Shown here piece by piece: positions 1-64,000 of a DNA stretch of 64,000 nucleotides. How positions within the stretch are numbered: position 1 is the stretch's first letter; each line of letters starts with the position of its first letter. Made by a program: the position numbers and the translations under genes. Source of the stretch: a virus; the IMG/VR virus record IMGVR_UViG_3300021959_000028, positions 1 to 64,000 of that record. One strand, 5' to 3'. A model generated the notes under the pieces. That model saw only the letters and a program-made list of their open reading frames with translations. It made no database searches and was not told where the DNA came from.

Positions 1-3000
1 CTTGATATCTTACAATATCTCCTGTGATATAGCCTTCAGATTCTGAAAAGATTCCTTTTAGTCTTGTTGGTATTTCGCTAGCGTTAGGCGAACCAATAGC
101 AAGATATTTTCCATCGTTACTTATTGCTATTCCTTTACCAAAGCTATCGTTTCTGTCAGTTACATATATAGTAGAAGACGGTTGTATTGTTCCGTCTGGG
201 TTTGTTTCTGGTATTCCGGAAGCAACTCTAGTAAAAAATTCTGCTTCAAATGCAGTGCCATCAACATTATTAAGTTCTATTGTTGTACTGTCAATAACAG
301 TTACTTCAAATCCTTTTGCTCGTCTTAAAATTGATACAGCTGAAAGATCGTCCCATGGTGTAACTGCACCATTATCAATCGTTTCTGATAGATATCTAAA
401 ATAAATTCTCTGTCCTGTAGTTAAGTTATGCTCGCTTGTTGTTGTTATTTGTAGAGGATTTGTTTGAGAAAATCCATTTACAAAATAATTTGAAGCACTA
501 CTTAATGTTGGCTCTGCAACAAAAACAGAACCTTCTGATGCTCGTCTATAAGTGTAAACTTTGTCTGCATTATAATCACTAGTTGCTAGTAATAAATTTC
601 TGCTATCGACTGCAAAAACATTACCAAATGTTTGTTCCTGATCTTCCGGAACGTCAGTTGGATTATTAATTAATTCTTGGTTTACAGAAAATATAGATTT
701 ATAATCAATAACTTGCCATTTATTATTAGTATCGTTATCTAACCAAATCTTTTGATCTTCATAAACTTTACTACCTAATAGTTTATTATAATCATCAGCA
801 GTTTTAGCTCTAACAGATCTAAATCTTGTAACAAATCCTAAAGTATCAGTTTCGTCTTCTAAGATAAGATCATTTGGCACAATTAATGTTGCACTATTGT
901 TATTAACTTTTTCTACTACATAAAATGCATTATTACTAGGAAGAATTCCGTTTATACCAATTATCTCACCTTCTTCAAAATCTACAGTAGTATCAAATCT
1001 TACCTGCACACCAGGAGTAGGACCATTTAAGATACTGTCTATTTCTGCGTTAAATGTTTCAAATGATCTAACTTGGTAATCTGATGGAACATGTTGTAGT
1101 ATATCCCATTTTGCTTCTTCGCCAGCAATCCATAAGTATGTGTTTAGAGGAATAGCGTTAATATCCGCTGTGAGAATATCGGTATTGTTAATAACTCTAA
1201 AGTTAATATCATCTTCATTAATGTATCCTGGAGATCTTAAAAACTTTGATGATTCTGATTTAACCGGAAACGGCTTATGGTTATAGTTTTTAGGTTTAGA
1301 ATATATATCACTCTCGAGCTTTCTATAGATTAAATCTGTAGAGTCTAATGGTATTTCGTCAACTAGTTCAATCGGTTGCGGACTTAGTCTAAATTTATTT
1401 TCGTCAAGTAAAAATTCTACCTCGTCATAATTATCAATTGATCCATAATGTCCAACTTTTATTGCCCATTCTTCATAAAATTCTAAGCTGTCTTTGTCTG
1501 CACTACTCAAAGCATCAAACAGTTTTGTAAGTACATTTTTTGTACCCTTGTCTGCAATCATTCCTTGATAGAATTTATATTGGCTTACATCATCATTTAT
1601 AATATTACTTAGATATTGTCTTTTTTGGTAGCCAATTAGATGTTGAGCAAGACGCTGCTGTTCAGAATCAAAATTATCACTGTCTAAATCATAGTAATCA
1701 GCAAACTGATTAATTTTATATTCAAAGTTTGGCATTAATCTAGATTCAGGACGACTATCTAGTCTTTCCCAATCAGATGATACAAAAGTATTAGATCCTG
1801 CAATATCTATTTTTGCAATGTAATAAAATTCTTTATATTTTACAATCGAACCAACGCTATAATCTTGGTATGTTTCCCATTCAGTTACTACTGCATCGTC
1901 GTATATAAATCCAGGAATATCTAAGCTACCATTCCAGTCGTCACTTCTGTATCCAGTAACTTTTATTCTTTCTTGTCTATACCCACTTGTAGGTTGATAA
2001 ATTACATCATTAAACACTGTTTGGTTGTCTAATAAAACTACATGTTCTTTTTGTATTAAAGGTAAAGATACACTGTATATTCCTACATCAGTATTAACTA
2101 CTTCTAATTCTAATTTATTTCCAGAAGAACGGTTAATCTTAATATTATTCTTGGCTAATTCTTTTCCATTAGCATCTATAAGACTATATTTGTAGAAATT
2201 ATCAAACACATTGTCTGATATCATATAATCTCTTTCAAATTTTATACTCTTAGCTAGAGGACTTAAACTAATAATAGTTCCTGCTGCCCAGTTCTGTGTA
2301 GTCCAGAAAAGAAATTCTTTTGAACTTAAATAGAAGTTTTCGATAGAATTTAAAGAACTATTATAGTTTTCAAAAATAAAACCTTGCGTTTCTAAATATT
2401 TTTGGTATCCTAATAGAAAATCTACAACTTCTTGCACAGTTTTAAGTAGAGTACCATACGGTAATTCTAAAACTTTATCACTAAATCCTCTTCTAAATAC
2501 TGCATCTCTTCCTCCTATTTGAGGTAAGAAAGGTAACTTAGCAAACTTAGTAGTATCAAGAGTAGAACCACTTACATGGCTTTCAGAACATCTATAAAAA
2601 CTATTGCTGTAACGAACATTTTGTCCCTTTACGTACTGTTGTCCATTGTCCCAATCTACAAAGGTTTCTGAAACTCCTCCTACATTAATTACAGGATCAG
2701 TTGATTGTATTATCGATTCGTAATACTTAAAAATAGGAAAAGTATCATTATATCCTCTAATAATAAATCCATACGATTGCTTTTCTACAATTACTCCTGA
2801 GTAATTAACAGTTTCAATTGGAGAAGTAGAGTTTAAAAATACTTGATAGTTTTCTTCAGGTACAAAAACATTTCCTTCGTTTAGAGGTGTGCGACTATCT
2901 AATATTAATTTAAATTTAGACTTTTCTGTAAATCCACCTACTTTTAATGATAGTTTATTTTGAACAGATTTTAAGCTTTCTTGATAAGCTTCATAACTAG

Positions 3001-6000
3001 TAGTAACATCATTTGCCATATAGTTGTAGACAAAATTTACAAGGCCGCTTGATATTACTCTTTCTTCAGCTACATAGGTATTTGGAAATACTAATTCGTT
3101 TAAGTTAATTGATTTTTGAGTTTCATTATAAACTACATTGCCTGCGGCATTTCGAGAAATTCTACTAATATCAAACCCTAGTCCAAAAATCTTATTAGGT
3201 TGATTTAATATCCATGATAACATCAAAGCAAATGGATATTCAGAACTTCTTCTCCATGCTGTTTCAACTGGTGTTTGATCTCCGTAGATAAACGGTTCAG
3301 ATGTATATCTTGCAATATAGTTTTTAGCATACTTACTAGCTAACGGACTAAGAAGTTTACCTTGACTATCGACTGGAAGGTGCTTTATAAGTCCCGGTCT
3401 TGCATATTGAGATTTAATGTAAGACTGCTTTCCAGGCTCTGCAATTTTTCCTTCTTCGATGTCTTTCCACATAACAATGTTGCCGCCTGTATAAGGTGCT
3501 GGTCCATATGCATCTTCCCACCAAGATGGTTTAATAGTAAATCCTAGCATCTCCCAAGGATGTGTGTGCGGACGATCAGTATCGTATGCTTCTTTGTATA
3601 CGTTTCTCCAAAAACCTTTTAATGGAACATCGTTTACTGAAGACATGTTTGTATAGTTATATGTAAAGCTATTGCTCGGCTCATAAAAGTTATTTTCAGT
3701 ATAAACAGGATCTCCAGCAATTTTTAACCATTCTGTAAAATCACTTATCATAGACTTGTCAAGACTGCTTTTAGAGAATTTTGTATTTCTAAAATCGCCA
3801 CCGACTAGTTCGTGTATGTCTAAAATTTTAGTATTATAATTTTGTTTGATATTGTTAAATATTCTTTTTTCAAACTCAAGGATTATATCATCGCGATAAT
3901 CATTATATGCCATCATAATACTACCGTCGTGGCCTTGTATTACAACTTTTGGATATTCAATTGTTACTGTTGTTTCTTCATCATTAAAGTCTGCAACTGA
4001 AACTGGCGTATTAAAGACTATCTTTCTTCCGTCGTCAGTAGTTTGAACTGTATAATTATTTTCTTGCTTAACTCCGTTTATTAAAACCGTAATTAATCTG
4101 TTTGGTACAAAAGAATGTATATTTCCTATGCCAAACACTGTTTTTTCTTTAGCTACTTTATAAGTGTCTACATTAGGAAGATAGGTTGTATCAATTTGTA
4201 GTTCTGGTCTCCATGCAGGATATAGTCCTAATTTAGTAGGAGTTGGAGGCACATAGCTTCCATCTGTTTTATCAAATTCAACAAGTTCAATAATATCGCC
4301 ACGTTGTTTAGTTGCAGTAACATTAACAAATCCATCTGAATTAAATGTATAATCTTGTCCGTGTACGAGTTGTCTTCCGTTTAAATAAACATAAACTGCT
4401 TTAGAAGAAAGATTTTCTAGAGTAAATACTTCGCTTAGTGCATAAAAACTGTTATTTTCAGTATATACTTCATAACTTTGTACTTTAAATCCCTTGTAAG
4501 GAACCATATCTGAGAAATAGAATGGATATGATTCAGTTTTATTAAAGTTTATATCTGTTAGAATAGCATCTAAATGTTCTTTAATACTTTTACCATTATA
4601 GTTCAAAGACGCTGCTGTTTGTAATAACTGTCTTTTAAACTTTGCATATTCTAACTTTCCAAATTTTATAGCATTAATTATATTAGATTTTTTATCGGTA
4701 ATATGATATAATGCTAAATTTAGAGGACCTGTATGCTGTACAAATCTTTTTCCATAACCGTCTACATCGCCTAAATCTCTAAGATTACTAAACCCTGGAA
4801 ATTCTGTACCAACATAACCGTTAACATCTTCAACAATGCTTTCAACATGATCAACTACTTCACCAAATGTAAAGCTTCTTATATTCTGGTTAAGTGGGTT
4901 TCTTTCTAAATTATGCGCAATTTCATAATAACCATTATCATTTTTTGGAGTGTCGCTGCTGGTCTTAATTCTAATAATATCGTTAGCTACTGTATCGTTA
5001 TAAAATCTAACGTATGCAACACCGCTAATACGAAGTAGCTCGTAATCATCTTTAAATATTTGTAATTTATTATTTTTATAAACAACAACTTTTAAATCAT
5101 TTAAGTCGCCGCTGCGATCATAACAATCTATTGGAAAGAAGTTTATTCGACCATCGGCTTCAGAAACGTATTGTGTAATTACTTTTTGAGCACTATTATT
5201 GTTTGCTTTTTTCCAACTGTTTTGTACAGAGAAATCTGTCCTAGATGAGTACTTTCTTAAAAATCCTACATCTGTTGATTTTTGGTACAACTCATTGTTT
5301 AACTGATATGTAAAACTGTCGGTTAAAAGATCGAAGTTAAAAATAATATCTCCGATATTTTCAATTGTTCTATAATCTAAAGGAAATCCTAATTCAGCAT
5401 CATCAGATTCTTCTGTTCCTTCTCTGTAAGAAAAGATTTTAGTTCCAGAAAAATTAGAAGCTTCATAGTATGTAGAGTCAACAAAACTGTATCCGTTATT
5501 ATCATAAAGTTCAAACAAAGGAGGTTGATTGGTTGTTGTTTTTTCTTGACAGTATTTCCAATCAGTTCCTGTGTAATAATAAAGTTTTCCTGCATTTTTA
5601 TTACCAGACTTAACTAAAACTACTTCATCTTCTAAAGGAAGAGTATCATCAGTTTCAATTAAACTAATTTGCGTATCATTTCCAATTTTTAAAAAGTTAA
5701 CACGATAAATTTTACCGTTAACCATTTTATCCGGATCAGCAGTAAACAAAATACGCATGTCTTGTGCAAGATCTACGCCGTCTATATTGTATCCTAAACT
5801 ACCTTCAATAGTACTAAACACGTCAGTAGTAAATGTATCAATAAGATCTACATCGCCCTTTGCATAAGATCCAAAATTAAATAATTTTAGGCCTGCTTCA
5901 AATTCTATAATAGGCCTTTTGGCTCTAGAAGTTTGATCAATGTCTGTAGCTGCTTCTCCATTATAAAAAGAAGATTTTTCAATTACATCTTTATGGAACC

Positions 6001-7372
6001 ATTTATTATATCTTGTCCAAGGATTTTTATCAATACTTGCTCTATTAATTACAATGTAATCTTTTACACCTGCATAGCTATTTGCATTATTAAATGGAAG
6101 TCTGTCAAATGCATCTGAATCGTAAGGAACAAATACTTCATCAGTGTAAGACGAAAGTATGTCTAACTCTTCTTCAGGAATAAGTTTAATTTCAGTACCT
6201 ACTCCTTCAACATACCATTCTCCAGTAGCATATTTTTCTGGAACTACTTCCCCGCCAAAATTTACTTTTAAACCGTTTGTAAGTTCTACAGAGTTACCAC
6301 TCTTGTATGTTTTCTTACCTAATATTTCGTTTTCAACATCAATAAAGCTAGCTTCTTCAATATCATATATTCTAAATAATCCGCTAGTATCAATAGCATT
6401 TTTGCTTACATAATAAAGTGTATCAGGCGCAGTTAAAGGAATCTTAAATTCTATTACACCCTTTTCTATATAAACAGTATCTCCGGTAATAGTATTACCT
6501 TCTCCGTCGGTATATTCTATACCTTGCTCATAAACACTTGATATATTTTCATCTGCTTCAAAAGTTAGAGATAGCTCTTGTTCGATTACAGTAGGACCGC
6601 CGTAATCAAAAGCTTCGGCATCAAACAATTCAACATCAAATCGTCCAGTACTAGTTACTTCTTTATTTTCATAAACAACAACTGCATCGCCTGGTAAAAA
6701 GGTTCTATTAACTGCAAATGCAATTGGATGACCAGGACAATCAATTTCAAATCTATATGTCTGACCTCTATAAAGTTTTAAAGTAGGATTAGGAGTAAAT
6801 CCTGGAGGGCTAAATTTATAAACAGTATTATCGTCTTGAACTTCAGTAGTTACTGAATATGTACTAACAATTTCTGTAGTTTGACCAAAAACGTTTACAG
6901 TTTGTGGACCATTTGGCAGCCAATAATACTCACGAAAATTTACAAACTTATCCCAATCAATTGCTGGATCCCAAGAATAGTATTCTTGACTGTTTAAAAG
7001 ACTTTGATTACTAACAGTGCCATTAAAAGAACTTATTTGGTTTATTAAATCAGTATAATCTTTATGGAATAATACATTATCTAAATCATCAACTACTACA
7101 GCCGCAGGTTCTAATTGTCTATTTTGACGCTGTATAGTAACATCTTCTACATAAGAATCTGACGGTTTATAACTTTTTGCAGTTTTTCTTCCGTAAAACG
7201 CATTGATCTTTTCTGCAACACCAGGTTGTATCAATTGGTCTATTGTGCTTGAAAGAAATTTTTCATTAGTTTTTGTCCTAAAGTATTTAGGTAAAAAGAC
7301 AGAACTTTTTCTTTTGCCGGTGTTGTCTCCTGCTGGAAGAGGAAAATCGTTTTGATCGTCGTTGTAAGCCAT
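1..7372 (-). CDS. Giant baseplate/virion structural protein in gp7 position, partial (C-terminus off left edge)
   Basis: The frame starts at an ATG ending at 7372 and stays open to position 1, giving at least 2457 residues with the C-terminus missing. The start overlaps the gp6 stop by one base (TAATG), so it is translationally coupled to gp6. The N-terminus reads MAYNDDQNDFPLPAGDN. Around residues 190-220 a segment with LYRGQTYRFEIDCPGHPIAF resembles the cupredoxin-like or Ig-like modules of large marine phage structural proteins. The visible C-terminal part contains HNLTTGQRIYF and FGKGIAISNDGKYLAIGSP, the latter like an FG-GAP/beta-propeller blade. In T4 the gene after gp6 is gp7, a baseplate wedge protein of 1032 residues, and marine T4-like phages often have an oversized protein here. 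I infer a wedge or peripheral baseplate role from synteny only; sequence similarity to gp7 was not established. Confidence 0.75.
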   Translation of the reverse strand, partial: MAYNDDQNDFPLPAGDNTGKRKSSVFLPKYFRTKTNEKFLSSTIDQLIQPGVAEKINAFYGRKTAKSYKPSDSYVEDVTIQRQNRQLEPAAVVVDDLDNVLFHKDYTDLINQISSFNGTVSNQSLLNSQEYYSWDPAIDWDKFVNFREYYWLPNGPQTVNVFGQTTEIVSTYSVTTEVQDDNTVYKFSPPGFTPNPTLKLYRGQTYRFEIDCPGHPIAFAVNRTFLPGDAVVVYENKEVTSTGRFDVELFDAEAFDYGGPTVIEQELSLTFEADENISSVYEQGIEYTDGEGNTITGDTVYIEKGVIEFKIPLTAPDTLYYVSKNAIDTSGLFRIYDIEEASFIDVENEILGKKTYKSGNSVELTNGLKVNFGGEVVPEKYATGEWYVEGVGTEIKLIPEEELDILSSYTDEVFVPYDSDAFDRLPFNNANSYAGVKDYIVINRASIDKNPWTRYNKWFHKDVIEKSSFYNGEAATDIDQTSRAKRPIIEFEAGLKLFNFGSYAKGDVDLIDTFTTDVFSTIEGSLGYNIDGVDLAQDMRILFTADPDKMVNGKIYRVNFLKIGNDTQISLIETDDTLPLEDEVVLVKSGNKNAGKLYYYTGTDWKYCQEKTTTNQPPLFELYDNNGYSFVDSTYYEASNFSGTKIFSYREGTEESDDAELGFPLDYRTIENIGDIIFNFDLLTDSFTYQLNNELYQKSTDVGFLRKYSSRTDFSVQNSWKKANNNSAQKVITQYVSEADGRINFFPIDCYDRSGDLNDLKVVVYKNNKLQIFKDDYELLRISGVAYVRFYNDTVANDIIRIKTSSDTPKNDNGYYEIAHNLERNPLNQNIRSFTFGEVVDHVESIVEDVNGYVGTEFPGFSNLRDLGDVDGYGKRFVQHTGPLNLALYHITDKKSNIINAIKFGKLEYAKFKRQLLQTAASLNYNGKSIKEHLDAILTDINFNKTESYPFYFSDMVPYKGFKVQSYEVYTENNSFYALSEVFTLENLSSKAVYVYLNGRQLVHGQDYTFNSDGFVNVTATKQRGDIIELVEFDKTDGSYVPPTPTKLGLYPAWRPELQIDTTYLPNVDTYKVAKEKTVFGIGNIHSFVPNRLITVLINGVKQENNYTVQTTDDGRKIVFNTPVSVADFNDEETTVTIEYPKVVIQGHDGSIMMAYNDYRDDIILEFEKRIFNNIKQNYNTKILDIHELVGGDFRNTKFSKSSLDKSMISDFTEWLKIAGDPVYTENNFYEPSNSFTYNYTNMSSVNDVPLKGFWRNVYKEAYDTDRPHTHPWEMLGFTIKPSWWEDAYGPAPYTGGNIVMWKDIEEGKIAEPGKQSYIKSQYARPGLIKHLPVDSQGKLLSPLASKYAKNYIARYTSEPFIYGDQTPVETAWRRSSEYPFALMLSWILNQPNKIFGLGFDISRISRNAAGNVVYNETQKSINLNELVFPNTYVAEERVISSGLVNFVYNYMANDVTTSYEAYQESLKSVQNKLSLKVGGFTEKSKFKLILDSRTPLNEGNVFVPEENYQVFLNSTSPIETVNYSGVIVEKQSYGFIIRGYNDTFPIFKYYESIIQSTDPVINVGGVSETFVDWDNGQQYVKGQNVRYSNSFYRCSESHVSGSTLDTTKFAKLPFLPQIGGRDAVFRRGFSDKVLELPYGTLLKTVQEVVDFLLGYQKYLETQGFIFENYNSSLNSIENFYLSSKEFLFWTTQNWAAGTIISLSPLAKSIKFERDYMISDNVFDNFYKYSLIDANGKELAKNNIKINRSSGNKLELEVVNTDVGIYSVSLPLIQKEHVVLLDNQTVFNDVIYQPTSGYRQERIKVTGYRSDDWNGSLDIPGFIYDDAVVTEWETYQDYSVGSIVKYKEFYYIAKIDIAGSNTFVSSDWERLDSRPESRLMPNFEYKINQFADYYDLDSDNFDSEQQRLAQHLIGYQKRQYLSNIINDDVSQYKFYQGMIADKGTKNVLTKLFDALSSADKDSLEFYEEWAIKVGHYGSIDNYDEVEFLLDENKFRLSPQPIELVDEIPLDSTDLIYRKLESDIYSKPKNYNHKPFPVKSESSKFLRSPGYINEDDINFRVINNTDILTADINAIPLNTYLWIAGEEAKWDILQHVPSDYQVRSFETFNAEIDSILNGPTPGVQVRFDTTVDFEEGEIIGINGILPSNNAFYVVEKVNNNSATLIVPNDLILEDETDTLGFVTRFRSVRAKTADDYNKLLGSKVYEDQKIWLDNDTNNKWQVIDYKSIFSVNQELINNPTDVPEDQEQTFGNVFAVDSRNLLLATSDYNADKVYTYRRASEGSVFVAEPTLSSASNYFVNGFSQTNPLQITTTSEHNLTTGQRIYFRYLSETIDNGAVTPWDDLSAVSILRRAKGFEVTVIDSTTIELNNVDGTAFEAEFFTRVASGIPETNPDGTIQPSSTIYVTDRNDSFGKGIAISNDGKYLAIGSPNASEIPTRLKGIFSESEGYITGDIVRYQ

Positions 7373-10300
7373 TAGTAACTAAAGCCTCCACTGCTGCTTA
7401 AATTTGTGTTGGATGGTGAGCTTTGCAATCCTGTTGTATTTGTAATTGAACTTTGTGTTACAACATTTCCGCTAGCCTGTATTTTTGAAGCTGTTATTTC
7501 GTCAATTATCTCAACATCAGTAACTGTTGCTCCATTAATAAAAATCTCATCTGCTTCTGATTTAATTTCAAATAAACTACCGAAGCTTTGAGAAACTTGA
7601 TTAGGAACAATAATAAAACTTACTATATCCGGTGATGCGTAGTTAATTACATATGTTGCCATTTCCTGGAAGTAAAATGTATCACCAAATTCCCAATTTT
7701 CTAAAGCAAAAAATTGATTTATAGCTTCAATTACCCTAGTTTTAATATCGTTATTATTTAAAACAACTTCGCTGTTTTTAACAACTTTAAAAGTTGCTTG
7801 TAAATCTTCGTTTGCTTTTGGACCAAATAACACTTTATATTTAACTGGATGATATATTACATCATCGCTAAGTGATTTGATTTTATTAATTTCTTGTCCA
7901 TATGATCTAAATATTTCATCTGAGCTAGGAGGTAATGGTTTGCTGTTTAGCGTTCCTTTAAGCCAATTTCTATAATTTAAATCATAATTTTTACTTAAAA
8001 TATAAGTATCGATAATATTACTTGCACTAGGATCTATACGGCTGTTGTCGTCAGCAGCATGTACGTAATGGAACTTTAACTTGTCTCTTCCGATCCTTGC
8101 TTTATAGCCATTTTCTGATTCTAAACTGTTAGTAGTTTTATTATATTTTAAGAAATAATCATCGCCATAAAAATAAAAAATTGCACCATCGTTGTAAGAG
8201 CTTTGTGGCATCGGTAATGGTAATTCGTTATAAATGTATATGTCTAATTTAGATTTGTCAACATATCTATAATCCTCAGTACCTGCTTGTGTTTTATATT
8301 TTTCTAAGAAAATATATTTCTCATTAACTGGTATATTATTCTCAGCTACGATGTCAAAGAAAATTTCAGGATTGTCAACTACTCCATCTGAATCGTTATC
8401 GTAAAAACCTACTTGAATTTTTGTACTATCGACATAGTTGTCAGGATCTCTGTATTCTTCAAGTATTTCCCAATCATAATCCAACGACAGCGCACCTGTA
8501 TTTGCAGATCCAGGGATTGTGTTAATATTTAAAACTGTAATTCTATCTTTAACAATTTTTCCTGTTCTATTATCATAAATTTTATCACCACTATCGAAAT
8601 AAAATTTAATTTCTTCGTCACTTTCAAAAATGTAACGCATGCTTCTTCGAGTTATAGTATAAGTTTCGCCATTAGTTTCAAACAGTAATAGCCAACTAGA
8701 GTCTAGATTTTGACCGCTAGTATCACCTGAAAATCCTAAACTAAACTCATTTTTTGACAAGTTGACGTTTGTAATAACTTTCCATTGTCTATCATTTACG
8801 TCATATCTTAGTCCAAACTCGTTATAAGCAAAAGCTTGATCTATCATTTGAATTTTTACATCGTCAGTTACTGCCTTTACGATTGGTGGAATAATTTGTA
8901 CTAAAGTAGCATATACATCATCATTTAATGCTTGTGGTATCTTATCACTTAAAATAATTCCGCCAGCGCCGCTAAGAGCCTGTGTGTCGTTGCCAGTGCC
9001 GACTACTTGTATTACTTTCGTCCAAATATAAGTTTTTCCTCCTTGAGGCAAACTTCCTGTGTACTGAACTAAATTGTTATTTTCATCAAAGTAGTATCCT
9101 GAGGGTGGTTGAAATTTAAGAAGAGCATCAGCTTCAATAAATCTAAGATTATTTGCAGTAAATGATCCTACACTGTATGCTTCGCCGTCTGGGTCTGTCA
9201 CATATCCTTTGAAATTGTTTGTATCTTCTTGTGATACTATCCATTTTGGTAAAAGGTCAACAGTGCTAATTTCAGGATATTTTTCATAATAGTAATTTTT
9301 AACAGATGCATTACCTAGAAGAGACTGAACTTCGTTGACAATAACTCCTTCAATGTCTGTTTGTGTACTAAAACTAAATGATGTTTTCTTTGTAAAAAAT
9401 TCTTTATAAATTACACCGTCATTACCATATAGATTGGTTGTAGAATACTTTCCTGTTGCATCTCTAAGATCAAAATATCTGCTTATTCCGCTTGATATTC
9501 TATTAACACTTTTTGTCTTGATTACATCTTGACTTACGCCTAAAGGACCAAGATTATAATCTTCTCCTGTAACTAATCGATTCTGTGTATAATACGTGCT
9601 CGGAGCGTTGCTCTTAATACTATTATTAGTTTCGCTTGTAGCACTATTTGAAACAGTGTACTGAAGACCTAGTGTAAATGTTATAGTTTGTACTTGTCCA
9701 CTTTTTGAAAGATAAGGAACATCAATAGTAATGTTTTGCATTGATCTAGGAGAAATTATCATTGCTCTATTAGCACTAGTTCTAAAGTATGCTCTATAAT
9801 TTCCGCTAGGTAAATTTCCAAAAACACCATCACTAAAAATAAGATTTATTCTATCGTCTGCACGAGTTTGCACAGCATAAACTGTTCTAATACCTTTATT
9901 AATACTGTTGTATATAATGTTATTGCCTTCAACAGCATCAACTTTTGTCCATAATTCGTTTTCGTTTCCGTTTGAATCTAATTCAAACAACCAAACATCT
10001 GAATTGTTAATATTTGGAGTGTCAATTGCAACTGTTTGATTTGGTGTTGGATTGGTTACGTTAAAGTTACCATTTTCTAAAACACCTTGTCTAAAATGCA
10101 TAAAGAATCCAGTATTAGAACTACTTGCACCTTGTCCGTCATCTCTATATAAAAAGCTAAAATTATTTCCAGGAACAGGAGGTTCTTCAACTATATTTCC
10201 ATCTTCGATTGTTGAACTAACTACTTGGAATCGTGTATTTCTGCCTTCAATCGGTTTTTGAAAGTTGTATGCTGGAACATCTGTATTAATTCCGTTAACA

Positions 10301-10863
10301 CGATATTGTGATGTTGGAACACCTGAAATATTTTCAAGTTTCACCGGACGTCCAAAAACATTAATAGCAGGAAGACTAGTATTAACAATTCTAATAGTTT
10401 GTTCTAGCCAGTTACTATTAGCTGCATCATTCCAAACTACGGTTTGTCCTCTAAGGTTAACACCGTTGCTGTCAATAACATCTTCTGTAGTTTTGACACT
10501 TAGCACTTTTAGCAAGCCGTTTGCTGTTTGATTACGTTTAGGGTTATAGGAAAGCAATCTTGCTAAACGTAATATACTTTCTCGGCGTTCTGCTAATTCG
10601 AGATAATTTTCTCTTGAATTAAGGTCAATCCTGTAACTTAAATTCTGACCTAAGAAAGAAATTAAATCAATTAATGCTAGGTATTCTGAACTTTCAATAT
10701 AATCGTTAAAATCTTCAGGATAATTTTCTCGAAGATATGCAATCATAGTTCTTCTTAAATTATCAAAATCGTAACTTTGAAATTCTGCGTTTCTAAATGA
10801 TTGGTAAATGCGTTTCCAATCTTCAGCTACTAGCAGTCTGTTTTGTCTATCTGTAATCGACAT
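7372..10863 (-). CDS. 6: Baseplate wedge subunit gp6
   Basis: This is the 1163-residue baseplate wedge protein, homologous to T4 gp6, which forms the inner baseplate ring with gp25 and gp53. The N-terminal region (about residues 20-95) has the family pattern with YDFDNLRRTMIAYLRENYP and ALIDLISFLGQNLSYRID. The C-terminal 150 residues (GPKANEDLQATFKV, then WEFGDTFYFQEMATYVINY) look like the conserved baseplate J-like part. It is much longer than T4 gp6 (660 residues), the extra length lying in a beta-rich middle, as in other marine T4-like phages. It follows gp25 after a gap of about 50 bp holding a late-promoter-like motif, and its stop overlaps the start of the next gene. Confidence 0.9.
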   Translation of the reverse strand: MSITDRQNRLLVAEDWKRIYQSFRNAEFQSYDFDNLRRTMIAYLRENYPEDFNDYIESSEYLALIDLISFLGQNLSYRIDLNSRENYLELAERRESILRLARLLSYNPKRNQTANGLLKVLSVKTTEDVIDSNGVNLRGQTVVWNDAANSNWLEQTIRIVNTSLPAINVFGRPVKLENISGVPTSQYRVNGINTDVPAYNFQKPIEGRNTRFQVVSSTIEDGNIVEEPPVPGNNFSFLYRDDGQGASSSNTGFFMHFRQGVLENGNFNVTNPTPNQTVAIDTPNINNSDVWLFELDSNGNENELWTKVDAVEGNNIIYNSINKGIRTVYAVQTRADDRINLIFSDGVFGNLPSGNYRAYFRTSANRAMIISPRSMQNITIDVPYLSKSGQVQTITFTLGLQYTVSNSATSETNNSIKSNAPSTYYTQNRLVTGEDYNLGPLGVSQDVIKTKSVNRISSGISRYFDLRDATGKYSTTNLYGNDGVIYKEFFTKKTSFSFSTQTDIEGVIVNEVQSLLGNASVKNYYYEKYPEISTVDLLPKWIVSQEDTNNFKGYVTDPDGEAYSVGSFTANNLRFIEADALLKFQPPSGYYFDENNNLVQYTGSLPQGGKTYIWTKVIQVVGTGNDTQALSGAGGIILSDKIPQALNDDVYATLVQIIPPIVKAVTDDVKIQMIDQAFAYNEFGLRYDVNDRQWKVITNVNLSKNEFSLGFSGDTSGQNLDSSWLLLFETNGETYTITRRSMRYIFESDEEIKFYFDSGDKIYDNRTGKIVKDRITVLNINTIPGSANTGALSLDYDWEILEEYRDPDNYVDSTKIQVGFYDNDSDGVVDNPEIFFDIVAENNIPVNEKYIFLEKYKTQAGTEDYRYVDKSKLDIYIYNELPLPMPQSSYNDGAIFYFYGDDYFLKYNKTTNSLESENGYKARIGRDKLKFHYVHAADDNSRIDPSASNIIDTYILSKNYDLNYRNWLKGTLNSKPLPPSSDEIFRSYGQEINKIKSLSDDVIYHPVKYKVLFGPKANEDLQATFKVVKNSEVVLNNNDIKTRVIEAINQFFALENWEFGDTFYFQEMATYVINYASPDIVSFIIVPNQVSQSFGSLFEIKSEADEIFINGATVTDVEIIDEITASKIQASGNVVTQSSITNTTGLQSSPSNTNLSSSGGFSY

Positions 10864-10885
10864 CCGGCTTTCCTTGTATTATATT

Positions 10886-10918
10886 ATATTTATGAGTTTT
10901 GATAATATGCGTATTTAA
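10886..10918 (-). promoter_or_regulatory. Late-promoter-like motifs upstream of gp6
   Basis: On the minus strand TTAAATAC (10911-10918) and ATAAATAT (10886-10893) lie 23-55 bp upstream of the gp6 ATG. Both match the late motif repeated through this window. The first overlaps the end of gp25. A GGAAAG ribosome-binding site precedes the ATG. Confidence 0.5.
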
Positions 10919-11361
10919 CTAAGAAGGCCGATACTTTTGTCAAACTGCAATCTCATTTGTTCTGCTATACTATAATCTAAATATATTAATGTACACTCAA
11001 TTTGTAGTCCGTTTTCATACTCGTCAACAACTACTTGGTTTGCAGTTACCCTTGGATCGTAGTTAATAATATCTTGTACATTTTTTACAATAATTTGTTT
11101 TAAATTTTCAGTTAACGGCTCATATAAAACGTCCCAAATAATTGTTCCAAATTCAGGATTTTCAAGTTTTTCGCCTTGTCTTATATGGAAATGATTTATA
11201 ATATCTTGCTTAATTATAGCAAAATCGTACAAGCGAAAATCTGTATTTTCTGGATTAACTGTACTAATTCCTCTATAGTTTGCACTAGCAACAGGCTTAG
11301 GACTTCTAGAGTTACTAGGAACTGTTACCCTCTTATATAAATTTTTCTCTAATGTACTCAT
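10915..11361 (-). CDS. 25: Baseplate wedge subunit gp25
   Basis: A 148-residue protein of the gp25/lysozyme-like baseplate family, close to T4 gp25 (132 residues). The conserved core is visible: LYDFAIIKQDIINHFHIRQG, then ENPEFGTIIWDVLYEP and YDPRV. Gp25 sits at the wedge centre, binds gp6 and gp53, and helps trigger sheath contraction from the baseplate. The gene begins one base into the gp5 stop codon (TAATG overlap), so the two are co-translated in the minus-strand late operon. Confidence 0.93.
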   Translation of the reverse strand: MSTLEKNLYKRVTVPSNSRSPKPVASANYRGISTVNPENTDFRLYDFAIIKQDIINHFHIRQGEKLENPEFGTIIWDVLYEPLTENLKQIIVKNVQDIINYDPRVTANQVVVDEYENGLQIECTLIYLDYSIAEQMRLQFDKSIGLLS

Positions 11362-13763
11362 TATGCTCTCCTAATCGCTTCTCTACCCAAGTTATAATAT
11401 TCGTCACCAGTAGTTCCGTATGCGTCTTGGCCGCCTTCACCTCTTGCCCAAGCCGATATCCCGCCTGCTCCTAACAAATGAGCTCCAAACAACAATCCTG
11501 CGATATGCTCTATATCATCGTTATCTGTAATAGCACCTCTTTGTCTTAAAACTCTCAAATTAAAGTTTGCGTTTTCAATAACAGCAATTTCTTGACAGTT
11601 ACCTTCATTACGCAACCAAGATTGGAAATTACTTGCACTATTTTTACCAGTCCAAACACTTGCATCTTGTAAAGCTCTGTTTCCTCTGTTGTATGTTCCA
11701 GCATTACAATAACCTAAAGTTTCAAGTGCAGCAGCACCAAATTGGTATTTTCCAGCAAATCCGATAGAATTAATTAATTCATATCTATTAGTACTTTCTC
11801 TAAATCCTAATGCTCCTGTCCAAGCTCTAGTTTGCTCCATCGTAAATCCATTTATAGGCTGTGGTACATCTCCTTGATTTGGCTCTCCAATTGATCCTGT
11901 AAATTCTTGTGCAGTTGCAGCACTTACTCCTGATTGGCTAGGAGGCGCTAAACGGTCTGCTCCTCCGCCGCCTGTTGATGATGGTGGAACTGATTGTGCT
12001 TGTGGATTATATCTTGATCCCGAACTTGTGCTATATCCACTTTTTCTAAAAGTGTCTTGCATCGGTGCAACTAAAGTTTCTGGTAATTGACCAGTTGCTT
12101 CTCTGTCAGTTTCTAAAGGTTTATATGCAATAGGGTTTAAGTTTTCGTGCTGCACATAAGGCTCATGTGTTGGCATACGCTTAACTATACTTTCTATTGT
12201 AAATGTAGTTAATGTTCCTGGTTCAACAGCAGGTAAGTTATGTCTTGTAAGGGGAATAACATCTGACGCACTCGCTGCTTGTGTGCCTGCAGATGATAAC
12301 CCACTATCTAAAAATATCTCACTAGCGTCAGCAGCAATAACACCAGATGCCTGCATTGATATGCTCGATCCTGATTGTTCGTAAATTCCGCTTCCTGCAA
12401 CAGTATGAGAACTTGTGCTTGTAGTTAAGTAATGCGATCCTCCAGCTTTATGATGGCTATCAACATTTACTGTAACATACAAATCTCCTAATATGTGCTC
12501 ATCACTTTGTCCTAGTACCGTTTTCTTAAAATTTTGTTCTACAAGTATATCTGTATCATACTTACTTTCAATATTAACACAGCCTGACAAGAATCCTCTA
12601 GAATCTGTTGGAGCATATTCGCTATATCTTGCACTTGCTCTAGCATTAATATTTCTTCCAGCTTCTAAATTAATATCTCTATTAGCAGTTATGTTTAAAT
12701 CTGCATCAGAATGTATACTAATACTATCTCTTCCATAAACATCTATTTTTCCATCGCTAGACATTTCTATCCAAGAAGTTCCTCTGCTATTAGCAATATA
12801 AATTAAATCTTCCGAATTATGCATTAAGATTTGATGGCCTGTTCTAGTTCTTAATCTTATATGCTCATTGTGAGGAATTGTTTTGTCTCCGCCTGTAGAA
12901 CCAGACTCTACATTTATGTATTTCGGAGGACCTTCGCTTGCATGTGTTTCTCTTAGGAACTTATCATCGCCGTCATCCATGACAAAACTGCTTCCGCCTA
13001 GGCGGTTTACAAATATGTTTGCTTTTTGATCGTGTTCTCCGTATAATCCCTTTGGAGCACCGTCTCTTTTATCAACCGGGCCTGGTGTACTCCAACCAAA
13101 AACCATACTTGGAACTTCTCGACGAGCACTAGTTGTTGTAGTTCCTCTAGTTTCGTCGCTTATTAAACCTTGTATTTCTAAACTTTGTGCAAAATCTTTA
13201 TTATAAGGTTTTCTAAATTGTGTAGGATCTCTTCCTGCGCCAGGATCAATTTGTTTATTAAATTCACCTACTGGTAATTTTTTACCTTGTAATTCATTAG
13301 GAACCGCAGTTGTAAGTTCTGTACTTGCACGACCATCAGGAACCATAAAGTTCATATATCTATCTTGTATACAACCTATCCAAAATCCTTGAGAAATATC
13401 GCCTTCGGCAAATACAACTAAAACTCTAGTATTCGGATCAGGAGGAACTGCCCACATTCCATAACTTTTTTGAGTATATTCGTAACCGTCATTTGCACTT
13501 GCATTACTAAATGCTGTTACACCATAAAACGGACTGAGATATCTAACTTCAATTAATTGTCCAGTTCTTTCAGGTGCTGCACCACTTTTAGTTTTCTTTA
13601 AAAGTTCTACTTTTAATGCACCCATATATTGCGGATCAAGATGACTAACAACAATTGCTTCATAAGGACCTGGATCCATACGTCCGCTAGTACGGGCGCC
13701 ACCTGTTAAGTGTGCTGCCTGAGCTGTTTGTGTTGCACCTTTTATCCTACTGGTATCTGGCAT
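11361..13763 (-). CDS. 5: Baseplate hub and tail-lysozyme protein gp5 with C-terminal lysozyme-like domain
   Basis: An 800-residue spike/hub protein. Residues about 30-150 form the gp5-type OB-fold (YEAIVVSHLDPQYMGALKVE, then YGMWAVPPDPNTRVLVVFAEGD). The middle (about 290-500) holds short-period repeats typical of the triple-stranded beta-helix needle (IRLRTRTGHQILMHNS, then INLEAGRNINARAS). After a Pro/Ser/Gly linker, the last 160 residues form a separate domain with GFRESTNRYE and GKYQFGAAALETLGY, resembling lytic transglycosylase/lysozyme-like folds with the Glu of GFRES as candidate catalytic acid. T4 gp5 instead carries its lysozyme in the middle of the chain. Expected role: puncturing the outer membrane and cutting peptidoglycan. 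The enzyme class is inferred from motif shape. Confidence 0.85.
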   Translation of the reverse strand: MPDTSRIKGATQTAQAAHLTGGARTSGRMDPGPYEAIVVSHLDPQYMGALKVELLKKTKSGAAPERTGQLIEVRYLSPFYGVTAFSNASANDGYEYTQKSYGMWAVPPDPNTRVLVVFAEGDISQGFWIGCIQDRYMNFMVPDGRASTELTTAVPNELQGKKLPVGEFNKQIDPGAGRDPTQFRKPYNKDFAQSLEIQGLISDETRGTTTTSARREVPSMVFGWSTPGPVDKRDGAPKGLYGEHDQKANIFVNRLGGSSFVMDDGDDKFLRETHASEGPPKYINVESGSTGGDKTIPHNEHIRLRTRTGHQILMHNSEDLIYIANSRGTSWIEMSSDGKIDVYGRDSISIHSDADLNITANRDINLEAGRNINARASARYSEYAPTDSRGFLSGCVNIESKYDTDILVEQNFKKTVLGQSDEHILGDLYVTVNVDSHHKAGGSHYLTTSTSSHTVAGSGIYEQSGSSISMQASGVIAADASEIFLDSGLSSAGTQAASASDVIPLTRHNLPAVEPGTLTTFTIESIVKRMPTHEPYVQHENLNPIAYKPLETDREATGQLPETLVAPMQDTFRKSGYSTSSGSRYNPQAQSVPPSSTGGGGADRLAPPSQSGVSAATAQEFTGSIGEPNQGDVPQPINGFTMEQTRAWTGALGFRESTNRYELINSIGFAGKYQFGAAALETLGYCNAGTYNRGNRALQDASVWTGKNSASNFQSWLRNEGNCQEIAVIENANFNLRVLRQRGAITDNDDIEHIAGLLFGAHLLGAGGISAWARGEGGQDAYGTTGDEYYNLGREAIRRA

Positions 13764-14338
13764 TAAAATCCTCTCCTAGGGTCGTTAAAGTCAGCACTAT
13801 TCTGATCATTAATACTCTGCCTTAGTGCTGCTGTGCTTTGTGCATCATAAGTTGTACCTTGGTCTGCATTATCATTATTTACAATAACTTCTTGCGGTCC
13901 TGACGGAGTGTTGACTATTCTAGTTTCAGGTGCAGATATTGACTCGGCACCGCCGCCGGCTTGTCCTCCTGAGTTAGGAACATATGTTGATCCAGTACCA
14001 GATGTTGCAGCCTGAACTTTCAGTCCAGTAAGCTGTATGCGTAAATCATCTCCAGGTTCCATAGGATCATAAGGCCTAATAGTAGATGCTTGTGCAGCAG
14101 CTGGAGTTGCATATGGTGCTCCGCCTGTTGTATTAGTTACAGGTGTAGTTACAGGAGCAATACCATTTACACCTGATTCTGAAGGTGCTACATTTGATGC
14201 ATTTGTTCTAGCTGCACGAGCATCATCAGAATGATCTGTACCGGTTTGTCCAACAGCTGGAGGTGCAGTTTGTTGCCCTCTTTGATCAGTTGCGCCAGGT
14301 CTTTGGTCAGGGCCTCTAGGATCTAATGTATCTACCAT
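13763..14338 (-). CDS. Low-complexity protein between hub protein and gp5, unknown function
   Basis: A 191-residue protein rich in Pro, Thr, Gly, Ala, Asn and Gln, with no recognisable domain, membrane segment or cysteine pattern. It looks mostly disordered apart from a short ordered-looking stretch (DDLRIQLTGLKVQA, about residues 98-111). It starts 5 bp after the hub gene stop and its stop overlaps the gp5 start, so it is embedded in the baseplate operon and is probably a virion or hub-assembly component. The overlap architecture on both sides is the main reason to believe it is real. Confidence 0.75.
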   Translation of the reverse strand: MVDTLDPRGPDQRPGATDQRGQQTAPPAVGQTGTDHSDDARAARTNASNVAPSESGVNGIAPVTTPVTNTTGGAPYATPAAAQASTIRPYDPMEPGDDLRIQLTGLKVQAATSGTGSTYVPNSGGQAGGGAESISAPETRIVNTPSGPQEVIVNNDNADQGTTYDAQSTAALRQSINDQNSADFNDPRRGF

Positions 14339-14343
14339 CTATT

Positions 14344-17300
14344 TTACCCCGATCTTCCTGGCGGTATTCTACCGTCTCTTGCACCTGTATATGTGCCGCC
14401 TTCGTTAGCACCTGCTGAGAAGTGCATCGCATCTTTAGAACTACGCCATGCACCGCCCCAACCTAAACCGTGTTTTGCTGCTAATGCTCTCATTAAACTT
14501 CCTGTACCGTTTGCTGGCATATCTGTAACAAGTGGACCTGGCTTCATGTGACCGTTTTGTGCAGGGTTAATATCAATAGCAAGTCCCATACTGTGCCAAC
14601 TTCGTGTTCCTGTACCTGCAATATTTCTGTCTGATAGACCACCTATACTTCTAATTTCGTATCCTAATTCACCTTCAAGTTCGTCTACTAAACCTTGGAA
14701 ATTTTCTGCATATAATTGAGCAACTGTTGCTGTTCTACCACCAGGAGTTCTAATTGTTGCTGTAGGACCTTCAGCTCCTGAATTACCAGGAACCGGAGTT
14801 GGAGCAGCAGTGCCTCCTGTTGAACCTAAACTCTGAGCACTTGAAGGGCCAGTTCCAGAACCACCTCCTGCACCGCCCCCTGGAACAGCAGCACCAGTTC
14901 CATTTGTAGCAGGGCCTCCAGGTGTTCCTGCTACACCAGCAGTACCTTCGTTGACTCTTCCTAATTCTGTTGTTGTTCCTTGTTGTGATATTAATCTCTC
15001 ATTTGCAGCACCTTCGAGATTTTGATTTCGAACACGCAACATTTTTAATTCTTGTGTAAATCTTCCATTGTTAAATTTATGTAGGACTTCAAGTACTTGA
15101 TACAATCCTCCAAAATTTTGTAAATCAGTAATTATATCTTCTTGAAAAACCATTAAACCTGTAGACTCATTATAATCAATAGGAGTTCTAAATTTTAATA
15201 ATGCATGTACTTGACTATATTGATAATCAATGCCGCCATCAGCAGTAATATTAATACTAGGTCCTGCGGCAGCGGTGTAATTACCTACTCCAGTATCCGG
15301 AATGTAATAAGGATCTCCCCAAATTTCCATATCAACTTGCAGTAAGTCTACACCATCTAAAATAGTACCATGGAATTGTCGAGCAATTTGTTCTGCTACA
15401 TTAGAATCATACGAGCCGCCTGCGCCCATTGACGCTCCACTTCCGAGGTATGCTTTTGCACCTTCTTGTGCTGCGCCTGCAGGTGTTCCCATCTGAGCAG
15501 GAACTTCTGTTATAGCACTAGTGTTATCAGAACCCCCTGTGTTAGTACCTCTGTTAGAGTTTCCTAAACCTGCATTTATCATATCGTAAAAAGCAGCCTT
15601 AAACTCAAAATCTAAACTAAGAATATCTCTATTAAGACCAGTATATACATAATTGTATTCTTTAACTACTTGTCTAGATAAGTTTGACGTGTTTGGTGTT
15701 GGATTATCTGGTGTACTAAATTTATCAGAACTTACCATATAAGGAACTACTTTGTAAACATAAATTCTAGGTTTACGTCCAAGAATTGATTCAGTAGCAG
15801 GTGCAGAAATTGGATAAACTTCTGATTCAACCTTAAACCAAGGTATGTTACCATCTTGGTTTATTAAAGTCATTGCTGTCCTACCATAATCGCTAATAAG
15901 TACCATCTCTTCTATGATTTCTTGTATTGTCATATTTTGAGGAAATTTAAAAGTTCTATTTGTATTCGATATAGTTAATTCGATTCCGTTTCTACTAAAA
16001 ACACCTGTCTCTTCATTAAGTGTAAATCCAGCATGTCCGAACGGATTATCGCCCGAAGCATTAAAGTCAGTAATAATTTGAGAATTACCAATAGGATTTA
16101 CATCAGATATTCCTTGTAAATTTAGACTATCAAACAGTTGAGATGCTTCTTGCGAAACACTTGCAGTTAAAGTAGAGCTGTCTAATCCTGCTGCTCTTGC
16201 AAGAGCCGGATCAACTTGTCCTCGACCATATCCTACTCCAGCAACTTGGTTAGTGATTCCAGCATACCAATCTGTAACTACACTTTGCAAGTTATTTCTG
16301 AATTCTTCTCCACGTCTTTCAGCAACTTGTTCAGCTGCTGATAATAATCCAGGATCTACCGTTGCAGACCCTCCTACTGAACTAGATGGTGTATCTTGTT
16401 GATTTTCTCTAGTTAGAGGAAATGTTATCAAATACAAATCAGCTCTGTCAATATTAGTCGATTCTTCAAATGATTGCTGTCTCTCGTTAATTGTAGATGC
16501 TAAACTTGCTGTTCCAAATCCTAACGATTCTGCAACAGTTGGTCCTGTAAAATTTGTTTCAAAAGGAATTCGTTGGACTTCGTCTGAAAACGCATGATCG
16601 TTTATCGGAACTGCCTCAACTGTATAAACCGATCCTGCACCGTCAACACTAAACTCTGCATTAATAAGTCTAAAAGGAATATTTTTAGTTGTGTCTTCAA
16701 TGTTTTGCGGGTTTCCGTTATTTTCGTCAAACCCTACAAATTGTATAGTTAACAAATAATTTGCATCTGTATGGTTTGCATAACCGCAGGCCGTTGCTGC
16801 ACCTTGCATAGATAATAACCATTGTCCAATACTGTAAGGTTCTATAATTTTAAAACTAATTTTTGTTCCGGTTGAAACACCTGATGATCTATTAGGACTT
16901 AATACACTTTTAAGTTCAACATCATCGATAAAATATTCTACTCTTCTTCCAGATGCTAACTCAAAATAATTTTGTACTCGTTTACCATTTATGCCACCGC
17001 CGCCAGATCTTAAAACTGTAACAGCCGGTCCGCCAGATCTATAAGAACTAGGAGAGACTACTTGATCATCTGACAAACAACCAATAGTAAAAATACAGTT
17101 ATAAGAAGCATAATTTTCTAAAGGATTGCCTAGTCGTACATTTGGTCCTGGAGTATTAGATATTACACTTCCAGAACCTCCTGATGCTTGAAAAGAGTTA
17201 CCTGTAATTCCTACAAGTTCAGAAAATGTACTTGCAACTGCACCTCCAAGTGCGCCAATGGGATTACTTGCAGCATTTCCAAGAAATGCACTGACCGAAG

Positions 17301-17583
17301 ATACTGCTGAACTAACACTAAAGTTGGGCATAAATTCTCTAAGGTCTCCTGTTTGAAGTCCTTGTTGTACTTGTCCAAAAGAAGATTGTACTTGAGAAAC
17401 TGTTGACTCTACATCTCCAGCAAACGAAGAAGCTTGGTCTTCAAGAACTCTAACATTATTAGATAAAAAACTTCCTGTATCTCTAAATAAAGAATTTCCA
17501 AAGTCTGATACACTATTAAACGAAGCACCTAAATCGTTAGTTAGAGTATTAATTTTGTTGCTTATAATATTACCTATGTTCAT
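14344..17583 (-). CDS. Baseplate hub protein with C-terminal M15-type peptidase domain
   Basis: A 1079-residue protein. The N-terminal half has YASYNCIFTIGCLSDDQ, YSIGQWLLSMQ and other hub-like segments, and by position (between gp53 and gp5) it is the likely functional counterpart of T4 gp27. A Gly/Ala/Pro-rich linker (about 880-950) leads to a C-terminal domain with SWHSMGLAIDINP and MHFS. His997, Asp1004 and His1054 fit the zinc-ligand pattern of M15/VanY-type D-Ala-D-Ala or L-Ala-D-Glu peptidases. T4 gp27 has no such domain. The gene overlaps the gp53 stop by one base. The hub assignment is by synteny; the peptidase assignment is by motif and is the firmer of the two. Confidence 0.8.
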   Translation of the reverse strand: MNIGNIISNKINTLTNDLGASFNSVSDFGNSLFRDTGSFLSNNVRVLEDQASSFAGDVESTVSQVQSSFGQVQQGLQTGDLREFMPNFSVSSAVSSVSAFLGNAASNPIGALGGAVASTFSELVGITGNSFQASGGSGSVISNTPGPNVRLGNPLENYASYNCIFTIGCLSDDQVVSPSSYRSGGPAVTVLRSGGGGINGKRVQNYFELASGRRVEYFIDDVELKSVLSPNRSSGVSTGTKISFKIIEPYSIGQWLLSMQGAATACGYANHTDANYLLTIQFVGFDENNGNPQNIEDTTKNIPFRLINAEFSVDGAGSVYTVEAVPINDHAFSDEVQRIPFETNFTGPTVAESLGFGTASLASTINERQQSFEESTNIDRADLYLITFPLTRENQQDTPSSSVGGSATVDPGLLSAAEQVAERRGEEFRNNLQSVVTDWYAGITNQVAGVGYGRGQVDPALARAAGLDSSTLTASVSQEASQLFDSLNLQGISDVNPIGNSQIITDFNASGDNPFGHAGFTLNEETGVFSRNGIELTISNTNRTFKFPQNMTIQEIIEEMVLISDYGRTAMTLINQDGNIPWFKVESEVYPISAPATESILGRKPRIYVYKVVPYMVSSDKFSTPDNPTPNTSNLSRQVVKEYNYVYTGLNRDILSLDFEFKAAFYDMINAGLGNSNRGTNTGGSDNTSAITEVPAQMGTPAGAAQEGAKAYLGSGASMGAGGSYDSNVAEQIARQFHGTILDGVDLLQVDMEIWGDPYYIPDTGVGNYTAAAGPSINITADGGIDYQYSQVHALLKFRTPIDYNESTGLMVFQEDIITDLQNFGGLYQVLEVLHKFNNGRFTQELKMLRVRNQNLEGAANERLISQQGTTTELGRVNEGTAGVAGTPGGPATNGTGAAVPGGGAGGGSGTGPSSAQSLGSTGGTAAPTPVPGNSGAEGPTATIRTPGGRTATVAQLYAENFQGLVDELEGELGYEIRSIGGLSDRNIAGTGTRSWHSMGLAIDINPAQNGHMKPGPLVTDMPANGTGSLMRALAAKHGLGWGGAWRSSKDAMHFSAGANEGGTYTGARDGRIPPGRSG

Positions 17584-17885
17584 TATATGTTTAATACCTT
17601 TTTGACATTTTCGGGTCTTGGCAAATATATTGTTGTTCCTGCTACAAAATCAAAAATTGGATCTTTAATTGTATCCATATTTCTTTGTGCAAATATCCAC
17701 CAAAGCTTTGAATTTTTGTAGTAGTCGTAGGCTAACAAATCTGGTCTATAAGTGTACTGAGTTTCTATTGTATACAACAAATCATCAGGAGAACTTGGAA
17801 CTGGTCTAATACGCATTAGATCTAATGTTCCTTGTTTATTAAAAGGAGTTGTATGATAGGGACTTGTTGCTTTATATCTTGCCAT
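17583..17885 (-). CDS. 53: Baseplate wedge subunit gp53
   Basis: A 100-residue protein with the gp53 signature: YTYRPDLLAYDYYKNSKLWW, then the FAQRN and GTTIYLP motifs. The C-terminal part resembles a LysM-like fold. It is about half the size of T4 gp53 (196 residues), as in other marine T4-like phages. Gp53 clamps gp6 and gp25 at the centre of the wedge. One-base TAATG overlaps join it to gp48 upstream and the hub gene downstream. Confidence 0.88.
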   Translation of the reverse strand: MARYKATSPYHTTPFNKQGTLDLMRIRPVPSSPDDLLYTIETQYTYRPDLLAYDYYKNSKLWWIFAQRNMDTIKDPIFDFVAGTTIYLPRPENVKKVLNI

Positions 17886-18877
17886 TAGATAAATCCTTGT
17901 CCGTTAGTTACATATGATCCATTTACAAAGTTTGACAAACTAAAGGAACTAGTAGTATTTCTGCTGTAAGTAGGTCTTACAGTAACCGATATTAAACTTT
18001 GTGTAGGTGCCCATGCTGTTGAGCCACTAGTTCCGCCTTGTCCAGACATGTTTACAGCAACATAATCAACATCGCCTTGCATATCAACTGTAAAGTTTGT
18101 AATTACAACAGGAACATCTTTAAAGACATAATCACCATAACCGTTCAATCTTACAATCGGAGGAGGATTACCTAAATTTTCGCCGGAACCATAAAACATC
18201 TTAGTAATACTTCTTAGATAATGCACTGCACCTATCCAATATTTTCCTTCTTCTTGGGTTTGTACAGTAAATTCTCCAGTAATAACAATATCATCAACTT
18301 GACTGTTTTCGTAAACTTGAAATGGATAATTTGTGTGTACAGGATGTAAAGAATTATAGTTTGCACTATGTCCTAGTATAATAGTAGGCGTGTACGGCCA
18401 ACAAAAACCGCCAGTTTCTTGCAATGGAGCAATTAAGTTCGAACTACTAAATGATCCTATTCCTGAAGGTAAACTTAATTTTACTCTCCAGTCGCCGCCA
18501 GCGCCTGTTGCTTTAAATTCTGCAGATACTGGAGTATTATCTAACCTTTCAGAATTTAACAACTGCTGAGAACGCACTGCGGATGCTAATCCATTAGGAG
18601 AACTGTTTGATCCGAAAAAACTTTCAATATTGTTTATAGAATTTCCTACAAAATTATTAGTTCCTTGATTAACTAAACTTGTTAGAGGATTGTTAGCACC
18701 TAAAACATTTTCAGCAGTAGATTGTAAAGAAGCAGAAGTTATGTTTGCAAAATCGCTTCCGATTTGCTGTATAGCTGATTGTTGTGCTTCTTGTAACCGG
18801 TTAGATGCAGAAGCAAAAAAGCTCTGTCCTGCATTCTGAACAGACCCGACTACGTTGTTGAATAAATTAAATGCCAT
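17885..18877 (-). CDS. 48: Baseplate tail-tube cap protein gp48
   Basis: A 330-residue protein resembling T4 gp48, which caps the hub and nucleates the tail tube. The central region carries DWRVKLSLPSGIGSF, FCWPYTPTIILGHSANY and TWAPTQSLISVTVRPTYSR, typical of cyanophage gp48. The N-terminal 90 residues are Asn/Ser/Gln-rich and probably helical. It is the first gene of the minus-strand baseplate operon. A strong AGGAGA ribosome-binding site lies 7-8 nt upstream of the ATG. Confidence 0.85.
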   Translation of the reverse strand: MAFNLFNNVVGSVQNAGQSFFASASNRLQEAQQSAIQQIGSDFANITSASLQSTAENVLGANNPLTSLVNQGTNNFVGNSINNIESFFGSNSSPNGLASAVRSQQLLNSERLDNTPVSAEFKATGAGGDWRVKLSLPSGIGSFSSSNLIAPLQETGGFCWPYTPTIILGHSANYNSLHPVHTNYPFQVYENSQVDDIVITGEFTVQTQEEGKYWIGAVHYLRSITKMFYGSGENLGNPPPIVRLNGYGDYVFKDVPVVITNFTVDMQGDVDYVAVNMSGQGGTSGSTAWAPTQSLISVTVRPTYSRNTTSSFSLSNFVNGSYVTNGQGFI

Positions 18878-18883
18878 AAAGGT

Positions 18884-18903
18884 TCTCCTATAACATTATT
18901 TAG
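18884..18903 (-). promoter_or_regulatory. Leader and weak late-promoter-like motif of baseplate operon
   Basis: On the minus strand CTAAATAA (18896-18903) followed by ATAGGAGAA lies directly upstream of gp48. The motif is a degenerate version of the late consensus and leaves a leader of about 10-15 nt. It is the only candidate I see for the whole baseplate operon and shares its region with the divergent gp55 promoter. Confidence 0.35.
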
Positions 18904-18938
18904 TTGACAAAATTAACTACGTATATTATAATAAATAC
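18904..18938 (+). promoter_or_regulatory. Consensus sigma70-type early promoter overlapping a late-type motif, for gp55
   Basis: TTGACA (18904-18909) and TATAAT (18927-18932) are separated by exactly 17 bp, a perfect sigma70 match. The last bases of the -10 box are also the start of ATAAATAC (18931-18938), the late motif seen throughout the window. A transcript would begin near 18940, just ahead of the AGGAG site for gp55. Confidence 0.8.
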
Positions 18939-18957
18939 AATTATCCAGGAGATCATA

Positions 18958-19782
18958 GTGAGAAAAAGAAACTACCTTAATAACAAAGACTTACTTCTCG
19001 AAATACACAAATCAAAAAATACGTTTAATAGTTATACAGATCCAGACTTTGCAGATTATGACATAATTTTGCCAAGTATTGAGAAAATTAACATTAGAAC
19101 TATAGCAGAAGCAAAGAGAAACAAAGCAAAAAAACTATCTACCGAAGCATACGAAACTCGTAAAATGGCAGGAGAGCGGGTAAAACAAGCAGAATGCGAG
19201 GTTGATTACAAATCTATTACAAAAGAAGAACTTATCTTTCGAATTATGTCATTTGACCATATACCTGAAGAACCAGGACGGAAGAAAAATCCAAAAACAG
19301 TAGCTGATACAAAAACAAAATTAAATTTTCCTCCTTTTCAGCACTATAAATTTGACGATGATGGAAACTTACAATGTGTAGGCAAGAGTCACTGGATCGG
19401 AGGAATGGAAAACGGACATTTTTCAAAAGATCACGGTCAAGCAACTAACAAACTTGCAATGATGTGGTTAAAATTAGTAGATCGCTATGCTACTCGTGGT
19501 AATGTACGAGGTTATACTTACAATGACGAGATGAAAGGTCAAGCAATTGTACAGTTAGCACAGATTGGTTTGCAATTTGACGAGTCAAAGTCTAACAATC
19601 CATTTGCATACTACACTGCCGCAGTTACAAACTCATTTGTCCGGGTTATTAATCTCGAAAAACGTAATCAAAATATTCGCGACGACATTTTAGAGATGAA
19701 TGATTTAAATCCAAGCCATACACGATTGCACAATGCAGAATGGGAAGCAGCTATCAAACGAGAAGAAACTAATAATAATTAA
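18958..19782 (+). CDS. 55: Late-transcription sigma factor gp55
   Basis: The protein matches T4 gp55, the sigma factor that directs host RNA polymerase to late promoters together with gp33 and the gp45 clamp. I chose the GTG start at 18958 (VRKRNYLNNKDLLLEIHKSK) because AGGAG sits 7-8 nt upstream and the N-terminus aligns with gp55. The longer frame from TTG at 18904 begins inside the -35 box and cannot be the start. The product is 274 residues (T4: 185), extended mainly after residue 60 by a basic stretch (EAKRNKAKKL). The region WLKLVDRYATRGNVRGY to NPFAYYTAAVTNSFVRVIN is the sigma-2-like core that recognises the late -10 element. It heads the early operon with gp47 and gp46. Confidence 0.9.
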   Translation: MRKRNYLNNKDLLLEIHKSKNTFNSYTDPDFADYDIILPSIEKINIRTIAEAKRNKAKKLSTEAYETRKMAGERVKQAECEVDYKSITKEELIFRIMSFDHIPEEPGRKKNPKTVADTKTKLNFPPFQHYKFDDDGNLQCVGKSHWIGGMENGHFSKDHGQATNKLAMMWLKLVDRYATRGNVRGYTYNDEMKGQAIVQLAQIGLQFDESKSNNPFAYYTAAVTNSFVRVINLEKRNQNIRDDILEMNDLNPSHTRLHNAEWEAAIKREETNNN

Positions 19783-19786
19783 TCGG

Positions 19787-19815
19787 TTGACTTTCAGCAT
19801 ATAATGCTGTATGCT
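19787..19815 (+). promoter_or_regulatory. Possible second early promoter with hairpin, upstream of gp47
   Basis: TTGACT (19787-19792) and TATGCT (19810-19815) are 17 bp apart, a fair sigma70 match. The spacer contains a perfect 6-bp inverted repeat, CAGCAT and ATGCTG around ATA (19795-19809), which could be an operator or a small hairpin. An AAGAGGT ribosome-binding site follows, before the TTG start of gp47. Confidence 0.45.
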
Positions 19816-19845
19816 ATACAAACGTAAAGCTAAGAGGTAATTTTC

Positions 19846-20856
19846 TTGTTTAAAAAAGCAGCAGTCTTTACAGACATACATTTTGGTCTTAAAGGCAATT
19901 CTAAAGTACACAATCAAGATTGTGAAGATTTTATAGATTGGTATATTGATACTGCAAAAGCTGCCGGTTGCGAAACTGGTATCTTCTGCGGTGACTGGCA
20001 CCACAACCGTAATAGTCTAAATTTGACAACTATGGATGCAACAATTCGTAGTATGGAAAAACTAGGTCAAGCATTTGAAAAATTTTACTTTTTTGATGGC
20101 AATCACGACTTGTACTATAAAGATAAACGAGACGTAAACAGTACAGCCTTTGCAAAACACATTCCGGGTATTACATTTATTGATAAAATTTATGTAGAGG
20201 AAGATGTAGCACTTGTTCCGTGGTTAGTTGGCGACGAATGGAAGAAAATGGAAACTATCGAAGCAAAATATTTGTTTGGTCATTTTGAACTTCCTAGTTT
20301 TTATATGAATGCAATGGTACAAATGCCAGATCACGGAGATCTTAAAGTAGAACACTTTAAGAATCAAGACTATGTATTCTCAGGACACTTCCATAAACGT
20401 CAAAAGCAAGGAAAAGTGCATTATATCGGTAATGCTTTTCCACATAACTATGCAGATGCTTGGGATGACGACCGTGGTATGATGATACTCGACCGTGAGA
20501 ACGATGCAGAGCCAGAGTATATCAACTGGCCAGGGTGTCCTAAGTATCGTACAGTTAAACTATCACAACTAATTGACGAAAAAGACACACTTATCAAGCC
20601 AAATATGTATTTGAGAGTAACACTTGACTTACCAATTAGTTATGAAGAAGCAAGTTTTATTAAAGAAACCTTTATTGATCAATACGGTTGTAGAGAAATT
20701 ACATTAATTCCTCAAAAACATCTTGAAGAAATTAATTCAGAACTTGATATTAGTGCATTTGCTAGTGTTGATCAAATTGTTAGTGAAGAAATAGCATTAC
20801 TAGATACTGACAACTTTAATAAAAAGACACTTTTAGACATTTATAACGGACTGTAA
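19846..20856 (+). CDS. 47: Recombination endonuclease subunit gp47 (Mre11/SbcD-like)
   Basis: A 336-residue metallophosphoesterase nuclease, the T4 gp47 homologue, which pairs with gp46 to resect DNA ends in recombination-dependent replication. The metal-binding motifs are all visible: D10-x-H12 (TDIHFG), D50 with HH (GDWHHN), N86-H87-D88 (GNHD), the FGHFELP histidine and SGHFH (H181, H183). It starts with TTG at 19846; AAGAGGT lies 7 nt upstream and no ATG fits the N-terminus better. Its stop overlaps the next start (TAATG). Length is close to T4 gp47 (339). Confidence 0.95.
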   Translation: MFKKAAVFTDIHFGLKGNSKVHNQDCEDFIDWYIDTAKAAGCETGIFCGDWHHNRNSLNLTTMDATIRSMEKLGQAFEKFYFFDGNHDLYYKDKRDVNSTAFAKHIPGITFIDKIYVEEDVALVPWLVGDEWKKMETIEAKYLFGHFELPSFYMNAMVQMPDHGDLKVEHFKNQDYVFSGHFHKRQKQGKVHYIGNAFPHNYADAWDDDRGMMILDRENDAEPEYINWPGCPKYRTVKLSQLIDEKDTLIKPNMYLRVTLDLPISYEEASFIKETFIDQYGCREITLIPQKHLEEINSELDISAFASVDQIVSEEIALLDTDNFNKKTLLDIYNGL

Positions 20857-21407
20857 TGATTGTAACTGGTAATAAAAACGAACACTTTGCAAAAAGTTTG
20901 TTTAAGCTATATCCTGAAGCAGTTTTTGTTAGCAGACAGTCAGGTTACGACTTAACAAAAAAAGACGATCAAACAAAATTTGCAAATGAGTGTCTAAATC
21001 ACAAAACTATTATAATTATGAGCGCACTATGGCGATTTAATCAAACAGTTTTACTAGATTTAGTTTATAAAACGTGTGTAGAAAATAATCATCGTCCGCA
21101 TATTGTAACAATAGGCAGTACAACTGATAGAGTTAAAAATGGAAAGCCATGGTTATACAATGCAGAGAAAAAAGCACTAAGAGATTACTCAAATACGCTT
21201 GCATTAGGCGGAGTTTGGGATTCAAAACCAAAAATTACGTATATTAGCTTCGGAACTCTATCTAATAATCAGCAAAAACATCCTGAAAGAAGATGTTTAG
21301 ACATTGATAATGCAGCTACGTACATAAAATGGGTGTTGGAACAACCAAAAGATATCGCAATTAACGAAATTAGTATAGATCCTATTCAAAAGGTAGAAAA
21401 TGATTAA
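20856..21407 (+). CDS. SDR-like Rossmann protein between gp47 and gp46
   Basis: A 183-residue protein that looks like a compact short-chain dehydrogenase/reductase. Ser88 (TIGSTT), Tyr101 and Lys105 (YNAEK) have the classical SDR spacing of Ser-13-Tyr-4-Lys. The N-terminal dinucleotide loop is reduced to VTGNKNEHFAKSL, lacking the full TGxxxGxG glycine pattern. It could therefore bind NAD(P) in an altered way or have lost cofactor binding. The gene overlaps gp47 by one base and gp46 by eight, so it is co-translated with the recombination nuclease. T4 has the small unrelated-looking gene 47.1 at this place. Its substrate, or whether it is an enzyme, cannot be told from sequence. Confidence 0.7.
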   Translation: MIVTGNKNEHFAKSLFKLYPEAVFVSRQSGYDLTKKDDQTKFANECLNHKTIIIMSALWRFNQTVLLDLVYKTCVENNHRPHIVTIGSTTDRVKNGKPWLYNAEKKALRDYSNTLALGGVWDSKPKITYISFGTLSNNQQKHPERRCLDIDNAATYIKWVLEQPKDIAINEISIDPIQKVEND

Positions 21408-23172
21408 AATTAAAGATCTTACAGTAAAAAACTTTATGAGTGTAGGTAATCAAACTCAAGCAGTTGACTTTGATCAACAAGATCTTACACTTGTACTTGG
21501 AGAAAATTTAGATCAAGGCGGAGACGACAGTGGATCACGCAATGGTACAGGTAAAACTACTATCATTAATGCTCTAAGTTATGCATTATATGGTCAAGCA
21601 CTTACAAATATCAAAAGAAACAACTTGATTAACAAAACTAACAGCAAAGGCATGTTAGTTACTCTAACTTTTGAAAAAGATAATTTAAATTACAAAATTG
21701 AACGTGGACGTTCTCCGAATGTTCTTAAGTTTTTTATTAATAACGAAGAACAAGATTTAACTGACGAAAGCCAAGGCGACAGTCGTAAAACGCAAGAAGA
21801 TATTAATGACTTGTTAGGCATGAGTCATGATATGTTTAAACATATTGTAGCACTGAATACATATTCAGAGCCTTTTTTGTCAATGCGGGCTAATGATCAA
21901 CGTGCTATTATCGAGCAATTACTCGGAATTACTATTCTTACAGAAAAGTCTGAAGTACTTAAAGAGCAAATACGTCAAACTAAAGATTATATCACACAAG
22001 AAACTCTTAAGATTGATGCAATACAGGCATCTAATTCAAAAATTCAAACTACAATCGATAACTTAGCAAAAAATCAACGTGCTTGGAAGGCAAAACAAAA
22101 AACAGATGTCGAAAAACTACAGTTTGCTATTAGCGAACTAGAACATCTAGATATTGATGCAGAACTTGAGTCACATGATAAACTACAAAACTGGACTGAA
22201 CTAAATGCTGCGATTACTGCTCTTAATAAAGAAAAGGGCACACTCGAAGCAGCACTGTTACGTGCAACAAAAAGTGTAGAAAAGGCAGAAAATGATATTT
22301 CTGGTCTAGACGAAGCTACATGTTATACCTGCGGTCAAGCACTACACGACGACAAAAAAGAAGAACTTGAAGCTCGAAAAGCTAAAGAACTTGAAGATGC
22401 ATTATCATACCAGACCGAAGTTGCAAATAAACTTAATGAGGTTATGGCAGGACTTAACGATATCGGTGATATCAACGGACGTCCTAAAACGTTTTATGAA
22501 AATATGAAGGAAGCCTACGAACATCGAAACAACGTAGATAACTTAAAACAAACACTGATAAGTAAAGAACAAGAAGAAGATCCTTATCAGGCACAAATTG
22601 ACGAACTAACCAATACTGCACTTCAAGAAATCAACTGGAATCCGGTAAACGAACTTAATAATTTAAAAGATCATCAAGAATTTTTGCTAAAACTTCTTAC
22701 TAATAAAGATAGTTTTATTCGTAAGAAAATTATTGATCAAAATCTTGCGTACCTAAACAATAGACTTACATATTATTTGAACAAATTAGGTTTGCCTCAT
22801 CAAGTTTCCTTTATGAATGACCTAAATGTTGAAATTACACAGTTAGGTCAAGATTTAGACTTTGATAATTTGAGCAGAGGCGAACGTAACAGGCTAATAT
22901 TAGGATTAAGTTTTGCATTCCGCGACGTTTGGGAATCACTATACCAAAATATTAATCTTTTGTTTATAGACGAACTTATCGATAGCGGCATGGATAGTGC
23001 AGGAGTTGAAAATTCAATTGCTGTACTTAAAAAGATGACTAGAGAACGTCAAAAAAACATTTTCCTTATTAGTCACAAAGACGAACTAATGGGAAGAGTT
23101 AATAATGTTCTCAAAGTTGTTAAAGAAAACGGATTTACAAGTTACGCAAATGATTTAGAAATAGTAAACTAA
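21400..23172 (+). CDS. 46: Recombination endonuclease subunit gp46 (Rad50/SbcC-like ATPase)
   Basis: A 590-residue SMC-type ATPase homologous to T4 gp46, the partner of gp47. Walker A is GSRNGTGKT (residues 45-53). Two coiled-coil arms flank a zinc hook CYTC (Cys308 and Cys311). The ABC signature is LSRGE (491-495) and Walker B ends FIDE (Asp524, Glu525), followed by a switch histidine in ISHKDE. The coiled coil is short, as in T4. The start overlaps the SDR-like gene by eight bases and has a weak AAGG ribosome-binding site. The complex processes double-strand ends for recombination-dependent replication and is probably needed before late expression. Confidence 0.96.
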   Translation: MIKIKDLTVKNFMSVGNQTQAVDFDQQDLTLVLGENLDQGGDDSGSRNGTGKTTIINALSYALYGQALTNIKRNNLINKTNSKGMLVTLTFEKDNLNYKIERGRSPNVLKFFINNEEQDLTDESQGDSRKTQEDINDLLGMSHDMFKHIVALNTYSEPFLSMRANDQRAIIEQLLGITILTEKSEVLKEQIRQTKDYITQETLKIDAIQASNSKIQTTIDNLAKNQRAWKAKQKTDVEKLQFAISELEHLDIDAELESHDKLQNWTELNAAITALNKEKGTLEAALLRATKSVEKAENDISGLDEATCYTCGQALHDDKKEELEARKAKELEDALSYQTEVANKLNEVMAGLNDIGDINGRPKTFYENMKEAYEHRNNVDNLKQTLISKEQEEDPYQAQIDELTNTALQEINWNPVNELNNLKDHQEFLLKLLTNKDSFIRKKIIDQNLAYLNNRLTYYLNKLGLPHQVSFMNDLNVEITQLGQDLDFDNLSRGERNRLILGLSFAFRDVWESLYQNINLLFIDELIDSGMDSAGVENSIAVLKKMTRERQKNIFLISHKDELMGRVNNVLKVVKENGFTSYANDLEIVN

Positions 23173-23173
23173 T

Positions 23174-23404
23174 ATGGATGACATACACGACCAACTAGTA
23201 CAGGCATATTTAGAATATTTTGCTGCTAACGAAGTGTGGGAGCGAAAAAAATCTGTTAGAACATACGACAAAGTACAACAATGTATTAGAAAAGTTAAAA
23301 AACTAGCAGATGCTAGAAACAAAGAAATTAGGCAAATACAAAAAGCTAAAAAAGAGGCAATGCAAAAAGCCAAAAAAGAGGCAATACAAAAAGGCAATCT
23401 ATAA
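23174..23404 (+). CDS. Small basic coiled-coil protein, unknown function
   Basis: A 76-residue Lys/Ala/Gln-rich protein predicted to be nearly all alpha-helical. The C-terminal third contains an imperfect tandem (KKEAMQKA then KKEAIQKG) that is also a nucleotide repeat. The first half has aromatic positions (AYLEYFAANEVWERKK) that could form a helical hairpin. It begins 1 bp after the gp46 stop. I recognise no family. Its basic charge and position beside gp46/47 allow, but do not show, nucleic-acid binding. Confidence 0.65.
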   Translation: MDDIHDQLVQAYLEYFAANEVWERKKSVRTYDKVQQCIRKVKKLADARNKEIRQIQKAKKEAMQKAKKEAIQKGNL

Positions 23405-23412
23405 GTACACTC

Positions 23413-23862
23413 ATGCAGTGGACTTATGAAGGGACGATTATAGACAAAATACCAGACGAATACGAAGGCTTTGTTTATCTCATCACAAATAAAACTACTG
23501 GGCAAAAATACATAGGCAAAAAACTAGCCAAATTTAAAACTACTAAACCACCACTCAAAGGCAAGAAAAATAAAAGACGTGGATACAAAGAGTCAGACTG
23601 GAAAGACTATTGGGGATCATCTGATAGACTCAACGCTGACGTCACTGCACTAGGCCCAGAAAATTTTACAAGAGAAATATTATATCTGTGTAAAAGCAGA
23701 GCAGAAATGTCCTATATCGAGGCAAGAGAGCAATTTGACCGCCGTGTATTAGAGAGCGATGAGTATTACAACGGAATTATAAATGTTAGAGTTGGCGGTT
23801 CAGATAAATTGCGCAAGGCATTGCTAGAGCATAGCATACAGGCAAAACAATCCAACACATAA
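23413..23862 (+). CDS. GIY-YIG-like endonuclease domain protein
   Basis: A 149-residue protein with a degenerate GIY-YIG pattern: GFVYLITNKTTGQKYIGKK (residues 19-37, Tyr22 and Tyr33-Ile34-Gly35). It is followed by a Lys/Arg-rich loop, DYWGSSDRLNAD, and an EAREQFDRR helix that could supply the catalytic Glu. The size suits a free-standing single-domain nuclease such as the small GIY-YIG proteins of T4-like phages. It differs from T4 DenA (endonuclease II) in the regions I can compare. It lies 8 bp after the small basic gene and ends the early operon. Function could be homing, host-DNA degradation or recombination processing. Confidence 0.75.
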   Translation: MQWTYEGTIIDKIPDEYEGFVYLITNKTTGQKYIGKKLAKFKTTKPPLKGKKNKRRGYKESDWKDYWGSSDRLNADVTALGPENFTREILYLCKSRAEMSYIEAREQFDRRVLESDEYYNGIINVRVGGSDKLRKALLEHSIQAKQSNT

Positions 23863-24250
23863 GGTTAGCGGGCCAGTTTGCAAATACCGCTGTGGAAAAA
23901 GCATCCGTATAGGAGCACACGTAACACGTTGAGCAGCGTTCGGTAGTAGAACGTTTGATTGACGTAGACTGATTGTTGGCTGTCGAAAAACTGCACATTA
24001 CACACAAAAACCCTTAGCACTAGGAACGAAGCGGGGGGTAATGTATTATACAGAAAGCATAAGAGCGTCTTATGCACTCTATATAGTACATGATGTCGAC
24101 GTAGGTTGGGAAAGGTCAGAGCCCATTGTGTAGCAGTATAACAAACACCTACTTCCAAGTCTCGGCTGGTGGCGAACTCACATGAAGCTAATTTTTTGAG
24201 ACGACGGGACCGTAACAGGTTCCGTCTGACTGAAACAATCTACATGAAAC
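23863..24250 (+). ncRNA. Structured gene-free segment, candidate non-coding RNA or structured 3' UTR
   Basis: No credible coding frame was found here. Several helices can be drawn: AGCGG/CCGCT (23867-23871 with 23887-23891); AGCGTTC/GAACGTT around 23936-23956; GCATAAGA/TCTTATGC with a GCG loop (24057-24075); GTAGGT/ACCTAC (24101-24106 with 24147-24152) enclosing TGGG/CCCA; and GACGGGACC/GGTTCCGTC (24203-24226) with one G-U pair. No clear promoter precedes it, so it may be released from the 3' end of the gp55-gp46 operon. It lacks the conserved blocks I would expect of tmRNA, RNase P RNA or a tRNA. Confidence 0.5.
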
Positions 24251-24252
24251 TT

Positions 24253-24283
24253 AAACATATACACTTCGTGTATATGTGTTTTC
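24253..24283 (+). terminator. Hairpin terminator after the early operon
   Basis: ACATATACAC (24255-24264), loop TTC, and GTGTATATGT (24268-24277) form a perfect 10-bp stem, followed by GTTTTC. The T tract is short, so termination may be partial. Confidence 0.6.
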
Positions 24284-24306
24284 TCATAATAACTTATATC
24301 AAACAA

Positions 24307-24371
24307 ACGAAGTGTATAGTTTGAGCGTTAGCGAAAACAAATATCTACGAAGTAGATATTAAGTAGATATT
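24307..24371 (+). repeat. Inverted and tandem short repeats before the late promoter
   Basis: 24307-24318 (ACGAAGTGTATA) is the exact complement of 24258-24269 inside the terminator, allowing an alternative 12-bp pairing. ATATCTAC/GTAGATAT with loop GAA (24341-24359) is a second hairpin. AAGTAGATATT is tandemly repeated at 24350-24360 and 24361-24371. Confidence 0.6.
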
Positions 24372-24373
24372 AA

Positions 24374-24381
24374 ATAAATAC
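24374..24381 (+). promoter_or_regulatory. Late promoter motif ATAAATAC
   Basis: ATAAATAC lies 24 bp upstream of the ATG at 24405. A TAAGGATAT ribosome-binding site lies between. It sits directly after the early-operon terminator region, as expected for the start of a separate late unit. Confidence 0.65.
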
Positions 24382-24404
24382 AATACAATTAAGGATATCT
24401 CTAG

Positions 24405-24926
24405 ATGAAAATTGATGAAGTTACAGAATTGGATGAAGCTCCTGTAAGTGCAATTAAACAAAAAGCACAATCTATTGGGTCTCGTGTTTTAAATAAAGTT
24501 GGTGCTAAGGGAACAGCAGCTAATTTAGCAGGTAAAGCAGACTATGGTGCAACTGCAAATAAGATATATCAGCAGTTTAATGCTTACCTTGGAACACAAG
24601 ATAAAAATATTAAACAAGCTACAGGTATTGACTTAGATACATTTCTTAAAAGTAAAAAAATAAGAAGAAATGATATTCCTAACGGCGTGTTACAAAAAAA
24701 TCAAATTAATGCTATTTTACAAGATGTTGCAAAACAAGCATTACAAAAGCAGCAAGGAGCAACTAGTAGTGCAACTCCTTCTGATACTAGTACAGATACT
24801 AAAGCAACAAAGCAAACATCAAAAGATACTCCAACTGGCGAAAAACCAAAAATGCCTGCAGATTTATTAAAAAAATTAACAGCACTTTCGCCTGAAGAGA
24901 AAAAACAATTAGCGAGTATACTATGA
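24405..24926 (+). CDS. Unknown protein, candidate prohead internal protein A
   Basis: A 173-residue protein rich in Lys, Ala, Gln and Thr. The N-terminus is acidic (MKIDEVTELDEAP) and contains LDE before Ala13, matching the L/I-x-E cleavage rule of T4 prohead protease gp21. The rest is basic, with a Thr/Ser/Lys linker (about residues 118-148) and a C-terminal amphipathic helix ending KLTALSPEEKKQLASIL. It stands behind a late promoter and shares ATGA with the next gene, so the two are coupled. I recognise no family; the internal-protein idea rests on the acidic cleavable head plus basic body, as in T4 IPI-IPIII. Confidence 0.6.
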   Translation: MKIDEVTELDEAPVSAIKQKAQSIGSRVLNKVGAKGTAANLAGKADYGATANKIYQQFNAYLGTQDKNIKQATGIDLDTFLKSKKIRRNDIPNGVLQKNQINAILQDVAKQALQKQQGATSSATPSDTSTDTKATKQTSKDTPTGEKPKMPADLLKKLTALSPEEKKQLASIL

Positions 24927-26380
24927 GATTACAAGAAGTAACATTATACGAAAACAAATCACATAGATTGTTACAAGAAGGTTGGCAAGATCTTACCGAA
25001 GCACAGCAAACTTATCAGTTGCGTTGGGAAAAAGAAGTTTGGCCTTTAGTTGAAGCATACAAAAATATTTTTGAACAAGAATTAACAGCAGTACAGATAC
25101 AAAAAATCTTTACTAGTGCAGAACAAGTTATGACAGCAAGTGGTAAGAATCAAACTGCACTTGGAAAAGCTGGAAAACTTGCAGCTGACACTGTAAAACA
25201 AATCAACGATAAAATTAATGAGCTCGGCCGTATGGCACAAAAATCTGGACCTGTTCAAAATGCTGATGCTAAATTTGAAAAACTAAAAGCAGATATTAAA
25301 GCAAAAAATTCTGATTCAAAAATTGTAAAAGGAATTGAAAATGTTAGTAACTGGGCAAAAGAGAATCCTGGTAAAGCAAGTCTTGCAATAGGTATTCTAA
25401 CAACTATTGCAGCATTTGCCGGCGGACCAGCAGGCGGCGCAGCAGCAGGTATGATTCTGCGCTCAACAAAAGAATTGTTACAAGGCGAAAAATTATCAAC
25501 AGCAGTTGGTAAGTCAGCTAAGACAGGCGCATTAGGTGCTCTTATTGGTCTAGGTATTCGAGGATTAGGCGATGCTATCGAAGGTGTTGCTAATATGGCA
25601 AAGGATACATTAAATCCGGCATACATGCGAGCATCATGGGATTATATGGAAGATAATGTCGGTATACCTGACGATTGGGCAAATGCTACTCTTGTAGGGT
25701 ATCCTGAAGATATTAAACCTGTTAGAGATGCATGGAATACTGCAATCTCTGCACTAAAAGATAATGATTACGATGCATTTACTAAAGAATGGAGCACAAT
25801 TGAAGCAGCAGTTGATAAATTTAATAGTCCTGAATACCAAGCAGCATTAGAAGGAACTAGAGCAGCAAGAGCCGAATGGGCCGATGGTATTGACGCATTT
25901 AGTAAAATGGCAGACGGAGTTGCTGCCGCAGCACAAGGTGCAGCACAAGCATCTGGTGATAAAAAAGAATCTTTAAATCTTAATGCAGAATACGAAAAAT
26001 ATTTGCAAGAAGCAGGTGTTGCTGATGTAATCAAAAAAGGCGGAGCAGCATTAGGAAAAGCTGCCGCTTCTGGTGTTGGAAAAGTAAAGCAAGGTGCAAA
26101 AGCAGTTGGTAAAGAATTAGGCAACAAAGTTACTTCTCGTAAATTAAACAGTTTATGGAAAAAAGCAGGTAAACCAACTGACATGGCAAGCATTGTAAAT
26201 ATTTTAAGCCAAGCAGGAATTAGTGATCAACAAATCGGAACAGTTGGTAAGCAAGCACGTATACCTTTAGAAAAAAGCACAATTGATAACACAATAGACC
26301 CTAAATTAAAAGCATTAGCTGACGAAATTAGAATGTTAGATTTAGTTGATTATTTGAAACCAAAACTAGCTGACGGTTAA
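24923..26380 (+). CDS. Unknown protein with glycine-rich hydrophobic segment, candidate prohead internal protein B
   Basis: A 485-residue Ala/Lys/Gly-rich protein. The N-terminus has LQE (residues 3-5), LLQE (16-19) and LTE, all possible gp21-type cleavage sites. Another LQE sits near residue 350, just before a basic Gly/Ala/Lys region (KKGGAALGKAAASG). Residues about 150-183 (SLAIGILTTIAAFAGG and on) and 206-220 form hydrophobic glycine-zipper stretches that could insert in membranes. Long helices occupy the rest. It is coupled to the preceding gene by ATGA overlap, and its stop overlaps the stop of the convergent gene. Possible roles are an injected internal protein acting at the inner membrane, or a head-associated protein; neither is shown. 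Confidence 0.6.
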   Translation: MRLQEVTLYENKSHRLLQEGWQDLTEAQQTYQLRWEKEVWPLVEAYKNIFEQELTAVQIQKIFTSAEQVMTASGKNQTALGKAGKLAADTVKQINDKINELGRMAQKSGPVQNADAKFEKLKADIKAKNSDSKIVKGIENVSNWAKENPGKASLAIGILTTIAAFAGGPAGGAAAGMILRSTKELLQGEKLSTAVGKSAKTGALGALIGLGIRGLGDAIEGVANMAKDTLNPAYMRASWDYMEDNVGIPDDWANATLVGYPEDIKPVRDAWNTAISALKDNDYDAFTKEWSTIEAAVDKFNSPEYQAALEGTRAARAEWADGIDAFSKMADGVAAAAQGAAQASGDKKESLNLNAEYEKYLQEAGVADVIKKGGAALGKAAASGVGKVKQGAKAVGKELGNKVTSRKLNSLWKKAGKPTDMASIVNILSQAGISDQQIGTVGKQARIPLEKSTIDNTIDPKLKALADEIRMLDLVDYLKPKLADG

Positions 26381-26604
26381 AAGAATGGCAGTCCGCTTTT
26401 CTTAGTAGTTTCGATATTTTCTTTGATAATATTGGCAATCATTTCTCGGTCTTCGCTACTTAACGCATAAGCATCGTCGATTGTGATTGAACCACGCATA
26501 TACCAACAAAGTTTGAGAGTTTCAAACTTGTACTGTTTAGCTTCTTGTTCCATGTTATGCGTAATTCCTAGGATCTCATCTACACTAAGAGACAAGATCC
26601 TCAT
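26377..26604 (-). CDS. Small baseplate-hub assembly protein (gp51-like position)
   Basis: A 75-residue acidic, probably helical protein (FETLKLCWYMRGSITIDDAY, then SSEDREMIANIIKEN). It starts inside the gp26 stop region (ATGA-type overlap), so it is co-translated with gp26. In marine T4-like phages a small protein beside gp26 is often assigned to hub assembly (gp51). T4 gp51 is much longer, so I give no symbol. Tail assembly chaperones of other myophages have a similar size and layout and are the alternative. Its stop overlaps the stop of the convergent gene at TTAA. Confidence 0.7.
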   Translation of the reverse strand: MRILSLSVDEILGITHNMEQEAKQYKFETLKLCWYMRGSITIDDAYALSSEDREMIANIIKENIETTKKSGLPFF

Positions 26605-27464
26605 GCGAAAAAATTTGATTGATCAAACGTTACTGGAATTTCGTATGTTTCTGGCACACCTTTTTCTATTTCTTCTGGTGTTGCATCTAATACTAAAGGT
26701 TTAATTTTAAATTTTTCTCTTTGTTCTTCTAAATGATCTGTTAGTGCAGAAAACAAAGTTTTTTCAGAGTTAGCAACAAACTCACTAATAAAAGCTGGGT
26801 TGTCAACAAACTCACCGTCTACTTCAATTTTCCATATACTTCTTTCAAGAGTACCAACAGTTATGTCAGTTAGCTTTTTAAAACTTTCGTTAAATTTAGC
26901 AAGTTTTTCGTTCTCTGGAATATTATTATCATTAACTAGAGAAAAAATTCTTTGTTCTTCAAAAGTTTTTAAACTTGTATCAGTAAATTCTCTATAAGTT
27001 AACGGACGAATGTGTATAATCATGTTATCCATTTCAAATTTACTATTAAAGTTTTTATTAATTAACCCATCTAGCATGACTCTTAAATCTACACTGTATG
27101 TTTTTTCTTCGCCGGTAACTGGCGTTTTAATATCTAAATCCATTTTTTCGCCATAGGTTGCAATTCTAATTGCAATAAGTATTGCATCAAGATCTAGACT
27201 AGGAATTCTCCAAGCGTCTTTGATGTTTGGAACACAACTTTGAATAACATCAACTGTTGCTTGGCCGTTTAAAAGTGCATCAGGAGTTTTCATAACAAGT
27301 TCGTCTCTAGCAGTCATTGGAAAAACAGGGTATTCGTTATTTTCTGTTTTTTCTAACGTACCGTCTGGCCAAAACTCTCCTTTACTTGGTAGTTGTAAAT
27401 AGATTTTTGGTTGTCTAAAATATTTTTTAAGCGGGTTATTACCTGCAGGTTGAATTTCTGGCAT
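26601..27464 (-). CDS. 26: Baseplate hub subunit gp26
   Basis: A 287-residue protein with the gp26 pattern: RQPKIYLQLPSKGEFWPDGT near the N-terminus, then PMTARDELVMKTPDALLNG, VIQSCVPNI, and AILIAIRIATYGEKMDLDI. T4 gp26 (208 residues) is an assembly component of the baseplate hub. The C-terminal part is acidic and helical. It is transcribed from a late-type promoter in the divergent region with the tape-measure gene, and has a GGAGAT ribosome-binding site. Confidence 0.8.
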   Translation of the reverse strand: MPEIQPAGNNPLKKYFRQPKIYLQLPSKGEFWPDGTLEKTENNEYPVFPMTARDELVMKTPDALLNGQATVDVIQSCVPNIKDAWRIPSLDLDAILIAIRIATYGEKMDLDIKTPVTGEEKTYSVDLRVMLDGLINKNFNSKFEMDNMIIHIRPLTYREFTDTSLKTFEEQRIFSLVNDNNIPENEKLAKFNESFKKLTDITVGTLERSIWKIEVDGEFVDNPAFISEFVANSEKTLFSALTDHLEEQREKFKIKPLVLDATPEEIEKGVPETYEIPVTFDQSNFFA

Positions 27465-27476
27465 TTTTATCTCCTG

Positions 27477-27484
27477 ATAAATAC
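27477..27484 (+). promoter_or_regulatory. Late promoter motif for tape-measure gene
   Basis: ATAAATAC lies 58 bp upstream of the GTG start at 27543, within the leader of the divergent gp26 gene. Confidence 0.6.
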
Positions 27485-27506
27485 ATTGTGTAAATATATA
27501 CCATAT

Positions 27507-27515
27507 GTATTTATA
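27507..27515 (-). promoter_or_regulatory. Late promoter motif for gp26
   Basis: TATAAATAC on the minus strand, 42 bp upstream of the gp26 start. It faces past the plus-strand motif at 27477-27484, so the two divergent transcripts would begin within a few bases of each other and may overlap. Confidence 0.65.
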
Positions 27516-27542
27516 TGCGCATATAACTAGGATGATACATTA

Positions 27543-30500
27543 GTGGCAGACGAAATTGAAATTGTAAACGTCGGTGGCGAAGGTGGGGTTGCAAGCGAAG
27601 TTACCCTTGAACGTCTCGTCAAGGCCGTTGAAAAGATGTCTAAATCGGAAGGTTTAGACCCTAAAAAGACAACCAAAGCATTAAAAGATCTTAACAAAGA
27701 AGTCGAAAATGGCATTGATGTTATCACTGAAAACCGAGATGCATTAGAAGGTCATACTGATGCAGTAGAAGACACAACCTCAGCAATGTCTAATCTTAGT
27801 AGACATATGGGCAGTCTTGCATTAAACATTGCAGGATCTCTTGCAGGAAGTGTAGTTGGTTTTGCAAACGAATTAGTTCAAGGTGGCGGCAAACTAAGCG
27901 ATTTCTCACAGCATATACCAATAGTTGGTTCTTATTTAGGAGAGTTTGCTAGTTTCCTAGATAATACATTTGATAGTTTTAGAGATTTAAGTTCCAGCGG
28001 AGCAAGTTTTAATAACAGTATGCAAGACTTGATGGTTTCTGCTGCTGGTGCTAGAATGCCAATTGACGAGTTTGCTTCCTTAGTTTCGAGAAATACCGAA
28101 TTACTTGCAGCCTTTGGCGGAACTGCAACAAAAGGTGCTCAATCAATTGCTAGAATGCAAAACGGACTTGGAGGTATGAGAGAAGACCTCCTAAACATGG
28201 GTTTTACATTCGAAGAAATTAACGAAGGGCTAATTCAATATCAATACTTAAACAGAGCTGGTAGTAGAGCTGAACAAAGAGATCAAGCAGCACTTGCACA
28301 ATCTGCAGGCGAATACTTAAAGAATCTTAGCAATCTTAGCAAACTTACTGGACAAAGTGTAGATTCAATTCAAGCTGAATTGCAACAACGCCAAACCAAT
28401 ACAGCCTTCCAAATGAGGCTTGCTACTATGGATCAACAAACACGAGATCGTATTAATAGTGGCATGGCTGATGCTCTTGCAATGGGAGGACAAGCGGCTG
28501 CTGACAGATATATGCAAATGGTATTAGGAATGGGTCCTCTTACCGAAGAAACAAGAATGCTAGCAGCAGGCTTACCTGGAGTTGAAGCAGCATTACAGTC
28601 AATGGCAGATGCTGCAACTAATGGAGCATTAACTACAGATCAATACGCAGAAGCTCAACGTGAGAACAGAGCTGCATTAGTTAGAGGTGCATTGCAAGGT
28701 GCAGAAAGTTTTGAAACTGTTATTGCTGCCGCAGCATCAGGAATAGATGGTCCTGCTAATACTCTATTAGGAGTGTTAGATGGAATGGGTATTGACTTTG
28801 CACGTTATGCAGGATTACAAGGACAAGCACTTGAAGATGCAATTATGGCCGATATGGCTGCTGCTGAACAAGAAAATAATGCTAGAGGTACTTTAACACA
28901 AAATATGGCAGCGTTTGACGAGTCATTGAGAGAAGTAAGAAGTGCATTTATGACAGCATTTGTTGAATCTGGACTGTTAGATCTAATTGCAGTAGGACTA
29001 GGACACTTTGCTGACTTTATTGCAGGGTTTGGCGAATCTCTTACTGATATGGTTGAACATATCGGTAACGGAGAATGGGTATCTGCAATAGTTGGCGTTA
29101 TCGGAGATGCACTATCAGGCATTTGGGAAAATCCCGGTATATCAGCAGCAATTATAGGAGGCATTGCAGCACTATTTGCAGGACCAGCACTTTTAGGAGC
29201 AGTTAGTAATACATTAACAGGTGCAGTTTCTAGAATGTTTGGCGGAGGGAATGCTGGATCCGCACCGTCAGGCGGTGGTGGTACCAATCGAGGACGCGGC
29301 GGCAATGCTGGTGCTAATATGGGTCGCAATGTTGGCGGATTTGTTGGAGGAATTGCAGGCGGAGCAATGGAAGGTGCAGCTAAAGGACTTGCAGCATTTG
29401 CTAATCCAGCAATTTTGGTTGGTGCAACAAACTTAGGTCTTGCAATTACTGCTATCGGTGCAGGTATTGCAGGCGCAGCATGGTTGATGGGAAATGCATT
29501 ACCTACATTCTCAGAAGGAATGAAATCCTTTGAAGATATAGACGGTTCAAAACTAATTAGTGCAGGCGCAGGTATGGCAGCAGTTGCAGGCGGCATGGCA
29601 GCGTTTGGTGCAGGTACAGCAGTAGCAGGATTAGGGTCATTAGTAGGTGGTGTAACTGAAGGCATTGGAAAACTGTTTGGCGCAGAAGATCCAATGGAGA
29701 AAGTTAAACGCTTTGCTGAATACGATATTGATGGCGCAAAAGTTAAAACAAACGCCGAAGCACTAGTAGCCTTTAGTCAAGCAATGGCAGTTGCCGGCGG
29801 TGGCGAAGTAGCAAGTGGATTAGGAAACGCAGTTGGTGCAATAGGTAATGCTATCTCAAGCTTCTTCGGCGGCGAGAACGGAATACCATACGACGACATT
29901 ACTGCATTTGAAGCATACAATTTTGATGCTGCAAAAATTCAAGCAAACGCTGCTGCACTAATTGCATTTAATACAGCACTTACATCAAGTGCAGGCGCAC
30001 AAGCAACTGCTGGTGTAAGTAGTGCAATTGGAGCAATAGGTAGTGCTATTGCTAGTTTCTTTGGCGGAGAAACTCCTTTTGAACAAGTTAAATCTTTCGG
30101 TGACTTAGACATTAATGCTGAAGGTGTTACTACTAACGCAATTGCTATGACTAGCATGGCTAACGCACTTTCAAGTTTTAATGGTACTGATGTTAGCGAA
30201 ATTGACATTCCGAGAGCACTAGTAAGTAGATTTACTGAAATGGCAGCAATTACTGGGACAGGGTTATCGACTACTGCAACTGGATTACAAGCATTAGCAA
30301 ATGTTACAGGCGTGCCAGCGTTAGTTACATCATTAAATTCTCTTGACACAGATAACTTAAACAACTATAATAGAGCTATGCAGAATCTAGTAGATACACT
30401 AGAAGAATTAAACGAAGTATTATCTGAAGATAATTCGGGAATGTTTGGAAGCGGTACTGGTGTTGCAGCAGCAAATGTAGTTGAGCAAATGGGAACCGCA

Positions 30501-30641
30501 GGCGGTGGTTCAGGAATGAGCGCAGAAAAATTAGATCAGTTAAATACTACAATGGACATCGTTTCTCAATTATTAACTGAAATTAGAGACTATTCAAGAA
30601 GAACAAGCAGAAATACGGATGCCATAGGGCAAGCATTTTAA
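27543..30641 (+). CDS. Tape-measure-like tail protein
   Basis: A 1032-residue protein with GTG start and an AGGA site about 10 nt upstream. The first 90 residues are acidic and charged. Residues about 90-480 are long helices rich in Ala, Gln and Met (LQQRQTNTAFQMRLATMDQQ). The middle holds hydrophobic Gly/Ala segments (GISAAIIGGIAALFAGPALLG, residues about 535-555, then a Gly/Asn/Arg-rich stretch and LVGATNLGLAITAIG). Three related blocks follow, each with a FFGGE or FGAED motif and a Phe-x-x-(Y/L)-x-(I/F)-(D/N) pattern. This composition fits a tail tape measure, functionally like T4 gp29 (590 residues) though I see no direct similarity. The larger size suggests a longer tail than T4. It lies between gp26 and gp20. 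Confidence 0.7.
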   Translation: MADEIEIVNVGGEGGVASEVTLERLVKAVEKMSKSEGLDPKKTTKALKDLNKEVENGIDVITENRDALEGHTDAVEDTTSAMSNLSRHMGSLALNIAGSLAGSVVGFANELVQGGGKLSDFSQHIPIVGSYLGEFASFLDNTFDSFRDLSSSGASFNNSMQDLMVSAAGARMPIDEFASLVSRNTELLAAFGGTATKGAQSIARMQNGLGGMREDLLNMGFTFEEINEGLIQYQYLNRAGSRAEQRDQAALAQSAGEYLKNLSNLSKLTGQSVDSIQAELQQRQTNTAFQMRLATMDQQTRDRINSGMADALAMGGQAAADRYMQMVLGMGPLTEETRMLAAGLPGVEAALQSMADAATNGALTTDQYAEAQRENRAALVRGALQGAESFETVIAAAASGIDGPANTLLGVLDGMGIDFARYAGLQGQALEDAIMADMAAAEQENNARGTLTQNMAAFDESLREVRSAFMTAFVESGLLDLIAVGLGHFADFIAGFGESLTDMVEHIGNGEWVSAIVGVIGDALSGIWENPGISAAIIGGIAALFAGPALLGAVSNTLTGAVSRMFGGGNAGSAPSGGGGTNRGRGGNAGANMGRNVGGFVGGIAGGAMEGAAKGLAAFANPAILVGATNLGLAITAIGAGIAGAAWLMGNALPTFSEGMKSFEDIDGSKLISAGAGMAAVAGGMAAFGAGTAVAGLGSLVGGVTEGIGKLFGAEDPMEKVKRFAEYDIDGAKVKTNAEALVAFSQAMAVAGGGEVASGLGNAVGAIGNAISSFFGGENGIPYDDITAFEAYNFDAAKIQANAAALIAFNTALTSSAGAQATAGVSSAIGAIGSAIASFFGGETPFEQVKSFGDLDINAEGVTTNAIAMTSMANALSSFNGTDVSEIDIPRALVSRFTEMAAITGTGLSTTATGLQALANVTGVPALVTSLNSLDTDNLNNYNRAMQNLVDTLEELNEVLSEDNSGMFGSGTGVAAANVVEQMGTAGGGSGMSAEKLDQLNTTMDIVSQLLTEIRDYSRRTSRNTDAIGQAF

Positions 30642-30651
30642 AGGATAAGAC

Positions 30652-32403
30652 ATGAGTTGGAAAAAATATTTTACCCCTGTACCAACTGGAAATAACCCAA
30701 ACGGAAGTTATTCTCCATTTGCGAACGGAATGAAGGGCGGAGGCCTCCCAGGCCCTGCTACACGTAATTACAACTCACATTTACCTGATGTATATGTAGG
30801 ATCGCCTAATCGTATTGAACGTTATGGTCAATACAATACAATGGATAGTGATTCTGAAGTAAATGCTGCTCTTGATATTCTTGCTGAATTTTGTACTCAA
30901 AAAAATACTAAAAATAATACCAACTTTATTTTAGATTTTAATAAGACTGCAACTAATAACGAAACAACTATTTTACAACAATATTTGCAACAATGGTGCA
31001 AATTAAATAAATTTGAAACAAGAATGTTTAGAATTATCCGTAATGCATTCAAATACGGAGATCAGGTTTTTGTTAGAGATCCAGAAACTAAAAAGTTATT
31101 CCATGTCGATGCTGCAAATTTAACAAAAATTATTGTTAACGAATCAGAAGGTAAAACACCAGAACAATATGTAATTAAAGATTTTAATGTTAATTTTAAA
31201 GATTTAGTTGCAACAACTCCTAAACAAACAAATGGACAAGTTAATAACGGCGGAATGGGAAGTCAACGATCTCCTTCAAGTGGAACCGGTTATTTAACTA
31301 CAAATAGTGCAGGGCAAGCAGGAACACGTTTTAGTACAGAAGAAAACGAGTTAACAGTAGATGCAGATCATATTTTGCATTTGAGTATGAGCGAAGGCTT
31401 AGACAACAACTATCCTTTTGGTAATTCTTTGCTTGAAACTATTTTTAAAGTATACAAACAAAAAGAGTTATTAGAAGATGCGATTATCATTTATAGGGTG
31501 CAGCGAGCTCCTGAAAGACGTGTTTTTTACGTTGATGTGGGTAATATGCCTAGCCACCTTGCTATGCAATTTGTAGAAAGAGTTAAAACAGAAATACACC
31601 AAAGACGTATTCCTAGTCAGACAGGCGGCGGATCAAATGTTATAGATAGTAGCTATAACCCGCTGTCAGTCAACGAAGACTACTTCTTCCCCCAAACTGC
31701 TGAAGGACGTGGATCAAAAGTTGAAACACTACCAGGCGGTACTAACCTCGGAGAAATTGATGACCTACGTTACTTTACTAATAAGCTTGTTCGCGGTTTA
31801 CGAATTCCTTCCTCTTATCTTCCTACTGGCGCAGACGACTCGAGCGCACAGTATAACGATGGTAGAGTAGGAACAGCATATATACAAGAATTAAGATTTA
31901 ACACATATTGCGAACGTTTACAAAATATGCTTGTAGAAGACTTTGATCAAGAATTCAAACGCTATCTACTTGAAAAAGGTGTAAACATTGATGTAGCAAT
32001 GTTTAATCTTAAATTCCAACCGCCACAAAACTTTGCAAGCTACAGACAAAGTGAGATTGATAATGCTCGTGTACCAACATATACACAAATGGCTGCAATA
32101 CCTTATATTTCAAATAGATTTGCGTTACAGCGTTTCTTAGGCTTATCAGAAGAAGAACTTGCCGAAAACGAAAGATTGTGGCGTGAAGAAAATGATGAGA
32201 ATCTACAAGCACCTCCAACTGACGGCGATGGCGAAATGAGAAGTGCTGGCGTTAGTGGCGGCGGCATATCAGCAGATCTTAGTGGACTAGAAGATGAATC
32301 TACTGACGGTGAAGCACAAGACGGAGGTACTGGATCTCCGCCAACAACAAACACTGATACCGAATTAGGCGCTACATCTGCAAGTTCGGAACAAACTATA
32401 TAA
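30652..32403 (+). CDS. 20: Portal vertex protein gp20
   Basis: A 583-residue portal protein homologous to T4 gp20 (524), the dodecameric DNA gate and head-assembly initiator. Typical segments are YNTMDSDSEVNAALDILAEF, FKYGDQVFVRDPETKKLFHV, YRVQRAPERRVFYVDVGNMP and RIPSSYLPTGADDSSAQYND, ending with YISNRFALQRFLGLSEEE. The last 60 residues are a Gly/Ser/Asp-rich tail. A GGATAA ribosome-binding site lies upstream, 10 bp after the tape-measure stop. Confidence 0.96.
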   Translation: MSWKKYFTPVPTGNNPNGSYSPFANGMKGGGLPGPATRNYNSHLPDVYVGSPNRIERYGQYNTMDSDSEVNAALDILAEFCTQKNTKNNTNFILDFNKTATNNETTILQQYLQQWCKLNKFETRMFRIIRNAFKYGDQVFVRDPETKKLFHVDAANLTKIIVNESEGKTPEQYVIKDFNVNFKDLVATTPKQTNGQVNNGGMGSQRSPSSGTGYLTTNSAGQAGTRFSTEENELTVDADHILHLSMSEGLDNNYPFGNSLLETIFKVYKQKELLEDAIIIYRVQRAPERRVFYVDVGNMPSHLAMQFVERVKTEIHQRRIPSQTGGGSNVIDSSYNPLSVNEDYFFPQTAEGRGSKVETLPGGTNLGEIDDLRYFTNKLVRGLRIPSSYLPTGADDSSAQYNDGRVGTAYIQELRFNTYCERLQNMLVEDFDQEFKRYLLEKGVNIDVAMFNLKFQPPQNFASYRQSEIDNARVPTYTQMAAIPYISNRFALQRFLGLSEEELAENERLWREENDENLQAPPTDGDGEMRSAGVSGGGISADLSGLEDESTDGEAQDGGTGSPPTTNTDTELGATSASSEQTI

Positions 32404-32407
32404 ATAC
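32399..32407 (+). promoter_or_regulatory. Late promoter motif overlapping the gp20 stop
   Basis: TATAAATAC spans the gp20 stop codon, only 7 bp before the ATG at 32414. A transcript from it would have almost no leader. Confidence 0.5.
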
Positions 32408-32413
32408 TATACT

Positions 32414-32662
32414 ATGATATTAAGAGAAATATTTTATTTTAATCAAGAAACTGCTGAAGCAGAAGAAGATAAGCGTTACGATGCCGACGCCGATCAAACT
32501 CCTGTTGAAATAGAAGATACTAGAAAAACTAGATTAACTCTAAAACAAATCAACAGAGTTAGGCGTGCGTCTGATGCACACCAAGAAGAAAAAGCAAATG
32601 ACTTGGATTTTGTGCGTCAAATGTATGGAATAGCTGCTAATTCTGAAGGCGCAGAACTATAA
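32414..32662 (+). CDS. Small charged prohead-region protein (gp67-like position)
   Basis: An 82-residue protein: an acidic N-terminal half (QETAEAEEDKRYDADAD) and a basic helical half (RKTRLTLKQINRVRRASDAH). In T4 the gene after gp20 is gp67, an 80-residue prohead core protein, so size and position agree; sequence similarity is too weak for me to claim. It starts 10 bp after the gp20 stop with no visible ribosome-binding site, so it may depend on coupling to gp20 or be read leaderless from the overlapping promoter. Confidence 0.7.
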   Translation: MILREIFYFNQETAEAEEDKRYDADADQTPVEIEDTRKTRLTLKQINRVRRASDAHQEEKANDLDFVRQMYGIAANSEGAEL

Positions 32663-32700
32663 ACTATCATATAATTTTCTCTTTTAGAAACTAAATATCT

Positions 32701-32769
32701 TTGAGTTATACTCAAAATGGCTTGTTTTGAGCCTATTTCTACGCACTTTTCTCCCGTTTTGTTAAATAC
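32701..32769 (+). promoter_or_regulatory. Leader with alternative hairpins and late promoter before prohead core gene
   Basis: TTGAGT/ACTCAA (32701-32715) and CTCAAAA/TTTTGAG (32711-32731) share bases and cannot form together. TTAAATAC (32762-32769) lies 47 bp before the ATG at 32816, which has a strong TAGGAGA ribosome-binding site. The segment 32663-32815 contains no gene. Confidence 0.5.
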
Positions 32770-32815
32770 ATATGACAGCCTTACCATAGGTAAAACATTT
32801 ATTAGGAGAAAACAA

Positions 32816-33805
32816 ATGGCAGATTTAACCAAATTTGAAAAGATGCTAGAACTTCTTGTCAATGAAGATAAAGAAGCAGCAGAAGAATTATTCCACGAGA
32901 TTGTAGTAGAAAAATCACGTGACATTTACGAATCACTACTAGAAGATGATGCAGATCTAGAAGAAGATACTGACGAAGAAGTTGAAGAAGCAACTGACGA
33001 AGAAGTAGACGAGTCAGACGACGAAGATCTAGACGAAGCAACTGACGAAGAAGTAGACGAGTCAGACGAAGAAGTTGACGAAGGTTTTGACCTAGACGAG
33101 TTTGAAGTTGAAGCAGATCCAATGGATGACATGATGGGTGACATCGAAGCAGGCGACGACGAAGACGAAGGCGACGACGAAGAAGACGGCGACGACGAAG
33201 AAGACGGCGACATCGAAGATCGTGTTATGGACCTTGAAGACGCACTAGAAGACCTAAAAGCAGAATTTGAAAAAATGATGGACGGTGACGAAGGCGACGA
33301 CATGGACGACATGGATGCAGACGACGAAGAAGAAGCTGAAGAAGAAGCAATGGCTTTTGAATCAGACGACGAAGAAGTTGAAGAAGCAGCAGACGAAGAA
33401 GTTGAAGAAGCAGCAGACGAAGAAGTTGAAGAAACTCAAAAATCAGCTGGCGAAACAATGCGTGAGTATGTTGAAAAAGTTGCAGGCGGACACGGTGCAG
33501 AAACTAAAGGTACAGCTGAAAACGGTGCAAACACTAAATCAGCAGTAGCTGGTAAAAACGACATGGGCGGTACAACTGCTAACATCGCAAAAGCTGAAGT
33601 AGCTAACGATCCAGAAGCAGGCGCAGGTTCAACTGTAAAAGGCTCAGCACTAAGTGATACAAGTGCAAAAGAAGATTCGGCTGGTAACATCAATGTTCCA
33701 GGCGGTAAAGCAGCTAAAGCTGGTAAAGCAGAAGCTGGACATGGCGCTGAGAAAAAAGGCAAGCCAGAAACTGCTGATAACAAAACCCCAGTTGTGGGCA
33801 AGTAA
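32816..33805 (+). CDS. Acidic prohead core protein (gp68-like position)
   Basis: I start the gene at ATG 32816 (MADLTKFEKMLELLVNEDKE) because TAGGAGA lies 8 nt upstream; the frame opens earlier at 32717 but that region is leader. The product is 329 residues. After a helical N-terminus (about 45 residues) comes a very acidic stretch (about 46-210) of Asp/Glu repeats with one helical break (EDRVMDLEDALEDLKAEFEK). The C-terminal third is neutral to basic, Gly/Ala/Lys/Thr-rich (AGGHGAETKGTAENGANTK). Position between gp20 and gp21 and the composition suit a scaffold/core protein, comparable in place to T4 gp68 (141 residues). The polyacidic tract could fill the prohead and be degraded by gp21. Confidence 0.75.
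   Translation: MADLTKFEKMLELLVNEDKEAAEELFHEIVVEKSRDIYESLLEDDADLEEDTDEEVEEATDEEVDESDDEDLDEATDEEVDESDEEVDEGFDLDEFEVEADPMDDMMGDIEAGDDEDEGDDEEDGDDEEDGDIEDRVMDLEDALEDLKAEFEKMMDGDEGDDMDDMDADDEEEAEEEAMAFESDDEEVEEAADEEVEEAADEEVEETQKSAGETMREYVEKVAGGHGAETKGTAENGANTKSAVAGKNDMGGTTANIAKAEVANDPEAGAGSTVKGSALSDTSAKEDSAGNINVPGGKAAKAGKAEAGHGAEKKGKPETADNKTPVVGK
32987..33069 (+). repeat. Internal 35-bp direct repeat in prohead core gene
   Basis: 32987-33021 and 33035-33069 are identical over 35 bp (period 48), encoding EATDEEVDESDE-type units. Confidence 0.85.
33368..33415 (+). repeat. 24-bp tandem repeat in prohead core gene
   Basis: Two perfect tandem copies of a 24-bp unit encoding DEEVEEAA, followed by a partial third copy. 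Confidence 0.85.
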
Positions 33806-33828
33806 TTAGCAAGATTGGGGACTATTGA

Positions 33829-34452
33829 ATGATAAACTTACGAGAGCATTTGACATTCGACCAAGCACAGATTGTTGTGGAGAATGCCAACGAAGGAAAA
33901 GACTTGTATATGAAGGGAATTTGTATACAAGGCGGAGTACGCAACGCTAACCAGCGTGTGTATCCTGTAAATGAAATTGGCAGGGCTGTCAAAACTCTCA
34001 ATGATCAGATAGCAGGAGGATACAGTGTTCTCGGCGAAGTAGATCATCCAGAAGGCCTTAATATAAACTTAGACCGTGTAAGCCATATGATCCAAGAAAC
34101 TTGGATGGATGGACCAAACGGTTATGGAAAACTTAAAATTTTACCAACACCGATGGGAAACCTAGTTCGCACTATGCTTGAAGCAGGTGTGAAACTAGGC
34201 GTCTCTTCGAGAGGTTCAGGTAACGTATCAGAAGACGGCAGTAACACCGTATCAGATTTTGAAATAATCACCGTGGACGTTGTGGCTCAGCCCAGTGCCC
34301 CTGGTGCATATCCCACACCAATCTATGAGCATCTAATGAACGCTCGTGGCGGATATAAGGCATACGAATTAGCAGAGGCAACAAAACACGACAATAAGGC
34401 ACAAAAATATTTAAAAGAGAGCTTATTAAACATAATAAGCGGGCTCCGATAA
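33829..34452 (+). CDS. 21: Prohead core protease gp21
   Basis: A 207-residue serine protease homologous to T4 gp21 (212), which cleaves scaffold, capsid and internal proteins during head maturation. The catalytic region is clear: His73 in GEVDHPEG and Ser126/127 in GVSSRGSG, followed by SDFEIITVDVVAQPSAPGA. The C-terminal tail (YKAYELAEATKHDN) contains ELAE, a likely self-cleavage site by the L-x-E rule. It starts 23 bp after the acidic core gene with only a weak ribosome-binding site (TTGGGGAC). Confidence 0.95.
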   Translation: MINLREHLTFDQAQIVVENANEGKDLYMKGICIQGGVRNANQRVYPVNEIGRAVKTLNDQIAGGYSVLGEVDHPEGLNINLDRVSHMIQETWMDGPNGYGKLKILPTPMGNLVRTMLEAGVKLGVSSRGSGNVSEDGSNTVSDFEIITVDVVAQPSAPGAYPTPIYEHLMNARGGYKAYELAEATKHDNKAQKYLKESLLNIISGLR

Positions 34453-34468
34453 ACGAGGAGAAACAGAA

Positions 34469-35569
34469 ATGTTGGATGCACTAAAATCACTCTTCGAGAG
34501 CAGCGCAATTTCAGAAGAAGTAAAAGCAGAACTACAAGAAGCTTGGGACGAAAAAGTTCAAGAAAATCGTCGTAGTGTAACTGCCGAACTTCGTGAAGAA
34601 TTTGCCCAGAAATATGAGCACGACAAGCAGACTATGGTCGAAGCTGTTGACGCAATGATTTCTGAGCGTTTAGCTGAAGAGATCGCCGAATTTGCAGACG
34701 ATCGTAAGCAGCTAGCCGAAGCTAAAGCAAAGTATGCCATTGCACAGCGTGAAAACGCAGAACTATTAAAAGGGTTCGTAATGGAACAACTTACAAAAGA
34801 AGTTTCGGAACTACACGAAGACAAGCAAGCTCAACAAGCAAAAATTGAAATGCTTGAAGAGTTTATTGTAGAATCTCTTGCTAAAGAAATTGCAGAGTTT
34901 AACGAAGATAAAAAAGATTTAGCCGAAACAAAAGTACGTCTAGTACGTGAAGCTAAGTCACACCTAGCAAAAGTTAAAAATGACTTTATCGCTAGAGGTG
35001 CAAAAGCAGTATCAGAAACAGTTAGCAAATCTCTTAACAAAGAAATTAGTCAACTTAAAGAAGATATTGAAGATGCACGTAGAAACGACTTTGGTCGTAA
35101 GTTGTTTGAAGCATTCGCTAGCGAATATTCAAATAGCTATCTAAACGAAAATAGCGAAACAGCAAAGCTACTAAAAGTTCTTGACGCTAAAGACAAGCAA
35201 CTTGCAGAAGCAAAAGAATTTGTTGTTAAAGCAAAAAATCTTGCAGAAGCACAGGAAAAGCAAAACAAGCGCATCCTTGCAGAAGCAAAGCGTAAAGATA
35301 TTATGAATGATCTAGTTGGTTCGCTACCAAGCGAGCAAAGAGAAATCATGACAGACTTACTGGAAAGTGTTCAAACTGACAGACTTCAATCTGCGTTTGA
35401 AAAATATCTACCAGCAGTAATTGATGGTAAAGGTCCAGCAAAGCGTAAGGCAGTATTATCAGAGGCAAAAGAAATTACAGGCAACCGTGAACAATCACAA
35501 ACTAACGTTAGTTCAAAGGCAGACGCAGATCACAATGTGATTGATATTAAGCGTCTAGCTGGATTATAA
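34469..35569 (+). CDS. 22: Prohead scaffolding protein gp22
   Basis: A 366-residue, almost entirely helical, charged protein in the place of T4 gp22 (269), the main scaffold of the prohead. The N-terminus (MLDALKSLFESSAISEEVKAE) and the C-terminus (LAEAKRKDIMNDLVGSLPSE, then DIKRLAGL) are typical. Repeated EFxEDKKxLAE segments (about 68-150) give a heptad-like pattern. Many LAE and LxE triplets offer gp21 cleavage sites. It has an AGGAGA ribosome-binding site and is followed 13 bp later by gp23. Confidence 0.92.
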   Translation: MLDALKSLFESSAISEEVKAELQEAWDEKVQENRRSVTAELREEFAQKYEHDKQTMVEAVDAMISERLAEEIAEFADDRKQLAEAKAKYAIAQRENAELLKGFVMEQLTKEVSELHEDKQAQQAKIEMLEEFIVESLAKEIAEFNEDKKDLAETKVRLVREAKSHLAKVKNDFIARGAKAVSETVSKSLNKEISQLKEDIEDARRNDFGRKLFEAFASEYSNSYLNENSETAKLLKVLDAKDKQLAEAKEFVVKAKNLAEAQEKQNKRILAEAKRKDIMNDLVGSLPSEQREIMTDLLESVQTDRLQSAFEKYLPAVIDGKGPAKRKAVLSEAKEITGNREQSQTNVSSKADADHNVIDIKRLAGL

Positions 35570-35582
35570 TGAGGAGATAATA

Positions 35583-36746
35583 ATGTCAGAACTACTAGAA
35601 TCACGCTGGCAGGACACCAAAACAGCTCTTTTAGAAGGCCTACAAGGTAACAAAAAGTCTGTAATGGCTGCCACACTAGAAAACACACGCAAGTACTTGT
35701 CAGAGAGTGCAACAGCGGGTGCAACAAGCGCAGGTAACGTAGCTACACTTAACCGTGTAATTCTACCAGTTATCAGACGTGTAATGCCAACAGTTATTGC
35801 AAACGAGCTAGTTGGTGTACAACCAATGACTGGTCCAGTTGGACAAATCCATACTCTACGTGTTCGCTACAGCGACACAGACAATGGTGCAACAGCTGGT
35901 GAAGAAGCACTAAGCCCATTCAAAATTGCTGAGTCATACTCAGGTGCTCCAGGCACATCTGCTGCACCAAGTTCAACAGCATCACTAGAAGGTGAAGCTG
36001 GTAACAGAATGTCAATTCAAATCTTGAAACAAACTGTTGAAGCGAAAACACGTAAGCTATCAGCACGTTGGACATTCGAAGCAGCACAAGATGCTAATGC
36101 AATGCACGGTATCGATGTAGAAGCAGAAATCATGGCAGCTCTAGCACAAGAAATTACTGCTGAGATTGACCAAGAAGTTCTAGCTTCTCTAGGCTCACTA
36201 GCAGGTAACGCTGCTGAAACTTATGATCAAACAGCAGTTTCAGGTACAGCTACTTTCGTAGGTGACGAGCATGCAGCTCTTGCTGTTCAAATCAACAGAG
36301 TATCAAACTTAATTGCACAGCGTACACGCCGTGGTGCAGGTAACTGGGCAGTTGTTAGCCCATTCGCGCTAACAATCCTACAGTCTGCAACAACTTCAGC
36401 GTTTGCTCGTACAACAGAAGGTACATTCGAAGCACCAACTAACACTAAAATGGTTGGTACATTGAACAATGCAATGAAAGTATATGTAAACACATATGCA
36501 GCAGACAACGCACCAGTACTAATTGGTTATAAGGGTACTTCAGAGTCAGACGCAGCAGCGTTCTACTGCCCATATATCCCACTAATGAGTTCAGGTGTTG
36601 TCCTAGATCCAGGCACATTCGAGCCAACAGTATCGTTTATGACACGTTACGGTTATGTTGAGCTATCGAACACTGCTTCGTCTCTAGGTAACGCAGCTGA
36701 CTACCTAGGTAAAGTTGATATTGCCGCAGGTGTAACATTCAGCTAA
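35583..36746 (+). CDS. 23: Major capsid protein gp23
   Basis: A 387-residue HK97-fold capsid protein homologous to T4 gp23 (521) but much shorter, as in marine T4-like phages. Landmarks: TLNRVILPVIRRVMPTVIAN, ELVGVQPMTGPVGQIHTLRV, the ARWTFEAAQD segment, and YVELSNTASSLGNAADYLGK near the C-terminus. LSE at residues 39-41 before Ser42 is the likely gp21 cleavage site, giving a pro-peptide of about 41 residues against 65 in T4. The upstream GAGGAGAT ribosome-binding site is strong. A rho-independent terminator lies 22 bp after the stop. Confidence 0.97.
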   Translation: MSELLESRWQDTKTALLEGLQGNKKSVMAATLENTRKYLSESATAGATSAGNVATLNRVILPVIRRVMPTVIANELVGVQPMTGPVGQIHTLRVRYSDTDNGATAGEEALSPFKIAESYSGAPGTSAAPSSTASLEGEAGNRMSIQILKQTVEAKTRKLSARWTFEAAQDANAMHGIDVEAEIMAALAQEITAEIDQEVLASLGSLAGNAAETYDQTAVSGTATFVGDEHAALAVQINRVSNLIAQRTRRGAGNWAVVSPFALTILQSATTSAFARTTEGTFEAPTNTKMVGTLNNAMKVYVNTYAADNAPVLIGYKGTSESDAAAFYCPYIPLMSSGVVLDPGTFEPTVSFMTRYGYVELSNTASSLGNAADYLGKVDIAAGVTFS

Positions 36747-36767
36747 GTTTATAACTTAACTAAAAAC

Positions 36768-36796
36768 AAAATAGGCCCTACGGGGCCTATTTTTTT
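36768..36796 (+). terminator. Rho-independent terminator after gp23
   Basis: AAATAGGCCC (36769-36778), loop TACG, GGGCCTATTT (36783-36792) with a run of seven T (36790-36796). It is a strong intrinsic terminator that closes the head gene unit. Confidence 0.92.
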
Positions 36797-36818
36797 GACA
36801 TTTTTTTATAAAAAGTGG

Positions 36819-36846
36819 TTGACATTTGTTTGTAAGATGTTATATT
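36819..36846 (+). promoter_or_regulatory. Sigma70-type promoter of the small RNA
   Basis: TTGACA (36819-36824), 16-bp spacer, TATATT (36841-36846). A perfect 8-bp inverted repeat GTTATATT/AATATAAC (36839-36857) covers the -10 box and could act as an operator. A second TTGACA at 36795-36800 has no -10 at the right distance. Confidence 0.7.
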
Positions 36847-36851
36847 AATAA

Positions 36852-37101
36852 TATAACAAGACGTTGTTATATGGGTTGGCGCTAACAATTTCCACTCTAG
36901 AGGAGATAAGCGCACTTGGTTAGGGGTAGTGCCCGGCGTAGAGTTTGGAGACAAGCAGTACGCACACTGCGATACTAAGCAGAACTGAGGTTCTAAGCGA
37001 TATGACAGAAAGGTATCTGGACGCTTAGTTAGAGGTAAACCCAAGTCCTCTACCCACCCTTAATTTAAAAGCCCGATGCTTAACTGTGTCGGGCTTTTTC
37101 T
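36852..37101 (+). ncRNA. Probable independent non-coding RNA (about 250 nt) downstream of gp23
   Basis: The segment has its own promoter and intrinsic terminator and no credible coding frame. Local helices include a 5' stem ATATAAC/GTTATAT (36851-36857 with 36866-36872), GCGCT/AGCGC (36879-36883 with 36909-36913), GCACT/AGTGC (36912-36916 with 36928-36932), GCAGT/ACTGC (36955-36970), AGAAC/GTTCT (36981-36994), TAAGCG/CGCTTA (36994-36999 with 37022-37027) and TAGAGG/CCTCTA (37030-37035 with 37047-37052). Alternatives compete: CTAAGC occurs twice (36975 and 36993) facing one GCTTAG, and CTCTAC (37048-37053) also complements GTAGAG at 36938-36943. I recognise no known RNA family; tRNA, tmRNA, RNase P and 6S signatures were not found. 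Confidence 0.75.
37067..37101 (+). terminator. Rho-independent terminator of the small RNA
   Basis: AAAAGCCCGA (37067-37076), a 12-nt loop, TCGGGCTTTTT (37089-37099). It has a strong G-C stem with a T run. Confidence 0.92.
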
Positions 37102-37108
37102 TTATTAG

Positions 37109-37209
37109 ATAAATACTTGTGTCAGATAGTGTGCCGCAAGGCGGACTTATGCTGTCCCAACAGCGTAGCGGCTAGAACCCGCATCGGACTTCTATAAAGG
37201 AGAAAACAA
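37109..37209 (+). promoter_or_regulatory. Late promoter ATAAATAC and long structured leader
   Basis: ATAAATAC (37109-37116) restarts transcription right after the RNA terminator. The leader of about 85-90 nt contains GCCG/CGGC-type pairing near 37132-37143 and GCTGT/ACAGC with loop CCCA (37151-37164). It ends with AAAGGAGAAA before the ATG at 37210. Confidence 0.6.
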
Positions 37210-37632
37210 ATGGGAAGACCATTAAATAAAAGATATTTTGGCCCACCAACACCGGGCGGAAACGAAATTAAAGTACAGTTTTGGAACGGATCAGCTTCAG
37301 TTAACGGATGGATTGTAAAGCAAGTAGGATCAAAAAGATTCCTATGTTCAGACGGTTCAAACGAAGAAGTTTGTGTTCTAGTAGACAAAGCTTCAGCTGC
37401 TATTACAGCAGGAGAAATGACAATTACAGTTCTTGATGATACTGCAACAGCACGTCAAGTAACAAAAATTGCAGGACGCAAAGCTACACTTGATACAGGT
37501 GCAACAACTGCATGGACGTTTGATGATGCAAACAACGATGATAAAGTTGAAATGGAAGAAGCAGGCGACGATACTACTATTGATGCAGGCGGTACAGACG
37601 AAGACGACTTCGAAACAGACGATCCAGCATAA
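37210..37632 (+). CDS. Small virion structural protein, MGRPLNKRYFG family
   Basis: A 140-residue protein starting MGRPLNKRYFGPPTPGG, an N-terminus I associate with virion structural proteins of marine T4-like phages. Residues about 20-100 look like a small beta-barrel. The last 35 residues are very acidic (DDANNDDKVEMEEAGDD). It has its own late promoter, a long leader and a strong ribosome-binding site directly after the capsid block, pointing to high late expression. A capsid-decoration role is possible; position and size are the only support. Confidence 0.75.
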   Translation: MGRPLNKRYFGPPTPGGNEIKVQFWNGSASVNGWIVKQVGSKRFLCSDGSNEEVCVLVDKASAAITAGEMTITVLDDTATARQVTKIAGRKATLDTGATTAWTFDDANNDDKVEMEEAGDDTTIDAGGTDEDDFETDDPA

Positions 37633-37644
37633 GTTGGATTTATT

Positions 37645-37668
37645 ATATGGGGGAGAAATCCCCCATAT
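37645..37668 (+). other. Strong intergenic hairpin
   Basis: ATATGGGGG, loop AGAAAT, CCCCCATAT form a perfect 9-bp stem between two structural genes. No T tract follows. It is more likely a processing or stability element, or a partial terminator, than a full one. Confidence 0.65.
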
Positions 37669-37685
37669 TAACTAGGAATCTTTAA

Positions 37686-38711
37686 ATGGCACTAACCGAA
37701 GACTATATAAAACTATTAACTGTATCAAATGGTGATTACAAAATAACCACACGAGAAGACGGAAATATTAAATTTGACGTTGGAAATAATGGCGAAGTAA
37801 GAATCACAGGAAATTTGTCAGTTGAAGGTGAACAAACTATTGTTAACACAACTGATCTTTCGATTGAAGACAAGATAATTGTTTTAAATAGAAACGAAAC
37901 AGGACCAGGAATTAGTGGTAACGGTCTTTCTGGGATGGAAATTGCTAGAGGTAGTCTACCTCATGCAAGACTAGTATTTGACGAAAATACAAGATGGACT
38001 GATCCTGCTAATCCAGGAACTTCGGATGCAGGCGCTTGGAGTTTGCAAGATATTAACGGAAGAATCTTAGCAATAGAAACTGTAAGTATTGCAACTGACG
38101 GTGCTAATCTTAATTTAATAGGCGAAACAAACGCAGGATTTTCAAACGGTGTAGTATCTGTCTACGGTACAGCAGATTATGAAAATCAAGTAATCGACGA
38201 CGATCATATTCCAAATAAAAAGTATGTAGATGATCTAGTTTCTACATACTTTTTAAGTAATTTTAGTAATAGAATAGACGACGGTTTTACTACTGTAAGT
38301 TTTATCGAAGTACAAGATTTTGAAAGAACAGGTTTAGATAGTAAAATCAGTATCGGAATTGACGGTAACGAAGTTATTGCTATAAACGCTACAGACACAA
38401 CTATTGAAGATGTAAGAATCACAAATAATATTATTGAAACTGTTAACGAATTTGATGATCTAGTTTTACAAGCAAATGGTACTGGTAATGTAAAAATTAA
38501 CGATGCACTATTACTAGATCCAACACCGCATCTTGCTTTTGGCGGCGCTGCTGATGTTGTAACTGATCCGTCAGCACCGACAACTGGTGTAAAATTATAC
38601 AGTAAAACACAAGGTGAAGGTGCAACAAACGTTTACTACGTAAACGAGACAGGTAGAAGAGACGAATTGGTAAGTAAAAATAGAGCATTACTTTTTAGTA
38701 TGCTGTTTTAA
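37686..38711 (+). CDS. Fibre/virion structural protein
   Basis: A 341-residue beta-rich protein. The N-terminal half contains the module LSVEGEQTIVNTTDLSIEDK and IIVLNRNETG, a variant of the NGTTTTVN...VDDINI module found in the larger fibre genes downstream. A central part (NQVIDDDHIPNKKYVDDLVS) resembles the KxYVD linker of tail fibres, and the C-terminal half has GNVKINDALLLDPTPHLAFGG. It begins the fibre cluster and is followed by a small beta-sandwich-like protein. The exact virion location is unknown. Confidence 0.7.
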   Translation: MALTEDYIKLLTVSNGDYKITTREDGNIKFDVGNNGEVRITGNLSVEGEQTIVNTTDLSIEDKIIVLNRNETGPGISGNGLSGMEIARGSLPHARLVFDENTRWTDPANPGTSDAGAWSLQDINGRILAIETVSIATDGANLNLIGETNAGFSNGVVSVYGTADYENQVIDDDHIPNKKYVDDLVSTYFLSNFSNRIDDGFTTVSFIEVQDFERTGLDSKISIGIDGNEVIAINATDTTIEDVRITNNIIETVNEFDDLVLQANGTGNVKINDALLLDPTPHLAFGGAADVVTDPSAPTTGVKLYSKTQGEGATNVYYVNETGRRDELVSKNRALLFSMLF

Positions 38712-38722
38712 AAGGAAAAAAG

Positions 38723-39103
38723 ATGGCAATTATTAATAAAAAATTAGAGGACCAAGATCCAGATCCAATAAACACAGATTATGAAGTTGAAATGCTTACT
38801 GTTCCGGCAGGTATGTCTTACGCAATTACAACTATAATGGTTTGTAATACACGAGATCCTAATCTTGCAAATCCGGAAGAATATACTTGTTCCTTTGATT
38901 TACATTTTATTCCTTCAGGCGAATCACTAGACGACGAAAAAACTGTTGTTGTTAGAAAATTAGAATTACCTGCAGGAGAAACATTTACATTTGATAGCGA
39001 AAAAATTGTGCTAGGAGACTCAGATAAAGTTACGATATATGCTGCTCCTAATTCGTTTACAAATTTAACTTTGGCAGCAACGGTTAGCTATTTGGAAGTA
39101 TAA
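38723..39103 (+). CDS. Small beta-sandwich-like structural protein
   Basis: A 126-residue protein with alternating hydrophobic strands (YAITTIMVCNTRD, then LPAGETFTFDSEKIVLG and LTLAATVSYLEV). The C-terminal VSYLEV and general layout resemble the 109-residue protein at 45877, which ends ISVLEIT and also follows a fibre gene. It has an AAAGGAAAAAAG ribosome-binding site. Probably a fibre- or neck-associated accessory protein; no family recognised. Confidence 0.65.
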   Translation: MAIINKKLEDQDPDPINTDYEVEMLTVPAGMSYAITTIMVCNTRDPNLANPEEYTCSFDLHFIPSGESLDDEKTVVVRKLELPAGETFTFDSEKIVLGDSDKVTIYAAPNSFTNLTLAATVSYLEV

Positions 39104-39104
39104 T

Positions 39105-39683
39105 ATGAGACTAATGAAGGCCCAAAATACAAATCTTAGAAATATCTACGGTAAAGGTATTAAGTATGATGTGAATGGTCAAGTAGTAATGGATTCAAAT
39201 GATGCATTACTTGTACCAAAAGGATCAACAGCAGATTTAACAACATTACCGGTGAATGGACATATAAGATATAATACAGATCCTGCGGATCCATTAAATC
39301 CAACAGGGCCTCAAATTGGTTTTGAATTCTTTAATGACGGATCTTGGAGAAGAGTAAGTTTTAGAGAACCAAAGGATATTGTATATCAAACTTATACAGG
39401 CGACGATACAGAAACAGTATTTGGTCCTCTAGATAACCAAGATGTCGATAATCCAATTCCTGCATCTGGAAAAAATTTAATTGTATTGATTGAAAATGTT
39501 TTTCAATTATCTGAAACAAACTATGATCTTGCTGAATCAGCAAGCGGAGTATTAACAAGAGTTTCAGATAGTCAAGTTTTAACTGGTCCAAATGGCCCGT
39601 ATGCTGACGGATACTACATTGTATTTGGTACTGCTGTACCAGATCAAAAACCTGTTACTATCATACATAATTTCGACAAGTAA
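39105..39683 (+). CDS. Structural protein with GxIRYNT module
   Basis: A 192-residue protein starting 1 bp after the preceding stop. Residues about 40-85 carry NGHIRYNT and FEFFNDGSWRRVSF, the same GQIRFNT...FEGYDGAxWSSL module found in the fibre proteins at 39837, 44496 and 46208. The C-terminal half (NLIVLIENVFQLSETNYDL) is a beta-rich domain common in marine phage structural genes. Likely part of the tail or fibre complex. Confidence 0.7.
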   Translation: MRLMKAQNTNLRNIYGKGIKYDVNGQVVMDSNDALLVPKGSTADLTTLPVNGHIRYNTDPADPLNPTGPQIGFEFFNDGSWRRVSFREPKDIVYQTYTGDDTETVFGPLDNQDVDNPIPASGKNLIVLIENVFQLSETNYDLAESASGVLTRVSDSQVLTGPNGPYADGYYIVFGTAVPDQKPVTIIHNFDK

Positions 39684-39713
39684 CTCCTTACAAGCACTTA
39701 ATATTTTAAATCG

Positions 39714-39836
39714 ATAAATACTGTTAATGCAGTGCAAGACCAATGTCTGCAGGGTCAAACTGTGGTCAACCAGCAAAGAGCCTAAGGGATGAGAATTTGG
39801 TTGGAGGGACAGGATCCCCGTGCGTGAGGAGAAGAG
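39714..39836 (+). promoter_or_regulatory. Late promoter and long leader of the 1549-residue fibre gene
   Basis: GATAAATACTG (ATAAATAC at 39714-39721) is followed by a leader of about 110 nt without a gene, rich in short inverted segments (TGCAG/CTGCA near 39728 and 39753; GGTC/GACC). It ends with GTGAGGAGAAGAG before ATG 39837. Confidence 0.6.
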
Positions 39837-42800
39837 ATGGCTGTTGGTCGAATTAGTGGTCCGCTCTTAAAGTCAAATCTACTTCGTGATGGTGTAGATT
39901 TAGCCTTTGAGACCGACCTTTTATATCTAGATGTTAGTAATGGGCGCATCGGTATCAAAAATGCCGCTCCAGGTTATGAGTTAGACGTAACAGGAACTGT
40001 TAACTCAACAGTAACACGCACAGGACAAGCACTAATTGATAACCTTGATATTGACGGTAATACTATTGCTGCAATTTCTGGCGATGTAAACATTAATCCT
40101 GCACAGCCGACTGATAGAGTTAACATTGGTGCTGCAACTATTCCAAATATTTACGGCGATGTATTAGTAGACGGTCAAATTACTGCTACTGGTAATATTA
40201 TTGCCAATGGTAACATTGTACTAGGTGATGCAGATACTGATAGTGTACAATTTATTGCTGATGTTGATTCAAATATTATTCCTGCTACTGACGACACTTA
40301 TACAATAGGTAGTGCTGCACAAAAGTGGTTAGAAGGGCATTTTACAGATTTATTTGTAGGCGGCATATCTATTTCAACCGGAAACGGCGGATCGGTAGCT
40401 CTTTTAGCAGACGAAGTAAACAAAATTTATGTACATTTAGGCGGTAGCGATGTAAACGGCGACGGCGAAAATGTTTCTACAGCATATAGAACAGTTAAAC
40501 ATGCTTTAAGTCAAGCAGTGTCTGGCGATGCTATTGTTATTAGTCCGGGCGTTTTTGAAGAAGAATTTCCATTAACAGTTCCAGCAGGTGTTAGTGTAAA
40601 CGGTTCAGGCATACGTGCTACAACTATTAAACCAACTGTAGCAACACAAAGCGAAGACGGATTTTTACTAAACGGTGATACTACTGTTCAAAATCTTAGT
40701 GTTATGGATATGCTATATGACGGCGGCAACGGAACTGGATATGCTTTTCAGTATGCATCAGGAGCAACTATTACTAGACGTTCTCCGTACATTAAAGAAG
40801 TTAGTGTCTTAAACAGAGGAAGTGTTACATCTGCAAGTGATCCTTTTGGTTTTGCTCAAGGCGATGCAGGACGTGGTATTAAAGTGGATGGCTCTGTACT
40901 AAATGCAGCTTCTCTAGAAGCTGCAATGCTGTTTAATGCTGTTACACTTATTGTTCCTAACAGTGTAGGCTTAGAACTTACAAACGGTGCAAGAGTCGAA
41001 TGGCTAAACTCATTTGTTTATTTTGCAGATGTAGGTATAGATGCATACGAAGGTATTAACGGTAAGTTTTCAGCAGGTAAAACTTATTTAGAACTTAGTG
41101 GTGTTACAGGAACAATTGCTGTAAACGATACTGCAACATTTGTTTCAACTGATGCACAAACAACAATTAACATTAATGTTGATGGTATTGACGGCGATAC
41201 TCTTATATTTGATGGGAGAGCTGACGACTTTGAAGGCTTTGAAACAACTCCCGGAAGTATTACATTTGCACCAAGCGGCGCAAGTGCTACTAGTATTGTA
41301 CGCTATGATAGAAAAGATTTTGGTGCTGAAATGCGTTCAATCGCTTCAGCAAACGTATACGGCGATAGAGGTGTAAGAGCTAACGGTGCTGATGTACGCC
41401 TAAGACTAAGCTCTCATGATTTTGGTTATATAGGTGCAGGCGGCGATTTTAGTAACAACGATAATCTAGTTAACACTGCAAACCAAGTTATTGAATTAAA
41501 CGAAGGTAGAGTATTTTATAGTGCTACAGACCAATACGGCGATTATAGAATAGGTGATTTATTCCTAGTTGATCAAGACACTGGTGCAGTTACATTCAGT
41601 GGCGGACAATTTGATGTTACAAGTTTAACAGGTATTAATTTTACAGATGGAAACAACACTACTATTGTTGATCCTACCAAAGTTGAAACTGGAAACATTA
41701 GAATTAGTGGCAATACTATTGAAAGTTTGTCTGGTAACATTATTATCGATCCTTTTGACGAAATTGTTGACATTGATGCAACTGGTGCATTAAAAATACC
41801 AGTAGGTACAACTGGAGAACAACCTGGCACACCTGTACAAGGACAGATACGTTTTAATACTACTGATACTGCATTTGAAGGTTATGACGGCGCAGCATGG
41901 AGTAGCTTAGGTGGTGTCAAAGACACAGATCAAGACACTTACATTGAAGCTGAAGAAACAGTAGACGACGATACTTTAAGATTTTATACTGTTGCAACTA
42001 ATCGATTAGAAATTGACAGTAATGGACAAATTACAGCCGCAGCAGGATATACTCCTATTGCAGATCAAGATTTAGTAACTAAAACATATGCAGATACCGC
42101 AGGTACACCAACTGACGGAACTTGGAGTGACGGAGCATACTTAGGATTTACAGATGCAGATAGAATTGCAGACGTACTAGACGAACTAAATGAATCTTTA
42201 GAAAATGTAAGAAGAAACACATTTGTAAGAAGTGTAACGTTTACAGGCTCTCCAACATCAGGAGGCGAAGGCACAACAGTTACTCTTAATTTAAATGTTG
42301 TTGGTAATGCAAATAGATATGACATTGATTGGGGTGATGGCAACAATACTAACGGAACTACAGACAGTACTCCAAGCCATACTTACACAGACAATACTAA
42401 TAGTCCGTACACTGTTACAGTTCGTGCATACAATAATGGTGCAATATCAGGAAGTGCAGGTAGCGAAGCAAGTGCAACTAATGTAGATTATATTATTATC
42501 TATACAGCAGATCCAGTAGCAGCATTTAGTTTGTATGATGTTGCCACAGGCGGCGCAGCACTTACTGGCAACAACTTATACGTAATTGAAGGTAACAGTT
42601 TATATTTAGAAAACACAACTTCTAACACGCTAATGGCAGATGTTACATACGAAGTAAACTGGGGAGATGGTAGCACAAATGATACTGTTGCTGACGATAC
42701 AGCAGCAGGCGGCGTTAGCGGAGCAAGATTACAACATACATGGCAAGCAGGCACAAACACTGGTACAAGTGTAGATACTGTAACACTAACACTTGACAGT

Positions 42801-44486
42801 CATACAACAGCTAATCCGGCAGTAATTCCAGATTCAACAACACTAAATTTAAAAGTTTATGATCCAAATATTGCTGCACCAAACGGACTAAGCACTAAAA
42901 CTATTAATCCACCAGCAGGCACAGGAACGTCACCTAGAATTGCAGCAAACTTTACTGATAATGCAGGAGTTGCTGGATATGTTGCAGGTGATTCTATTCC
43001 AAGAATTGATTCAACAGTAGGAACAGTTGATTCGAGTACAATTACTACTTTTGCATACGATGCAGACAACGGTACATTATCTGCAGAAATTAATGGTAGT
43101 GCAGATGGCATAGTAACATTTGATAATACAGATAATTCTGGAACATACACAAGTTTAGTAGTAACAGAAGAATCAGATTATAACTTATTAAATGCATCAG
43201 GTAGTTCTGTTAGTTTTAATTCAAGCATATACCATCCAGGACTTTACAAAGGATTTAAAGCCAGAGTTTCTGCACTAGCAAATACGTTACAAGCTGGTGT
43301 ACACGAGTATAAATTAACACATAGCACAACAGGATCTACTAACGGAGTAGTTTTTGTAAAAGATGACCTTACTACAGTTGCTACTGCAAGTGGAGGTTCT
43401 TTATCAGAAGCTACATCAGGAACATATAGATATGTAAGTGGTATACCTCACTATAATACATCAGGACAATTAACACTATCAGGCGCAACAGCACAAAACC
43501 TAATAGGGCAAACTTATGCAGATGTTACAGATATTATTGAAGTAACAAGCGGCGCCGATTCTGAAGGTAGCGGCAGCGGAATAATAGAACAGAATTATAA
43601 TTATACTTCTATCGACGGTACAGTATCAATGCTATCTGGAGGAATTCCGCTAGCAAATACAGGCATTCCTACAGCATATACATTTGGCGATTTAACTGTT
43701 GATATTAATGCAAGTAATGCAAGAGTGTCTGAGCAGTTACGTTATAGAGTACAAAACGTTGAAGGATGGAGTAACATTGTTACACTTCCTGAAATTGTAC
43801 AAATACACAGTGCAGCACAAAGTGGTATTAGTGAAATAGCAATCGATGTTAGCAACAGTTTAGGTTCAACATTTACAGATGACGGGCTAAGAATATTTGA
43901 TCTTAATGCAGCAACTACAGATACTCCAGTGTTTAGTGGTGCTACAAACTATTATACAAATAATGTTTACAGCGAAATAGCAGATCCTGGAGTTGCAGGA
44001 ACACAAGAAGCAACTATTAGATATGGCGTATTAGAGCATAATGTTGATGATTATAGCACAGGATACCTGCCAATAGGACCTGATCGCAGTGCAGATACAG
44101 GAACACAATATTTTACATTTGCATTCCGCCGAACTGTTGTTAGTAACTTTACAATTAACATAACAAGTTCAACAGGAGTTGCAGGAGTGTTTATTGCTGC
44201 ACCAGGTACTGCTATCGACAGTGCAAGTACAATTAACGGTTGGTTAGATTGTTCAGCACAATATGCAGGTTCGGGTGTACCAGGAGCGGATATCGGAAAT
44301 GGCGGTAACGGATCAAATGGTTGTGCAAGCACAGGTGGTGATATAATTAATTCCGGTGTATCATTAAGTGGTGGATATACAATGACATTAGGTACAGAAA
44401 ACTTAACAAATGCTACAGGTAATGTTGCATTAGTAAGAATAGCATTAACAACAGGGCAGCAAGTAACATCGCTGAGTATTACATAA
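39837..44486 (+). CDS. Large tail-fibre/adhesin protein with beta-helix and PKD-like domains
   Basis: A 1549-residue protein. N-terminal attachment-like region MAVGRISGPLLKSNLLRDG is followed by TYTIGSAAQKW. Residues about 200-280 (VNKIYVHLGGSDVNGDG, then TVKHALSQAVSGDAIVISPG) begin a right-handed parallel beta-helix with IRATTIKPT. The GQIRFNT...YDGAAWSSLGG module lies near 665-695. At about 820-1050 two PKD-like Ig domains contain DIDWGDGNNTNGT and EVNWGDGSTNDTV. The C-terminal 400 residues are Ser/Thr/Gly-rich, with a Cys-containing patch near the end. The architecture fits a receptor-binding or decoration adhesin. Its place on the virion is unknown. Confidence 0.8.
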   Translation: MAVGRISGPLLKSNLLRDGVDLAFETDLLYLDVSNGRIGIKNAAPGYELDVTGTVNSTVTRTGQALIDNLDIDGNTIAAISGDVNINPAQPTDRVNIGAATIPNIYGDVLVDGQITATGNIIANGNIVLGDADTDSVQFIADVDSNIIPATDDTYTIGSAAQKWLEGHFTDLFVGGISISTGNGGSVALLADEVNKIYVHLGGSDVNGDGENVSTAYRTVKHALSQAVSGDAIVISPGVFEEEFPLTVPAGVSVNGSGIRATTIKPTVATQSEDGFLLNGDTTVQNLSVMDMLYDGGNGTGYAFQYASGATITRRSPYIKEVSVLNRGSVTSASDPFGFAQGDAGRGIKVDGSVLNAASLEAAMLFNAVTLIVPNSVGLELTNGARVEWLNSFVYFADVGIDAYEGINGKFSAGKTYLELSGVTGTIAVNDTATFVSTDAQTTININVDGIDGDTLIFDGRADDFEGFETTPGSITFAPSGASATSIVRYDRKDFGAEMRSIASANVYGDRGVRANGADVRLRLSSHDFGYIGAGGDFSNNDNLVNTANQVIELNEGRVFYSATDQYGDYRIGDLFLVDQDTGAVTFSGGQFDVTSLTGINFTDGNNTTIVDPTKVETGNIRISGNTIESLSGNIIIDPFDEIVDIDATGALKIPVGTTGEQPGTPVQGQIRFNTTDTAFEGYDGAAWSSLGGVKDTDQDTYIEAEETVDDDTLRFYTVATNRLEIDSNGQITAAAGYTPIADQDLVTKTYADTAGTPTDGTWSDGAYLGFTDADRIADVLDELNESLENVRRNTFVRSVTFTGSPTSGGEGTTVTLNLNVVGNANRYDIDWGDGNNTNGTTDSTPSHTYTDNTNSPYTVTVRAYNNGAISGSAGSEASATNVDYIIIYTADPVAAFSLYDVATGGAALTGNNLYVIEGNSLYLENTTSNTLMADVTYEVNWGDGSTNDTVADDTAAGGVSGARLQHTWQAGTNTGTSVDTVTLTLDSHTTANPAVIPDSTTLNLKVYDPNIAAPNGLSTKTINPPAGTGTSPRIAANFTDNAGVAGYVAGDSIPRIDSTVGTVDSSTITTFAYDADNGTLSAEINGSADGIVTFDNTDNSGTYTSLVVTEESDYNLLNASGSSVSFNSSIYHPGLYKGFKARVSALANTLQAGVHEYKLTHSTTGSTNGVVFVKDDLTTVATASGGSLSEATSGTYRYVSGIPHYNTSGQLTLSGATAQNLIGQTYADVTDIIEVTSGADSEGSGSGIIEQNYNYTSIDGTVSMLSGGIPLANTGIPTAYTFGDLTVDINASNARVSEQLRYRVQNVEGWSNIVTLPEIVQIHSAAQSGISEIAIDVSNSLGSTFTDDGLRIFDLNAATTDTPVFSGATNYYTNNVYSEIADPGVAGTQEATIRYGVLEHNVDDYSTGYLPIGPDRSADTGTQYFTFAFRRTVVSNFTINITSSTGVAGVFIAAPGTAIDSASTINGWLDCSAQYAGSGVPGADIGNGGNGSNGCASTGGDIINSGVSLSGGYTMTLGTENLTNATGNVALVRIALTTGQQVTSLSIT

Positions 44487-44495
44487 GGGGTAGAT

Positions 44496-45872
44496 ATGGC
44501 AATTAATGACACACAAAAACTTGATTACCTCTGGAAAAAGTTAGGTTACGGCGTAACTAAAACAGATATTAATAGTGTTAAGGCTGCTACTAACGAAAGT
44601 ATAGCAAGTCCGTTACTATTGCGTGGCGATAAACTTTGGGCAGACTCTAATTTAATACCTTCTACTATACCTAATGCAAGCACAGCAGTAGTAGAAATTT
44701 ATGACGATAGCGGAAACGGAAGTGCAACTATAGAGTGTAGTGCTGATTTAACATCAACACCAAATAGAACGTGGACTACAGGTATAACAGACTGGATACC
44801 ACCAGAATTTGGTTCAACATATCAAGTTAAAGTTTACATTGATAGTGCAAGTGTAGCAGCACCTCAAAGTACTGGTACACAGATATTTGCAGCTGGCAGT
44901 GGCAACGACGACGAATGGTTTTTTGACTACCAATCAGGTGTATTACATTTTATAGGTACAAATCTACCTAGTGGTATTAGCGGAAATGTAATATACATAG
45001 TCGGTGCTAGATATATTGGTCCGTTTGGTAGTAATAGTTCTAGCGTTAGTACAGATAACATTGTTGCAAATACAGCAGAAATTGGTAGTTTAAAAGTTAC
45101 TGATTTAACAAACAATAGAATAGTAATTGTAGGTGTTGACGGCGAAGTTGAAGATGATGCTAACTTTACATTTGACGGTACAACATTTAATATAGGTGCC
45201 GCAGCAGAATTTACTGTTGATGTTGCTACTGGTAATACCGATGTTGAAGGAACTTTAGGCGTAACTGGAGAGTCGACGTTAGCAAGTGCAACAGTTAGTG
45301 ACTTAACAGCAGGTCGTGTTGTTCTTGCAGGAACAAGCGGTGCTATTGAAGATAGTGCTAACTTAACATTTGACGGTACGCTACTTACAGTAACTGGTAA
45401 TGCTGAAATTACCGGTAACTTAACACTAGGCGGCAACATTACTATAGGCGATGCAGATACAGATTCAATTACTGTTACTGCTGATTTTGAAAGTAGCTTA
45501 ATTCCGGATGTTGATATCACTTATGACTTAGGAAGTCAATCTCAAAGATGGAACAACATTTACGGTAATAGTTTAAGCACTGTAGAATTACAAGGCGGAA
45601 ACATTAAAGTTAGTGGAGACACTATTGAAAATGTTGTCACTGATACTGGAATAACAATAAGCCCTAACGGTACAGGAACGCTAACAATTGATACAGCATC
45701 AGCTGTAAAATTACCGGTCGGTGATGATAGTACAAGACCAAGTGTTGCAGAAGAAGGACAAATTCGATACAACACTACAAGTACAAGAGTTGAAAATTTT
45801 AATGCAGATGGAGCCTGGGTGTCATTAGCAACTGAAGATGACGCAATAGCATTTGCAATAGCACTAGGATAA
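44496..45872 (+). CDS. Tail-fibre-like protein
   Basis: A 458-residue protein. The start MAINDTQKLDYLWKKLGYGV is followed by a beta-rich N-terminal domain (about 60-175) resembling fibre-attachment domains. Residues 190-400 carry recurrent modules: LTNNRIVIVGVDGEVEDDAN, FDGTTFNIGAAAEF, and LIPDVDITYDLGSQSQRW. GQIRYNTTSTRVENFN lies near the C-terminus. It shares all of these with the proteins at 39837 and 46208. A GGGG(T)AG ribosome-binding site lies 9 bp after the preceding stop. Confidence 0.75.
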   Translation: MAINDTQKLDYLWKKLGYGVTKTDINSVKAATNESIASPLLLRGDKLWADSNLIPSTIPNASTAVVEIYDDSGNGSATIECSADLTSTPNRTWTTGITDWIPPEFGSTYQVKVYIDSASVAAPQSTGTQIFAAGSGNDDEWFFDYQSGVLHFIGTNLPSGISGNVIYIVGARYIGPFGSNSSSVSTDNIVANTAEIGSLKVTDLTNNRIVIVGVDGEVEDDANFTFDGTTFNIGAAAEFTVDVATGNTDVEGTLGVTGESTLASATVSDLTAGRVVLAGTSGAIEDSANLTFDGTLLTVTGNAEITGNLTLGGNITIGDADTDSITVTADFESSLIPDVDITYDLGSQSQRWNNIYGNSLSTVELQGGNIKVSGDTIENVVTDTGITISPNGTGTLTIDTASAVKLPVGDDSTRPSVAEEGQIRYNTTSTRVENFNADGAWVSLATEDDAIAFAIALG

Positions 45873-45876
45873 TACG

Positions 45877-46206
45877 ATGGCAAATACATTTAATAATAAC
45901 GCAATTACATCAGTAGGAGCAACACCAACAGAATTATATAGCACTGGTGCTGGAAAAAAAGCTACTGTAATTGGAATTAACATCGCAAATATAACACAAG
46001 AAACAGTTACTTGTGATATTATATTTGAAGACGATCTTTCGCAAGCATTTTTTGTTGTAAAGGAAGCAGTTATACCTTCAGGAAATTCGTTAGCTGCAAT
46101 AGGTGGAGATCAAAAACTAGCATTAAATGCTAACAATAGAATTTTAATCAATGCAAATACTGCCAATGCAATTGATGGAATAATAAGTGTACTGGAGATA
46201 ACATAA
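45877..46206 (+). CDS. Small beta-sandwich-like structural protein, second copy type
   Basis: A 109-residue protein: TELYSTGAGKKATVIGINIA, then VKEAVIPSGNSLAAIGGDQK and INANTANAIDGIISVLEIT. It resembles small beta-sandwich accessory proteins of tailed phages, and mirrors the 126-residue protein at 38723 in its place after a fibre gene. It begins 4 bp after the preceding stop and ends 1 bp before the next gene. Confidence 0.65.
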   Translation: MANTFNNNAITSVGATPTELYSTGAGKKATVIGINIANITQETVTCDIIFEDDLSQAFFVVKEAVIPSGNSLAAIGGDQKLALNANNRILINANTANAIDGIISVLEIT

Positions 46207-46207
46207 A

Positions 46208-49200
46208 ATGAGTAGCGGATATATTGGAAGAGGACCACTAGGATCAATTGAAGAAATCTTTCGCGATGTTCTATTAACAACCCCGATCAAATATAAAGGG
46301 TATTGGACACCTAATACAATTTATAACGAAAACGATTTGATTCAAAATGATTCAGGTGCTGCTTATATTGTTAGTACGACACACACTTCTGGTACAGACT
46401 TTAATGATAATTTAGACAAAGTTACATTATTAGCTGGCAGTATTACAATTGGCGGTGTTTATGATAATGCTGAAACTTACTTAGATGGTCAAATAATTGA
46501 ATATCAAGGTGGTTTGTATCTTGCTGAAACAACAACTACAGGCAATCTCCCAACTGATACAAACTTTTGGAAACTTATTACTTCAGACTTAGGTAGACAA
46601 CCGGCTGACTCAGTAAACATTACAGGCGGTGATATTACTGTTGATAATTTTGGTACAACTAATGTTACATCGAGTCTTATTCCAGATACAGATGTAACAT
46701 ACGACTTAGGTAGTGCGACATTTAAATGGAACGATCTGTACTTAGCAGGTAATTCGATTTTCTTAGGCGATGCAACTATTAGTTCAGATGGAACTAGTGT
46801 TACGATCACTACGGCAGACGGAAATAACTTTGTTCTAACAGGCGACGGTATTGCATCTAGTGCAGAAATACAATTTGTAACAAACCAAATTACAACTACT
46901 ACAGCTGATACCGACTTAAGAGTTAGTACAGTAGGTACAGGTGAAATTGATTTAGAAGCAACAACAAATATTACTGGAGACTTAACTGTAAGTTCAGGAA
47001 ATATTACATCTGCTTCTTCTACATCGAACTTAATGACTACTACTGATGATGTTAATATTGGTAGTAATACACAAACTGTTCCTGGAACATTTGACGGCAC
47101 AACAACCATACGCAATAACTTAACAATCGACGGTTTAACAACAGTTAAAAGTCACGTTCTACCTGATGTTACTGAAACATATGATTTAGGTAGTCCAACA
47201 AACAGATTTAATACATTATATCTAAGTGGTGCAACCATCGACTTAGGCGATGGTCAAATTAGTTTTAACCAAGGTAACTTCCAGTTTGTAGGTGGATTTG
47301 GCGACCAAACAGAAATTACAACAGACAAAGCAACATTTAATCTTGTTGACGATACTGCAACAACAATTAATTTTGGTGGTGCAGCAACTAACGTTCAGAT
47401 TGGTTCAGCAGCAGGAACTACATTTATTAACAATAGTTTAGATGTTGCTGGAGATCTTGATGTAACTGGCGCAACAACACTATCAACTGCAAGTGTTACA
47501 GATTTAACAAACGGAAGAATTGTGCTTGCTGGAGCAAGTGGTGAATTACAAGATGATGCAAACTTTACATTTGACGGTACAACGTTCTCAGTTACTGGAG
47601 GCACAGTACTTACTGGACAAGTACAAATTGTAAGTACTACGGCATTAACTGTTCCTGTCGGTAGCGAACTTGATAAATCTAACTTTAGTGCAGAAACTGG
47701 ACAAATTAGATTTAATACAGCAAGCGGATCGTTTGAAGGTTATCAAGGTACTGTTTGGAGTAGTTTAGGTGGTGTAAAAAGTGTAGACGGCTTAACATAT
47801 ATTAGTGCAGAACTAAATCCAGGCGACAGTGACGATACGCTACGTTTCTATACTGACAACACACTACAGATGTTATTAACTACTTCTGCACTTGATATAG
47901 AAAGTACTGTTACTTCTGTTAATGTTAAAAGTACAACAGGTTCTACTAGCTCTTCAACTGGTGCTCTAATTGTATCAGGCGGAGTTGGCATAGGAGAAAA
48001 CTTATATGTTGGCGGTGAGCTTAACATTACTGGAAATACTAGTTTAGGTGCTGATTTAGTTGTTACCGGAGACTTAACAGTTAACGGAACAACTACAACT
48101 GTAAATTCAACCGCAGTAAGTGTTGATGATATTAATATAATATTAGGCGACACTGCAAGTCCGAGTAATGTTACAGCCGACGGCGGCGGCATTACACTTA
48201 AAGGCACTACAGATAAAACACTAGCATGGAGTACAACTACAACTAGTTGGACTTCGAGCGAAAACTTTGATCTAGCAAATTCAAAAACATATAAAATTGC
48301 TGGAGTAGATGTTTTAACTGCATCAGCATTACTTGGAAGTGCTACAAACGCTACAGTAGCAGGCGCAGCAGACACACTAGTTGTTGGTGCAGATAATTCA
48401 GGTACGCTAAGTTTAAGAAATGCTACTGTAGATATTGAAAATAATGCTACAATTGGTGGAACATTAGATGTTACTGGAAATTTTGCAGTTAATACAGATA
48501 AATTTACAGTTGATGCTGCAACAGGAAATACTGTAGTTGCAGGAACACTAACAGTTAATGGTACTACTGTATATGACGGTGAAAATAGTGTAACAGGATT
48601 GTTTACAGCTGAAGGAGGATTGTTAGTTGAAGGCGACGGAACTGGAACGCAATTCTTAACAGTTAATGACGGAACAACAACAGTATTCCAAGTTGATAGC
48701 TCTAACGGTAATACAACAGTAGAAGGTACACTTGATGTAACTGGTGCCGTTACACTTGGATCATTAGAGACAACAACTGGATCATTTAGCGGACAGATTA
48801 CTTCAACGGTTTCAACAGGTACTGCTCCGCTTGTAATTGCATCAACTACACTTGTTGATAATTTAAATGCTGATCAAGTTGACGGCTTTGATGCAGGAAC
48901 TGCAAATACTGCAAGTACAATTGTTGTAAGAGACGCTAATAATAATATTAATCTTACTAGTTTAACAGTAAGCGGATCGAGCTCAGGAACTACAATAGTT
49001 CAAGCTGAAAATAATGCAAGTGGAACACTAACACTTCCTAGCGTAACTGATACACTTGTAGGTAAAACTACTACTGATTCGTTCAGCAATAAAACTATTA
49101 ATCTAGCAAATAATACTCTAACAGGAACTATTGCACAATTTAATACTGCACTAAGTGATGCAGATTTTGCAACAATAGCAGGCACAGAAACATTATCTAA

Positions 49201-50731
49201 CAAAACTTTTAATCTTACAGATAATACACTAACTGGTACAACTGCACAATTTAATACTGCACTAAGTGACGGTGATTTTGCTACACTTGCTGGTACCGAA
49301 GACCTTACAAACAAAACTATTACTAATCCTACAATCAATGCAGGAACAGGTGTTATTGTATTACCTAACACAGCAGTTCCAGGACAAACAAGTAATGGTA
49401 GTGTTGTTTGGGACAATGACAACTTCTTACTAACAATTGGTACAGGATCAGGACGTAAAACACTAGTTGATTTAGATAGCACACAAACACTAACAAACAA
49501 AACACTAACAAGTCCAACAATTACAGGCGTTAGCCCAACTATTACACTTGGTGGTGATTTAAGTGGTAGTGTAACACTTACTGACTTAGGTAGCGGAACT
49601 TTAAGTGCAACAATACAACCTAATAGTGTTGCACTGGGTACTGACACAACTGGTAATTATATTGCTACTATTACTGGTACTGCAAACCAAATTAGTGTAA
49701 CAGGAAGTGGATCTGAAACAGCAGCAGTTACACTTGCATTACCGCAAGATATTGCACTAACATCTAGTCCTACATTTGGTAGTGCTACACTTAACCAAAT
49801 ACAAGTAGGTATAACAGCAGTAAACGAAATAGATACAACTGCTGGTAATCTTGTACTTGACAGTGCAGGCGGAACTGTTGAGATTGATGACAACTTAACT
49901 GTTGCAGGCGATCTTACAGTCAATGGTACAACAACATATGTAAACTCAACTGTTACCGAAATACTTGATCCTATAATGACATTAGGTGGCGAAGCAGATG
50001 GTGGTGCAGCAAGTACAGATGATAACAAAGACAGAGGTATTGCATTTAAATGGAACGATGGCATTGAATCTTTAAACGGTTTCTTTGGTTTTGATGATTC
50101 AACTGGATACTTTACATTTGTTCCTGATGCAACAATTACAGGAGAAGTTATAAGCGGAACAGCAGGCGATATGCAAGCAACTAACTTCCGTGGTAACTTA
50201 ATTTCTGATACTGCAACAATTGCTAGTGGACTTACTGCACTAGGCGATGTTCAAATTACTCCTGCTACAGGTAAAACACTAGAAATTACCCCTGTTGATA
50301 CAGGTACTATGGATAATGTTGACATTGGTTCTACAACAAGAGGCAGTGGTGCATTTACAACACTTACATCAAACGGTGCAACTACATTTACTGCTGGCAC
50401 ATCAAGCACAGATAGTACAACAGGTACAGTGGTTGTAACAGGCGGTGTTGGTATTAGTGAAAACTTAAATGTTGGAACAAATGCAGATATCACTGGAACA
50501 CTTACTGTAGACGGTGATGTTACATTTAATACAACACTAACTGTTCCAAATGGAGGTACAGGAATAACAACTGCTACTGCAAATGGAATAGTATATGGAA
50601 ACGGAACTAGTGCGTTTGGTGTTACTGCCGCAGCAGGAACAAGTGATGCATCAACATCAAACGAAATTTTAACTGTAGATGGCAGCGGCGTGCCGGTTTG
50701 GACCGATGTTATAGATGGCGGCACATTTTAA
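46208..50731 (+). CDS. Large modular tail-fibre protein
   Basis: A 1507-residue repetitive fibre. The N-terminus (MSSGYIGRGPLGSIEEIFRD) continues with a carbohydrate-module-like segment (KYKGYWTPNTIYNENDLI). TYDLGS modules (about 155 and 325), GQIRFNTASGSFEGYQG (near 500) and a NGTTTTVNSTAVSVDDINI block (about 630-700) follow. Then come several LTNKT/LSNKT repeats with AQFNTALSD (about 955-1110) and SVALGTDTTGNYIATITGTA (about 1140-1160). The C-terminus has GTGITTATANGIVYGNGTS, a collagen-free fibre tip motif. Parts are near-duplicates of the gene at 58072. Likely a trimeric long fibre segment. Confidence 0.8.
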   Translation: MSSGYIGRGPLGSIEEIFRDVLLTTPIKYKGYWTPNTIYNENDLIQNDSGAAYIVSTTHTSGTDFNDNLDKVTLLAGSITIGGVYDNAETYLDGQIIEYQGGLYLAETTTTGNLPTDTNFWKLITSDLGRQPADSVNITGGDITVDNFGTTNVTSSLIPDTDVTYDLGSATFKWNDLYLAGNSIFLGDATISSDGTSVTITTADGNNFVLTGDGIASSAEIQFVTNQITTTTADTDLRVSTVGTGEIDLEATTNITGDLTVSSGNITSASSTSNLMTTTDDVNIGSNTQTVPGTFDGTTTIRNNLTIDGLTTVKSHVLPDVTETYDLGSPTNRFNTLYLSGATIDLGDGQISFNQGNFQFVGGFGDQTEITTDKATFNLVDDTATTINFGGAATNVQIGSAAGTTFINNSLDVAGDLDVTGATTLSTASVTDLTNGRIVLAGASGELQDDANFTFDGTTFSVTGGTVLTGQVQIVSTTALTVPVGSELDKSNFSAETGQIRFNTASGSFEGYQGTVWSSLGGVKSVDGLTYISAELNPGDSDDTLRFYTDNTLQMLLTTSALDIESTVTSVNVKSTTGSTSSSTGALIVSGGVGIGENLYVGGELNITGNTSLGADLVVTGDLTVNGTTTTVNSTAVSVDDINIILGDTASPSNVTADGGGITLKGTTDKTLAWSTTTTSWTSSENFDLANSKTYKIAGVDVLTASALLGSATNATVAGAADTLVVGADNSGTLSLRNATVDIENNATIGGTLDVTGNFAVNTDKFTVDAATGNTVVAGTLTVNGTTVYDGENSVTGLFTAEGGLLVEGDGTGTQFLTVNDGTTTVFQVDSSNGNTTVEGTLDVTGAVTLGSLETTTGSFSGQITSTVSTGTAPLVIASTTLVDNLNADQVDGFDAGTANTASTIVVRDANNNINLTSLTVSGSSSGTTIVQAENNASGTLTLPSVTDTLVGKTTTDSFSNKTINLANNTLTGTIAQFNTALSDADFATIAGTETLSNKTFNLTDNTLTGTTAQFNTALSDGDFATLAGTEDLTNKTITNPTINAGTGVIVLPNTAVPGQTSNGSVVWDNDNFLLTIGTGSGRKTLVDLDSTQTLTNKTLTSPTITGVSPTITLGGDLSGSVTLTDLGSGTLSATIQPNSVALGTDTTGNYIATITGTANQISVTGSGSETAAVTLALPQDIALTSSPTFGSATLNQIQVGITAVNEIDTTAGNLVLDSAGGTVEIDDNLTVAGDLTVNGTTTYVNSTVTEILDPIMTLGGEADGGAASTDDNKDRGIAFKWNDGIESLNGFFGFDDSTGYFTFVPDATITGEVISGTAGDMQATNFRGNLISDTATIASGLTALGDVQITPATGKTLEITPVDTGTMDNVDIGSTTRGSGAFTTLTSNGATTFTAGTSSTDSTTGTVVVTGGVGISENLNVGTNADITGTLTVDGDVTFNTTLTVPNGGTGITTATANGIVYGNGTSAFGVTAAAGTSDASTSNEILTVDGSGVPVWTDVIDGGTF

Positions 50732-50732
50732 A

Positions 50733-50740
50733 ATAAATAT
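50733..50740 (+). promoter_or_regulatory. Late-type motif before 2418-residue fibre gene
   Basis: ATAAATAT lies 25 bp upstream of ATG 50765, with TTAGGAAG as ribosome-binding site. Confidence 0.5.
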
Positions 50741-50764
50741 ATAAAATTACTTAGGAAGCAATAA

Positions 50765-53700
50765 ATGTCAACAAAAATTGTACACAAAAGAAGTTCAGTA
50801 GCTAACAGACAACCACAAGCAGCGGATCTTGTAGCAGGTGAATTAGCAATTAATACTAACGATGGTAAAATATTCCTTAAAAAGGATGATAATACTGTTG
50901 TCGATACTACTAAACAAATATTTGATCAGGATACTAGTGTTGTAACTTCGGATACAGGCACAGGAACTATTACTGCAAATGTTGACGGAACACAAAAACT
51001 GCAAATTAGTGCAGACGGTGTAACAGTAGACGGTCCAATTACTGTTAACAGCAAAGAAACACTGTTCTTTAACGATGCTGACAATGACAAATATGTTGCC
51101 TTCCAAGCTCCTGACACAGTAGACTATAGTTATGTTGTAAAACTTCCTAGTAACCAGCCACCTAATCCAGGTGTACTAAGTTTAGATGGCAAAGGTAATG
51201 CTGAATGGAGTCGTACAGACCTGTTCGGCGGTAACAGAATTTATGTTTCAGACGAGTACGGTAATGACGTAAATGACGGTAGAACACTTCCTGTTAAAAC
51301 AATCAAACGTGCTGCACAACTTGCAGCAAGTTTAGGACACAAGCCTGATGTTGACCCGGGTGTTGCTGCTTACAATGCTCAACGTTTGTTAGAAGATAAT
51401 AGAACTTATATCCAAAAAGAAACTATTGGATTTATTGAACGTAACTTTGTTGATTTTGATAGTTACTATGACAGTGCAAAATGTGAAAGAGACATTGGCT
51501 ATATTGTTGATGCAGCAAGTTATGACCTTGCACTAGGTACAAACTATAATGCAGTTTATAACGGTATCGCTTATACAAGAGCAAACTCTAACTATCTACA
51601 AGCATACCAAAATATCCAAACAGTAGGTGCAATTACATTTGCAAAAGGTGAAGCAAACACTGCACTAGCAGGAAGTGTACCAGCACAAACAGCAAGTGAT
51701 GCAGCATTTGACGAAGTACTTGATATCCTACAAAATGGAACTACAAGTGTAGCAGATCCAGGCGACGGTGTTGCAGATGCACTAACTTTTCCAGCAGCAA
51801 CAACTACTAGTACTGACGAAGAAAATGCTAAAGACCAGTTACAAGCGAACAGAGATTTCTTAAAAGCAGAAGTTATTGCTTATATCGCTGCTAACTATCC
51901 TGATTTAACTTACGATAGTGTGAAATGCGCTAGAGACGTAGGATATATTGTAGATGCATTATGTTACGACATTATGTATGGCGGTAACAGCGCAAGTGTA
52001 CGTGTAGCTGAATCATACTTTGTTGGTGCAGCAAGCCAGTTAGGTGCCGGACAAGCAACTGCTACAGCAGCAGCATATGACTATCTTGCAACTATTGTTG
52101 GTTATGTAATTACAGAAAACACAAGCTGGACACCGCTAAACTCTACAGAAACACAAGACGTTACTGGTACTGCTGCAACTGCTACAGAAGCTACTACTGC
52201 TGACGGTCTTGTACAAATTATTGAAGATGTAATCACTGCTGGAGATTTAACAGGCCTTCCAAGTGTAACAAATCCTGTTGTATCAGGCGAAACACTAGCA
52301 AGTAGTTTTACAGCATTGCAAACAGCAAAATCAACTATCCAGTCAGATACTACAACTTATATTACTAACACTTACAACGGATTTACATACAACAGTGCAA
52401 CTTGTGAGCGTGATGTTGGATTAATTATTGATGCTGTTGTCTACAACTTAATACTAGGCGGCAACAATAAAGCAGTTGCCGCAGGGGAAAGTTATCTAAG
52501 CGTAACTGAAGTAATCAACAACCAAAAAGAAGAAACACTTTATGCTATTGCATTTGCTAGAGATCTTGCACTAGCACTTATACAAAATGACACACTTGCT
52601 GCACAATATCAAAATTTAATTGATCCTGTAGCTTGGCCACAAGCAACCGGCGCTGGCGCAGTAACTACAGTTACAAACTTGTTTAATACAGTATATGATA
52701 TTCTTGACACTGGAACTAGTCCGACAGTAGTAGAAGCAGCATTTTATACTATTCCAATTACTATTATTGTATCCGGCGGCGACTTTTATGTTGATAACCC
52801 AATTATTATTCCAGACAAAGTAAGTATTGTAGGCGATGGTATCCGTGCTGTTGTTATTCGTCCACTAAATGCTAACAAAGATATGTTCCGTGTACGTAAT
52901 GGTGCATATATGGCAGGTATTACATTCCGTGACGGATTAGATGCAAGCGATGTTCCTAGTTACACATTTAACTGGGCTGTTGCATTTGATGATCCGACAG
53001 ATACAAGTGTTGATCGTATTGGTTATTTTGGTATTAGCAACGATAAACCAACTATTACACTATCCCCGTATGTACAAAACTGTTCGATTATTTCGTTCTT
53101 AGGTGGTAACGGTGTTCTAGTTGATGGTTCTAAAGTTGTAACTCCTAACACACCGGTTAACTCAATTGAAGCAGAAAACCCTGTAGTCGGAGACATACCA
53201 GAGCAAGGTAAATCAATGATTGCCAACGCATTTACAATGATCAGTTTTGGAGGCACAGGATGGGTTGTAAGTAATGACGGTTATGCACAGATTGTTAGCT
53301 GTTTCCAAATTTTCTGTCTAAACGGATCTTGGACTCAATCAGGCGGTTATCTATCTATTACAAACTCAGCAACAAACTTTGGTATATATGCTCTAAGATC
53401 GAGCGGGTATAGCGCAGGCAGTTTTGAATTTGACCGAGGTATTGTTGCTGCGACAGGTACTAGTGACGGTATACAAACATTTACTACTATCGGTACTAGA
53501 CGTGAACCAATATCACAATATGTAATACAATTACACGACGAAGCAACCGACGCTAACATTACACCAAACTTTAAACAAGCAACATCGGAAGTAAGTTTTG
53601 ATGCATCAACTGATTTAAACACGTCAACAGAACAATTTTTAATTGCAGGACACGGTTTTTCAAACGGAGAAAAAGTTACATATGATGCAAACGGTAACAC

Positions 53701-56700
53701 ACCTATACTAGGGTTAATTGATCAAGCAACCTATTATGTACAAGTTGTGTCAACTAGTGCATTCTTGCTATTTAATGATGACGGATTACAGTATCCTGTA
53801 GACATTATTGCAGCAGGAACTGGAACACACAAGTTCTTTGCAAATGTTGAAGAATTCTTTGTTGAAAATATTTTAGAAACACATGATGATTATCAAACAG
53901 TAATATTGCCTGCAGGGTCTTACACAATCAACCCAGGTGATCAAATACTTGCAGATACAAGTGGATTTGAAAGTACAGCATATGTATTCAGTTATGATTC
54001 AAACACTCAAACGTTAATTATATCAAACGAATTTAGTACAATCAACGAGCAGCCACAAAAAATTCTACTTGACGCTACCAGTGTAATACAGTCTATTGCA
54101 GGAAATGCTGTAAACATCAGCGTTACTTCTGCTACTGCTGTAGCAGCTAACACGTACTTTACAACTTCGTTTAGATTACTATCAACAGTAACAAACAATA
54201 CACTACAAAGTGCTAATAATGCACTTGGTGAAAGAATTAAACTACACAGACCTAGTATTGTTAACTCATCTGCACATACCTGGGAATTTGCAGGTGCAGG
54301 TACAGACTATAACGCACTACCACAGAACGGCGGCTTAGGAAGAGGCGGCGTATACGAGCAATATTCAGAACTACCAGGTCGTGTTTACAGTTCAGGTACT
54401 AACGAACTAGGTGACTTTAAAGTTGGTGACTTTATTACTGCTGAAAACAAAACTGGTAACATTTTGTTTAGAACGCAGGTGTCGGTAGGCGAACTTACAG
54501 TTCTAAAACTTAGTTTGTCAGATATTGAAGTTACAGAATTCTCAACTGACACAGGTTTAGGCGACAACGAACCTGGTGGCGCATCTAACGCAAGGGTATC
54601 AACTCAACGTGCAGTAAGAACATTTATTGCAAACAGACTTGGTAACGTACTTGACAAACAAGCAAGTTCAAATGCTGTACCTGGTGCGCTTGTACAACTT
54701 AACTCATCGGGTCAGATCAACCAAGACTTGCTACCACCTGCACGTGGTGTTACAACATACAATGTTGAAGGATACGGAGAAAGATTAAATCTTGCTACAC
54801 AAATTCCTCCAATTAACGTAATTTCAGGTGATAACGCATCTGAAAGTTATGAAGAAACACAACTTGAGCTTACAGGAAACGTAACTGTTGTAGCAGGTGA
54901 AACTATTACACAGGCAACTAGTGGTGCAACAGGTGTAGTTAAAGAAAGCCAAACAGAAAATGTTATTAAATTAATTGAGCCATTAACTGGCACATTTGAT
55001 ACAACTAATGAACTAACTGGATCAACTAGTGGCGCACTAGGTGCTAACAGTGTTCCAACAACTGTAAGCACAAACACTATTGTTGACAACTACTATCTAA
55101 AAACTGATACAACTAGTCAGTTCTTAGTATTATCATACGGTACAACATATGACTTCTCAGGAGTTACATCAATCACAGGTGCTAACTCAGGAGCACAAGG
55201 TACTATTGCAAGCGGTCCAGTATACGGTGTTGCATACAGTTTAGACGCAACTACATTAGACGGTGGTACAGGTTATACTCCAGCAGGTGCAGAATTAACT
55301 TACAATGATGTTGCACTAACAGGTGGTACAGGAACAGGTGCAAGAGCAAACATTACTGTAAACAGCGGAAGCGTAACAAACGTTGAACTTATTGCAGGTG
55401 GCTCAGGATATCTAGTAGGAGATGTTTTAAGTGCAGCCGAAGCAGACATCGGAGGAACAGTAACTACCGCGTTTGATATAGAAGTATTACGTGCAGACAC
55501 ACGTTTGTTTGTAAACTTAACCGGTAACTTTATTAAGTTTGCTGCTACTGCAACATCTCCAGAATATATTGAAGATGCAAATGCAACTAGCGTAAGTATT
55601 GCTGATCAAGCAGCAACTACAACTTTTGCCTTTGACGGTCAAGACCAGTCATTAGGAGGCGATGTTGATTATACCAATAGCACATTCAACATTGCTGCAC
55701 ACGGATTTACAGACGGTGAAGCAGTAGAATACGACAACAACGGTAACTTGAATATCGGTAACCTTGTAAACCAAAAAACATATTGGGTCAAAGTTATCGA
55801 CTCAGACAATTTTGAAATCTACAACAACTATGCATTTACAAGTGGTTCAAAAGTATTGTTAGGTAGTTCGCAAACTGGAACACACAATTTTATTAGGTAT
55901 GCTGTAAACGTTAATACTGGTACTTTCTATGTTGCAGCACACGGATTTGCAACTGGCGAAGTTATTCGTTATGCAGCAACTACTCCACCAGATGGACTAG
56001 AGGATAACGGTTACTACTATGTAGGTAGTATTACTACTAACTCATTTACACTACACAACAACAGAACAGATGCTGTTGCTAGTGTTAGTGGTACAACTGT
56101 TGGAGCAATTAGTTTCGGTACAACAGGTACTGGCAGTGCAACACTTAATATTCAAAACGTAAGTATTGTAGACACAACTAACACTTCTTCTACAGTTGAA
56201 AACAACTGGGGTAGAATTGCACAAGCAACATTTGATGCTTCAAACATTGTTAGTGGTGTAATGAGTCCAAGTAGACTTGCTGCCACAGGCAGTGCAAGTG
56301 ACAAAACTTTCCTAAGAGGAGACAGTGCTTGGGCAGAAGCAGTACAAAATATTAGACCAGCAAGTGCAAGCTCGCCTATTACAGTAGCAGGAGATTTCTA
56401 TACAGATTCAAGTGTAGATTACTACTACAACAGTTTAACAATTGATGTTGATCCTGTAGAAGGAGATCTAGGAACACCTAGTTATACAAACAGAGGTACA
56501 GCAGCATTTGACAAAACATACTTTGATGTTGCAGACGACGGATCAGGTCAAGTAACTATTATAGCAGGCTCAATTGACGCAGGCACAATTGACGGCTTAG
56601 ACAGTGCATACTTTACTGATCCTGCCAACTTAGTAGGTACACTAGGTGTTACCAAAGGTGGTACTGGCTTAACAACATATACACAAGGTGATTTGATAAT

Positions 56701-58021
56701 CAGTGGTAGCAACAACAGTTTAACACAATTAAATATTGGTGCTGCTAACAGTGTATTAACAAGCAATGGTACAGTTCCAGCGTGGAGCACAAGTTTAACA
56801 CTAGGCGGAACACTAACAGTATCAGGCGCAACAAGCGTAAATGATACTACTGCTTCAACTAGCACTACAACAGGTGCTCTAAAAGTTGCAGGCGGCCTAG
56901 GTGTTGCAGGCGCAATATTTGCAGGAAGCATCGACGGAACAGCAATTGGCGCAAACACAGCAAGTACAGGTGCATTTACAACACTTACTGCTAGCGGTGC
57001 AGTAACATTTAATGGTACAAGCACAACTGTACAAATTAGCCCAACCGGAACTGGTACAGTAACTATTGCACCGGGTGGTACACTAACACTTGGCGCAGCT
57101 ACTAAGTCAACTGTATTAGCAGGTAATGTAAGTGCTACAGGCACACAAACTATTAATCTAAGTCCGACAAGTACTGGTACAGTGACAATTAATCCTGCTA
57201 CAGCAGGTGCAATTGACAATATGGCAATTGGTGCTACTACAAGAAGCACAGGTGCATTTACTACACTAACTGCAAACGATGTTGTAACAATTACAGATAC
57301 TACTGCAAGTACTGATGCAGATACAGGTGCTCTAACAGTAGACGGTGGTGTAGGAATTAATGGTGCTCTTAATGTAGCAAGTGCTGCAAGTATTGGCACA
57401 GGTGCAGGAGGTGATGTATTACTAGTAGGCGCCGCAGGCACTAGACTAAAGGTAAATGCTAGCGGAGGCAATGCAACATTAACATCTGAAGGAGGGGAAC
57501 TTCGTTTACGTTCTAACAATAGTGCTACAGGTGGCATTACTATTAATACTGATGGTACTACAACCTTTAATGATGCAATAGACGGTACAACTGCTACCTT
57601 TACTGGAAATGTTGAACACACTGGTCTAACAATGACCAGTGGTACAGACATTGACCAGTTAACTACAACAACTGTTAACTTAACATTGTCACAGACTTGG
57701 CAGGATACTGGCATTAATGGTGCTGATCTAGCAACAGGTAGCTACTATGTACAAGTTTATGCTAACGATGTTGGTGTAGGCGGCGGACATACTGATGTTT
57801 ATTACAGTGGTGTAATGAGTTGGTACGCAAGCACAACTAGTGAAACAACATACGATGAAATCGTACTAAACAGAGCAGGAAGCTCTGTAGGCAATGGCGC
57901 ACTTTATGTAAGACTATTACGTACATCAAGTAACCCAGATAACCTAAAACTTCAACTAGCAGGAAATACGATAAATACTGGAGCAGCGGACTATGTGTTC
58001 AAATTTAGACGCATAATTTAA
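50765..58021 (+). CDS. Very large tail-fibre/structural protein with triplicated Cys-motif domain
   Basis: A 2418-residue protein. The N-terminus (STKIVHKRSSVANRQPQAAD, then GELAINTNDGKIFLKKDD) is a standard fibre-base motif. A domain of about 150 residues is repeated three times, each with C-E/A-R-D-I/V-G followed by an IxDAxxYxLxxG(T/G)N pattern (Cys near residues 240, 388, 547). A beta-helix segment follows (IIVSGGDFYVDNPIIIPDKV, VSIVGDGIRAVVIRP). Three HGFxxGExVxY units (about 960, 1645, 1720) and a GTGTGARANITVNSGSVTNV segment lie in the second half. The C-terminus has a beta-sandwich receptor-like domain (NLTLSQTWQDTGINGADL, then YYSGVMSWYAST). It is a virion fibre or baseplate-fibre protein. 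Confidence 0.8.
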   Translation: MSTKIVHKRSSVANRQPQAADLVAGELAINTNDGKIFLKKDDNTVVDTTKQIFDQDTSVVTSDTGTGTITANVDGTQKLQISADGVTVDGPITVNSKETLFFNDADNDKYVAFQAPDTVDYSYVVKLPSNQPPNPGVLSLDGKGNAEWSRTDLFGGNRIYVSDEYGNDVNDGRTLPVKTIKRAAQLAASLGHKPDVDPGVAAYNAQRLLEDNRTYIQKETIGFIERNFVDFDSYYDSAKCERDIGYIVDAASYDLALGTNYNAVYNGIAYTRANSNYLQAYQNIQTVGAITFAKGEANTALAGSVPAQTASDAAFDEVLDILQNGTTSVADPGDGVADALTFPAATTTSTDEENAKDQLQANRDFLKAEVIAYIAANYPDLTYDSVKCARDVGYIVDALCYDIMYGGNSASVRVAESYFVGAASQLGAGQATATAAAYDYLATIVGYVITENTSWTPLNSTETQDVTGTAATATEATTADGLVQIIEDVITAGDLTGLPSVTNPVVSGETLASSFTALQTAKSTIQSDTTTYITNTYNGFTYNSATCERDVGLIIDAVVYNLILGGNNKAVAAGESYLSVTEVINNQKEETLYAIAFARDLALALIQNDTLAAQYQNLIDPVAWPQATGAGAVTTVTNLFNTVYDILDTGTSPTVVEAAFYTIPITIIVSGGDFYVDNPIIIPDKVSIVGDGIRAVVIRPLNANKDMFRVRNGAYMAGITFRDGLDASDVPSYTFNWAVAFDDPTDTSVDRIGYFGISNDKPTITLSPYVQNCSIISFLGGNGVLVDGSKVVTPNTPVNSIEAENPVVGDIPEQGKSMIANAFTMISFGGTGWVVSNDGYAQIVSCFQIFCLNGSWTQSGGYLSITNSATNFGIYALRSSGYSAGSFEFDRGIVAATGTSDGIQTFTTIGTRREPISQYVIQLHDEATDANITPNFKQATSEVSFDASTDLNTSTEQFLIAGHGFSNGEKVTYDANGNTPILGLIDQATYYVQVVSTSAFLLFNDDGLQYPVDIIAAGTGTHKFFANVEEFFVENILETHDDYQTVILPAGSYTINPGDQILADTSGFESTAYVFSYDSNTQTLIISNEFSTINEQPQKILLDATSVIQSIAGNAVNISVTSATAVAANTYFTTSFRLLSTVTNNTLQSANNALGERIKLHRPSIVNSSAHTWEFAGAGTDYNALPQNGGLGRGGVYEQYSELPGRVYSSGTNELGDFKVGDFITAENKTGNILFRTQVSVGELTVLKLSLSDIEVTEFSTDTGLGDNEPGGASNARVSTQRAVRTFIANRLGNVLDKQASSNAVPGALVQLNSSGQINQDLLPPARGVTTYNVEGYGERLNLATQIPPINVISGDNASESYEETQLELTGNVTVVAGETITQATSGATGVVKESQTENVIKLIEPLTGTFDTTNELTGSTSGALGANSVPTTVSTNTIVDNYYLKTDTTSQFLVLSYGTTYDFSGVTSITGANSGAQGTIASGPVYGVAYSLDATTLDGGTGYTPAGAELTYNDVALTGGTGTGARANITVNSGSVTNVELIAGGSGYLVGDVLSAAEADIGGTVTTAFDIEVLRADTRLFVNLTGNFIKFAATATSPEYIEDANATSVSIADQAATTTFAFDGQDQSLGGDVDYTNSTFNIAAHGFTDGEAVEYDNNGNLNIGNLVNQKTYWVKVIDSDNFEIYNNYAFTSGSKVLLGSSQTGTHNFIRYAVNVNTGTFYVAAHGFATGEVIRYAATTPPDGLEDNGYYYVGSITTNSFTLHNNRTDAVASVSGTTVGAISFGTTGTGSATLNIQNVSIVDTTNTSSTVENNWGRIAQATFDASNIVSGVMSPSRLAATGSASDKTFLRGDSAWAEAVQNIRPASASSPITVAGDFYTDSSVDYYYNSLTIDVDPVEGDLGTPSYTNRGTAAFDKTYFDVADDGSGQVTIIAGSIDAGTIDGLDSAYFTDPANLVGTLGVTKGGTGLTTYTQGDLIISGSNNSLTQLNIGAANSVLTSNGTVPAWSTSLTLGGTLTVSGATSVNDTTASTSTTTGALKVAGGLGVAGAIFAGSIDGTAIGANTASTGAFTTLTASGAVTFNGTSTTVQISPTGTGTVTIAPGGTLTLGAATKSTVLAGNVSATGTQTINLSPTSTGTVTINPATAGAIDNMAIGATTRSTGAFTTLTANDVVTITDTTASTDADTGALTVDGGVGINGALNVASAASIGTGAGGDVLLVGAAGTRLKVNASGGNATLTSEGGELRLRSNNSATGGITINTDGTTTFNDAIDGTTATFTGNVEHTGLTMTSGTDIDQLTTTTVNLTLSQTWQDTGINGADLATGSYYVQVYANDVGVGGGHTDVYYSGVMSWYASTTSETTYDEIVLNRAGSSVGNGALYVRLLRTSSNPDNLKLQLAGNTINTGAADYVFKFRRII
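57971..57978 (+). promoter_or_regulatory. Late promoter motif inside the end of the 2418-residue gene
   Basis: CGATAAATACTG is identical to the promoter context at 39712-39722 and lies 94 bp before the ATG at 58072. A second, weaker TTAAATAT occurs at 58018-58025, spanning the stop codon. Confidence 0.5.
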
Positions 58022-58071
58022 ATATGAGCATGTGGTTTGCTCCTCTGAGTTAAGAATGGGACGAGGAACAA

Positions 58072-61000
58072 ATGACATTTAAGGTTAAAGAAGGTATCCG
58101 CGTTAACGGACAAGGATTCGTTAACGACACACTTGATGTAACAGGTAATACATTAGAAATTACCGGGGGTGTAGGCTCCACTAATACTACAACAGGATCG
58201 ATAATTGTTGACGGGGGCGTCGGCATAAGTGAAAACTTAAACATCGGTGGAACATTTAGTGTAGGTAGTGGATTTTCAGTTAACGGTATTAGCGGTGACT
58301 TAACAGTTAACGGTAATTTAACAGTTAATGGTACAACTACTACAATTAATTCAACTGAAATGACAGTTGATGATATTAATATTGTATTAGGTGCAGCAGC
58401 ATCGCCTACAGATGCTAGTGCTAATTTAGGTGGTATTACTCTTAAAGGTACAACAGATAAAACTTTAGTATGGGTTGATGCTACAGACAGCTGGACTAGC
58501 TCCGAGCATTTAGATTTAGCAAATACAAAAGTATATAAAGTTGCTACTAACGAAGTATTATCAGCAGATACACTGTTTAGCGGTCAAACAACAGTTTCTT
58601 TAGCCCCAACAGGTTCCTCAATTACAGTTGGTGTAGACAATTCAGGTACACTAAATTTAAGAAATGCTACAGTTGATGTAAACTACGATTTAGACGTAGG
58701 CGGTATAACAAATCTTACTGGAAATTTAAACGTTAACACAGATAAGTTTAATGTTGTAGGTTCAAGTGGTAATACTACTATTGCAGGAACGTTAGATGTT
58801 ACTAGCACAGTTACAGGTAGTATATTAATATCAGATGTTGCTGACGGTACAGCACCTTTAACTGTAACTTCGACAACTGTTGTTTCAAATCTTAACGCAG
58901 ACTTGTTAGATGGTTTCCAAGCAAACGTTGACAATTCTACAGACACTGTTGTTGTTCGTGATGCAACTGGCGATATCTTTTTTGCAAATGCTGCATTCCA
59001 CGGATCAACAAGCGGATCAACCACTGTACAAGCTCAGGCATCAGCAAGCGGAACACTGACACTTCCTAGTGCTACAGATACGCTTGTAGGTAGAGCAACA
59101 ACTGATACCTTAACTAATAAAACATTTGATCTTGCAAACAATACACTAACAGGTACAGCAGCACAATTTAACGCAGCAGTTAGTGACGGCGCATTTAGTA
59201 CTACAAATGGTGTAGAGACCCTAACAAATAAAACTATTACAGATCCAACTATTAATGCTGGCGGTGGCGTAATTATATTACCAAATACTGCTTCTCCTGC
59301 ACAAGCAGACGAAGGTAGTATTGTATGGGATAATGATGATGACTTACTTACTGTAGGTACAGGTACCGGTCGTAAAACAATGGTTGACTTAGATAGTACA
59401 CAAACACTATCTAACAAAACATTTAACAATCCACAATTTAGCGGATTTACTCAATCAGTTGAGTTAACTGGGGATGTAACTGGAACAGGCACTATTAGTA
59501 ACTTTGGAAATCTCAGTTTAGCGGCAACTATTGCTGCAAATAGTGTTGCACTTGGAACAGATACAACTGGCAATTATATTGCTACTATTACCGGAACTGC
59601 TAATAGAATTACTGTTACCGGAAGTGGCTCAGAAAGTGCAGCGGTAACTTTAAACTTACCACAAGACATACACACAGGCGCAACTCCTACATTTGCAGGA
59701 GCAAACTTAGATAACATAAGAGTTGGTGTTACAGCAGTAAACGAAATCGATACAAGTTCAGGTAACCTAATACTTGATAGTACAGGTGGCACTGTTGAAG
59801 TTGATGATAACCTTACTGTTGCTGGAAACTTAACAGTAAATGGCACAACAACTACAGTAAACTCAACAACAGTTACCGTAGACGATAAAAATATTGAATT
59901 AGGTAGTGTTGCTACTCCAACTGATACTACAGCAAGCGGCGGTGGTATTACACTCAAGGGCGCCTCGGATAAAACAATTATTTGGACTAGTGCTTCGAAT
60001 GCGTGGACATCGAGCGAAGACCTTAATGTTGCTTCAGGAAAAGTTTACAAGGTTAACGGCACCGAAGTATTAAACGGTACTACACTAGGAAGCGGCGTAA
60101 CAAGTTCTAGTTTAACAACAGTTGGAACTATTGGCACAGGCGTATGGCAAGGTACAGTTATATCTCCAACATACGGCGGCACTGGTGTAAACAACGGAAC
60201 AAAAACTCTTACACTAGGTGGCAATTTTACACACACTGGATCACATACACTTGGATTAACAACAACAGGAAATACTAGTGTTACATTGCCAACAAGCGGA
60301 ACTTTAGCAACAACAGGAAATTTAAGTCAGTTTGCTGCAACTACAAGTTCTCAACTAGCAGGAATTATATCAGATGAAACAGGCAGCGGTGCGTTAGTAT
60401 TTTCTAATTCTCCGTCATTAACTACGCCTACTGTTGCAGTAATAAATGGTAGTACACTTTTAGACGGAACACTTACACTAAGAGGTACATCAAACGCAAA
60501 CAAAAACACAGCAAGTGTAAGAATGGACGAAAATGTTACGTCAACTAGTTCAACTACAGGTACATTAATTGTTACAGGCGGTGTAGGTATTAGTGAAAAC
60601 TTAAATGTCGCAGGTACAATTAAGTTAGATAGCACAGGCGTTGCAGATGTATTAGATTTAAATAACAATAATATTGTTGGCGTTAATAATATTAAGATTG
60701 CTGATCCTGGACCAAGTGAAGGTATACAATGGGAAGGCGGCAACAGTTGGGCTATTTACGAGTCACCGGATGATTTAACAACTAATGGAGGCGGCAACTT
60801 ACAAATTGTTCAAAATGGAACAAGAAGAGCTACATTTAAGACTAACGGTATACTAGAACTTCCAGTTTCAACTGGTACTGCACCTCTTGAAGTTGCATCA
60901 ACTACACTAGTTACTAACTTAAACGCAGACTTACTAGACGGACAACAGGGTAGTTACTACTTAAATTGGACAAACGTAACAAACAAACCAGATCCTACTA

Positions 61001-64000
61001 TTACACTAGCAGGAGATGCAACAGGTAGTGTTACACTAACAGATTTAGGCAGCGGTACATTAACTGTTACTATTGCTGACGACAGTCACAATCATACTAC
61101 CGGTAATATTGATAATTTCCAAGAAGAAGTTGAAGATATTGTCGGAGCAATGGTTAGCGGTAACACTGAATCGGGTATTAGTGTAACTTATGACGATGCA
61201 GCTACTCCAGGAAAATTAAACTTCAACGTTAATGATCCTACTATCTCACTAACAGGAGATGTTACAGGTAGTGCAACAATGACTAACTTAGGTAATGTTA
61301 GTATTGCAGCAACTATTGCTGCAAATAGTGTTGCACTTGGAACAGATACAACAGGAGATTATGTTGCAAGCGTTGCTACAGGAACAGGGTTAACAGGAGG
61401 TGCAGCAGGTTCTGAAGGTGCAGCATTAACATTAAGTTTAAGCCATTTAGGAATAGAAAGCTTAACTGATCCTAATGCTGATAGAATTCTTTTCTGGGAC
61501 GACAGTGCAGGAGCAACTGCATGGCTTACAGCAGGCACTGGATTTAGTCTTACAGGAACTACACTTGTTAACTCAGATAGAGGTAGCTCGCAAAACATCT
61601 TTAAAACTATTAGAGTACAAAATTCTGGATCAACAGATATTGCATCAATTGCTGCTGATTCAAATGCTGATACTGTAATTGTAAGAGAAGGTGGCGGCAT
61701 AGATTTGAGTGCTTCGAGCGCAGCATCTGATTTGTTAGTTATTGCTCACTCAAATACAAGTTCGCAATCAAGTGTTGATAACTCAAACGGAACAGTAATA
61801 CAAGATATAACTCTTGATACATACGGTCATATAACCGGATTAAACAGTGTAGACTTAGATTTACGCTACTTACAAGCAGAAAGCGATACTCTTGCTACAG
61901 TTACAGGAAGAGGTGCTACAACTGCAACAGCAATTAGCATTACTAATACTACTGCAAGTACAACAAACGATACAGGTGCGCTAACTGTAGACGGCGGTGT
62001 AGGCATTAACGGTGCTCTTAATATCGGTGGCAATGCTGACTTTGACGGTAACTTAGTTATTGGCGGGAACTTAACAGTAAACGGTACAACTACAACAGTC
62101 AATACAGAAACTATTAATTTAGCTGACAACATTATCGTACTTAACAGTAACGAAACAGGTACTCCAACACAAGATGGTGGTATAGAAGTTGAACGTGGAA
62201 CGCAAACAAACGCACAATTGTTCTGGGACGAAAGTGAAGATCGTTGGGTAGTTGCAGGCGCAACAAGCGGAACGCTGGCTTATACTTCAGAGATTCCAAG
62301 TGTTGGTAATGGTACAATTACTATTACTGCTGGCAGTGGACTATCAACAGGCGGGTCATTTACAGTTAACCAAAGCGGTAACACAGAGGTTACAATAGAT
62401 CACGCAGATACCTCAAGTGTTGCTAACCTAAGTAGTAACAATAGTGGTTCAACATTTATTCAAGATATTAGTTTTACATTTGACGGTTTTGGACACGTAA
62501 CTGCTGCATCAGTTGGTACAGCAAACGCACTAACAAGTCAATCAAATGATTTTGGTACTGTTACAGTAACAGATACTGACAGCGGTTACACCTGGAGCGA
62601 AACAGGTAGTGCTGTTGCAGAAAGTGTTAGCGATACACTTACAATTGTAAGCGGCGGCGCAATTGACGTTGATGTATCAGCAACTAGTGATGCAATTAGA
62701 ATTGCACACTCGGATACATCAAGTGCTGGCAACCTAAGCAGCGACAATGCCAACGGTACTGTAATCCAAGACATCAGCTTTACATACGATACATATGGAC
62801 ACGTTACAGCGTCAAGTGTTGCAACAGTTAATTTAGATGGTCGCTACTATACAGAAACAGAATCAGATAGTCTATTTGTTAGTCTAGCTGGTGACACAAT
62901 GACCGGTAACTTAACAATATCCAAAACAGGACCATTACTAAGGTTAGTTGACACTAACACAACAACATCAGAGTTTCCTGGTATAGAATTTGACACCAAC
63001 AACAATCAAGGTATTAAACTATATCACGACGAATTTGATTCTAACTTACCAGTTGCTGGCTATGGATTAGTAGTTGGGCCAAGTGCAGCTAACGCACAAT
63101 TCGGAGTTACTGGTACATTATCATTTAACGTGTTAGGCGAAATGTACGCAGGAGGTACCGGGTTAAGTGGTTTGAATAAAGTTTATCACGCAGGTAACGT
63201 AAGCCAAGGTACTGGCATGGCAGTTACTGCTAACAACACTGGATTAACTATTGCTCACGCAGATACATCAAGTGTTAATAACCTAAGCAGCAATAACAGC
63301 GGCAACACATTTATTCAAGACATTAGTTTAACCTTTGATACCTTCGGTCACGTTACTGGTGCATCAGTAGCAACAGGAACACCAAGTGGTTTCTCAACAA
63401 CTGCATTTAGTACACTAACTGTAACAGACACCGACAGTGGGTACAGTTGGAGTGAAACAGGAAGCGCAGTTGCAGATTCAACTGCTGATACTGCAACATT
63501 TGTAAGCGGTGCTGGTATTGATATAGACGTTGACGCAACAAACGATGCTATTAGAATAAGAAATACAGATTTAGGTAGTAGTCAGAATATCTTTAAAAAC
63601 TTTGCTGTTTCTGGACAGAGTACTGTTACTGCTGATAGTAACAATGATACACTAACACTGATTGCTGGCGCAAACGTTACTATTACTACTAACGCTACAA
63701 ATGACAGCATCACTATTGCTGCAACACCTGATGGTGGTAACACTACACCAACATTACAACAGGTCACTACAGAAGGCAACAGTACAGCAGATGCTATTAT
63801 TATTACTAATACAACAGCGTCAACTAGCACTACTACTGGTGCGTTACGTGTGTCAGGCGGTGTTGGTATTCAAGGTGCATTAAACGCTACAACTAAAAGC
63901 TTTGATATTGATCACCCAACTAAACTGGGCAAGCGTCTACGTTACGGATCGCTTGAAGGACCGGAATTTGGTGTTTATGTAAGAGGTCGTTTAACTGCTG
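58072..64000 (+). CDS. Giant modular tail-fibre protein, partial (runs off right edge)
   Basis: Open from ATG 58072 (MTFKVKEGIRVNGQGF; ACGAGGAAC ribosome-binding site) to the window end, at least 1976 residues. It contains two NGTTTT(V/I)NST...VDD(I/K)NI blocks (about 85-165 and 585-660). LTNKT/LSNKT repeats, two SVALGTDTTG blocks, and four repeats of the type HADTSS...IQDIS..FD.FGHVT (61744-63357) follow. The visible end, near KSFDIDHPTKLGKRLRYGSL and EGPEFGVYVRGR, is a C-terminal module shared by many marine phage fibres and often placed before an intramolecular chaperone or tip. I infer a long trimeric host-binding fibre; the end of the gene is not in the window. Confidence 0.82.
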   Translation, partial: MTFKVKEGIRVNGQGFVNDTLDVTGNTLEITGGVGSTNTTTGSIIVDGGVGISENLNIGGTFSVGSGFSVNGISGDLTVNGNLTVNGTTTTINSTEMTVDDINIVLGAAASPTDASANLGGITLKGTTDKTLVWVDATDSWTSSEHLDLANTKVYKVATNEVLSADTLFSGQTTVSLAPTGSSITVGVDNSGTLNLRNATVDVNYDLDVGGITNLTGNLNVNTDKFNVVGSSGNTTIAGTLDVTSTVTGSILISDVADGTAPLTVTSTTVVSNLNADLLDGFQANVDNSTDTVVVRDATGDIFFANAAFHGSTSGSTTVQAQASASGTLTLPSATDTLVGRATTDTLTNKTFDLANNTLTGTAAQFNAAVSDGAFSTTNGVETLTNKTITDPTINAGGGVIILPNTASPAQADEGSIVWDNDDDLLTVGTGTGRKTMVDLDSTQTLSNKTFNNPQFSGFTQSVELTGDVTGTGTISNFGNLSLAATIAANSVALGTDTTGNYIATITGTANRITVTGSGSESAAVTLNLPQDIHTGATPTFAGANLDNIRVGVTAVNEIDTSSGNLILDSTGGTVEVDDNLTVAGNLTVNGTTTTVNSTTVTVDDKNIELGSVATPTDTTASGGGITLKGASDKTIIWTSASNAWTSSEDLNVASGKVYKVNGTEVLNGTTLGSGVTSSSLTTVGTIGTGVWQGTVISPTYGGTGVNNGTKTLTLGGNFTHTGSHTLGLTTTGNTSVTLPTSGTLATTGNLSQFAATTSSQLAGIISDETGSGALVFSNSPSLTTPTVAVINGSTLLDGTLTLRGTSNANKNTASVRMDENVTSTSSTTGTLIVTGGVGISENLNVAGTIKLDSTGVADVLDLNNNNIVGVNNIKIADPGPSEGIQWEGGNSWAIYESPDDLTTNGGGNLQIVQNGTRRATFKTNGILELPVSTGTAPLEVASTTLVTNLNADLLDGQQGSYYLNWTNVTNKPDPTITLAGDATGSVTLTDLGSGTLTVTIADDSHNHTTGNIDNFQEEVEDIVGAMVSGNTESGISVTYDDAATPGKLNFNVNDPTISLTGDVTGSATMTNLGNVSIAATIAANSVALGTDTTGDYVASVATGTGLTGGAAGSEGAALTLSLSHLGIESLTDPNADRILFWDDSAGATAWLTAGTGFSLTGTTLVNSDRGSSQNIFKTIRVQNSGSTDIASIAADSNADTVIVREGGGIDLSASSAASDLLVIAHSNTSSQSSVDNSNGTVIQDITLDTYGHITGLNSVDLDLRYLQAESDTLATVTGRGATTATAISITNTTASTTNDTGALTVDGGVGINGALNIGGNADFDGNLVIGGNLTVNGTTTTVNTETINLADNIIVLNSNETGTPTQDGGIEVERGTQTNAQLFWDESEDRWVVAGATSGTLAYTSEIPSVGNGTITITAGSGLSTGGSFTVNQSGNTEVTIDHADTSSVANLSSNNSGSTFIQDISFTFDGFGHVTAASVGTANALTSQSNDFGTVTVTDTDSGYTWSETGSAVAESVSDTLTIVSGGAIDVDVSATSDAIRIAHSDTSSAGNLSSDNANGTVIQDISFTYDTYGHVTASSVATVNLDGRYYTETESDSLFVSLAGDTMTGNLTISKTGPLLRLVDTNTTTSEFPGIEFDTNNNQGIKLYHDEFDSNLPVAGYGLVVGPSAANAQFGVTGTLSFNVLGEMYAGGTGLSGLNKVYHAGNVSQGTGMAVTANNTGLTIAHADTSSVNNLSSNNSGNTFIQDISLTFDTFGHVTGASVATGTPSGFSTTAFSTLTVTDTDSGYSWSETGSAVADSTADTATFVSGAGIDIDVDATNDAIRIRNTDLGSSQNIFKNFAVSGQSTVTADSNNDTLTLIAGANVTITTNATNDSITIAATPDGGNTTPTLQQVTTEGNSTADAIIITNTTASTSTTTGALRVSGGVGIQGALNATTKSFDIDHPTKLGKRLRYGSLEGPEFGVYVRGRLTA
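59524..61352 (+). repeat. 44-bp perfect direct repeat within the giant fibre gene
   Basis: 59524-59567 and 61309-61352 are identical over 44 bp and encode ATIAANSVALGTDTT. A diverged copy lies in the fibre gene at 46208 (near 49628). Confidence 0.85.
61744..63357 (+). repeat. Four-fold FGHVT-type fibre repeat
   Basis: Units of about 32 codons start near 61747, 62401, 62707 and 63256. Each encodes H(A/S)(D/N)TSS, then N(G/S), IQDI, and a (Y/F)GH(V/I)T end. The last three are closest to one another. Confidence 0.8.

What the first reader, a model, noticed from the sequence alone, without database searches (positions are those of the whole stretch)
36768..37101. Self-contained small-RNA cassette directly after the major capsid gene
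A strong terminator, a sigma70-type promoter, about 250 nt with no coding frame but many helices, and a second strong terminator follow each other in 334 bp. Late genes lie on both sides and use ATAAATAC promoters. The RNA would thus be made by the unmodified host holoenzyme, before or independently of late transcription, insulated from gp23 and from the next gene. It resembles no RNA family I know. Possible roles: antisense or sponge RNA against host or phage messages, a polymerase-binding RNA, or a packaging/assembly RNA.
Basis: partly seen in the sequence, partly recalled or inferred. Interest (0 to 1): 0.8.

Follow-up and report, generated by a model that had tools for sequence, protein, structure and literature searches.

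The report
Stand-alone manA RNA in T4-like phage
Just after its main capsid gene, this aquatic phage carries a complete small-RNA gene with its own start and stop signals; the RNA belongs to the known but unexplained 'manA' family, which is catalogued as a control element of neighbouring genes, yet here and in many relatives it looks like an independent RNA.

Summary
Between gp23 and the next gene lie a terminator, a sigma70 promoter (36819-36846), a folded RNA without conserved coding frame, and a second terminator (37067-37098). The claim that it resembles no known family is wrong: 36854-37061 is a full-length Rfam manA RNA (RF01745, 80.8 bits, E 4e-21). The fast whole-window scan missed it. 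manA is filed as cis-regulatory, a riboswitch candidate of unknown ligand.

What is new is the architecture. In relatives of this phage all 24 copies have the promoter and 18 of 20 a terminator 3-12 nt after the RNA. In 21 sequences 26 of 31 predicted pairs show double compensatory changes. No antiterminator is evident. The next gene keeps its own late promoter and a second RNA leader (freshwater-2); 14 relatives lack the cassette. In cyanophages manA also starts at a near-consensus promoter, but then usually runs into unrelated genes or tRNAs; directly after gp23, P-RSM1, S-SSM5 and P-HM1 carry the insulated form.

Best reading: an autonomous, probably trans-acting phage RNA transcribed by host sigma70 polymerase. 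Independence of the unit is strongly supported; the trans role is inferred and its target unknown.

The parts
35583..36746 (+). gp23 major capsid gene, upstream neighbour
   Evidence: PHROG 138 major head protein, E 5e-100
36768..36793 (+). intrinsic terminator of gp23
   Evidence: 11-bp stem plus T-tract; present in relatives with and without the cassette
36819..36846 (+). sigma70-type promoter TTGACA-N16-TATATT with extended -10
36854..37061 (+). manA RNA, RF01745, model positions 1-192 of 192; transcript expected about 36853-37100
   Evidence: cmscan 80.8 bits against gathering 55.2, E 4.3e-21; 1.4e-22; covariation
36854..36869 (+). P1 hairpin at the predicted 5' end of the transcript
   Evidence: alignment; fold
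37067..37098 (+). intrinsic terminator 6 nt after manA
   Evidence: folds independently of manA
37109..37116 (+). ATAAATAC late-promoter-like motif of the next gene, outside the cassette
37130..37212 (+). freshwater-2 RNA RF02980, leader of the next gene, outside the cassette
   Evidence: 75.7 bits; found in 42 of 50 records
37210..37632 (+). next gene, 140-aa MGRP... protein, no PHROG match

Best explanation
The segment is an autonomous gene for a structured non-coding RNA of the manA family (RF01745). Host sigma70 holoenzyme starts at about 36853, transcribes roughly 245 nt and stops at the terminator at 37067-37098. The product is a compact RNA: a 5'-terminal hairpin, several helices with a probable loop-loop contact, and a terminator hairpin as its 3' end. 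Because the RNA ends before the next gene, and that gene keeps its own promoter and leader, the RNA most likely acts in trans, probably by offering its folded core to a host or phage protein (or small ligand) rather than by base-pairing to a message. Shown: family identity, conserved fold, conserved promoter, conserved terminator, dispensability for the neighbouring leader. Inferred: that it is transcribed, that this happens early, that it acts in trans. Not known: the target.
For: Identity. Promoter in 24/24 lineage copies. Terminator in 18/20 against 2.8 expected, and in 32 of 40 gp23-linked copies with sequence in a pattern-sampled set (my count; partly overlapping). The two remaining copies of the 20 are L026, where a tRNA-Gly follows directly, and L038. 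Covariation: 91.9% of cells paired, 167 double-change cells against 55.5 +- 6.2 in shuffles and 9-35 in slid controls. No clear antiterminator complementarity (mean z -0.53 over 17). Natural cassette-less alleles: gp23 stop to next ATG is 160-219 nt in 14 relatives and 441-463 nt with the cassette alone; the late motif and freshwater-2 stay. L013 and L034 keep terminator-like remnants, which suggests loss by deletion. Same insulated layout after gp23 in cyanophages P-RSM1 (124.6 bits), S-SSM5, P-HM1. What follows manA across copies: dozens of protein clusters, gp32 the commonest, and tRNA-Asn or tRNA-Gly.
Against: No expression data. Rfam and the discovery paper class manA as cis-regulatory (PMC2864571). 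In the sampled cyanophages manA is mostly a leader without terminator (1 of 81), commonly of gp32, which fits a cis role there. A conserved terminator after a structured RNA is also the layout of an attenuator. Three of 17 terminator arms show more complementarity to manA than average shuffles (z about -1.7 to -2.8).
Confidence: 0.6

Rival explanations
1. Cis-acting attenuator or riboswitch: manA senses a ligand and the terminator at 37067 is its expression platform, controlling the freshwater-2/MGRP gene downstream.
For: Rfam type Cis-reg; riboswitch candidate in PMC2864571; order promoter-RNA-terminator-gene; manA commonly 5' of genes in cyanophages.
Against: Little antiterminator complementarity; in most of the 17 copies the terminator pairs only with itself. 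Downstream gene has its own late motif and leader after the terminator and persists without manA in 14 relatives. Downstream partners are unrelated and include tRNAs.
Confidence: 0.2
2. A 5'-leader module: manA protects or positions the 5' end of the transcript it heads (stability, processing, ribosome access), and the terminated form is a by-product or relic.
For: manA begins within a few nt of a near-consensus promoter in nearly all copies and heads very different transcripts including tRNAs; P1 hairpin at the predicted 5' end.
Against: In the window's lineage the transcript ends 3-12 nt after the RNA in 18 of 20, so there is nothing to protect but itself, while structure and terminator are both maintained.
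Confidence: 0.13
3. Antisense or sponge RNA that base-pairs with host or phage messages.
For: Size and terminator are typical of bacterial small RNAs (general knowledge).
Against: Most helices vary in sequence while pairing is kept, and conserved loop bases appear to be used in a loop-loop contact (columns 84-87 with 136-139); no target search was run.
Confidence: 0.05

Closest known systems
manA RNA motif (RF01745)
   Same: Full-length match above the curated cut-off; same fold; T4-like phages; promoter directly at the 5' end.
   Different: Described as 5' UTR element and riboswitch candidate; here ended by its own terminator. Most relatives of this lineage score 36-54 bits, below Rfam's cut-off of 55.2, so Rfam under-calls this branch.
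T4 stable RNAs C and D (general knowledge, not tested)
   Same: Phage-encoded stable non-coding RNAs of unknown function near tRNA genes; several manA copies directly precede tRNAs.
   Different: No homology tested; T4 RNAs lie in the tRNA cluster, not after gp23.
freshwater-2 RNA (RF02980)
   Same: Adjacent structured RNA in the same intergenic region.
   Different: Ends on the start codon of the next gene, hence a true leader; not part of the cassette.

Membership tests
manA RNA RF01745 | covariance-model score above the gathering cut-off | tested here: met
   80.8 against 55.2 bits, positions 1-192 of 192
manA RNA RF01745 | conserved secondary structure | tested here: met
   26 of 31 predicted pairs with double changes in lineage relatives plus Mosig
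manA RNA RF01745 | cis-regulatory position in the 5' UTR of a gene (Rfam type; a functional label, not part of the covariance model) | tested here: not met
   own terminator after the RNA; next gene has own late motif and leader and persists without manA. The sequence-and-structure membership stands; the functional label does not fit this copy.
riboswitch with terminator platform | mutually exclusive antiterminator | tested here: not met
   mean z -0.53 for complementarity over 17; terminator self-contained in most
riboswitch | ligand binding | not testable with these tools
   needs in-line probing
6S RNA, CsrB-like sponges and other Rfam families | covariance-model match | tested here: not met
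   no other family reaches its cut-off in the segment
tmRNA or tRNA | ARAGORN model | tested here: not met
   none in the window

The most novel reading that the evidence does not exclude
manA is not a riboswitch but a class of free-standing, trans-acting phage RNA shared by T4-like phages of cyanobacteria and of heterotrophic bacteria, made by host sigma70 polymerase from a dedicated insulated promoter (in many cyanophages a terminator hairpin whose loop is the -35 box).
Probability: 0.45. Interest if true: 0.68.

Novelty: new variant of a known kind. Interest (0 to 1): 0.52.

Why it matters
manA has been a riboswitch candidate without ligand since 2010. If it is a free-standing RNA in a large branch of the family, looking for its ligand through the genes it precedes is a poor guide, and its function can be tested by deleting a self-contained cassette in cultured phages such as P-RSM1, S-SSM5 or P-HM1. 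It also suggests a conserved early RNA product in abundant marine phages.

Tried and rejected
Whole-window Rfam scan with curated cut-offs missed manA although it scores above its cut-off: a filter artefact. First promoter scan of cyanophage copies used a wrong offset and found almost none; corrected. First terminator scan missed hairpins with bulges (redone). Blastn of the segment in phage records gave only short chance pieces plus Pelagibacter phage Mosig, which does carry manA. The genome contigs pattern scan gave 12 scattered hits in unrelated phyla, not examined one by one. Conserved ORF on either strand: rejected. Palindrome over -10 to +10: enriched (8 of 23 against 6% shuffled) but AT-rich and imperfect, left open. 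Papers: no expression or ligand data on manA found; the library lacks most subscription journals.

Full report
CHECKING THE OBSERVATION. The RNA folds far better than shuffled sequence (-87.5 kcal/mol, z -4.2). A single promoter match is weak evidence in itself (49 found against 41 +- 7 in shuffles), so comparison with relatives is what confirms it.

IDENTITY. A permissive Rfam search of the 501-bp stretch gives manA RNA (RF01745) over 36854-37061, full model length, 80.8 bits against a cut-off of 55.2, E 4e-21, repeated by a separate search. The default whole-window scan had missed it. The next RNA, freshwater-2 (RF02980, 37130-37212), ends on the start codon of the next gene and is found in 42 of 50 records searched.

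THE LINEAGE. gp23-anchored viral contigs gave 24 manA copies including the window. All have TTGAC[ATC]-16/17-TATAxT-type promoters just before the RNA; among 23 distinct ones 21 score 10 or more of 12 against 1.2 expected. Eighteen of 20 have an intrinsic terminator right after it against 2.8 expected. L026 instead has a tRNA-Gly after manA. In 21 aligned sequences 26 of 31 predicted pairs carry double compensatory changes, 167 cells against 55.5 +- 6.2 shuffled and 9-35 in slid controls. This includes a loop-loop helix (UAGU with ACUA, alignment columns 84-87 and 136-139) in which one pair is A-U in 10 and G-C in 9 sequences. A manA pseudoknot was flagged as uncertain in 2010 (PMC2864571); I could not check from the text that it is the same one. 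Manual comparison with the cyanophage loops (GUGGUG and ACCA) is consistent with the same contact there.

INDEPENDENCE FROM THE NEIGHBOUR. In 14 cassette-less relatives the gp23 stop lies 160-219 nt from the next ATG; with the cassette alone it is 441-463 nt. The ATAAATA motif stays in the alleles inspected and freshwater-2 in most records. L013 and L034 keep what look like remnants of the cassette terminator, suggesting loss by deletion. Terminator arms have little more complementarity to manA than shuffled arms (mean z -0.53, three of 17 beyond about -1.7) and pair with themselves in most. This argues against a transcription attenuator.

THE WIDER FAMILY. A pattern scan gave 120 further loci, nearly all cyanophage-like manA copies, and annotated cyanophages were added. 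Eighty-three of 94 distinct upstream regions score 11-12 of 12 for a sigma70 promoter against 0.9 expected, and in 41 the -35 box lies in the loop of a terminator hairpin against about 3% in shuffles. Downstream there is usually no terminator (1 of 81 in the metagenomic set, 4 of 15 in the annotated set), and the next features are diverse: gp32 commonest, transaldolase, a purL-annotated gene, small unknown genes, tRNA-Asn and tRNA-Gly. Directly after gp23, however, P-RSM1, S-SSM5 and P-HM1 carry the terminated form. A second pattern scan for the window's type of manA, not anchored on gp23, found gp23 upstream in 45 of 79 loci and on no locus elsewhere; 32 of 40 gp23-linked copies with sequence have a terminator (counts partly mine, and partly overlapping the first set). 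Copies before gp32-like genes lack the terminator.

INTERPRETATION. The common denominator is an RNA that begins at the start of transcription behind a near-consensus host-type promoter; whether it is followed by a stop, a tRNA or a gene varies. A cis-regulator tied to the function of the downstream gene does not explain this easily; a product that matters in itself does. I therefore favour a trans-acting RNA, at 0.6 for the whole statement. That the window's copy is an independent transcription unit I hold at about 0.95. Timing (early) is inferred from the promoter type. The molecular target is not known.

NOVELTY. The family is known, so this is a new architectural variant of a known kind, and a challenge to the family's functional label. 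I found no paper that reports the terminated form, but the paper library is incomplete.

Noticed in passing
window 37130-37212: freshwater-2 RNA (RF02980) is a near-universal leader of the gene after gp23 in this lineage (42 of 50 records); the 140-aa product has no PHROG match.
   Followed up: partly
cyanophage loci such as L095, L135, L180, L261, L269, L273: Composite element: intrinsic terminator hairpin whose loop is the -35 box TTGACA and whose T-tract is the promoter spacer, directly before manA (41 of 94 distinct regions).
   Followed up: partly
window 36838-36858: Perfect 21-bp palindrome TGTTATATTAATAATATAACA over the -10 and start site; GCTAT/ATAGC versions in L017 and L026; possible operator.
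   Followed up: partly
L063:4290-4540: A relative without a detected manA has another promoter-like site and a structured-looking stretch in the same slot, with no credible Rfam match; by eye it resembles a divergent manA.
   Followed up: partly
L020:4234-4281: Glutamine riboswitch RF01739 in the same gp23-downstream slot, upstream of manA; the slot appears to be a cargo hotspot.
   Followed up: no
window 32717-33805: Long ORF of highly acidic repeats (DEEVEEA...) before the prohead protease gene.
   Followed up: no
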